DNA from: an uncultured Bacilli bacterium
GTDB taxonomy: Bacteria > Bacillota_I > Bacilli_A > RF39 > UBA660
Assembly (NCBI GenBank): GCA_947632405.1
Contig: CANRPE010000009.1
Location: 1-40,554 of the forward strand
Direction: 5' to 3'
Length of the DNA: 40,554 nt
The notes under the pieces were generated by a model that made no database searches, was not told where the DNA came from, and saw only the letters and a program-made list of their open reading frames with translations. A program made the translations under genes and the position numbers. This document shows, piece by piece, positions 1-40,554 of this stretch (within the stretch, counting starts at the first letter, position 1; each line of letters begins with the position of its first letter).

Positions 1-33
1 CCGTCCTATTGCGGACCTGTGAAACGCCGATAT

Positions 34-332
34 TTATGCAGTTCTTCTCCACATGTAACAAACTATGTACGGCATATGAAATGTCAAACCACCAGCATCC
101 ATTGATTTTGCAGATTGTGTACCATTCTTTTCACCTACAATACCTTGACCATAATACGGTGCATTATTCTGTTGCACAAAACCATATTGATTAGCTGAAA
201 TTTTTAATTTATCATAAGCCGTACCTCTACCAGTTTGGTTAGCAGTTTTAAAAGCAGAATTACTTGTATCAATTCCTACAGGTACCCTTCCGTGTTCCCC
301 ATGCGGACCAAGTGCCGGCCGAAGAGATACAT
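34..332 (-). CDS. Tail collar/fibre protein, C-terminal fragment (two CGG +1 sites)
   Basis: The end of a phage tail collar-type protein, which would sit at the tail tip and contact the host. Read plainly the frame breaks twice. If the C of each in-frame CGG (complement 315-317 and 290-292) is skipped, it reads LFG-GTWSAWGT-GRVPVGIDTS and runs to an MPYIVCYMWRRTA C-terminus and TAA. The motif LFGGTW..WG.GRVPVG(I/V)DTS followed by a W.RTA end is typical of this family. The ATG at 330-332 has no ribosome binding site and the usual N-terminal part is missing, so the piece is headless. It faces the rest of the window, and the segment around 290-325 is richer in GC than its surroundings. It could be a silent or invertible tail cassette, or a piece joined at a contig edge. 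Confidence 0.65.
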
Positions 333-364
333 ACGAAATTTATCAGAAAGGAGGAAACTTCAAA

Positions 365-670
365 ATGGTAAAAACACATGAAATAGATCTTGATACTCCA
401 GTATTTAAATCAATAGCTGAAGAACAAGATTACATTATATTAGAAGACAAAGAAAATAAGATAGACAAATTAGATTATATTTTATTCAAAGAAGTTGGTA
501 TAATTGAAGAACCAGCAACTGAAGAAACTGAAGTAGTAGATATGGAGCCTAAAAAAGAGCCACAAATTGGTTATACAGGTTTATATTTAATAGCTCAAAT
601 AAAATCAGTAATAAATAGCAAATACTTAAAAGAAAATTGCAAATTAATATTATTAAATAAACTACAATAG
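365..670 (+). CDS. Hypothetical acidic protein before the holin
   Basis: 101 residues, start fixed by GAAAGGAGG eight bases upstream. The N-terminal two thirds is rich in Glu and Asp. The last third (about 69-101) is more hydrophobic and basic and looks like the folded, conserved part. No domain is recognised. It is the first gene of the lysis operon (holin 18 bases downstream), so a late structural or lysis-accessory role is an inference from position only. Confidence 0.75.
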   Translation: MVKTHEIDLDTPVFKSIAEEQDYIILEDKENKIDKLDYILFKEVGIIEEPATEETEVVDMEPKKEPQIGYTGLYLIAQIKSVINSKYLKENCKLILLNKLQ

Positions 671-687
671 AAAAGGAGGAAATTGAT

Positions 688-963
688 ATGGATTTTTCAC
701 AAGTTACAAATCATTTTGTATTGATAGTCATATTGGCATGTTTAGTAATAGGATATATTATAAAACATGCAAGTTTTCTTAAATGGATTAATAATAATGA
801 TATTCCAGTAATATTAGCAGTAGTAGGTTTAATACTAAATTTAATAGTTAGTGGATTATCAGTTGAATCTGCAGTTTATGGTGCAGTAATGGGATTAGCT
901 TCAACAGGTTTACATCAAGCCTTCACGAAGTTTATAGAAAAAACTAATGAAGGAGGACAGTAA
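688..963 (+). CDS. Phage holin
   Basis: 91 residues with three hydrophobic segments (about 10-26, 38-56, 60-77) and a short charged tail, the size and layout of small Firmicutes phage holins. The GLASTGLHQAF stretch near residue 73 is typical of A118-like holins. Holins form holes in the cytoplasmic membrane at the end of infection and release the endolysin. It is followed three bases later by a coiled-coil membrane protein and then the amidase, the expected lysis order. RBS AAAAGGAGG. Confidence 0.85.
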   Translation: MDFSQVTNHFVLIVILACLVIGYIIKHASFLKWINNNDIPVILAVVGLILNLIVSGLSVESAVYGAVMGLASTGLHQAFTKFIEKTNEGGQ

Positions 964-965
964 TA

Positions 966-1340
966 ATGGCAGGAGCTATATCAACTGTTATAGTTGCTAT
1001 AATAGGTTTAATTGGTATAATCTACCAAAGCCGTTCTAGTAAAAAGATTGATGATAATAAAACAATACTAGAAAAAGTCGGTAAACAAATAGACGAATTA
1101 CGTCAGGAAATGAAAGAAAATGACGAAAACATAAATAAAAAAGTAGATCAAATAACAATGGATATGTGTAAAAGATATTTAGTGTATCGATTGAGCGATC
1201 TTCAAAATGGAAAAGATGTACCTTTAACAGAGGAACAAAAAAGAATATTACATGAAACTAAGGCGGTATATAATGAACTTGGTGGAGATAGTTATGTCGA
1301 TACCATGTTCGAGCGACTCGAAAAAAAGGATATTTTATAA
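966..1340 (+). CDS. N-terminally anchored coiled-coil protein of the lysis module
   Basis: 124 residues. Residues 3-20 are one hydrophobic segment, followed by a charged heptad-like stretch (about 24-60) and a compact acidic C-terminal part. The layout recalls XhlA-type or accessory lysis proteins but I cannot assign a family. The start lies three bases after the holin stop and uses the GGAGGACAG at the holin gene's own end as its ribosome binding site, so the two are probably translationally coupled. Confidence 0.75.
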   Translation: MAGAISTVIVAIIGLIGIIYQSRSSKKIDDNKTILEKVGKQIDELRQEMKENDENINKKVDQITMDMCKRYLVYRLSDLQNGKDVPLTEEQKRILHETKAVYNELGGDSYVDTMFERLEKKDIL

Positions 1341-1365
1341 ATAATAAAAGAAAGGAGAATAAACT

Positions 1366-1467
1366 ATGGAGGAAAATAATCAAAATCCAGAAGAAGTTTT
1401 AAAAGATGTAGAAATTACTCCAGAAATGGAAAATGAATTATCTAACAATAAAGAGGAAGGAGAATAA
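1366..1467 (+). CDS. Small acidic protein between lysis genes
   Basis: 33 residues, very acidic (about a third Glu or Asp), ATG nine bases after AAAGGAG. It ends six bases before the amidase start, and its last codons carry the amidase ribosome binding site (GAGGAAGGAG). It may be a real small protein or mainly a leader that couples amidase translation. Confidence 0.55.
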   Translation: MEENNQNPEEVLKDVEITPEMENELSNNKEEGE

Positions 1468-1472
1468 TTATT

Positions 1473-2552
1473 ATGAGCTTTTCAAATTTAGTTAGAAGTG
1501 TAGTCAGAGCAGCATCTGACAATTATACTCATGGAAGAGATGGATATAAAATATGTAAATTTACACCACATCATATGTCAGGTGTATTAACAGGAGAACA
1601 ATGTGCTGCATTGTTTCAAAGAAGTTCTAGAGATGCCTCAGCAAATTATTGTATAGGTGTTGACGGAGGAATAGTAGGTTGTGTTGATGAAGAATATAGA
1701 TCATGGTGTTCTAGTTCTAGATCAAATGACTGCCAAGCAATAACCGTAGAAGTATCAAATTCTTCATATGGAGGAAATTGGCCGATATCTGATGCATCAT
1801 GGAATGCATTAGTTGCTTTAGCAGTTGATGTATGTAGAAGACATAATTTTAGATTAGTATATGATGGAACTCCAAATGGTAGTCTAACAAGACATAATAT
1901 GTTTAGTAACACAGATTGTCCTGGTCCATATTTACAATCTAGATTTCAAGAATTATGTAATGTTGTAAATTCGCAATTAGATGGTGGTGTTGCACCTACT
2001 CCAATCCCAGCTCCATCAGTTGGAAGAAATGTTGGAGACGTTGTAACTATTAATGGAATATTTACTTCAAGTAATTCTAATGTTCAATTACATCCAGCAA
2101 GAAATTCTGGTAGAATAACAAAAATTATACCAGGAGCATTAAATCCATATCTATTAGATAATGGTGATTTAGGATGGATTAGAGAATCTTGTATAATTGG
2201 TGCTTCAAGTTCATCTCAATCTTCAGGTAGAAAATCAAATGAACAAATAGCTGCTGAAGTATGGGCTGGAAAATGGGGTGTAGGAGAAGACAGAAAAAAT
2301 AGACTTAAAGCTGCAGGATATGATCCTAATATTATTCAAAATTTAGTTAATAAAGGTGTAGGAAAAAATGGAACAGTTACACCATCAAAATCAACTCAAT
2401 CAAAATCAGCAATTGATGTAGCTAGAGAAATTTGGACTAAAGGTAATTGGGGAACTGGTGATGAAAGAAGAAGAAAAGTGGAAGCTGCTGGTTATAATTA
2501 CTCAGAAGTTCAAAGATATGTAAATGAATTTGCATCAGGAAAAAGAAAATAA
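1473..2552 (+). CDS. Endolysin: N-acetylmuramoyl-L-alanine amidase with SH3-like and two CW_7-like repeats
   Basis: 359 residues. Residues 1-170 are a PGRP/amidase_2 domain that cuts the bond between muramic acid and L-alanine. Likely zinc ligands are H33 (in TPHHMSG), H141 (in LTRHN) and C149 (in TDCPG). A short linker is followed by an SH3-like region (about 185-243, ending GWIRESCII). Two wall-binding repeats of the CW_7 (Cpl-7 type) pattern follow at about 255-297 and 312-353, each with a W..G.WG.G..R...(V/L).AAGY core. It is the last gene before two terminators and follows the holin, so it is the lysis enzyme. Ten cysteines in the catalytic half is unusual for a secreted enzyme. Confidence 0.92.
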   Translation: MSFSNLVRSVVRAASDNYTHGRDGYKICKFTPHHMSGVLTGEQCAALFQRSSRDASANYCIGVDGGIVGCVDEEYRSWCSSSRSNDCQAITVEVSNSSYGGNWPISDASWNALVALAVDVCRRHNFRLVYDGTPNGSLTRHNMFSNTDCPGPYLQSRFQELCNVVNSQLDGGVAPTPIPAPSVGRNVGDVVTINGIFTSSNSNVQLHPARNSGRITKIIPGALNPYLLDNGDLGWIRESCIIGASSSSQSSGRKSNEQIAAEVWAGKWGVGEDRKNRLKAAGYDPNIIQNLVNKGVGKNGTVTPSKSTQSKSAIDVAREIWTKGNWGTGDERRRKVEAAGYNYSEVQRYVNEFASGKRK

Positions 2553-2570
2553 TTCAAAATGGAAACATAA

Positions 2571-2604
2571 AAGAGGATTTGTTTATACATTTCCTCTTAT
2601 TTTT
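2571..2604 (+). terminator. Terminator of the lysis operon
   Basis: AAGAGGA and TCCTCTT form a 7-bp stem with a 15-base loop, followed by ATTTTT. It sits 18 bases after the amidase stop and closes the late operon. Confidence 0.7.
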
Positions 2605-2633
2605 CGATTTTTAGCAAAATTTTCAAAATTACT

Positions 2634-2661
2634 GAAAAAACGACCTCTGAGAATCGTTTTT
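2634..2661. terminator. Second, symmetrical terminator-like hairpin
   Basis: AAAAACGA and TCGTTTTT pair around CCTCTGAGAA, with an A-run on one side and a T-run on the other, so it could stop transcription from either direction. The stem is mostly A-T, so strength is uncertain. Confidence 0.5.
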
Positions 2662-2786
2662 AAGCCATTTATATTTTTAAGGAATATAACTTGTTTATAA
2701 AAGGGGTTAAATTGCTTATATTTGATTCTCGTACGTATACGGCGATTTGGCCATTTTTAGGGGTATTTTTGGTCCTATTTTGGCCT
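2662..2786. other. Non-coding region with palindromes, before the first early promoter
   Basis: No gene seen. Contains TTTATATTTTTA, a short palindromic cluster around CGTACGTATACG (about 2729-2740) and GGCC/GGTCC boxes repeated within 35 bases (2748-2785). It separates the late lysis operon from the first early-type gene and could hold regulator sites or an origin. The sequence alone does not decide. Confidence 0.35.
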
Positions 2787-2812
2787 TTCGCGGCATAAAC
2801 ATACTGTATAAT
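2787..2812 (+). promoter_or_regulatory. CGCG-N14-TATAAT promoter 1
   Basis: TTCGCG at 2787-2792, exactly 14 bases, then TATAAT at 2807-2812 followed by GAAGAAATATTAAAAGGAG. No -35 box at the usual 17-base distance. Drives the small gene at 2841. Confidence 0.75.
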
Positions 2813-2840
2813 GAAGAAATATTAAAAGGAGTTGATTAAT

Positions 2841-3002
2841 ATGGATAAAAAATTAGTTATCGGAATTATATTAGGATGTATTATAGGAGTATTGGTGATG
2901 TTTATAGCACTTAATACTAGTACACATTCAGTTACAAAGATAAATAATAAAGTAGTGGAAGAAACTTACGAATATCCAGATTTAGTAATTAATAGAAAAT
3001 AG
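2841..3002 (+). CDS. Small single-pass membrane protein
   Basis: 53 residues, ATG after AAAGGAGTTGATTAAT. Residues 5-24 are one hydrophobic segment and the rest is polar, so it is a small membrane-anchored protein with no recognised family. It has its own promoter (2787) and is followed by the promoter of the non-coding RNA at 3032. Confidence 0.65.
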   Translation: MDKKLVIGIILGCIIGVLVMFIALNTSTHSVTKINNKVVEETYEYPDLVINRK

Positions 3003-3031
3003 GTTTAGCTAAATAAGCTATTCCTTTTCTT

Positions 3032-3057
3032 TTCGCTTAAAAAACATATTCTATAAT
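3032..3057 (+). promoter_or_regulatory. CGCG-type promoter 2 (variant TTCGCT), drives a non-coding RNA
   Basis: TTCGCT at 3032-3037, 14 bases, TATAAT at 3052-3057. No ORF with a ribosome binding site follows before the next promoter at 3172. The downstream sequence is instead structured. Confidence 0.65.
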
Positions 3058-3059
3058 GA

Positions 3060-3173
3060 GGAGATCACCCAGGTGGGTATAGCAGAGAACATTAGAAAGC
3101 CAAATTTATAAGACGTGGACGGCAGAGCTATCTTCAGATAGTAGGAACTCATATCACGCTCTCTTCATTTTTT
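3060..3173 (+). ncRNA. Candidate structured small RNA, unrecognised family
   Basis: About 110 bases between its own promoter and a T-run (3168-3173), with no ribosome binding site and no plausible ORF. Visible pairings: ACCC-AGGT-GGGT (3067-3078), CTATC-TTCA-GATAG (3128-3141), a longer-range CGTG/CACG (3113-3116 with 3155-3158), and GAGGAGA at the 5' end with TCTCTTC just before the T-run (only partly transcribed if the start is at the usual distance). ATAGC near 3080 could also pair with GCTAT near 3127, competing with the hairpin there, so two states are possible. It is more GC-rich than the surrounding sequence. I do not recognise it as tRNA, 6S, phi29 pRNA or a known riboswitch. Confidence 0.6.
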
Positions 3174-3197
3174 CTCGGTAGATACATATACTATAAT
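3172..3197 (+). promoter_or_regulatory. CGCG-type promoter 3 (variant TTCTCG)
   Basis: TTCTCG at 3172-3177, 14 bases including GATACATA, TATAAT at 3192-3197. From position 3180 on it is almost identical to promoter 4. It overlaps the end of the candidate RNA and drives the gene at 3224. Confidence 0.65.
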
Positions 3198-3223
3198 GAA
3201 GAAATAATAAGGAGGTATTTAAA

Positions 3224-3457
3224 ATGATAAAAAAATTGATGATTGAATTCACAAAATTATGTATTCGATTCATGGAGTTACCATTAATAATTAGAATAAT
3301 ATTCTCACCATTATATGTATTAACAATGATAATTTATTCAATTATTTATTATGTTATATATTTTATATGTTCTATTAAATATGGTAAAAGTGAATGGAAG
3401 AAAATACATTATAATTATATCACAGAATATTACAAAGATTTTTTAAAAGATATGTAG
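3224..3457 (+). CDS. Small membrane protein
   Basis: 77 residues with a long hydrophobic stretch (about 22-52, one or two passes) and a basic, tyrosine-rich C-terminus. No family recognised. RBS AAGGAGG nine bases before the ATG. Single-gene unit with its own promoter, and its stop codon lies inside the downstream terminator stem. Confidence 0.7.
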   Translation: MIKKLMIEFTKLCIRFMELPLIIRIIFSPLYVLTMIIYSIIYYVIYFICSIKYGKSEWKKIHYNYITEYYKDFLKDM

Positions 3458-3480
3458 GTCATTATTGGCCTATTTATTTT
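3455..3480 (+). terminator. Terminator overlapping the stop codon
   Basis: TAGGTC and GGCCTA pair (one G-U) around ATTATT, then TTTATTTT. The TAG stop of the 3224 gene forms the first three bases of the stem. Confidence 0.6.
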
Positions 3481-3504
3481 CGCGATAGATACATATACTA
3501 TAAT
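3479..3504 (+). promoter_or_regulatory. CGCG-N14-TATAAT promoter 4
   Basis: TTCGCG at 3479-3484, 14 bases, TATAAT at 3499-3504. It begins within the T-run of the previous terminator and drives the gene at 3531. Confidence 0.75.
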
Positions 3505-3530
3505 GAAGAAATAATAAGGAGGTATTTAAA

Positions 3531-3725
3531 ATGAAGAAATTTTTAATGGGAGTTTTTGCAGCATTGGGTACAATCTTAGTAGGTAAAAATATTTACAGAA
3601 AAGGTTATAACGATGGTGTAGAAGGAATTAGAGATGACTTTGAATTAATTAAAACTGGAATGGATTATAAAAATTCAGAAGATGATAAAACATCTAAAAC
3701 AACAAATAAGAAAGAGACAAAATAA
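3531..3725 (+). CDS. Small membrane-anchored protein
   Basis: 64 residues: one short hydrophobic N-terminal segment (about 4-20), then a charged Lys/Thr/Asp-rich tail. No family recognised. Own promoter and RBS (AAGGAGG). The last codons and stop form a GAGAC/GTCTC terminator, identical in design to that of the 4444 gene. Confidence 0.7.
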   Translation: MKKFLMGVFAALGTILVGKNIYRKGYNDGVEGIRDDFELIKTGMDYKNSEDDKTSKTTNKKETK

Positions 3726-3739
3726 GTCTCTTCTTTTTC
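3712..3739 (+). terminator. Terminator overlapping gene end
   Basis: AAGAGAC-AAAATAA-GTCTCTT then CTTTTTC. The TAA stop lies in the loop. Confidence 0.7.
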
Positions 3740-3741
3740 TC

Positions 3742-3767
3742 TTCGCGGCATAAACATACTGTATAAT
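3742..3767 (+). promoter_or_regulatory. CGCG-N14-TATAAT promoter 5
   Basis: TTCGCG at 3742-3747, 14 bases, TATAAT at 3762-3767. Identical to promoter 1 over the whole TTCGCG-to-TATAATGAAGAAATATT stretch. Confidence 0.75.
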
Positions 3768-3792
3768 GAAGAAATATTAAGGAGGTATTCAA

Positions 3793-4005
3793 ATGAAGAA
3801 TTTGAGAAAAAACGAAAGTGAAATAATGAAAGGATTAATTAAATTAACCAAATGTAAAACATTTAAGAATAAATTATATGCATTAGGATTAATATTATTA
3901 GGTATTATATCTGCAGTATTATTAGAAGGAGATATAACAGTATTAATATTTGTATCATTAATTGCAATACCATTATTCTTTAGTAAAGATAATTGGATAG
4001 TTTAA
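3793..4005 (+). CDS. Small membrane protein with two hydrophobic segments
   Basis: 70 residues. A basic N-terminus is followed by hydrophobic segments at about 30-44 and 48-63. Start after AAGGAGGTATTCAA. No family recognised. Own promoter (3742) and own terminator (AAGGGA/TCCCTT, which includes the stop). Confidence 0.7.
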   Translation: MKNLRKNESEIMKGLIKLTKCKTFKNKLYALGLILLGIISAVLLEGDITVLIFVSLIAIPLFFSKDNWIV

Positions 4006-4029
4006 GGGAGCAATCCCTTTCATTTTTAT
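4004..4029 (+). terminator. Terminator after the 3793 gene
   Basis: AAGGGA-GCAA-TCCCTT followed by TCATTTTTAT. The stop codon forms the foot of the stem. Confidence 0.65.
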
Positions 4030-4052
4030 TTTAAAAGAAAGGAGAATTCAAA

Positions 4053-4391
4053 ATGGAAGAAAATATTAACTTAAGTTTAACAGTTGGAAAATATGAACAA
4101 TATTTAGTTAGTGCTGATGATGTTAACATATTAGGACATAGCGGTATACATTATATTTATAAATTTCCTAATGGATATGGAGCATCTGTAGTAAAACAAT
4201 ATGGTTCAGTAGGATATTCTCAGGATTTATGGGAATTAGCTGTTATATTATTTGAATATGAAACTGACGTATTACAATTAGCAGATTATGTAATAGTTTA
4301 TCCAGAACCAATATTACATGGACAAGATGTTTTAGGTAACTTATCTGAGAAAAATGTAATAAAAGTATTAGAACAAATATACAATCTATAA
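4053..4391 (+). CDS. Conserved phage protein of unknown function
   Basis: 112 residues, soluble. The YKFPNGYGASVV motif (about 36-47) and a following ELAVI-type segment, ending in a helix (LSEKNVIKVLEQI), match a family common in Firmicutes phages with no known function. RBS AGAAAGGAG. It has no CGCG promoter of its own and is preceded by an AT box of the TTTTATTTTA kind. Confidence 0.7.
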   Translation: MEENINLSLTVGKYEQYLVSADDVNILGHSGIHYIYKFPNGYGASVVKQYGSVGYSQDLWELAVILFEYETDVLQLADYVIVYPEPILHGQDVLGNLSEKNVIKVLEQIYNL

Positions 4392-4393
4392 TA

Positions 4394-4419
4394 TTCGCGT
4401 TCATAACATACTGTATAAT
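4394..4419 (+). promoter_or_regulatory. CGCG-N14-TATAAT promoter 6
   Basis: TTCGCG at 4394-4399, 14 bases, TATAAT at 4414-4419, three bases after the preceding stop codon. Drives the gene at 4444. Confidence 0.75.
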
Positions 4420-4443
4420 GAAAACATATTAGGAGGTATTTAT

Positions 4444-4770
4444 ATGATTAAAGTATTTGAAGATTTGTATGACAATTTTACAGATAAGGAGTATAATTTC
4501 ACAGCATATAAAAGTAATGCTAATGAAATATTTGATATGATTAATAGGTCTACAACACATCATAGAATGTTTAATAAAAGTAAAGTTATTACTAATAATA
4601 TAACATTTTATACATCAATTGAAGACAATAATATCATGTACAATATTAGTGTTAATTTAAAAAGAAGTGAATGGACAAAACTATTATCTTTATGCACAAC
4701 ACACAAATATCAATTAATTATTAAAGATGATAAAAACATTATGTGTTTTATAAAGAAAGAGACAAAATAA
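4444..4770 (+). CDS. Hypothetical soluble protein
   Basis: 108 residues with alternating polar and hydrophobic segments and no membrane segment or recognisable motif. RBS AGGAGGTATTTAT. Single-gene unit with promoter 6 and a GAGAC/GTCTC terminator built into its last codons. Confidence 0.65.
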   Translation: MIKVFEDLYDNFTDKEYNFTAYKSNANEIFDMINRSTTHHRMFNKSKVITNNITFYTSIEDNNIMYNISVNLKRSEWTKLLSLCTTHKYQLIIKDDKNIMCFIKKETK

Positions 4771-4785
4771 GTCTCTATTCTTTTT
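4756..4785 (+). terminator. Terminator overlapping gene end
   Basis: AAAGAGAC-AAAATAA-GTCTCT then ATTCTTTTT, nearly the same as the terminator at 3712. Confidence 0.7.
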
Positions 4786-4809
4786 CGCGTTAAATACATA
4801 TACTATAAT
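4784..4809 (+). promoter_or_regulatory. CGCG-N14-TATAAT promoter 7
   Basis: TTCGCG at 4784-4789, 14 bases, TATAAT at 4804-4809. The T-run of the upstream terminator forms its first bases. Confidence 0.75.
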
Positions 4810-4835
4810 GAAGAAATATTATAGGAGGTATTCAT

Positions 4836-5075
4836 ATGAAGAAACATTTATACATTTTAGGAGGTATTCCAAAGAGGATTGCAGAAGATTATAAAGATAT
4901 GATTCGAGATGATATTATATTATTACAAGGTAATAATGAATATTGTGCAAGATTGTATTTAACAACTTTGCAAGCATTAAAAATAAGAATACAGATGTTT
5001 ATATGTAATATGAAATTAAGTTGTAACAAATTCACGTTAACTCGTGGAGGAGGAAAGAGATTTAGAGTCAAATAG
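4836..5075 (+). CDS. Small basic hypothetical protein
   Basis: 79 residues, basic, with Cys/Met-rich middle and a Gly-Gly-Gly-Lys-Arg end. No motif recognised. RBS AGGAGGTATTCAT, own promoter, own terminator. Confidence 0.6.
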   Translation: MKKHLYILGGIPKRIAEDYKDMIRDDIILLQGNNEYCARLYLTTLQALKIRIQMFICNMKLSCNKFTLTRGGGKRFRVK

Positions 5076-5090
5076 ACTCTATTCTTTTTC
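5064..5090 (+). terminator. Terminator overlapping gene end
   Basis: AGAGTC-AAATA-GACTCT followed by ATTCTTTTTC. The TAG stop is in the stem/loop. Confidence 0.7.
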
Positions 5091-5132
5091 TATTTATATT
5101 TTTAAATAAATTAGAAAGGAGAGTGAATACTA

Positions 5133-5357
5133 TTGCTGTATTTTGCAATTTATCTATTAGGTATTATAATTGGTGTTATTATTACAGTTATACATTATAA
5201 TTTTGAAAAAATTAATGGGGTAATTGTTGTAGATCATAAAACAGAACAATGTGTAATAAAAACATTAAGCCAAGATTTAACAGATATTAGGAAGAAACGA
5301 GCAGTATTTTATATAGACCACAATGGAAAGCTGCCGCGAGAAAATCATTCTCTATAA
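5133..5357 (+). CDS. Small N-terminally anchored membrane protein (TTG start)
   Basis: 74 residues. The TTG start is chosen because GAAAGGAGAGTG lies just upstream. Residues 2-21 are hydrophobic and the rest is a soluble tail. No family recognised. Its last codons hold promoter 8 (the TAA stop lies within the TATAAT box). Confidence 0.65.
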   Translation: MLYFAIYLLGIIIGVIITVIHYNFEKINGVIVVDHKTEQCVIKTLSQDLTDIRKKRAVFYIDHNGKLPRENHSL

Positions 5358-5358
5358 T
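5333..5358 (+). promoter_or_regulatory. CGCG-N14-TATAAT promoter 8, inside the end of a gene
   Basis: GCCGCG at 5333-5338, 14 bases, TATAAT at 5353-5358, all within the last codons and stop of the 5133 gene. Drives the gene at 5400. Confidence 0.65.
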
Positions 5359-5399
5359 GAGAACATGAGTTCATTTATATTTTTTAGGAGGTATACGAG

Positions 5400-5763
5400 A
5401 TGGAAAAAATTAAAGAAGCACTGTGGCAAAATTATGAAGAAGTGAACGATTTATTAGAAGGAATCGATGTTTCATCAAATGAGTTCAGAAATCTTACTGA
5501 AGAACGAGATAAAATTCGTAATGAATTAATCGAACTTGAACGACTTAATCAGGAAACTGATGTAAAAGTAACCCAGATTGAGTGTGAAAATGTTAGAGAA
5601 AAAATTCGTAACGGAATTAATATTCGGAACTTTTATTGTAAGTACGACTGTAACTGTATTTGCTATAACAAAGACATTCAAATTTGATCAAGTAGCAACT
5701 GTAACTAGCACATTGGGTCGAAATATTTTAAATAGCGTAGTACCTAAAATGGGTAAACGATAA
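5400..5763 (+). CDS. Coiled-coil membrane protein, reconstructed across a CGG +1 site
   Basis: Plain reading stops at 5687. The in-frame CGG at 5625-5627 (INI-CGG) with its C skipped joins a 75-residue acidic coiled coil to GTFIVSTTVTVFAITKTFKF and a basic end (TAA at 5761), 120 residues in all. The joined protein has a cytosolic coiled coil and one membrane segment (about 76-91). Without the skip the tail is a Cys/Tyr-rich stretch with no hydrophobic run. RBS AGGAGGTATACGAG. Promoter 8 upstream, strong terminator downstream. Confidence 0.65.
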
Positions 5764-5776
5764 TATTCTCAGTATC

Positions 5777-5811
5777 AAGACAGTATATAAGAAAAATACT
5801 GTCTTATATTT
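5777..5811 (+). terminator. Strong intrinsic terminator
   Basis: Perfect 10-bp stem AAGACAGTAT/ATACTGTCTT with a 9-base loop, then ATATTT, which leads straight into promoter 9. Confidence 0.8.
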
Positions 5812-5835
5812 CGCGTTAAATACATTGGCTATAAT
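5810..5835 (+). promoter_or_regulatory. CGCG-N14-TATAAT promoter 9
   Basis: TTCGCG at 5810-5815, 14 bases, TATAAT at 5830-5835. Drives the gene at 5863. Confidence 0.75.
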
Positions 5836-5862
5836 GAGAAGATATTAAGGAGGTAAATTAAA

Positions 5863-6045
5863 ATGTTTCTATTTTTAGCATTATTATTAATTTTAGTATT
5901 ACTTATAGCTTTTATATTGATAACAATATCAGTATTTGGAGCTGGATTTATAGTAGTATTTGGAGATGTAATAGTTTGTATTGCTATTATAGTATTTTTA
6001 ATTAAGAAAATATTCTTTAAGAAAAAGAAGAATAAAAACAAATAA
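5863..6045 (+). CDS. Very hydrophobic small membrane protein
   Basis: 60 residues, two closely spaced membrane segments (about 2-22 and 25-50) and a Lys/Asn tail. RBS AAGGAGGTAAATTAAA. No family recognised. Its size and shape would also fit a holin-like or small toxin-like peptide, but nothing in the sequence proves that. Own promoter and terminator. Confidence 0.65.
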   Translation: MFLFLALLLILVLLIAFILITISVFGAGFIVVFGDVIVCIAIIVFLIKKIFFKKKKNKNK

Positions 6046-6057
6046 AACTAAAGGGTG

Positions 6058-6090
6058 AAGTATAGTAATTATACTTTGCTTTTTATTTTT
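6058..6090 (+). terminator. Terminator before the DUF6353-like cluster
   Basis: AAGTATA-GTAAT-TATACTT then TGCTTTTTATTTTT. Confidence 0.7.
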
Positions 6091-6124
6091 ATAGATATTT
6101 TAAAAGAAAGGAGAAGATATATTC

Positions 6125-6856
6125 ATGAATAAAATGCAATATTTATTAAAGAAGTATTCACCATTTATTTTGACAACTTTGGGTGCTATAGGAACAGTTA
6201 CGACTACAGTTTTAGCAGTTAAAGCAACACCAAAAGCTTTAAAACTAATTAATAATGAAGAAAATTCTAGAAATGAATATTTATCAAATATAGAAAAAGT
6301 CAAAATAGCTTGGAAACCATATATTCCAGCAATAATTAGTGAAATAGCAACTGTAACTTGTATTTATGGTGCACATTTTCTTAATCGTAAGAGTCAAGCA
6401 TCTTTAATTTCTGCATATGCATTCTTAGATAATAGTTATAAGGAATATGTAGCTAAAACTAAAGAATTATATGGAAATGATGCTGATTCTAACATAAGAA
6501 AATCTATAGCAGACGATAAAAATAGTGAAAAACATTTATTAAAAGAAAATAATCAATTATTCTTTGATTATGAAACTTTGCGATATTTTGAAAGTACAAT
6601 CAATAATGTTTTAAAAGCTGAAAATCAGTTAAATCAAGAGTTTGCAGCAAATGGATTAGTAACTTTAAATGATTTTTATAAACTTTTAGGACTAGATCCT
6701 GTTGATTTTGGTAATGAAATAGGATGGTATGATGAAGGCGAATATTATGAAATTGAATTTGAGCATCAAAAGATAACTATGGATGATGGATTAGAATGTC
6801 ATAGTATAGACTTTATCACAGCACCTAATATGTTACCATTTGTATCGCGTTATTAA
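6125..6856 (+). CDS. DUF6353-like two-pass membrane protein, copy 1
   Basis: 243 residues. N-terminal membrane segment ending in the family signature TVLAVKATPKAL (about 28-39), then KIAWKPYIPA and a second membrane segment (about 62-80), a long helical region, and a C-terminal module with LVTLNDFYKLLGL...GW. The same architecture occurs in the genes at 7082 and 9286. DUF6353 is widespread in Firmicutes phages with unknown function. A role in remodelling the host membrane would be inference. RBS AGAAAGGAG. Promoter 10 begins within its last codons. Confidence 0.75.
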   Translation: MNKMQYLLKKYSPFILTTLGAIGTVTTTVLAVKATPKALKLINNEENSRNEYLSNIEKVKIAWKPYIPAIISEIATVTCIYGAHFLNRKSQASLISAYAFLDNSYKEYVAKTKELYGNDADSNIRKSIADDKNSEKHLLKENNQLFFDYETLRYFESTINNVLKAENQLNQEFAANGLVTLNDFYKLLGLDPVDFGNEIGWYDEGEYYEIEFEHQKITMDDGLECHSIDFITAPNMLPFVSRY

Positions 6857-6869
6857 CTATCCCTATAAT
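6844..6869 (+). promoter_or_regulatory. CGCG-N14-TATAAT promoter 10
   Basis: ATCGCG at 6844-6849 (last codons of the previous gene), 14 bases, TATAAT at 6864-6869. The ribosome binding site AAAGGAGG starts two bases after the box, so a transcript starting at the usual distance would begin inside it. Confidence 0.65.
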
Positions 6870-6885
6870 GAAAGGAGGAATACGG

Positions 6886-7050
6886 ATGAAAAAAATTAAT
6901 TCAAAAAGTATTATTGGTCTAGCAGTAGCTGGTATAGCTGGTATAGTAGCTTTTATATCAAATATTCAAGATCAAAAGAAAGAAGAAAGAATTAACAATA
7001 TGGAAGAACGTATTAAAACTTTAGAAGAAAATAATAAAGAGGCTGAATAA
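6886..7050 (+). CDS. Small membrane-anchored coiled-coil protein
   Basis: 54 residues. Start at 6886 is chosen for its spacing from AAAGGAGG. An upstream in-frame start would lie on the ribosome binding site. One hydrophobic segment (about 8-26) and a charged helix. No family recognised. The stop lies in the downstream terminator. Confidence 0.65.
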   Translation: MKKINSKSIIGLAVAGIAGIVAFISNIQDQKKEERINNMEERIKTLEENNKEAE

Positions 7051-7065
7051 GCCTTTTAATTTTTT
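7040..7065 (+). terminator. Terminator overlapping gene end
   Basis: AGGCT-GAATA-AGCCT followed by TTTAATTTTTT. Confidence 0.65.
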
Positions 7066-7081
7066 GAGAAAGGAGAATAAA

Positions 7082-7852
7082 ATGAACACGAAATTAGCAA
7101 ATTTGTTTAAATCAACAAGAAATTTTATTGGAAAACATAGTCCAGAAATTTTAACAGGAATTGGTATAACAGGTCTACTTACGACTACAGTTTTAGCAGT
7201 TAAAGCAACACCAAAAGCTTTATATTTGATTGAAAATGCAAAAGAAGATCAAAATAAAGATAAATTAAAACCTGTAGAAGTAATAAAAATAGCTTGGAAA
7301 CCATATATTCCAGCAGGATTATTAGCAATAGCTAGTACATCATGTATAGTTGGAGCTAGTTCTATTAATTATAAAAGAAATACAGCTTTAGCAACAGCAT
7401 ATGCTATATCTGAAAGAACATTAGTAAGATATAGAGATAAAGTAATCGATACTTTAGGCGAAAGAAAAGAAAAAGAAATAAAAGAAAAAGTAGCACAAGA
7501 AGAAGTAAATCAAAATAGAAAACAGGATAATACAGTAATTATAACTTCAAAAGGAAATACTTTATGTATGGATTCATTCTCAGGAAGATATTTTAGATCA
7601 GATATTGATTCTATAAAAAAGGCTATAAATAAATTAAATAGAGAATTAACATATAATCAATATGTATCTTTGAATGAATTATATGGAGAAATTGGTTTAG
7701 ATGATATTAAAAATGGTTCAATATTAGGTTGGAATTTAGATTCAGGACTTATAGAACCAGAATTTAGTACTTGTTTAGCAGATAATGATGAACCTTGTGT
7801 TGTTATTGATTATACTGTAGGACCAAGATATGATTTTGATAAATTAATGTAA
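7082..7852 (+). CDS. DUF6353-like two-pass membrane protein, copy 2
   Basis: 256 residues, ATG at 7082 after GAAAGGAGAATAA. Closely related to the 6125 product: the N-terminal ILTGIGITGLLTTTVLAVKA segment, KIAWKPYIPAGLLAIA with the second membrane segment, and a C-terminal YVSLNELYGEIGL...GW module. At DNA level, about 39 bases around ACGACTACAGTTTTAGCAGTT are identical to copy 1, which points to recent duplication or gene conversion. Confidence 0.75.
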   Translation: MNTKLANLFKSTRNFIGKHSPEILTGIGITGLLTTTVLAVKATPKALYLIENAKEDQNKDKLKPVEVIKIAWKPYIPAGLLAIASTSCIVGASSINYKRNTALATAYAISERTLVRYRDKVIDTLGERKEKEIKEKVAQEEVNQNRKQDNTVIITSKGNTLCMDSFSGRYFRSDIDSIKKAINKLNRELTYNQYVSLNELYGEIGLDDIKNGSILGWNLDSGLIEPEFSTCLADNDEPCVVIDYTVGPRYDFDKLM

Positions 7853-7858
7853 TTAAAA

Positions 7859-7884
7859 TTCGCGTTATTTTCATACGCTATAAT
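7859..7884 (+). promoter_or_regulatory. CGCG-N14-TATAAT promoter 11
   Basis: TTCGCG at 7859-7864, 14 bases, TATAAT at 7879-7884. The leader to the next gene is longer than usual (about 45 bases). Confidence 0.75.
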
Positions 7885-7933
7885 GAAGAAATAATAAATT
7901 TCTAAATATTAAATTTTTAAGGAGGTAGTCGTT

Positions 7934-8209
7934 ATGTCAAAGACTAATGAAACAGAAAAATTAGAGAAAGAGGTTGTTGTTAACGAAACAGAAGAAAATA
8001 CTGAGTTAACAGTTCCACAAGAAGGAGAAACTGGAGAGGTTAAAGAATCTAAACTTAAGAAAGCTGGAAAAATAGCTCTTAAGGTAGCAGCTTTAGCAGG
8101 AGCCGGAATCGTAGGATTTATATTAGGAACAAAAACTAGTAGTAAGAGTGAAGCAACAGAAGTTGAATATGAAGTTTCAGATGGACCAACAGACATCGAA
8201 GAAAATTAA
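7934..8209 (+). CDS. Acidic protein with one central membrane segment
   Basis: 91 residues: acidic N-terminal 45 residues, KLKKAGKIALK linker, one Ala/Gly-rich membrane segment (about 55-70), acidic tail. RBS AAGGAGG eleven bases upstream. Unknown family. Own promoter and terminator. Confidence 0.7.
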   Translation: MSKTNETEKLEKEVVVNETEENTELTVPQEGETGEVKESKLKKAGKIALKVAALAGAGIVGFILGTKTSSKSEATEVEYEVSDGPTDIEEN

Positions 8210-8230
8210 TTAGAATTATTATGTACTTAA

Positions 8231-8266
8231 GAGAATGGTATAGAAATATACTATTCTTTTTATTTT
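8231..8266 (+). terminator. Intrinsic terminator
   Basis: GAATGGTATA-GAAA-TATACTATTC (one G-U pair), then TTTTTATTTTTT. Confidence 0.75.
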
Positions 8267-8291
8267 TTATGAAAGGAGAAGATTAAAAAAT

Positions 8292-8936
8292 ATGGAACAA
8301 GAGTATAAACCAAACTCTAATCGTTTTAAAGAAGAACAGAAAAAAGAAACAAATCAAAATGGACTTACTACTAATACAGAAAAAAGAAAAGTAGAAAAAG
8401 TTGTAACTGGTACTGTCAAAACAAAAAAGAAAAGTAAATTCGGACGTTTTATGGGAGACATAGTATCAGAAGATGCCAAAAATGTTAAATCATATGTTTT
8501 TGGAGAAGTATTGATACCAGCAATAAAAAAAGCTATATCTGATATAGTAACAGATGGTATTGATATTATTTTATATGGAGAGTCTAGAAGAGGTGGATCT
8601 AGAAGATCTACAGCTGATAGGGTATCATATAGAAATTATTACGATAGACCAAGAGCCGATAGAATGAATGAACGACAAGCTATAATGGCTGGAAGTTATT
8701 CATATGATGATATTATTTTGTCAAGTAGAGGAGAAGCTGAAGATGTATTAGCAAGAATGGATGAATTAATTGAAACATATGGATTAGTACGAGTTGCAGA
8801 TTTATATGATTTAGTAGGTTTAACAGGAAATTATACTGATAATAAATATGGTTGGACAAATATTAGAAATGCTGATATTGTCAGAGTAAGAGACGGATAT
8901 ATGATCAAAATGCCACGTGCTATGCCTATAGATTAG
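8292..8936 (+). CDS. Conserved phage protein sharing the C-terminal GW module of the DUF6353-like set
   Basis: 214 residues. Basic, disordered start, an amphipathic middle (about 68-98) and an Arg/Ser/Tyr-rich linker. The last 75 residues (GEAEDVLARMDELIETYGLV, then LYDLVG, YGWTNI) are a conserved module also visible at the C-termini of the proteins at 6125, 7082, 8948 and 9286. No membrane segment. It starts an operon through 8948 and 9286. Function unknown. Confidence 0.7.
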   Translation: MEQEYKPNSNRFKEEQKKETNQNGLTTNTEKRKVEKVVTGTVKTKKKSKFGRFMGDIVSEDAKNVKSYVFGEVLIPAIKKAISDIVTDGIDIILYGESRRGGSRRSTADRVSYRNYYDRPRADRMNERQAIMAGSYSYDDIILSSRGEAEDVLARMDELIETYGLVRVADLYDLVGLTGNYTDNKYGWTNIRNADIVRVRDGYMIKMPRAMPID

Positions 8937-8947
8937 AGGTGATTTTA

Positions 8948-9313
8948 TTGGATACATCAGAATATTATAATACTAAATATTTTGGTTTTGATACTTTTTC
9001 AGAAGCTGATAGAATAAGAAAAGCAGCTTTTGAAGTATTAAAAGAACAGGGATATTTAACATTATATGATGTATATTGTTTAATATATAAACAAGAAGTA
9101 AATTATCCTGATATTTATAAAAGACATGGATGGTTTAAAATTGATATTTTGGAGATAACGGATGGAATAGATACCAGATATTATGATAATAAATCTTATA
9201 ATTTTCATGTCTGGTTTCTAAGATTTCCGTTACCACAAAATATTGAAGATAGAATAAGATACAAAGAAAAGGAGAATGATTTTAAATGGAAACAAAAATA
9301 TTTAACAAAATAA
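8948..9313 (+). CDS. Small protein with the same GW module (TTG start)
   Basis: 121 residues from a TTG at 8948. GAGGTGA lies seven bases before it, whereas a GTG at 8939 would sit inside the ribosome binding site. It is essentially only the shared module: SEADRIRKAAFEVLKEQGYL, LYDVYCL, then RHGWFKID. It overlaps the next gene by 28 bases. Confidence 0.65.
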   Translation: MDTSEYYNTKYFGFDTFSEADRIRKAAFEVLKEQGYLTLYDVYCLIYKQEVNYPDIYKRHGWFKIDILEITDGIDTRYYDNKSYNFHVWFLRFPLPQNIEDRIRYKEKENDFKWKQKYLTK

Positions 9314-10230
9314 CAAATGCTACTGGAAAAATTGGTTTAGTTCTGAAAAAACATAGTCCTGAAATATTCATGGTTGCTGGTGTTGTTGGTACTGTTGCTA
9401 GTACAGTATTGGCATGTAAAGCAACATTAAAAGTAAATGATATTTTAGAAGAAAAGAATGAAAATGTAGGAAAAATACATGAATGTCTTGATAGTGAGAA
9501 TCCAAATTATACAGAAGAAGATGGTAAAAAAGATTTAACAATTGTTTATACACAAACAGGTGTAAAATTAATTAAATTATATGCCCCAGCAATAGCTTTA
9601 GGGACTTTATCTATAGCTAGTATTGTATCTGGTCATAAGATTCTTAAAAAAAGAAATATTGCTCTTGCAGCAGCTTATCAAGTTGTTGATAAAGGTTTTA
9701 AAGACTATAGAAAAAATGTAGTTGATAGATTCGGAAAAGATATTGATAGAGAATTAAGATATAATATTAAAGCTAAAGAAGTAGAAAAAACAGTTGTCGA
9801 TAAAAATGGAAAAGAAAAGAAAGTTAAAGAAACAGTATTAGAAGTTGGTAATCCAAACGGATATATTAGTGAATATGCTAGATTCTTTGATGAATGGAAT
9901 AGTGATGCACATACAAAAGATCCAGAATATAATTTAATGTTCTTAAGAAGACAACAAGATTATGCAAATGAAATGTTAAAAAGTAGAGGACATTTATTTC
10001 TTAATGAAGTTTATGATATGTTAGGAATACCAAGAACTAAAGCTGGACAGGTTGTTGGATGGATTTATGATGAAAAGAATCCAAAAGGAGATAACTATGT
10101 AGACTTCGGAATTTATAGACTTGATGGAGATGATATACACAATGAAAGAAAAATGGCTTTTGTAAACGGACAAGAAAGAAATATATTATTGGATTTCAAT
10201 GTAGATGGTCCAATATATGAATTAATTTGA
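9286..10230 (+). CDS. DUF6353-like two-pass membrane protein, copy 3 (longest)
   Basis: 314 residues. HSPEIFMVAGVVGTVASTVL and ACKATLK form the first membrane segment and signature. LIKLYAPAIALGTLSIASIV is the second. The C-terminal module reads HLFLNEVYDMLGIPRTKAGQ, then VVGWIYD and a D-rich end, the most typical DUF6353 member in the window. Start after AAAAGGAGAATGATTTTAA inside the previous gene. Ends in TGA. Confidence 0.8.
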   Translation: METKIFNKITNATGKIGLVLKKHSPEIFMVAGVVGTVASTVLACKATLKVNDILEEKNENVGKIHECLDSENPNYTEEDGKKDLTIVYTQTGVKLIKLYAPAIALGTLSIASIVSGHKILKKRNIALAAAYQVVDKGFKDYRKNVVDRFGKDIDRELRYNIKAKEVEKTVVDKNGKEKKVKETVLEVGNPNGYISEYARFFDEWNSDAHTKDPEYNLMFLRRQQDYANEMLKSRGHLFLNEVYDMLGIPRTKAGQVVGWIYDEKNPKGDNYVDFGIYRLDGDDIHNERKMAFVNGQERNILLDFNVDGPIYELI

Positions 10231-10238
10231 GGAGGTTT

Positions 10239-10265
10239 AGATAGTCCTCGTTCTGGGGATTATCT
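10239..10265 (+). other. Intergenic hairpin
   Basis: AGATAGTCC and GGATTATCT pair over 9 bp (one G-U) around CTCGTTCTG, between the 9286 and 10315 genes. There is no clean T-run after it, so it may be an RNA processing or stability element rather than a terminator. Confidence 0.45.
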
Positions 10266-10314
10266 ATATGATAGTTTAAATTTTAATGTATTTATATAAG
10301 GAGGTAAAAATACA

Positions 10315-10965
10315 ATGAAAAAAGTATTTATATTTTTAGCTGGTGCTGCAGTAGGATCATTTGTTACTTGGAAACTAATTGATCATAAATATGCAGAATT
10401 GGCAAATAAAGAAATAGAATCAGTTGTTGATACGTTTAAAAAAGAGAAAGAAAAAATATTAGGAACAGTTGAATCTATTTATAATAGACATGAAACTTCA
10501 CATATTACATCAACAGAAGATGCACAAAAGAAATTAGCACAAGATATTATTGATAATAATTCATATTCTGTAGGTGTTGATATGGCAGAGAACGAAAGTG
10601 TGCAAGTTGAAGAAACGGAATTTATAGATCAAAATCCGGACGATGAAGAATATGAAGATGAAGAACAAGAAGATGTTAGACCATTTCCATATGTTATAAA
10701 AGAAGATGAATATGGTGAATTTGGAAATGAAGAACAGACATTGATATTTTATGAAGATGGAATATTAGCAGATGAGGAAGAAGATGTTGTGACAGATCCT
10801 GAATCATTAATTGGTGATGCATTAGTTGAATTTGCTAATGATCCATTATTAGAAAGAGTATATGTAAGAAATGAACGTTTGGAAGTTGATTATATTATTC
10901 TTAAATCTGAGAAATCATATAAAGAAGTATATGGTGATGCTGGCATACCTAATGAGGAGGAATAA
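10315..10965 (+). CDS. Membrane-anchored acidic phage protein
   Basis: 216 residues. One N-terminal membrane segment (about 3-20), a helical region, an extremely acidic middle and a C-terminal domain (from about 125) with DEYGEF, then FYEDGILAD and VYVRNERLEVDYIIL. That C-terminal domain is widespread in Firmicutes phages, often near DUF6353 genes, and has no known function. RBS AAGGAGG. Confidence 0.7.
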   Translation: MKKVFIFLAGAAVGSFVTWKLIDHKYAELANKEIESVVDTFKKEKEKILGTVESIYNRHETSHITSTEDAQKKLAQDIIDNNSYSVGVDMAENESVQVEETEFIDQNPDDEEYEDEEQEDVRPFPYVIKEDEYGEFGNEEQTLIFYEDGILADEEEDVVTDPESLIGDALVEFANDPLLERVYVRNERLEVDYIILKSEKSYKEVYGDAGIPNEEE

Positions 10966-10967
10966 TC

Positions 10968-11549
10968 GTGGTAAATTCATCACAAGATATAATTAATAAA
11001 GTACAAAATGAATATTTTGAATGGTTATATAATTATTGTTGTGAACATAAAATAAGTAATAACATATCATATAGAAAATTATTTATGGCTTTACATGATA
11101 TAGATTTTGATTTCTATATAAGAAGCGATCTTAATAGAGCTGTTGATGGTAGAGATTTAAGATACAGATTTGTTAATACTAACCCACATATCATTAAATT
11201 AATTGGGCGAGAGGAAATATTAGAAATCTTGGATGAACCATGTAGTGTGTTAGAAATGATATTGGCATTAGCAATAAGATGTGAAGAAACAATTATGGAC
11301 GATCCTAGATATGGTGATAGAACTAATCAATGGTTTTGGGGTATGTTAAAGAGTTTAGGTGTAAGTTATATGTCTGATGAACAATTTAACAGAGACAAAT
11401 TAAATAAGATTGTATATGATTTTATGGAAAAACGTTACTCACCAGATGGAAAAGGAGGATTATTTTATGTTCCAGGTTGTAAACAAGACATGACAAATTT
11501 AGATATTTGGTCTCAGATGTTTTTATATTTAGAAAAATTTGATTATTAG
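10968..11549 (+). CDS. Conserved phage protein, unknown function (GTG start)
   Basis: 193 residues, GTG at 10968 after GAGGAGGAATAATC, three bases from the previous stop. Conserved blocks: DLRYRF (about 57-62), EPCSVLEMILALAIRCEETI (about 84-103), DRTNQWFWGMLKSLG and PDGKGGLF. This is a common, uncharacterised protein of gut Firmicutes phages. The conserved polar residues suggest an enzyme or a structured binding protein, but none is assigned. Confidence 0.75.
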   Translation: MVNSSQDIINKVQNEYFEWLYNYCCEHKISNNISYRKLFMALHDIDFDFYIRSDLNRAVDGRDLRYRFVNTNPHIIKLIGREEILEILDEPCSVLEMILALAIRCEETIMDDPRYGDRTNQWFWGMLKSLGVSYMSDEQFNRDKLNKIVYDFMEKRYSPDGKGGLFYVPGCKQDMTNLDIWSQMFLYLEKFDY

Positions 11550-11568
11550 AAAGGAGGATTATTTCATA

Positions 11569-11784
11569 ATGATAGAACTTATATTAAAAGGACTAGTTAT
11601 AAATTCTTCAAAAATTAATGAAGTTATTGATTATATTAATAAAATGAGTAAAAAACAATCTGTTCAAATTATATTGATATGGATTTCTGTATTAGCTATA
11701 ACTGGCCAAGTAAGTAAAAATCAAAAGGATATAAAATTATTAAAAGAACAATTAAAAGAAAAAACAGAACCGGAAGGAGAATAG
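11569..11784 (+). CDS. Small membrane protein upstream of the polymerase
   Basis: 71 residues from the ATG at 11569 (GAAAGGAGG 12 bases upstream). One membrane segment (about 33-46) and a charged helical tail. Its stop is two bases before the polymerase start, and its end supplies the polymerase RBS (GGAAGGAG). Confidence 0.6.
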   Translation: MIELILKGLVINSSKINEVIDYINKMSKKQSVQIILIWISVLAITGQVSKNQKDIKLLKEQLKEKTEPEGE

Positions 11785-11786
11785 TT

Positions 11787-14700
11787 ATGGTAGATTTTTT
11801 AATCATATCCGTACGTTCGACTAAAAAAGGTAGTGTTGATATTTATCCTAAATTTAAATTATATCCTAAATCACAAGATCTAATGATTAGAGGTGGTGAT
11901 TTCTATGCTGTATGGATTGAAGAACTTGGACTATGGTCTACAAATGAAGATGATGCATTAAATATTATAGATAATGAATTAACAAAATATTACGATCAAT
12001 ATAAGATAGATCATCCAGACACAAATATAAATGTATTATATACATGGGATTCTAGTTCAGGTTCTATAGACCAATGGCATAAATATTGTCAGAAACAAAA
12101 AAGAGACTCATTTGAAATGTTAGATGAAACATTGATATTTTCAAATAGTGAAACTAATAAGAAAGATTATGCTAGTAAAAAATTAAATTATCCTCTAGAA
12201 AGAGGAAATACAGATGCATGGGATAAACTTATATCTACATTATATGATGAAGAAAATAGACATAAAATAGAATGGGCTATTGGTTCAATTGTAACTGGTG
12301 ATTCTAAATATATTCAAAAATTTGAAGTATTTTATGGTGCAGCAGGTACAGGTAAATCAACAATATTAAATGTTATACAAGACTTATTTGAAGGTTATTA
12401 TTGTGTATTTGATGCAAAAGCATTAGGCAATGGTAGTAATTCATTTGCTTTAGAACCATTTAAATGTAATCCTTTAGTAGCAATACAACATGATGGTGAT
12501 TTATCTAAAATAGAGGATAATACTAGATTAAATAGTTTAGTATCACATGAATTAATGACTGTAAATGAAAAGTTTAAGTCAACTTATGCAAGTAGATTTA
12601 AATGTTTCTTATTTATGGGAACTAATAAACCAGTAAAAATAACTGATGCAAAATCAGGTTTAATAAGAAGATTAATTGATGTTACTCCATCTGGAAATAA
12701 AATACCAGTTATGGAATATCGAAGGTTAACTAAACAAGTTAAATTTGAATTAGGACCAATAGCATGGCATTGTAAAGAAGTTTATGAAGAAGATCCACAA
12801 TATTATGATGATTATATTCCTTATTCTATGATGGGAGCTTCTAATGATTTTTATAACTTTGTATTTGATGCATACCATGTATTTAGAGCTAATGATGGAA
12901 TTACTTTAAAACAAGCTTGGGAAATGTACAAGAACTATTGTGATGATACAAAAGTTCCTTATCCAGTATCTCAAAGAGTATTTAAAGAAGAATTAAAAAA
13001 TTATTTTCATGAATATAACGAACGATATAGTTTAGAAGATGGAACTAGAGCTAGAAGTTTTTATAGCGGTTTTAAAACTGATATTTTTGATTTAGAGAAA
13101 CCTGAAAAAAAGCCGGAGGAAAAAAATCCAAAAAACAATTTAATAGATTTTAAAAAACAAGAATCTATATTTGATAAAGAATGTGCTGATTGCCTAGCTC
13201 AATATGCTACAACAAAAGAAACACCAAGTAAAAAGTGGGATAATGTTAAGACTACTTTAAAAAAAATAGATACATCGAAAGTACATTATGTAAAGATACC
13301 TGAAAATCATATTGTTATTGATTTTGATATAAAAGATGAAAATGGTAAAAAATCATTTGAGAAAAATCTACAAGAAGCTAGTAAATGGCCAGCTACATAC
13401 GCTGAATTATCTAAATCTGGTGCTGGAATACATTTACATTATATTTATACCGGAGATCCTACTAAATTAAGTAGAGTATATGCGGACAGTATTGAGATAA
13501 AGGTATTTACTGGTAAGAGTTCACTTAGAAGGAGGTTAACTAAGTGTAATAATTTACCTATTAAAACAATCAGTTCTGGACTACCAATGAAAGGAGAAAA
13601 GAAAATGGTAAGCGATAATGTTATAAAAAGCGAAATAGGTATTCGAAAGATGATTAAAAGAAACATGGAAAAAGAATTTCATCCAGGAACGAAACCTAGT
13701 GTAGATTTTATATATAAGATCTTAGAAGACGCTTACGAACGAGGATTAAAATACGATGTATCAGATATGAAAAATGATATTTACGCTTTTGCTATGAATA
13801 GCACAAATCAAGCAGAATATTGTGTTAAATTAGTTGGTCAAATGCATTTTAAATCTGATGATCCATCAGAACCAATTGATAGTAAAAAATCTGATATTGT
13901 ATTTTATGATATTGAAGTATTTCCTAATTTATTATTAGTAAATTGGAAATTAAGAGGTGAAGGAAATAAAATAGTAAGAATGATTAATCCATCACCAACA
14001 GATATTGAGGAATTATTAAAATATAGATTAGTTGGATTTAACTGTAGAAGATATGATAATCATTTAATTTATGCTAGATTATTAGGATATTCTAATGAAC
14101 AGATATTTAATTTATCTCAAAGAATAGTTGACGGAGACAAAAATGCTTTCTTTAGTGAAGCATATAATTTAAGTTATACTGATATTTATGATTTTGCTTC
14201 AGCAGGTAATAAAAAATCTCTTAAAAAACTAGAAATTGAGATGGGTATACATCACCAAGAATTAGGACTACCTTGGGATAAACCTGTTCCTGAAGAATTA
14301 TGGACAAAAGTTGCAGAATATTGTGATAATGATGTTATTGCAACAGAAGCAGCATGGGATTATTTGGCAGCAGATTGGACAGCAAGAGAAATTCTAGCAG
14401 ATTTAGCAGGAATGACAGTTAATGATACAACTAATACTTTAACAACTAGAATTATATTTGGAAATGAAAGAAAACCACAATCACAATTTTGTTATCGTAA
14501 CTTAGCAGAACCAGTTACTGAATTACCGGGAGATGTAGTTAAATTCTTAAAGAAAGCATGTCCTGAAATGATGAAACAAAAACATGGCGATGCTAAAAGT
14601 TTACTTCCATATTTTCCTGGTTATAAATTTGAAGGTGGTAAATCTATTTATAGAGGGGAGGAAGTAGGTGAAGGCGGATATGTTTATGCTGAGCCTGGTA

Positions 14701-15791
14701 TTCATTATAATGTTGCTTTGTTGGATGTTGCTAGTATGCATCCCCACAGTGATATTGCTGAGTGTTTATTTGGTCCAGATTATACTCAAAGATTTGCAGA
14801 TATTGTTGAAGGAAGGGTATTTATTAAGCATGAAGATTGGGAAAATGTTAATAAAATATTAGACGGAAAGCTTACTCCATATGTTCAAAAAGTAATAGAT
14901 GGAGAATTAACTTCTAAACAATTAGCAAACGCATTAAAAACAGCAATAAATTCTGTTTATGGTTTAACTGCAGCAAATTTTGATAATCCGTTTAGAGATA
15001 TTAGGAATAAAGATAATATAGTCGCAAAAAGAGGAGCTTTGTTCATGATAGACCTTAAACATGAGGTGCAGAAAAAGGGTTTCACTGTAGCTCATATCAA
15101 AACTGACTCTATTAAGATTCCTAATGCTACACCAGAGATTATAAAATTTGTTATGGATTTTGGTAAAAAGTATGGTTATACTTTTGAACATGAGGCTACA
15201 TACGACAGAATGTGTTTAGTTAATGATGCAGTTTATGTTTGTAAGTATGATGATGGACATTGGGATGCAACTGGAACACAATTTCAAATTCCTTATGTAT
15301 TTAAGACATTATTTAGTAAAGAACCAATTAAATTTGAAGATATGTGTGAAACTAAATCAGTAACTACAAATTTATATTTGGATATGAATGAACATTTACC
15401 TGATGTTAGTGAATTTGAAAAAGAATTAACAAAGTTAGAACAGCAATTTAAGAAAGAAATGATATCAGAAGCTGAATATAATACTTTGAAAACTCAATTA
15501 ATGCTAGAAATAGATAGAGGACATGATTATAAATTTATTGGAAAAGTTGGTAATTTCTGTCCTATATTACCTGGTAAAGGAGGAGGTTTATTAGTACGAG
15601 AAAAAGATGGTAAATATTATGCAGCAACCGGTTCTAAAGGTTATAGATGGTTAGAATCAGAAATAGTTAGAGGTACTAATGAACAATATATTGATAAAAG
15701 TTATTATAATAATTTAGTTGACGATGCAATTGATACAATTTCTAAATATGGTGATTTTGAAATGTTTGTTACAGATAATTCATATTCCTGA
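11787..15791 (+). CDS. Giant fusion: SF3-type helicase, AEP-like primase and family B-like DNA polymerase
   Basis: 1334 residues, apparently the phage replicase in one chain. Order: N-terminal region (1-150). SF3/D5-like helicase with Walker A GAAGTGKST at 184-192 and a downstream FMGTNKP. An archaeo-eukaryotic primase-like domain with VIDFDI (D512, D514), SGAGIHLHY (H549) and IEIKVF. A DNA polymerase with 3'-5' exonuclease motif FYDIEVFPN (D708, E710), VGFNCRRYDN and YCDNDV. Its palm has motif A LLDVASMHP (D980), INSVYG (N1055) and motif C IKTDSIKI (K1105-T-D1107-S). The first Asp of the usual DTDS is Lys here, and the key second Asp is kept. An internal ATG at 13605 (M607) lies eight bases after AAAGGAG and would make a separate 728-residue polymerase. 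The helicase-before-primase order is unusual. Confidence 0.9.
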   Translation: MVDFLIISVRSTKKGSVDIYPKFKLYPKSQDLMIRGGDFYAVWIEELGLWSTNEDDALNIIDNELTKYYDQYKIDHPDTNINVLYTWDSSSGSIDQWHKYCQKQKRDSFEMLDETLIFSNSETNKKDYASKKLNYPLERGNTDAWDKLISTLYDEENRHKIEWAIGSIVTGDSKYIQKFEVFYGAAGTGKSTILNVIQDLFEGYYCVFDAKALGNGSNSFALEPFKCNPLVAIQHDGDLSKIEDNTRLNSLVSHELMTVNEKFKSTYASRFKCFLFMGTNKPVKITDAKSGLIRRLIDVTPSGNKIPVMEYRRLTKQVKFELGPIAWHCKEVYEEDPQYYDDYIPYSMMGASNDFYNFVFDAYHVFRANDGITLKQAWEMYKNYCDDTKVPYPVSQRVFKEELKNYFHEYNERYSLEDGTRARSFYSGFKTDIFDLEKPEKKPEEKNPKNNLIDFKKQESIFDKECADCLAQYATTKETPSKKWDNVKTTLKKIDTSKVHYVKIPENHIVIDFDIKDENGKKSFEKNLQEASKWPATYAELSKSGAGIHLHYIYTGDPTKLSRVYADSIEIKVFTGKSSLRRRLTKCNNLPIKTISSGLPMKGEKKMVSDNVIKSEIGIRKMIKRNMEKEFHPGTKPSVDFIYKILEDAYERGLKYDVSDMKNDIYAFAMNSTNQAEYCVKLVGQMHFKSDDPSEPIDSKKSDIVFYDIEVFPNLLLVNWKLRGEGNKIVRMINPSPTDIEELLKYRLVGFNCRRYDNHLIYARLLGYSNEQIFNLSQRIVDGDKNAFFSEAYNLSYTDIYDFASAGNKKSLKKLEIEMGIHHQELGLPWDKPVPEELWTKVAEYCDNDVIATEAAWDYLAADWTAREILADLAGMTVNDTTNTLTTRIIFGNERKPQSQFCYRNLAEPVTELPGDVVKFLKKACPEMMKQKHGDAKSLLPYFPGYKFEGGKSIYRGEEVGEGGYVYAEPGIHYNVALLDVASMHPHSDIAECLFGPDYTQRFADIVEGRVFIKHEDWENVNKILDGKLTPYVQKVIDGELTSKQLANALKTAINSVYGLTAANFDNPFRDIRNKDNIVAKRGALFMIDLKHEVQKKGFTVAHIKTDSIKIPNATPEIIKFVMDFGKKYGYTFEHEATYDRMCLVNDAVYVCKYDDGHWDATGTQFQIPYVFKTLFSKEPIKFEDMCETKSVTTNLYLDMNEHLPDVSEFEKELTKLEQQFKKEMISEAEYNTLKTQLMLEIDRGHDYKFIGKVGNFCPILPGKGGGLLVREKDGKYYAATGSKGYRWLESEIVRGTNEQYIDKSYYNNLVDDAIDTISKYGDFEMFVTDNSYS
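13588..13607 (+). promoter_or_regulatory. Internal ribosome binding site and ATG within the replicase gene
   Basis: AAAGGAG-AAAAGAAA-ATG, in frame, placed exactly between the primase-like and polymerase parts. It resembles the start signals of genuine genes here, so a free polymerase may be made besides the fusion. Confidence 0.5.
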
Positions 15792-15795
15792 CAGA

Positions 15796-15945
15796 ATGGA
15801 ATTAACAATTGATGGAACTAGAGAACCATATCCACCTTGTGGCGATTATAAGTACGAAACTTGCTTTGATTGCCCAAAGTTTGATATGGATGAATGTAAG
15901 ATAGGTTATAACTTATCTAGATATATTATCCATGGTAAAAATTAA
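15796..15945 (+). CDS. Small Cys-rich (zinc-finger-like) protein
   Basis: 49 residues starting four bases after the polymerase stop, with four cysteines in a C-x7-C-x2-C-x7-C pattern (PPCGDYKYETCFDCPKF, then ECK). A zinc-binding mini-protein is likely. There is no clear Shine-Dalgarno sequence, so it probably depends on termination-reinitiation from the polymerase gene. Confidence 0.6.
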   Translation: MELTIDGTREPYPPCGDYKYETCFDCPKFDMDECKIGYNLSRYIIHGKN

Positions 15946-15963
15946 AAGAAAGGAATGATATTT

Positions 15964-16437
15964 ATGAAAATCGATTTTGTAAGAGGAGTATTGCAAATAG
16001 AAGATGCAAGAATTATTTATAGAAACTTTGCAGGTATAGGAAGTAAATATAATAGAGAAGGAGATAGAAACTTTGCTGTTATAATTCCTAATGAAGAAAT
16101 AAAAGATAAATTATTAGATGAGGGTTGGACAGTTAAAATAAAACCACCTAGAGATGAAGATGAACAACCATTTATGTATCTACCAGTTAAAGTTAAATTT
16201 AATAGTAGAGGACCTAATGCATATGTTGTTTCTGGAAATAATGTTACAAGATTAAAAGAAGATACTATATCTATGTTAGACGAAATTGATATCGCTAGTG
16301 TAGATATGGATTTAAGACCTTATGATTGGGAAGTAAATGGAAAACAAGGACGTTCTGCATATTTACAAGCTATTAAAGTAGTACAAAATATTGACAGATT
16401 TGGTGCGGAATTTACAGCTAGCGAAATACCATTCTAA
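15964..16437 (+). CDS. Single-stranded DNA-binding-like protein
   Basis: 157 residues, ATG at 15964 after GAAAGGAATGATATTT. Conserved phrases ARIIYRNFAG, REGDRNFAVIIP, GW.VK..PPRDEDEQP and RPYDWEVNGKQGRSAYL match a phage family usually described as OB-fold ssDNA-binding proteins. Its place right after the replicase fits a role in coating single strands at the fork. Motifs are recognised, the fold is not proven. Confidence 0.65.
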   Translation: MKIDFVRGVLQIEDARIIYRNFAGIGSKYNREGDRNFAVIIPNEEIKDKLLDEGWTVKIKPPRDEDEQPFMYLPVKVKFNSRGPNAYVVSGNNVTRLKEDTISMLDEIDIASVDMDLRPYDWEVNGKQGRSAYLQAIKVVQNIDRFGAEFTASEIPF

Positions 16438-16462
16438 TCGCGATAATTTCAAATCCTATAAT
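16437..16462 (+). promoter_or_regulatory. CGCG-N14-TATAAT promoter 12
   Basis: ATCGCG at 16437-16442 overlapping the preceding stop, 14 bases, TATAAT at 16457-16462, then GAAGGAGG directly. The only member of the family in the 8-29 kb stretch. Confidence 0.65.
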
Positions 16463-16477
16463 GAAGGAGGAATCGTT

Positions 16478-16792
16478 ATGGGTAAAATTAAAGAAAAGAT
16501 CAGTAATTTCTATCAAAATCATAAAAAAGGATTCACAACTGGATGTATAATAGTCGGAACTTTGCCATTAGCAGCACTTTTAGGAGTGTCTACTTACGGA
16601 ATAGTTAAAGATAAAAAACAAAAAAAGTTAAGTGAATCTTGCAATGAAGATGATACAGATTATGGAAGAGATTGTTTAATGCAATTTGTAACAGATGATG
16701 AAGATCATGAAGTATTAGGAGCAGTACCTTGCACAGAATTATTTGCTAAAGAGTCAATAGAGGATTATAATAATTTTCTAAAGACTAAATAG
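16478..16792 (+). CDS. Small membrane protein with acidic soluble domain
   Basis: 104 residues, start at 16478 after GAAGGAGGAATCGTT. One membrane segment (about 21-41) and an acidic C-terminal domain (DDTDYGRDC, then ELFAKE). No family recognised. Single-gene unit with promoter 12 and the terminator at 16794. Confidence 0.65.
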   Translation: MGKIKEKISNFYQNHKKGFTTGCIIVGTLPLAALLGVSTYGIVKDKKQKKLSESCNEDDTDYGRDCLMQFVTDDEDHEVLGAVPCTELFAKESIEDYNNFLKTK

Positions 16793-16793
16793 T

Positions 16794-16830
16794 GAAAGAT
16801 CTAGCAAGGTCTTTCCTTTTTATATTTTTA
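16794..16830 (+). terminator. Intrinsic terminator
   Basis: GAAAGATCT-AGCA-AGGTCTTTC (one G-U pair), then CTTTTTATATTTTTA. Confidence 0.75.
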
Positions 16831-16847
16831 TTCAGTAGGTGATTATA

Positions 16848-17130
16848 TTGAATTTTAAAGAATTTGCCAAATGGTGTAATGTTAGATCAGCTGATGGTTG
16901 TTGGGGTTCAACCGAAGCTTATATTTGTTGTACTATATGTCGGAAATATATATTGTAAACCATTTATATTACGAAATTATTATTGGAAACAATATTCGCC
17001 ATTTATTGTCAAACATATTATTACCCCAACTATTAAAAAAATATCTGAAATAAAAGGATATGATTATTTATATTCTTTTGAAAAGAAATTGTTAAGTAGA
17101 AAGGAGGATAAATATGCCAGACAACAATGA
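16848..17130 (+). CDS. Cys-rich small protein, reconstructed across a CGG +1 site (TTG start)
   Basis: TTG at 16848 after GTAGGTGATTATA. Plain reading ends after 36 codons at TAA. The in-frame CGG at 16941-16943 with its C skipped turns ICCTIC-R-KYIL-stop into ICCTIC-GNIYC and continues to 17130, 93 residues in all. CxxC-G followed by a further Cys is a natural zinc-ribbon knuckle, which supports the skip. The C-terminal half is basic and tyrosine-rich. It overlaps the next gene by 17 bases and holds that gene's RBS (GAAAGGAGG). Confidence 0.6.
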
Positions 17131-17401
17131 AAATGAATTAACAGAAGAAGATTTAAAAGATGAAAATCTTCATGATAAAGCTAGATCTTATAATTTGAGT
17201 CCTGAAAAGGAAGAAATTGTTAAATTAATAAGATGGGCTTTCTCAGAAATGTATACTTGTTTTGATACTTTATTAGAATCAAATAGAGAAAGTTCTTTAG
17301 CTTATACAAAATTAGAAGAAGCTCAAATGTGGGCTATAAAATCAGTTACACATAATAATTATACAAAAACAATGGACGACATTCAAGAATTTAAAAAATA
17401 G
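17114..17401 (+). CDS. Acb2-like anti-CBASS protein (candidate)
   Basis: 95 residues, close to T4 Vs.4/Acb2 in size. The C-terminal two thirds has the helical-hairpin signature: ..LIRWAFSEMYTCFDTLL then RESSLAYTKLEEAQMWAIKS (about 58-77). The R-(E/S)-S-L-A-x-T-K-L-E-E-A-x-M-W-A run is the best-known hallmark of this fold. Acb2 proteins bind cyclic di- and trinucleotides and so block CBASS defence signalling. Assignment is from motif recognition. The N-terminal 30 residues are acidic and variable. Confidence 0.65.
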   Translation: MPDNNENELTEEDLKDENLHDKARSYNLSPEKEEIVKLIRWAFSEMYTCFDTLLESNRESSLAYTKLEEAQMWAIKSVTHNNYTKTMDDIQEFKK

Positions 17402-17422
17402 AAAGGTTAAAAGGTGATAAAA

Positions 17423-17698
17423 ATGGGAAATGGTAATGACGAATTAATTAAGGATTTAAAAGATACTGTAGATTTAATGAATAGTGGAGACTATCAAGAT
17501 AGATTTAAAGCTGAATATTTTCAAACAAAAATAAGATTAGAAAAATTGCATAATATGTTAATAAAAATGGATGCTGGAACTTTAGACTTTACTCCAAATA
17601 GTCCAAAAAATGTATTACAAATGCAAGAAAATTATATGAGACAATATTTAAATCAGCTTGAAGTAAGAGCTCAATACGAACATATTGAATTAAATTAG
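17423..17698 (+). CDS. Conserved small helical phage protein
   Basis: 91 residues from the ATG at 17423 (AAAGGTGAT upstream). Core: LIKDLKDTVDLMNSGDY, RFKAEYFQTKIRLEKLH and TLDFTP, then QMQENYMRQYLNQLEVRA. It resembles a widespread family in gut phages, including crAss-like phages, with unknown function, often next to Acb2-like genes. Confidence 0.65.
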   Translation: MGNGNDELIKDLKDTVDLMNSGDYQDRFKAEYFQTKIRLEKLHNMLIKMDAGTLDFTPNSPKNVLQMQENYMRQYLNQLEVRAQYEHIELN

Positions 17699-17726
17699 TT
17701 TATATTTTTAGAAAGGAGAATAAACT

Positions 17727-18110
17727 ATGTTCAAAAGTAGAAAATACAGACAATTAGAAAAGAATTATGAAAGATTAATAGAACAATGTGAAGATTTATC
17801 TTTTAAATTAGATAACGAAAGATCGAATAGTAAAGAATTACAAGCATCAAATACTAAAAGAATACAAGATTTAGAAAGACAACAATCTATAGTAGTTGAT
17901 ACCAATCAAAAATTAATAGACTGGATATTTAAGATGATTGAAAAAGTAGGAGTTTATGAAGTTAATAGTAGTCAAAGAATAACAATACCTATGTATAAAC
18001 CAGATGGTATTAAGGCTGCTTATAACGATAATATTAGACCTATAAATCCAGGATATTTGCGTCAAGAAGAAATAATAATACCTGAAATAAGATTTGTAAA
18101 AATGAGTTAG
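17727..18110 (+). CDS. Coiled-coil protein
   Basis: 127 residues, predicted helix/coiled coil over about 1-75 and a proline-rich, beta-like C-terminus. The start is preceded by TTTATATTTTTAGAAAGGAG and AATAAACT, a leader repeated exactly before the gene at 22013. Function unknown. Confidence 0.65.
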   Translation: MFKSRKYRQLEKNYERLIEQCEDLSFKLDNERSNSKELQASNTKRIQDLERQQSIVVDTNQKLIDWIFKMIEKVGVYEVNSSQRITIPMYKPDGIKAAYNDNIRPINPGYLRQEEIIIPEIRFVKMS

Positions 18111-18124
18111 AAAGGAGAGTAAAC

Positions 18125-18661
18125 ATGAGTCAAAAATATGATGAATATTTAAAAGAACATATAACTAATGTAGTTAAAGCATTTAACTGGTTCAAAGAAT
18201 ACATGCCAACTTTATTTTTAGATGAAAATGATATGAATGAAATTGAGCATCAAATAACAACATCTCATGATAAATCTAAATTTACACAAGAAGAATACGA
18301 AGCTTATGATAAATATTTCTATGGAGGAAATAAAAGCTATGATGTTATAAGAAACTTTAATAATGCTTGGTTACATCACATTCATAATAATCCACATCAT
18401 TGGCAACATTGGGTTCTTCTTAACGATGAACCAGATGAAGGAGAAATATTCCTTGAAATGCCAGATAATTATATTATTGAGATGATATGTGATTGGTGGA
18501 GTTTTTCTTGGAAAAAAGGAGATCTTACTGAAATATTTAGTTGGTATAATGAAAGAAAAGATTATATTAAATTAGGACCTGATACTAGAGAAAAAGTAGA
18601 AGGTATATTAGAATCTATGAAGAAGATATTCAACGATAAACTTATTGTTGTAAAAAAATAA
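18125..18661 (+). CDS. DUF5662-like protein
   Basis: 178 residues. The His/Asp-rich pattern TSHDKSKF..EEYEAYDKYF and AWLHHIHNNPHHWQHW is the DUF5662 signature. Clustered histidines and aspartates suggest a metal-dependent hydrolase (HD-like), but the reaction is unknown. RBS GAAAGGAGAGTAAAC. Confidence 0.75.
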   Translation: MSQKYDEYLKEHITNVVKAFNWFKEYMPTLFLDENDMNEIEHQITTSHDKSKFTQEEYEAYDKYFYGGNKSYDVIRNFNNAWLHHIHNNPHHWQHWVLLNDEPDEGEIFLEMPDNYIIEMICDWWSFSWKKGDLTEIFSWYNERKDYIKLGPDTREKVEGILESMKKIFNDKLIVVKK

Positions 18662-18676
18662 AGGAAAGTGAATAAA

Positions 18677-19894
18677 ATGAGCAAAGAATTTCTATACGAC
18701 TATCAAAAAGATGCAGTCAATCGAATGAAAAATGGTTGTATATTAAATGGTGGAGTCGGTTCTGGTAAATCTAGGACTGCACTCTATTATTATTTTAAAG
18801 AACAAGGTGGTAGTATAGATCCAGATTTTATACCTATGAAACCTTTTCCTAAAGATTTATATATTATAACAACAGCTAGAAAAAGAGATACTTTAGAATG
18901 GGAAGGAGAATTAGGAGCTTTCTTAATGTCTACAGACGATAAACAGAAAAAAAGATATGGTAATAAAATAATTATAGACAGTTGGAATAATATTAAAAAA
19001 TATTCTGATATAAAAGACTCATTCTTTATATTTGATGAACAAAGAGTAATAGGATATGGTGCTTGGACAAAAGCTTTCTTAAAAATTGCTAAATCAAATA
19101 ATTGGATATTATTAAGTGCAACTCCTGGTGATACATGGTCTGATTATATTCCTGTGTTTATAGCAAATGGTTTCTATAAAAATAAAACAGAATTTGTTAG
19201 AGAACACATTATATATTCTAGATATACAAAATATCCAAAAATTGATAGATATTTAAATACTGGAAGATTAATAAGATTAAGAGATAGAATATTAATAAAT
19301 ATGGATTTTGAAAGAAAGACTACTCCACACCATATTGATATTTATACTGGTTATGATAAAATAATATATAAGAATGTTTTAAAAAATAGATGGGACCCAT
19401 ATAAAGACGAGCCAATTGAACAGGCTAGTAGTTTATGTTATATTTTGAGAAGAATAGTTAATGAGTCAGAAGACAGAGTAGTATCACTGTTAGAAATACT
19501 TGAAAAATGTCCTCGAGCTATTATATTTTACAATTTCGATTATGAATTAGATATACTAATGAATTTAAATTTACCAGATAATAGAGAAGTACGTCAGTGG
19601 AATGGACATAAACATCAACCTATACCTAATACTGATAAATGGTTATATTTAGTTCAGTACAATGCTGGTGCTGAAGGATGGAATTGTATTAAGACAGATA
19701 CAATTATATTTTTTAGTCAAAATTATTCATATAAAATTATGGAACAATCATCTGGCAGAATAGATAGATTAAATACTCCTTATAAAGATTTATATTATTA
19801 CCACTTAAAAAGTAGAAGCGGAATAGATCTGGCTATATCAAAAGCCTTAACTGAAAAAAGAAATTTTAATGAATCTAGATGGGTTAGTTGGTAA
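18677..19894 (+). CDS. SNF2/DEAD-type phage helicase
   Basis: 405 residues from the ATG at 18677. Superfamily 2 motifs in order: LYDYQKDAV (Q-like), GGVGSGKS (Walker A, about 24-31), FIFDEQ (motif II, DEQ instead of DEAH), LLSATPG (motif III), AEGWN (motif V) and EQSSGRIDRLNTP (motif VI). Likely ATP-driven DNA remodelling or unwinding in phage replication or recombination. Confidence 0.85.
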   Translation: MSKEFLYDYQKDAVNRMKNGCILNGGVGSGKSRTALYYYFKEQGGSIDPDFIPMKPFPKDLYIITTARKRDTLEWEGELGAFLMSTDDKQKKRYGNKIIIDSWNNIKKYSDIKDSFFIFDEQRVIGYGAWTKAFLKIAKSNNWILLSATPGDTWSDYIPVFIANGFYKNKTEFVREHIIYSRYTKYPKIDRYLNTGRLIRLRDRILINMDFERKTTPHHIDIYTGYDKIIYKNVLKNRWDPYKDEPIEQASSLCYILRRIVNESEDRVVSLLEILEKCPRAIIFYNFDYELDILMNLNLPDNREVRQWNGHKHQPIPNTDKWLYLVQYNAGAEGWNCIKTDTIIFFSQNYSYKIMEQSSGRIDRLNTPYKDLYYYHLKSRSGIDLAISKALTEKRNFNESRWVSW

Positions 19895-19924
19895 CCTTAT
19901 TATACTAGAGAAAAGGAGTAAAAA

Positions 19925-20198
19925 ATGAATAAAAATGAATTTTATAAATGTATGCAGTTGCATAAAATGTTAAAAAATAGAATAAAAGGTGGAATATTTA
20001 TAGGTATTAATAATCGGAACAATGGCTGTTAATATTAATGCAGGAAGAGGTATAAGATATTATAGAAATATTAATGATATTCCATATAGAATTGATTTTG
20101 AAAAAATGGTTGATGAAATTGTTTATGATTATAAGAAATTTCTAATTAATAAATTTTTTAATAACGGAGGTGAAAGTTTATGCCTAGGATTAAGTTAA
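19925..20198 (+). CDS. Hypothetical protein reconstructed across a CGG +1 site
   Basis: ATG at 19925 after AAAAGGAGTAAAA. Plain reading ends at 20032. The in-frame CGG at 20015-20017 with its C skipped gives ..GIFIGINN-GTMAVNINAGRG.. and continues to TAA at 20196, 90 residues with a helical C-terminus. The overlap of this end with the next start (20180) is typical of this genome, which supports the longer reading. No family recognised. Confidence 0.55.
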
Positions 20199-20323
20199 TA
20201 GATTGTATTAAAATAGGTTTTGGTTTCTTTATTGGATATGAAGTAGCTAAGAATTTAAATGAAATTGCTGGCGAAACATATCAAATATTAAAGAAAAGAG
20301 TAAAACAAGGTTATGTAGAATAA
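20180..20323 (+). CDS. Small protein
   Basis: 47 residues, ATG at 20180 after GGAGGTGAAAGTTT. A short hydrophobic stretch (about 10-20) and a basic helix. Overlaps the previous reconstructed gene. No family recognised. Confidence 0.55.
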   Translation: MPRIKLIDCIKIGFGFFIGYEVAKNLNEIAGETYQILKKRVKQGYVE

Positions 20324-20352
20324 TTTATATTTTTTATTAGGAGGTCCCAATT

Positions 20353-20562
20353 ATGGAAAATAGAGAACAATTTGTAGATTTTGATAAGTTTTGTAATAAA
20401 TGTGAATACCAAAAAGTTGATCAGGCAAAAGATCCTTGTCATGAATGTTTAGAAAATCCAGTAAACACTTATACTAATAGACCAATTAACTATAAAAAGA
20501 AAGAAGTTACTGAGAAAAAAGTTAAGAAAACATATAAAAATATTAAAAATATTAAAAAATAG
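20353..20562 (+). CDS. Small zinc-finger-like protein
   Basis: 69 residues: FVDFDKFCNKCEYQKVDQ then DPCHECLENPVN, a CxxC...CxxC zinc site (C14, C17, C28, C31 region) followed by a Lys-rich tail. A frequent Firmicutes phage mini-protein of unknown role. RBS AGGAGGTCCCAATT. Confidence 0.7.
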   Translation: MENREQFVDFDKFCNKCEYQKVDQAKDPCHECLENPVNTYTNRPINYKKKEVTEKKVKKTYKNIKNIKK

Positions 20563-20574
20563 GAGGAACATATC

Positions 20575-21129
20575 ATGACAAAAGAAGAATTATTTAATGA
20601 GAATATTGCTATAGCTTATAAATTAGCTAGTAGTTATAAAATTAATTATCAAGAAGAATATGAAGATATTTGTCAAATAGCTCTAGAAGAGTTATGGAAA
20701 TGTTGTTTAAATTATGATGGAATTCATTCTTTAACGACTTATGCTTATTATTGTATACCAAGAAAAATAAATTATTACTTACGTAGTGTTAAAAAACATA
20801 AAGAAAAAGATATATCTATTAATATGCCAATAGGATATTCAGAAAAAACTCAGATATATTTAGAAGATACTATACCGTCTGATATTGATATAGAAACTGA
20901 AGTATTAGATGGTATGGATTTGGATATTATTAAAGAAATGGTAGAAAAATTATATATACCAGATTATATGAAAAAAATGTTTTATTTATATTTGAATGGA
21001 AAAACTCAATATGATATAGCTAAAGAATTTAATTGTACTCAACCATCTGTTTCAAGAATTATAAGTAAAGCAAAATTAAAATTAAGATATATGTATAATA
21101 ATCTTTTAAAAGGAGGAGCTTATGCCTAA
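20575..21129 (+). CDS. Sigma-70 family RNA polymerase sigma factor
   Basis: 184 residues. Region 2-like part: YEDICQIALEELWKCCLNYD, then FTTYAYYC-like SLTTYAYYCIPRKINYYLR. Region 4-like helix-turn-helix: DIAKEFNCTQPSVSRIISKA (about 148-167). The size fits short phage sigma factors that steer host RNA polymerase to phage promoters. Whether it reads the CGCG-N14-TATAAT promoters or a later class cannot be told from sequence. RBS AGGAGGAACATATC. Its end carries the RBS of the next gene (AAAGGAGG). Confidence 0.85.
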   Translation: MTKEELFNENIAIAYKLASSYKINYQEEYEDICQIALEELWKCCLNYDGIHSLTTYAYYCIPRKINYYLRSVKKHKEKDISINMPIGYSEKTQIYLEDTIPSDIDIETEVLDGMDLDIIKEMVEKLYIPDYMKKMFYLYLNGKTQYDIAKEFNCTQPSVSRIISKAKLKLRYMYNNLLKGGAYA

Positions 21130-21364
21130 TGATAATCCAATAAAAGAGTCTTTGACTTTAAAAGAATATGCACTAAAAATATATAAAGATTTAAAAAGAA
21201 AATTTAAAAAGAATAAAGAACCAGAAACTGTGTTTATTTGTACAGATATAATAAATAGTTTTAGTAAATTCGGTGTATCTGCTCAAGAAGCAGTATCATC
21301 TATGCAACAATTTGCACATGCTTATGGTAAAAATATTGAATATTATGATGAAAAAGAAAGGTGA
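21122..21364 (+). CDS. Small conserved phage-like protein
   Basis: 80 residues, overlapping the sigma factor by 8 bases. Basic N-terminal half, then FSKFGVSAQEAVSSMQQFAH, which resembles a motif seen in small phage proteins of unknown role. Confidence 0.6.
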   Translation: MPNDNPIKESLTLKEYALKIYKDLKRKFKKNKEPETVFICTDIINSFSKFGVSAQEAVSSMQQFAHAYGKNIEYYDEKER

Positions 21365-21371
21365 AATAAAA

Positions 21372-21650
21372 ATGGAAAATACAGATAATAAATATCAAAA
21401 ATCAGAAAATAGAAATATATTTACAAGAGAGGAAATGTTACAACAAATAAAAGATTGTGGTGAATCAATAATAAAAAATGCTGAAGGAATTTTAGGAGAT
21501 GAAAAATATTTCTTAAATACTACTGTTATGTTTACTATAAACAGAGATAGAAATATGTTGCCTAAAATAGATGTAAGAAGAGATTTTATACCAGAACAAC
21601 AAATAGATAGAATTGTTAATGAAAATAAGGAGGAAAAGAAAGATGAGTAA
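21372..21650 (+). CDS. Hypothetical acidic protein
   Basis: 92 residues from the ATG at 21372, after AAAGGTGAAATAAAA. Predicted helix then beta-type segment (TTVMFTINRDRNMLPKIDVR) and an acidic tail. Overlaps the next gene by 8 bases. No family recognised. Confidence 0.6.
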   Translation: MENTDNKYQKSENRNIFTREEMLQQIKDCGESIIKNAEGILGDEKYFLNTTVMFTINRDRNMLPKIDVRRDFIPEQQIDRIVNENKEEKKDE

Positions 21651-21984
21651 ATATATTCAAATTTGTGTAAAACAACAAAAAGAAGAAGGAGTTAATAATG
21701 AGCAAGACGAATTAACTTTCTTAGAACCTGAAAAATATGGACCAATTTGTCCAGATCATATAGTATCAAATGAAGAATTTACAGATGCATTAGATATTAT
21801 TGCAGCAGTAATGATTCAACAACAATTTAATAATAGTATAGCTAATGTTGATGATAAATTAGCAAGTATGACAGTTCAATATCCGGACGAACCTGTAGAT
21901 ATGACTATGGAACAAATTGAACAAATAGTTGGCAGAAAAATAAGATTAGTTTCAGGTCCAGATAATAAACCAATAGAAAATTAG
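21643..21984 (+). CDS. Hypothetical soluble protein
   Basis: 113 residues, ATG at 21643 after AAGGAGGAAAAGAAAG. Acidic, no membrane segment. Ends GRKIRLVSGPDNKPIEN. Function unknown. A similar SGPDNK phrase occurs in the protein at 35324, probably by chance. Confidence 0.6.
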   Translation: MSKYIQICVKQQKEEGVNNEQDELTFLEPEKYGPICPDHIVSNEEFTDALDIIAAVMIQQQFNNSIANVDDKLASMTVQYPDEPVDMTMEQIEQIVGRKIRLVSGPDNKPIEN

Positions 21985-22012
21985 TTTATATTTTTAGAAA
22001 GGAGAATAAACT

Positions 22013-22411
22013 ATGTCTAAAAAGATATTGGACATCAAAATAATACATCCAAGATTAATTTCTTTGGATAATTATGGTAATGAAGATTATCAATCAATAT
22101 TATCTAGTCTTGATAAATATGATAATATTTATGATAAATTAGATTGTGATAAAAAGATAACTAACGATGATTTAACTAGAGCTTTAACTGTTATATTAAA
22201 GAAATTTAAGCAAGACAATATTAAAAGAATAGGTGTAGATTTAGATATATTTGAAACTGATATGATTAGAGCAAAAAATAATGATGTAGATAATATATTG
22301 CAAGAACATACTATTATGAAAAAATTTATTATAGATAATAATCTTTGGGAAAAACTTATTAACAGTGATGAATTTTTAGAATATTTAAGAAAGGATTATA
22401 ATGGTAAATAA
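22013..22411 (+). CDS. Hypothetical soluble protein
   Basis: 132 residues, mostly helical with Asp/Lys-rich surface. The leader TTTATATTTTTAGAAAGGAG plus AATAAACT is identical to that of the 17727 gene. No family recognised. Confidence 0.6.
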   Translation: MSKKILDIKIIHPRLISLDNYGNEDYQSILSSLDKYDNIYDKLDCDKKITNDDLTRALTVILKKFKQDNIKRIGVDLDIFETDMIRAKNNDVDNILQEHTIMKKFIIDNNLWEKLINSDEFLEYLRKDYNGK

Positions 22412-22413
22412 AA

Positions 22414-22881
22414 ATGAGTTTATATAATCAAATAGCAGGTGTAAATAAGGATGCGCCTATATTATTAGGAGTACTAGGTTACAACATGAAAGCTTTTGAA
22501 AGATTCAGAGATATTCATTTGAATGCTGATGGCACAAGAATAATAGTATTAACTAGATGCGGTGGAGATAATAGACCATCACATCTAAGAATGTTTGAAA
22601 TGGTGTCACATCATCCATATTATATAAAAGATTATGATGATAGTTATGATAGTACTTATGCATATATTGAGTTTTCAATACCTGAAAAATACAAAGATAT
22701 GTGTAAAAGTATATCTACTGGAAAAGATCCAAAATCTATTAAAGAAATTTTTGATGAAGAAATAGCAAACATGGATAAACCTGGTACAGACGCTTATAAT
22801 AGAGCCATGAATATAGCAAAACAAATTGAAGATGCTATAAATGGTAAAAATTCAAGTGGTAATATAATAATTGGTATGTAA
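22414..22881 (+). CDS. Conserved phage protein, unknown function
   Basis: 155 residues. The pattern LGVLGYNMKAFERFRDIHLN, then DGTRIIVLTRCGGDNR and YIKDYDDSYDSTYAYIEFSI, matches an uncharacterised family common in Firmicutes phages. The conserved R/G/D residues suggest a small enzyme or nucleotide-binding fold, without proof. Starts two bases after the previous stop. Confidence 0.7.
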   Translation: MSLYNQIAGVNKDAPILLGVLGYNMKAFERFRDIHLNADGTRIIVLTRCGGDNRPSHLRMFEMVSHHPYYIKDYDDSYDSTYAYIEFSIPEKYKDMCKSISTGKDPKSIKEIFDEEIANMDKPGTDAYNRAMNIAKQIEDAINGKNSSGNIIIGM

Positions 22882-22895
22882 AGGAGAGATACGAA

Positions 22896-23309
22896 ATGTA
22901 CAGAATTTATGAATTTAAATGTGCATATGATGGAAAAATCTATAATGTAAAATCTTTAGATTTACAAAATAGAAAAATTAATTTAAATGGAGCTGATATA
23001 ATAGATTTTAAGGATGGAACTTTGATTCAATGGACAGGACAGCATGACATACATAATCAAAAAATATATGATGGGGATATTTTAACATTTGTATATAAAT
23101 TAAAAAGATATACAGTTATAGTGTATTATAATCCTAAAGACTGTGAATATTATACGAGATCAGAAGCAGCATATTTTGATGCTGAACCTTTAGGAGATTT
23201 ATTTATTGGTAACTCTAATTATTTAGTAAAAAGTTTAGAGAGAATAGGTAATATATTTTCAAATAAAGGAAGTGATTTATATTTTGAATATTCAAAACGA
23301 ACCAAATAA
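22896..23309 (+). CDS. YopX-like protein
   Basis: 137 residues. YopX family (named after SPbeta YopX): LIQWTGQHDIHNQKIYDGDI in the middle, followed by beta strands. Function unknown in all phages. RBS AAAGGAGAGATACGAA. Its last codons overlap the start of the next reconstructed gene. Confidence 0.75.
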   Translation: MYRIYEFKCAYDGKIYNVKSLDLQNRKINLNGADIIDFKDGTLIQWTGQHDIHNQKIYDGDILTFVYKLKRYTVIVYYNPKDCEYYTRSEAAYFDAEPLGDLFIGNSNYLVKSLERIGNIFSNKGSDLYFEYSKRTK

Positions 23310-23632
23310 AATACCTATTGATTTAAACAAATTGATAGGTGATGCTAAATTTTTGACAGATGGACTGTCTAAAGCAGCACCAGACCTAATACGGTCCAAT
23401 AAATAATTTATTAGTAACTATGTTAAATGCTATGCAAACTTTAATTAATACTAATAATGATTTACTAGATAAGTTAAATAACTTACAAAATGATTATAAT
23501 TCTTTAGATGAATTATATCAAAGAAAAGAAAAACTTTTGCAAGAGTATCAGAGAAATAATAATTATAATAAAAATTACAATAAACGTTATAATAATTATA
23601 AAAATAGAAATAAAAAGAATTATAAAAAATAA
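23284..23632 (+). CDS. Helical protein with Asn/Lys tail, reconstructed across a CGG +1 site (TTG start)
   Basis: TTG at 23284 after GGAAGTGATTTATATT. Plain reading ends after 42 codons. The in-frame CGG at 23392-23394 with its C skipped reads AAPDLI-GPINNLLVTMLNAM and runs on to 23632, 115 residues. The joined protein is one continuous amphipathic/coiled-coil helix ending in a low-complexity Asn-Tyr-Lys-Arg tail. Without the skip, the second half would have no ribosome binding site of its own. The exact start is uncertain (a GTG at 23272 is in frame). Confidence 0.55.
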
Positions 23633-23681
23633 AATCTATTATTAAGGTTCCTAAATTATATTTAGAAGGAGGTGTACATAC

Positions 23682-23840
23682 GTGAAAATCACAATAAACG
23701 GAAAGAAATATTATGCTACAAAAGAAAAAGACTTAAATTACTTCTTCGTTTATAAAGACATTCTTCATTATATTTTAGGTATACCTAGTGCAGCACTTAC
23801 AATATATTATAATGATTATCAAAGAAAAGTGCAACAATAA
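23682..23840 (+). CDS. Small protein, possibly a beta-grasp-like fold (GTG start)
   Basis: 52 residues, GTG after AGAAGGAGGTGTACATAC. Begins KITINGKKYYATKEKDLNYF and ends in an ALTIYYND strand, weakly like small ubiquitin-like phage proteins. A clear RBS, but no secure family. Confidence 0.55.
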   Translation: MKITINGKKYYATKEKDLNYFFVYKDILHYILGIPSAALTIYYNDYQRKVQQ

Positions 23841-23866
23841 ATTTATATTTATAGGAGGTATTTCAA

Positions 23867-24340
23867 ATGGATGATTCACCAGAAAAAGAAAATCCAAGAA
23901 TTAAAGAATTAGAAGCGGAAGTTCATAATTTAAAAGAACAGCTTCAAAGTTATATTCCAAGAAGACGAGTACGTAGAGTCTTTAAACAATTGAAGAAAGT
24001 TTTAGAGCAAGATATACCATTAGATGATAATAAGTATCTTGATGTTTTAAAGAAATTTATTAAAGAAATTGAAGTTAATGGTAAAGTAGAAGCAGGACAA
24101 GATATTAAAGAAGCTATAGAATATGTTTTATCTAGATATGAAATTCAAGAAGAATTAGAATCTGATTTAGCAAAAAATGCCATAATATATGAAGATATTG
24201 AATCTAGAGTAAATGTAGGTAAAGCTTTATTGAATAAAGATGGTAAAGTTGATCCAAATATTATGCTAACAAAACATATTTTAGAACCAAAACAATATGT
24301 AGGAGGTACAAAAGATGGAAGAACAGAACAAAATAACTAA
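23867..24340 (+). CDS. Hypothetical helical protein
   Basis: 157 residues, coiled-coil start (about 8-30), then mixed helices. Ends LEPKQYVGGTKDGRTEQNN, overlapping the next gene by 26 bases (its AGGAGG is the RBS there). Function unknown. Confidence 0.65.
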   Translation: MDDSPEKENPRIKELEAEVHNLKEQLQSYIPRRRVRRVFKQLKKVLEQDIPLDDNKYLDVLKKFIKEIEVNGKVEAGQDIKEAIEYVLSRYEIQEELESDLAKNAIIYEDIESRVNVGKALLNKDGKVDPNIMLTKHILEPKQYVGGTKDGRTEQNN

Positions 24341-24677
24341 TATACCATATATTAAAGATGAAGAAATCAAAGCTTATGCTGTATTATGTGGAATATTAGA
24401 ACATAAAGATGATAAAAATGATGATATTTTCAAAGAATACAATATTTCTCATGAACGTTTGGAGCAATTGCAACCATTAGTTAATATGATAAAACGTTTA
24501 TCTACAATGATTGATATTATGGCTCCAAAATTAACTGCTCCAATAATGGATACAGAAGGGGTTATCAAATATTATGTGGCAGAAGCTGAAAAAATAATGC
24601 AACATGAAGAAGATGTTTGTACTCCAGAGTATTGGAGAATGAGATTAGATTATGAACAAAGACATAAAAATGATTAA
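24315..24677 (+). CDS. Hypothetical helical protein
   Basis: 120 residues, soluble and helical, acidic. Start after GTAGGAGGTACAAAAG within the previous gene. No family recognised. Confidence 0.65.
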   Translation: MEEQNKITNIPYIKDEEIKAYAVLCGILEHKDDKNDDIFKEYNISHERLEQLQPLVNMIKRLSTMIDIMAPKLTAPIMDTEGVIKYYVAEAEKIMQHEEDVCTPEYWRMRLDYEQRHKND

Positions 24678-24692
24678 AGGAGGATTATATTT

Positions 24693-24833
24693 ATGTATGA
24701 AATAACTATGCTAAATGAAAATGGTGAAAAGTTTTCAAAAACATTTACTAGTGAGTATCAATACAATAAATTCCTACAAAAAGTTAAAAGAAGTAAAAAA
24801 TTAACACTACTTTCTTATGGTAGAATATATTAG
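24693..24833 (+). CDS. Small basic protein
   Basis: 46 residues with RBS AAAGGAGGATTATATTT. Basic second half (KFLQKVKRSKKLTLLSYGRI), common in small phage proteins but not assigned. Confidence 0.55.
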   Translation: MYEITMLNENGEKFSKTFTSEYQYNKFLQKVKRSKKLTLLSYGRIY

Positions 24834-24846
24834 GAGGTGATATTTT

Positions 24847-25374
24847 ATGAAAGTAATGATTAGTTTACCTATGAATGGAAAAACAGATGATGAAATATAC
24901 ACTGAAACTAAGAAAATAACAGATAAATTAAATGAATTACACATTGAAGTAGTAGCTAGTAATTTCAAACAAGACCCACCAGATACTTGCCAACATCCAC
25001 CATTATTCTATATGGCTAAATCTATTGATATGATATCAAAAGTTGATGCTGTATTCTTTCATAAAGATTGGAGATATGGTAGAGGATGTAGAATTGAAAG
25101 AGAAATCTGTAGAGTTTATGGAGTAAAAATATTAGATTGGAACTTTGCCTTCGAAGAAGAAGAGAACATACGTTATAAAAACAATACTAGATTATATTCA
25201 GATAATAAAGAAGTTGCTACTATAGAAGATGATGGAAGTGTTATATTTAGATCACCTAATTCTCCTTCATTAAATAGAGAAGCACAAATGACACAAATAA
25301 AAGAAAAGATTAAAAGATTTCCAGAAGATGTAAGAAAAAATTTAGATAATAATCATGTTCCACACATTGATTAG
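24847..25374 (+). CDS. DUF4406/nucleoside 2-deoxyribosyltransferase-like protein
   Basis: 175 residues. Starts MKVMISLPMNGKTDDEIYTE, the classic opening of the DUF4406 family. SKVDAVFFHKDWRYGRGCRIE fits the fold's active-site region (acidic residue plus G-R-G loop). The family is related to nucleoside 2-deoxyribosyltransferases, so a role in nucleotide metabolism or signal-molecule cleavage is possible. The C-terminal 60 residues are extra. RBS AGGAGGTGATATTTT. Confidence 0.7.
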   Translation: MKVMISLPMNGKTDDEIYTETKKITDKLNELHIEVVASNFKQDPPDTCQHPPLFYMAKSIDMISKVDAVFFHKDWRYGRGCRIEREICRVYGVKILDWNFAFEEEENIRYKNNTRLYSDNKEVATIEDDGSVIFRSPNSPSLNREAQMTQIKEKIKRFPEDVRKNLDNNHVPHID

Positions 25375-25387
25375 GAAGGAGCCACAA

Positions 25388-25957
25388 ATGAGTTTTTGTA
25401 AACCTGATGACTGGGACTCATGCCGTGTTGAAAAAATGCGGCTGTTTCCGGTTGTCATTTTGATAATGATGAAAATAGATTTAAAACAAGTATAAAAGAA
25501 GAATTAAAATCTGAAAAAATCTCAGTATTCAAAAAATGTAATACAGATCAATTTAGACCAGAAGATTTAGATTTAAAAAAACATGATGATATATTAGATC
25601 CAGCAATGTATATGAGATTTGCTATGATGGATTTAAAAAATAATGAATATTTTGATAAAAATTCAGAACATATTAAAGATATTGATTTTAATCATTGTTT
25701 AAGATGTCGGAAAAAATACACCATTATATTGTGAGCAATGTTTTCAAGACGTTGTAGCTAAATTAGCAGCTAAGGATAAAGATGGAGATTATATTTTGAA
25801 AAGAGATGTATTAAAAATAATAGAAAGAGTTTATAATATTATACAAGATCCTACAGTAATAAATCCAACTGAAAAATTAATGATGATATCTAAATATCTA
25901 TACGATGAATACTTCTTTAGATTAAAAGGTGGTGAAGATGACAAATGTTGCAAATAA
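25388..25957 (+). CDS. Zinc-ribbon protein reconstructed across three CGG +1 sites
   Basis: ATG at 25388 after GGAAGGAGCCACAA. Plain reading breaks at three places. Each is an in-frame CGG: 25439-25441, 25449-25451 and 25708-25710. Skipping the C each time gives one 188-residue protein: SCRVEKM-GCF-GCHFDNDEN.. and later NHCLRC-GKNTPLYCEQCF.. ending at TAA 25955. The restored CxxC and CxxC-G..CxxC patterns form two convincing metal sites, and the MSFCKPDDWDSCRVEKMG opening is one I have seen in Firmicutes phage proteins. Three sites restored by the same rule in one gene, with each CGG in the frame set by the previous skip, is the strongest single case for the CGG rule. Confidence 0.65.
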
Positions 25958-26089
25958 TTTGTATAGCGGCCATATGGATTTGTGCAATTATATCTCATTT
26001 CATACCAGCAGCCTTTCATTATATTTTTGGATACGTAGTTCGGTACAATAATAACATTAGTTATATGTTTAAATGATAAGGAAGATTAG
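25945..26089 (+). CDS. Small membrane protein reconstructed across a CGG +1 site
   Basis: ATG at 25945 overlapping the previous gene's end. The in-frame CGG at 26041-26043 with its C skipped gives ..FHYIFGYVV-GTIITLVICLN and stops at TAG 26087, 47 residues with two membrane segments (about 3-20 and 27-42). Plain reading instead breaks the second segment (VVRYNNNISYMFK) and stops at TGA 26075. The skipped version also places the stop directly before the next RBS. Confidence 0.5.
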
Positions 26090-26103
26090 AAAGGAGAGTA
26101 AAC

Positions 26104-26680
26104 ATGCTTTATATTTTCTTAGATATTGATGGTGTATTAAATAATTATAATCACTATAATAAACAACATAAAAAATATCGGAGGTAGGTTCTTCTGCCAA
26201 AATATGCCATTTAATCCAAAAAGTCTAAAAAATCTTAGGAAACTAATTGATAAGACTGATGGAAGAATTGTTTTAACGAGCAGTTGGAGATTAAGTCATG
26301 ATTGTATGACAGTTCTTGAAGCAAGGCTGGCTGAGTACGGTATGAAAATATTTGATAAGACAGCTAAAATTTACGAATCAAAAAATCCCAGGGGTAAAGA
26401 AATTTGGGAATGGATTGATATGTTTAATACTAAATGTCATATGGAAAAAGATGGAAAAATAAAAGAAGTTCCTATACATTTAAAAGATATTTTAATTATA
26501 GATGATGAAATTTATGATATAGATAAATATTTTAATGATTTCTATATTATTAAATGCGATCCTAGAAAAGGATTTAACAAAAGTAAATATTGGGAAGCAT
26601 TAGACAAATACAAAGAAAATTTAAAAAATGATCAAGAATTTGTTATAGATACAATTAATAATGTTCCTATAAAATATTAG
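26104..26680 (+). CDS. HAD-like phosphatase reconstructed across a CGG +1 site
   Basis: ATG at 26104 after GAAAGGAGAGTAAAC. Plain reading stops after 27 codons. The in-frame CGG at 26179-26181 with its C skipped joins MLYIFLDIDGVLNNYN..KKY to GGRFFCQNMPFNPKSLKNL and on, 191 residues. The joined protein carries HAD motif I (FLDIDGVLN, nucleophile D7 with D9), motif II (VLTSSWR) and motif IV (ILIIDDE). Both halves are needed for catalysis. Probable phosphatase or nucleotidase, substrate unknown. Confidence 0.7.
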
Positions 26681-26693
26681 AAAGGAGATATTT

Positions 26694-26906
26694 ATGGCTA
26701 ATAGTGATAAGTTATTAATAAGTATTGAACCAGATATGGATGGTTATAGTAAAGAAGAAGTTTATGAAAACACTATAACTGTTGGTGAGTTGAAAAATAT
26801 TTTAAAAAAGTATTCAGATGATGCCAAAATTTGTTTAAATCTAGCAGATGGATATTATTATGCTAGTATGAACGATAATTGTATTGACACAATGATTATA
26901 AAATAA
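26694..26906 (+). CDS. Small conserved phage protein
   Basis: 70 residues. TVGELKNILKKYSDDAKICL in the middle resembles a widespread small phage domain (TVGEL..L....D..V), unknown role. RBS AGAAAGGAGATATTT. Confidence 0.65.
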   Translation: MANSDKLLISIEPDMDGYSKEEVYENTITVGELKNILKKYSDDAKICLNLADGYYYASMNDNCIDTMIIK

Positions 26907-26929
26907 TTCAAAAGAAAGAAGGTTATATT

Positions 26930-27145
26930 ATGATTATTGAAAAATATTATAATAATAACGGTAAAACTATTTATGAATGTGACAGATGCAAAAAAGTAAT
27001 AGATACTTCTAAGGAAAACCGCATACGTGTACATACTCAAATATCTCAAAACAGTAAATACAAAAATTTAAATAGTTGGGATTTTTGTGAAAGATGTTAT
27101 GCAGCTTTAAAAAGAGGTATCGAAAGAGGAGTCGTGAAGAAATAA
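26930..27145 (+). CDS. Small zinc-ribbon protein
   Basis: 71 residues with CDRCKK (about 18) and FCERCY (about 54), a CxxC pair on each side of a beta hairpin, the layout of a zinc ribbon. Its stop overlaps the next start (TAATG). Confidence 0.65.
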   Translation: MIIEKYYNNNGKTIYECDRCKKVIDTSKENRIRVHTQISQNSKYKNLNSWDFCERCYAALKRGIERGVVKK

Positions 27146-27558
27146 TGGAATTTGTAAGTTTAGACAATGATCCTAGACCACATATTCTGTATAGACCATA
27201 TATTTATAGTAAAGTATATGATTTCTCTAAATTTTATTTAATTTTAGAAAAAGATAGATACAAAGTAGTCTGGAAAACAGATGAACAACTTAAATTAGAA
27301 AGGGATGGTATTATGCGTGACCCAGAACGTATACAGCCGTTTGTAGATAAACTAGGAACTCTTTGGAAAAATAATTGCCCAGACTGGAGATTTGGTCAAT
27401 TGATTGAAAATGTATTTACAAGTATACCTTATAATATTTGGATGCTTGAAGATGATCATATGATTGAAGAATTTGAGAATTTCTTTAAAGAAGAGCAAAG
27501 AAAATTAAAAAAGGGAGGTAAAAAACATGGACAAAAAAGAGGACAGGGTAAAAAATAG
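27145..27558 (+). CDS. Conserved phage protein, unknown function
   Basis: 137 residues from the ATG at 27145, coupled to the previous gene by TAATG. The core IMRDPERIQPFVDKLGTLWK then CPDWRFGQLIENVF is a well-spread phage motif without known function. It ends in a Lys/Gly-rich tail that overlaps the next gene. Confidence 0.7.
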   Translation: MEFVSLDNDPRPHILYRPYIYSKVYDFSKFYLILEKDRYKVVWKTDEQLKLERDGIMRDPERIQPFVDKLGTLWKNNCPDWRFGQLIENVFTSIPYNIWMLEDDHMIEEFENFFKEEQRKLKKGGKKHGQKRGQGKK

Positions 27559-27778
27559 CCCTGATACGCACGAGAATCAATTTAGAGACAAACAAATAAA
27601 TAACTATACATATGATATGCGTAAGCACAAAGAACTAACAAAACAAGAAATAGGTCTTATATATAAATTAGGATGGACATTAATATGGTTTACATTTTTA
27701 GGATTTGTATCTGTATGGTTTAATACTATGACTGTATTATGGTTATTAATATTATGGTTTTTAGGATTATTTATTTAA
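27527..27778 (+). CDS. Membrane protein with two Trp-rich segments
   Basis: 83 residues: polar N-terminus of about 45 residues, then two membrane segments (about 46-62 and 66-83) rich in Trp. RBS GGGAGGTAAAAAAC inside the previous gene. Function unknown. Confidence 0.65.
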   Translation: MDKKEDRVKNSPDTHENQFRDKQINNYTYDMRKHKELTKQEIGLIYKLGWTLIWFTFLGFVSVWFNTMTVLWLLILWFLGLFI

Positions 27779-27795
27779 AAGGTGGTGTATTTTTA

Positions 27796-27912
27796 ATGTG
27801 GATGTTATGGTTTATCTTTTGGGTATTCATTTCTGGTATATTTATAGAAATGGGAAAAGATTTATATAAAACATTTAAAAAATATTTATTAGAAAGGTTT
27901 GGTGACAGATAA
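27796..27912 (+). CDS. Tiny membrane protein
   Basis: 38 residues, ATG at 27796 after AAAGGTGGTGTATTTTTA. One Trp-rich membrane segment (about 2-18) and a basic helix. Its stop overlaps the next start (TAATG). Confidence 0.55.
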   Translation: MWMLWFIFWVFISGIFIEMGKDLYKTFKKYLLERFGDR

Positions 27913-28256
27913 TGAGTGTTGCTAAAAGATGTAATAGATGTCATAAGTTTTTTGACTTATATCCATATAGTAATGGTGCTAATGGAAATAATAGAGAATG
28001 TGTTAATGGTATAACTGTTGCTAGTATATCTGATGAACAAAAATTTTATAATGTAGAATTATTAGATTTATGTCCTGAATGTTTACATGGATTAAAAGTA
28101 TGGCTAGATACGTATTTAGATAATCCTGATGATAGTTATATTAAAACCAAATTAAATATTGAGACTGAAGGTAAATGTGATGAAATAGAAATTGAAATAA
28201 ATCATCTAAATATGAAAAATGATAAAAAGGAGGATACAAAAGATGTTCACAAATGA
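27912..28256 (+). CDS. Zinc-ribbon protein
   Basis: 114 residues: CNRCHKFFDLYP near the start and LCPECLHGL (about 56) form a CxxC...CxxC site. Acidic/Lys C-terminal tail. Common type of phage mini-protein, role unknown. Confidence 0.65.
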   Translation: MSVAKRCNRCHKFFDLYPYSNGANGNNRECVNGITVASISDEQKFYNVELLDLCPECLHGLKVWLDTYLDNPDDSYIKTKLNIETEGKCDEIEIEINHLNMKNDKKEDTKDVHK

Positions 28257-28623
28257 TAATAGAAAACAAACATTAGTTTTTGATTTTGATGGAGTTATTC
28301 ATAGATATTCAAAAGGTTGGCAAGGAGGAGAAATATATGATCCACCTACTGATGGTGTTATAAATTTATTGAAAACTCTAAAACCTCTATATAAAATAGT
28401 TATAATTAGTACAAGATGTATTGATGCTTCTCAAAGAAAGAAAATGATGGCTTGGTTAAAACAATATAATGTTCCCTATGATGAAATTAGTGCCGAGAAA
28501 GTTCCTGCATTGGCTTATATAGATGATCGTGCAATTAATTTTGACGGTGATTGTGATAAAGTGTTCAGACGAATTATGGAATTTAAACCTTGGACTGCTA
28601 AATTTGAAGAAGATGGAAGGTGA
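28243..28623 (+). CDS. HAD-like phosphatase (small)
   Basis: 126 residues, start at 28243 after AAAGGAGGATACAAAAG. Motif I VFDFDGVIHRY, motif II IISTRC and the acidic motif ALAYIDDRAINFDGD are all present, the pattern of small phage HAD phosphatases. A second HAD protein 1.6 kb after the 26104 gene; the two are not close copies. Confidence 0.75.
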   Translation: MFTNDNRKQTLVFDFDGVIHRYSKGWQGGEIYDPPTDGVINLLKTLKPLYKIVIISTRCIDASQRKKMMAWLKQYNVPYDEISAEKVPALAYIDDRAINFDGDCDKVFRRIMEFKPWTAKFEEDGR

Positions 28624-28627
28624 TATT

Positions 28628-28798
28628 ATGCCTGATGAAGATGTATATATTTTAGATAAATGGGCTACGTTAAAAAAGTGGTTAAAAAATTATAAGGCAA
28701 AATATTATAGAAAAAATAGTAGATATTGTGTTGCAATTTCAGTTGATGATTTGATAGAAAAAATGGAGGAAATTGACAAAAATTTTGCTAAAAATTAA
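28628..28798 (+). CDS. Small basic protein
   Basis: 56 residues, ATG at 28628 overlapping the previous gene's end by the RBS GAAGGTGAT. Basic, ends in a VDDLIEKMEEI helix. Resembles small phage proteins of unknown role. Last gene before the repeat region. Confidence 0.55.
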   Translation: MPDEDVYILDKWATLKKWLKNYKAKYYRKNSRYCVAISVDDLIEKMEEIDKNFAKN

Positions 28799-29231
28799 TA
28801 AAATTTTACTACAAAAATGTTGTATTTTTTCTGGCCACTTTTGTAAAAAAATGTGGTCAAAAAGTGGGCAAAGTGGTCAAAAATTAAAAAATTATTTTAA
28901 AAAATGAAAAAATTTGTGAAAAAATTAAAAATTTCTGGCCACTTTTGTATTTACTGGCCAAAAATGTGTCCAGCCAGCAAACTGTTGGGGCTGTAGGGTT
29001 TACAGGATTTTTTGAAAATTTACTGGCCACTTTTGTAAATCGCTGTAACTGTTGGGGCTGTAGGGTTTGAGTACGTTTCTGGCCACTTTTTCTTATTTTT
29101 TTTAAAAGCGTAGCGAAAAAAATGAATTTACTACAAAAATGTAGTAAATGCTTAAAAAATAAAAAAGTTTACAAAAAAAAGTGTCCAGTACAACAAAAAT
29201 GTAGTAAAACAACAAAAATGTAGTAAAAAAT
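28799..29231 (+). repeat. Repeat-rich non-coding control region (operators and possible origin)
   Basis: No gene. Holds several repeat types. (a) CTGGCCACTTTT direct copies at 28831, 28935, 29023 and 29079, most followed by GTA, with opposite-strand half copies (GTGGTCA/GTGGGCA) at 28853-28880. (b) The 22-base AACTGTTGGGGCTGTAGGGT plus TT, twice exactly (28980-29001, 29047-29068). (c) A perfect palindrome TTTACTAC-AAAAAT-GTAGTAAA (29127-29148), and two exact tandem 19-mers ACAACAAAAATGTAGTAAA (29190-29227) just before the RBS of the HTH gene. The (c) elements look like operators for the adjacent HTH regulator. The (a)/(b) iterations look like iterons or another regulator's sites. Confidence 0.75.
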
Positions 29232-29246
29232 ATGGAGGTTCAAAAA

Positions 29247-29654
29247 ATGGATAGTTTTATGTGGAATATTGTTCTTCATGTTAACCCAAAATGTACAAAA
29301 AATGATATAGTAAAATGTGAGTGGGTAAGTCAGTATGATATATTTATTCAATTCACAAATGGTAACAAAGTTATTTATGATACTTTTAAAAACGGATCAA
29401 GATATTATAATTATGATCCAAATAATATAACTGAAGAAGAATGGAAAAGAGAATTTAAAATAAGGTTAAATAATTATTTATTAAGAACAGGATACTCACA
29501 AAATGATTTAGCAGAATATTTAGGTGTTAATCAACAAGCAATAAGTAGATATTGTACAGGAAAGATTATGCCTAATATTTATACTATAAGAAAGATAGCA
29601 ATGTTCTTTAATATTGATTATAAAGAATTATTATATCAAGATTATAGTGTTTAA
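29247..29654 (+). CDS. HTH (XRE-type) regulator with N-terminal beta domain
   Basis: 135 residues from the ATG at 29247 (GGAGG seven bases upstream; an ATG at 29232 overlaps the RBS). The N-terminal 60 residues contain IFIQFTNGNKVIYDTFKNG, a DUF2442-like beta domain. The C-terminal half is an XRE-type HTH: SQNDLAEYLGVNQQAISRYC then GKIMPNIYTIRKIA. Palindromic ACTACAAAAATGTAGT sites directly upstream and ACAACATTTTTGTTGT just downstream (29661-29676) suggest it binds there and controls its own operon, an early/late or lysogeny-type switch. Confidence 0.85.
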   Translation: MDSFMWNIVLHVNPKCTKNDIVKCEWVSQYDIFIQFTNGNKVIYDTFKNGSRYYNYDPNNITEEEWKREFKIRLNNYLLRTGYSQNDLAEYLGVNQQAISRYCTGKIMPNIYTIRKIAMFFNIDYKELLYQDYSV

Positions 29655-29660
29655 AAGGTC

Positions 29661-29676
29661 ACAACATTTTTGTTGT
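29661..29676. promoter_or_regulatory. Operator-like inverted repeat after the HTH gene
   Basis: ACAACA-TTTT-TGTTGT, the same ACAACA/TGTTGT theme as the repeats upstream of the HTH gene, eight bases before promoter 13. It could equally act as a weak terminator. Confidence 0.5.
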
Positions 29677-29683
29677 ATGGGGA

Positions 29684-29709
29684 TTCGCGTAAAAAACATC
29701 CCCTGTTAT
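29684..29709 (+). promoter_or_regulatory. CGCG-N14-type promoter 13 (weak -10 TGTTAT)
   Basis: TTCGCG at 29684-29689, 14 bases, TGTTAT at 29704-29709. Same spacing as the other members but a poor -10 box, consistent with a regulated promoter next to the HTH operators. Confidence 0.55.
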
Positions 29710-29719
29710 GGAGAGAATA

Positions 29720-29757
29720 GGTTAAACGAATGTATATCTACATTGGCTTATCCTTTT
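29720..29757 (+). terminator. Leader hairpin with T-run: attenuator candidate
   Basis: AATGTA-TATC-TACATT (6 bp, 4-base loop) extended by GGTTAAAC opposite GCTTATCC with two mismatches, followed by TTTTGTATTTATTTTT. It lies between promoter 13 and the nuclease gene at 29782, so it could attenuate the operon or end a short leader RNA. Confidence 0.55.
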
Positions 29758-29781
29758 GTATTTATTTTTAGGAGGTCCGTT

Positions 29782-30075
29782 ATGAAGAAAGAAAGCACTT
29801 TTCAAAGAAATCTCAGAAAAGAATTAAAAGATATATTTCCAGGATGTATTGTAACTAAATTAGATTCTGGAGATATTCAAGGAATACCGGACTTATTAAT
29901 TTTATTTAAGGATAAATGGGCAACTTTAGAGAATAAAAGATATTCTAATGCTAAACATCAACCTAATCAGGACTATTATGTTGATAAAATGAATAAGATG
30001 TCTTTCTCTAAATTTATTTATCCTGAAAATAAAGACTCAGTTTTAAATGAGTTAAAAAAATATTTTAAAGTATAA
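29782..30075 (+). CDS. VRR-NUC-like nuclease
   Basis: 97 residues from the ATG at 29782 (AGGAGGTCCGTT). FQRNLRKELKDIFPGCIVTK, then GIPDLLILF and LENKRYSNAKHQPNQ form the (E)...PD...(E)xK pattern of VRR-NUC/PD-(D/E)XK nucleases, with Gln in the expected place downstream. Probable Holliday-junction or branched-DNA cutting in replication/recombination. Confidence 0.7.
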   Translation: MKKESTFQRNLRKELKDIFPGCIVTKLDSGDIQGIPDLLILFKDKWATLENKRYSNAKHQPNQDYYVDKMNKMSFSKFIYPENKDSVLNELKKYFKV

Positions 30076-30090
30076 GGAGGTATTTTAAAA

Positions 30091-40554: not shown

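What the first reader, a model, noticed from the sequence alone, without database searches (positions are those of the whole stretch)
3032..3173. Structured small RNA of unknown class with its own phage promoter
About 110 bases, no ORF or RBS, framed by a CGCG-type promoter and a T-run, with at least two clear hairpins, possible end-to-end pairing and mutually exclusive pairings (ATAGC with GCTAT). It is more GC-rich than its neighbours, as structured RNAs in AT-rich genomes are. Possible roles: host sRNA mimic, RNA polymerase regulator, packaging RNA, or an RNA part of a defence or anti-defence system.
Basis: partly seen in the sequence, partly recalled or inferred. Interest (0 to 1): 0.75.

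Follow-up and report, generated by a model that had tools for sequence, protein, structure and literature searches.

The report
Phage RNA from a swapping slot
A gut phage carries a short, folded, non-coding RNA gene with its own promoter; relatives keep the fold while the letters change, and related phages put other RNAs, including transfer-RNA look-alikes without a working anticodon, in the same place.

Summary
Window 3034-3173 is a promoter, a ~109-nt ncRNA and a U-run. The RNA is 45% GC in a 26% GC region. Folding energy alone shows nothing (z +0.75 to -0.75); the evidence is comparative. I found five diverged homologues plus one decayed relic, all in related phages. Helix P2 keeps pairing in 18 of 18 cells, with four Watson-Crick types at one pair; hairpin P4 is kept although its sequence changes. 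No Rfam match.

The promoter (CGC-N8-CA-N5-TATWATG) occurs 10 times in the host assembly, all on this contig. 25 of 38 viral records chosen by the motif alone encode the phage's DFDGD-type single-chain RNA polymerase (0 of 8 controls); it is probably that enzyme's promoter. In related phages the stretch between endolysin and the DUF6353 genes holds other promoter-driven RNAs: 32 distinct tRNA-like RNAs, none encoding CCA, 23 without a 7-nt anticodon loop.

Best reading: one of a set of exchangeable early RNA effectors/mimics, most likely acting on a host or defence factor. The target is inferred, not shown.

The parts
3034..3057 (+). promoter element CGC-N8-CA-N5-TATAAT of the phage-wide early promoter family
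   Evidence: 9-copy family; 10 matches in own genome, all on this contig
3058..3166 (+). non-coding RNA (start placed at the first G after TATAAT; sigma70 geometry would put it ~6-7 nt later)
   Evidence: homologues L179/L190, L298, L330, L347/L348, L265; R1 model hits, window 104 bits
3058..3064 (+). 5' arm of closing helix P1 (GAGGAGA)
   Evidence: 46/46 pairs own, 182/208 with arms swapped between members; coordinates
3160..3166 (+). 3' arm of closing helix P1 (TCTCTTC)
3099..3101 (+). P2 5' arm (GCC)
   Evidence: 18/18 cells paired; AU2 UA2 CG1 GC1 at one pair
3121..3123 (+). P2 3' arm (GGC)
3128..3141 (+). P4 hairpin CTATC-TTCA-GATAG, followed by conserved RGRAAC
   Evidence: summed energy of 7 homologous segments -35.2, shuffled mean -13.6, 0 of 2000 as low (single segments are mostly not significant)
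3168..3173 (+). U-run, likely intrinsic termination behind P1
   Evidence: T-run present in the other full members
3067..3078 (+). window-specific hairpin ACCC-AGGT-GGGT (insertion, not part of the family core)
30650..33661 (+). DFDGD-type single-chain RNA polymerase, probable user of the promoter
   Evidence: (phrog_4291, 1096 bits)
1473..2552 (+). endolysin (Amidase_2 + CW_7), left boundary of the slot
6125..6856 (+). first DUF6353/phrog_2152 gene, right boundary of the slot
   Evidence: phrog_2152; PF19880 match at 6146-6826

Best explanation
An independently transcribed, non-coding, structured RNA made early in infection from a promoter probably read by the phage's own DFDGD RNA polymerase. 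Its two ends pair (P1) directly before a U-run, so the closing helix also serves as terminator stem and seals the RNA. Inside, a small P2 hairpin presents a conserved loop (AAAUU-UAAGA--UGGAC), and a variable P4 hairpin is followed by conserved RGGAAC. It occupies an exchangeable slot in which related phages carry other end-closed RNAs, many of them tRNA-like without a working anticodon and without CCA. I think it most likely works by presenting its conserved unpaired surface to a host or defence protein or RNP, as a decoy or inhibitor. Shown: the element, family, covariation, slot and exchange. Inferred: the RNA polymerase-promoter link. Guessed: a protein target and a counter-defence or takeover role.
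For: Six diverged members (window, L179/L190, L298, L330, L347/L348, L265) at E 1e-14 or better in a model search of 3.57 Mb, and a relic L284 (E 0.011) keeping only promoter and 3' half. The six members built the model, so their scores are by construction. P2 covariation with slide and shuffle controls: score 0.756 against 0.000-0.089 when slid, 2/500 shuffles as high. P4. Arm swaps: only 1 of 720 assignments, the true one, reaches the observed total (arms chosen by hand). Slot: 749 promoters in 162 loci, 663 followed by an RBS-led ORF, 50 distinct transcripts without one; end-to-end duplex energy -5.95 own against -3.99 (sd 0.27) swapped, 0 of 200 as low. tRNA-like RNAs behind the promoter: 32 distinct, 23 without 7-nt anticodon loop, 0 with CCA; elsewhere in the same loci 19 distinct, 2 without, 12 with CCA. 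RNA polymerase: 25 of 38 motif-selected records, 0 of 8 controls. Conserved residues are mainly unpaired and stay the same in phages of different hosts, which favours a protein partner over one mRNA target (inference).
Against: No transcript data. No single-sequence stability signal. Only six full members; P1b and P3 are weakly supported, P3 being out of register in the window member. First bases behind TATAAT are purine-rich in mRNA promoters too, so complementarity of the first 7 nt is nearly as good with swapped partners and does not prove the start site. Promoter and RNA polymerase could co-occur by shared ancestry alone: G307 has the polymerase gene (frame with a stop) and DUF6353 but no such promoter. 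No target or defence system was identified.
Confidence: 0.5

Rival explanations
1. RNA that binds and regulates the phage or host RNA polymerase (6S-like or aptamer-like regulator).
For: In the record IMGVR 3300029305_000181 the window-type RNA lies about 1 kb upstream of the DFDGD polymerase gene and not in the slot, where that phage has a tRNA-like RNA (L306 6242).
Against: Only 1 of 5 homologues is placed there; most polymerase-bearing relatives lack the RNA; no 6S-type fold or Rfam match.
Confidence: 0.15
2. Base-pairing small RNA acting on host or phage mRNAs or on rRNA.
For: Long conserved unpaired stretches; promoter-to-terminator sRNA layout.
Against: Conserved stretches are kept in phages of different host groups; target complementarity was not searched systematically.
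Confidence: 0.2
3. Packaging or structural RNA of the virion (phi29 pRNA-like).
For: End-to-end paired small phage RNA (analogy recalled from knowledge).
Against: Accessory: full-length model hits in 6 of the 166 sources, plus a relic; the phage has a large terminase with nuclease domain rather than a phi29-type motor; Rfam has no match.
Confidence: 0.04
4. 5' leader or attenuator of the next gene (3224-3457), i.e. a cis element.
For: It lies directly upstream of that gene.
Against: The U-run is followed at once by a second promoter copy at 3173-3198 that serves the gene; neighbours differ between homologues.
Confidence: 0.08
5. Decayed or chance sequence without function.
For: No energy signal; a decayed copy does exist (L284).
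Against: Covariation, GC contrast, conserved promoter and terminator in diverged members.
Confidence: 0.03

Closest known systems
tRNA (Rfam RF00005) and phage tRNAs that evade defence (PMC11555353; abstract seen in a search listing only)
   Same: The slot neighbours share D- and T-arm and score 40-60 bits with RF00005; phage-made small RNAs that counter tRNA-directed defence are a published principle.
   Different: The window RNA is not tRNA-like. The slot tRNA-like RNAs lack CCA and mostly lack a 7-nt anticodon loop, so they are mimics rather than decoders.
Racr RNA-based anti-CRISPRs (PMC10651486; abstract seen in a search listing only)
   Same: Small phage ncRNA mimicking a host RNA to block a defence RNP: the functional analogy for the slot.
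   Different: The window RNA was not compared with CRISPR repeats; no similarity claimed.
YonO single-chain RNA polymerase of SPbeta (PMC5467207, passages read)
   Same: The phage encodes a polymerase of the PHROG with the DFDGD motif (kinship to YonO is recalled, not computed here). [quoted passage not shown]
   Different: Here a candidate promoter motif is proposed; the SPbeta start site was not compared.
phi29 packaging RNA (recalled)
   Same: Small phage RNA with paired ends.
   Different: Accessory distribution and another packaging motor; no Rfam match.
B. cereus pseudo-tRNA 'tRNA-Other' (recalled)
   Same: tRNA-like RNA not used for ordinary decoding.
   Different: Not compared by any search; relevant to the slot neighbours, not to the window RNA.

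Membership tests
Any Rfam 15 family | score at or above the gathering threshold | tested here: not met
   window: 0 matches; best 23.3 bits, gathering 67; three homologue loci: none at the RNA above threshold
tRNA-like RNA | D-arm, T-arm and acceptor recognised by ARAGORN or RF00005 | tested here: not met
   window: 0 genes; 0 matches
Structured RNA family (new) | compensatory changes in a helix at columns fixed by an alignment | tested here: met
   (P2); supported
Independent phage ncRNA gene | own promoter, own terminator, no conserved ORF | tested here: met
   for promoter; T-runs; the transcript itself was not seen
phi29 pRNA | covariance model match and part of the packaging motor | tested here: not met
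   no Rfam match; role in packaging not testable here, but accessory distribution argues against
6S RNA | long rod with central bubble, covariance model match | tested here: not met
   fold differs
Racr / CRISPR-repeat mimic | similarity to host CRISPR repeats | not tested
   no CRISPR array of the host was examined
YonO-type RNA polymerase (gene 30650-33661) | family profile match with catalytic DFDGD | tested here: met
   (phrog_4291, E 0); motif read (window; relatives); phmmer against PDB finds no relative; that phrog_4291 is the YonO kind is recalled
Promoter of the DFDGD polymerase | co-occurrence with the polymerase gene | tested here: inconclusive
   25 of 38 against 0 of 8; shared ancestry not excluded; G307 is an exception

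The most novel reading that the evidence does not exclude
A clade of gut and soil phages keeps a dedicated, fast-exchanging locus of early RNA effectors, driven by promoters of the phage's own DFDGD RNA polymerase. Its cassettes include anticodon-deficient tRNA mimics whose acceptor stem is the terminator, and several unrelated folds such as the window RNA. Each would be a mimic or inhibitor of a host RNA-binding machine, so the locus would be an RNA counterpart of anti-defence protein islands.
Probability: 0.35. Interest if true: 0.92.

Novelty: new variant of a known kind. Interest (0 to 1): 0.77.

Why it matters
It gives a new structured RNA family with covariation, places it in a recognisable genomic slot where phages swap RNAs, and exposes a set of tRNA-like RNAs most of which cannot decode. 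It also offers a testable promoter motif for DFDGD-type phage RNA polymerases; the YonO paper left the promoter of that enzyme open (PMC5467207). Cultured Arthrobacter phages carry unannotated RNAs of the same kind, so the question can be tested at the bench.

Tried and rejected
Single-sequence folding shows nothing unusual on either strand. DNA search in 50,697 phage records and 72,556 plasmids: no match. blastn in 193 genomes of the family gave only short chance matches. Exact patterns of the window core found nothing, and the core with up to 3 mismatches in 386 genomes found only the window itself. The relaxed core pattern gave 7 stretches: 4 are true and collapse to 3 distinct members, 3 are coding chance hits; a second relaxed pattern gave 11 stretches: 4 were the known ones and 7 coding chance hits. 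Mutually exclusive pairing: rejected as not conserved. ACAU/AUGU helix suggested by some MFE folds: rejected by eye because the window, L347 and L179 break it. Model hits L266, L310/L196, L326, L164 at E 0.016-0.4 looked like coding or terminator sequence and were not counted; weaker ones at E 0.5-0.9 were not looked at. The start-site test by pairing of the first seven bases was not decisive (39 of 40 hand-picked RNAs, one dropped because no 3' arm was given). In one search RNAs were pre-selected by end pairing, so its energies are not used as evidence; one search is the unselected test. P1, P1b and P4 arms were picked by hand and are biased; P2 is fixed by alignment columns. A DUF6353 search with the single protein in viral contigs found nothing; the alignment did. 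Literature: searches found no paper on these RNAs or on DUF6353 among open-licence PMC papers; subscription papers and preprints are mostly not covered.

Full report
What is there. The window is a whole contig (C9) of a 1.35-Mb assembly and encodes a phage: holin, endolysin (Amidase_2 with CW_7), DUF6353 proteins, DNA polymerase/primase, large terminase, portal. Between endolysin and the first DUF6353 gene lies an early region in which small genes mostly have their own promoter copy. At 3034-3057 such a promoter is followed not by a ribosome-binding site and gene but by ~109 nt of non-coding sequence ending in a U-run (3168-3173); a further promoter copy follows at once. GC of the transcript is 44.9% against 26.1% around it, and no other 107-nt window of 2500-8000 reaches that (0 of 5181).

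Is it structured? Energy alone says nothing: z +0.75, -0.75, other strand -0.62. Rfam has no match. Direct DNA searches found no relative. The way in was synteny: a DUF6353 protein search led to G285, G307 and G329, a family search in the order to G390, and a gap survey showed a homologue directly behind the endolysin region of G390 (locus L179; same contig as L190, CAMNRN010000002.1, titled 'uncultured Tenericutes'). Further loci came from a DUF6353 alignment (78 loci from genome contigs, 80 of 450 relatives from viral contigs). They gave L298, L330 and L265; a core pattern gave L347/L348. Six distinct full members are thus known.

Covariation. MAFFT alignment A3 fixes a stem P2 by invariant flanks (AGAA-GNN-AAAU ... 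ACGNC). Count on A3: 18 of 18 cells pair; one pair is C-G, A-U (2), U-A (2), G-C in the six members; covariation score 0.756, against 0.264 mean in shuffles (2/500 as high) and at most 0.089 when slid by 1-3 columns. The closing helix P1 pairs in 46 of 46 hand-placed positions (182 of 208 with arms swapped), and all four helices together reach the observed total only in the true assignment (1 of 720; arms hand-picked, so biased for P1, P1b, P4). The segment behind P2 folds into a hairpin P4 of different sequence in each member; summed energy -35.2 against -13.6 (sd 4.1), 0 of 2000 shuffles as low, although only L265 and L179 are striking alone and L298 is not (the sum includes the relic).

Distribution. 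A model from A3 (R1) was searched over 3.57 Mb (85, 81 and 92 sources). Beyond the six members, which match by construction, the best hit is L284 at E 0.011: a promoter fused directly to the 3' half of the RNA, i.e. a decayed copy. Other weak hits look like coding or terminator sequence and were not counted. The RNA is therefore accessory and is lost and replaced. In one record (IMGVR 3300029305_000181) the window-type RNA sits about 1 kb upstream of the phage RNA polymerase gene, while the slot of the same phage has a tRNA-like RNA (L306 6242).

The slot. In 162 related loci 749 promoters were found by pattern; 663 lead into an RBS-led ORF, and after removal of duplicates 50 transcripts without one remain (this set includes false positives such as coding stretches). 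Their 5' and 3' ends pair better with each other (-5.95 kcal/mol) than after swapping partners (-3.99, sd 0.27; 0 of 200). Many are tRNA-like. ARAGORN finds 41 tRNA-like genes (32 distinct sequences) behind the promoter in 39 loci: 23 of the 32 have no 7-nt anticodon loop and none encodes CCA. In the same loci it finds 19 others: 12 encode CCA and 2 lack the loop, both of which lie behind the TTTAATG form of the promoter that the script did not score. Rfam's tRNA model confirms several at 40-60 bits. Examples: L194 with a UUCG-capped anticodon arm, L331 with a GUAA cap, and MT835485 (human gut phage, L182) with a tRNA-Gly-like RNA (resemblance recalled) that ARAGORN does not call. One (L309) looks circularly permuted. 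Other slot RNAs belong to further unrelated groups. Cultured Arthrobacter phages carry homologues of the second RNA of phage Shiba, without annotation under most listed matches (59 records, 49 covering at least 80% of a query that includes the promoter).

The promoter and who reads it. The pattern CGC-N8-CA-N5-TATWATG occurs 10 times in the host assembly, all on this contig. Window ORF 30650-33661 matches phrog_4291 (1096 bits; PHROG name 'RNA-dependent RNA polymerase') and bears GADFDGD; that this is the YonO/crAss type of single-chain DNA-dependent RNA polymerase is recalled knowledge, and phmmer against PDB finds no relative. Of 38 viral records chosen for the promoter motif, 25 encode this polymerase; 0 of 8 controls do; 3 of 4 records with homologues of the RNA do. 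Of 19 DUF6353 or slot genomes/records 17 do. This makes the motif the likely promoter of that enzyme, but shared ancestry is not excluded: G307 has the polymerase gene (frame with a TAA) and no motif. The closing helix reaches to the first base behind TATAAT in most slot RNAs, which would fit a start there rather than 7 nt downstream, but the purine-rich start pairs almost as well with swapped ends, so this stays open. The YonO paper states that the promoter sequence recognised by YonO was still to be determined (PMC5467207, passages).

How it probably works. A short RNA sealed by its terminator helix, with conserved unpaired stretches kept in phages of different hosts, exchanged at one locus with mimics of host tRNA, is best read as an effector that presents a surface to a host or defence factor. 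The tRNA-like neighbours keep the elbow (D- and T-loops) and vary the anticodon arm, so their targets would recognise the elbow or acceptor/T stem (inference). For the window RNA the target is unknown. I hold the element as real at about 0.95, the family and its P2/P4 structure at about 0.9, the polymerase-promoter link at about 0.6, and the effector/decoy role at about 0.5.

Literature. Searches of open PMC papers gave no description of these RNAs; 'DUF6353' occurs in none. Related principles seen in search listings (abstracts only): RNA anti-CRISPRs (PMC10651486) and phage tRNAs that evade retrons (PMC11555353), both.

Noticed in passing
L309 6791-6867 (+): tRNA-like RNA in which the T-arm precedes the D-arm, i.e. 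apparently circularly permuted, behind the phage promoter and before a U-run.
   Followed up: no
window 2621-2770: Non-coding stretch behind the endolysin gene conserved at 71-85% in L320, L264, L213, L199/L161, L192 and L265; could be an origin, packaging or regulatory site.
   Followed up: partly
L315 2963, L224 4375, L287 6234, L325 2815: A further slot RNA group sharing GGCAACG...CGGG..GACCC-type segments; resembles no Rfam family (L287 was not in the Rfam calls).
   Followed up: partly
L230 2960 and L329 2899: Another slot RNA group sharing GATGGTAA..GCGATGAAGATTAAGAGTCAAACC.
   Followed up: no
L227 5063: Slot RNA made of two similar ~45-nt halves inside one closing helix.
   Followed up: no
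L161 (- strand) ~6590-6690, L199 5508, L320, L192: Slot RNA with GGCAGGTGATGTTGCC-type arm, shared by several close relatives of the window phage.
   Followed up: no
G307 C6 and C24: Two related phage contigs with DUF6353 and a polymerase frame holding one TAA, no CGC promoters, but repeats of TGTGACACTTTT.
   Followed up: no
window 6125-6856, 7064-7852, 9286-10230: Three paralogues of DUF6353, a family found from Arthrobacter, Gordonia and Streptomyces phages to gut phages; function unknown.
   Followed up: partly
L204 5031 and L252 5150: Slot tRNA-like RNAs with a UUA anticodon by ARAGORN, which would read the stop codon UAA if they were charged.
   Followed up: no
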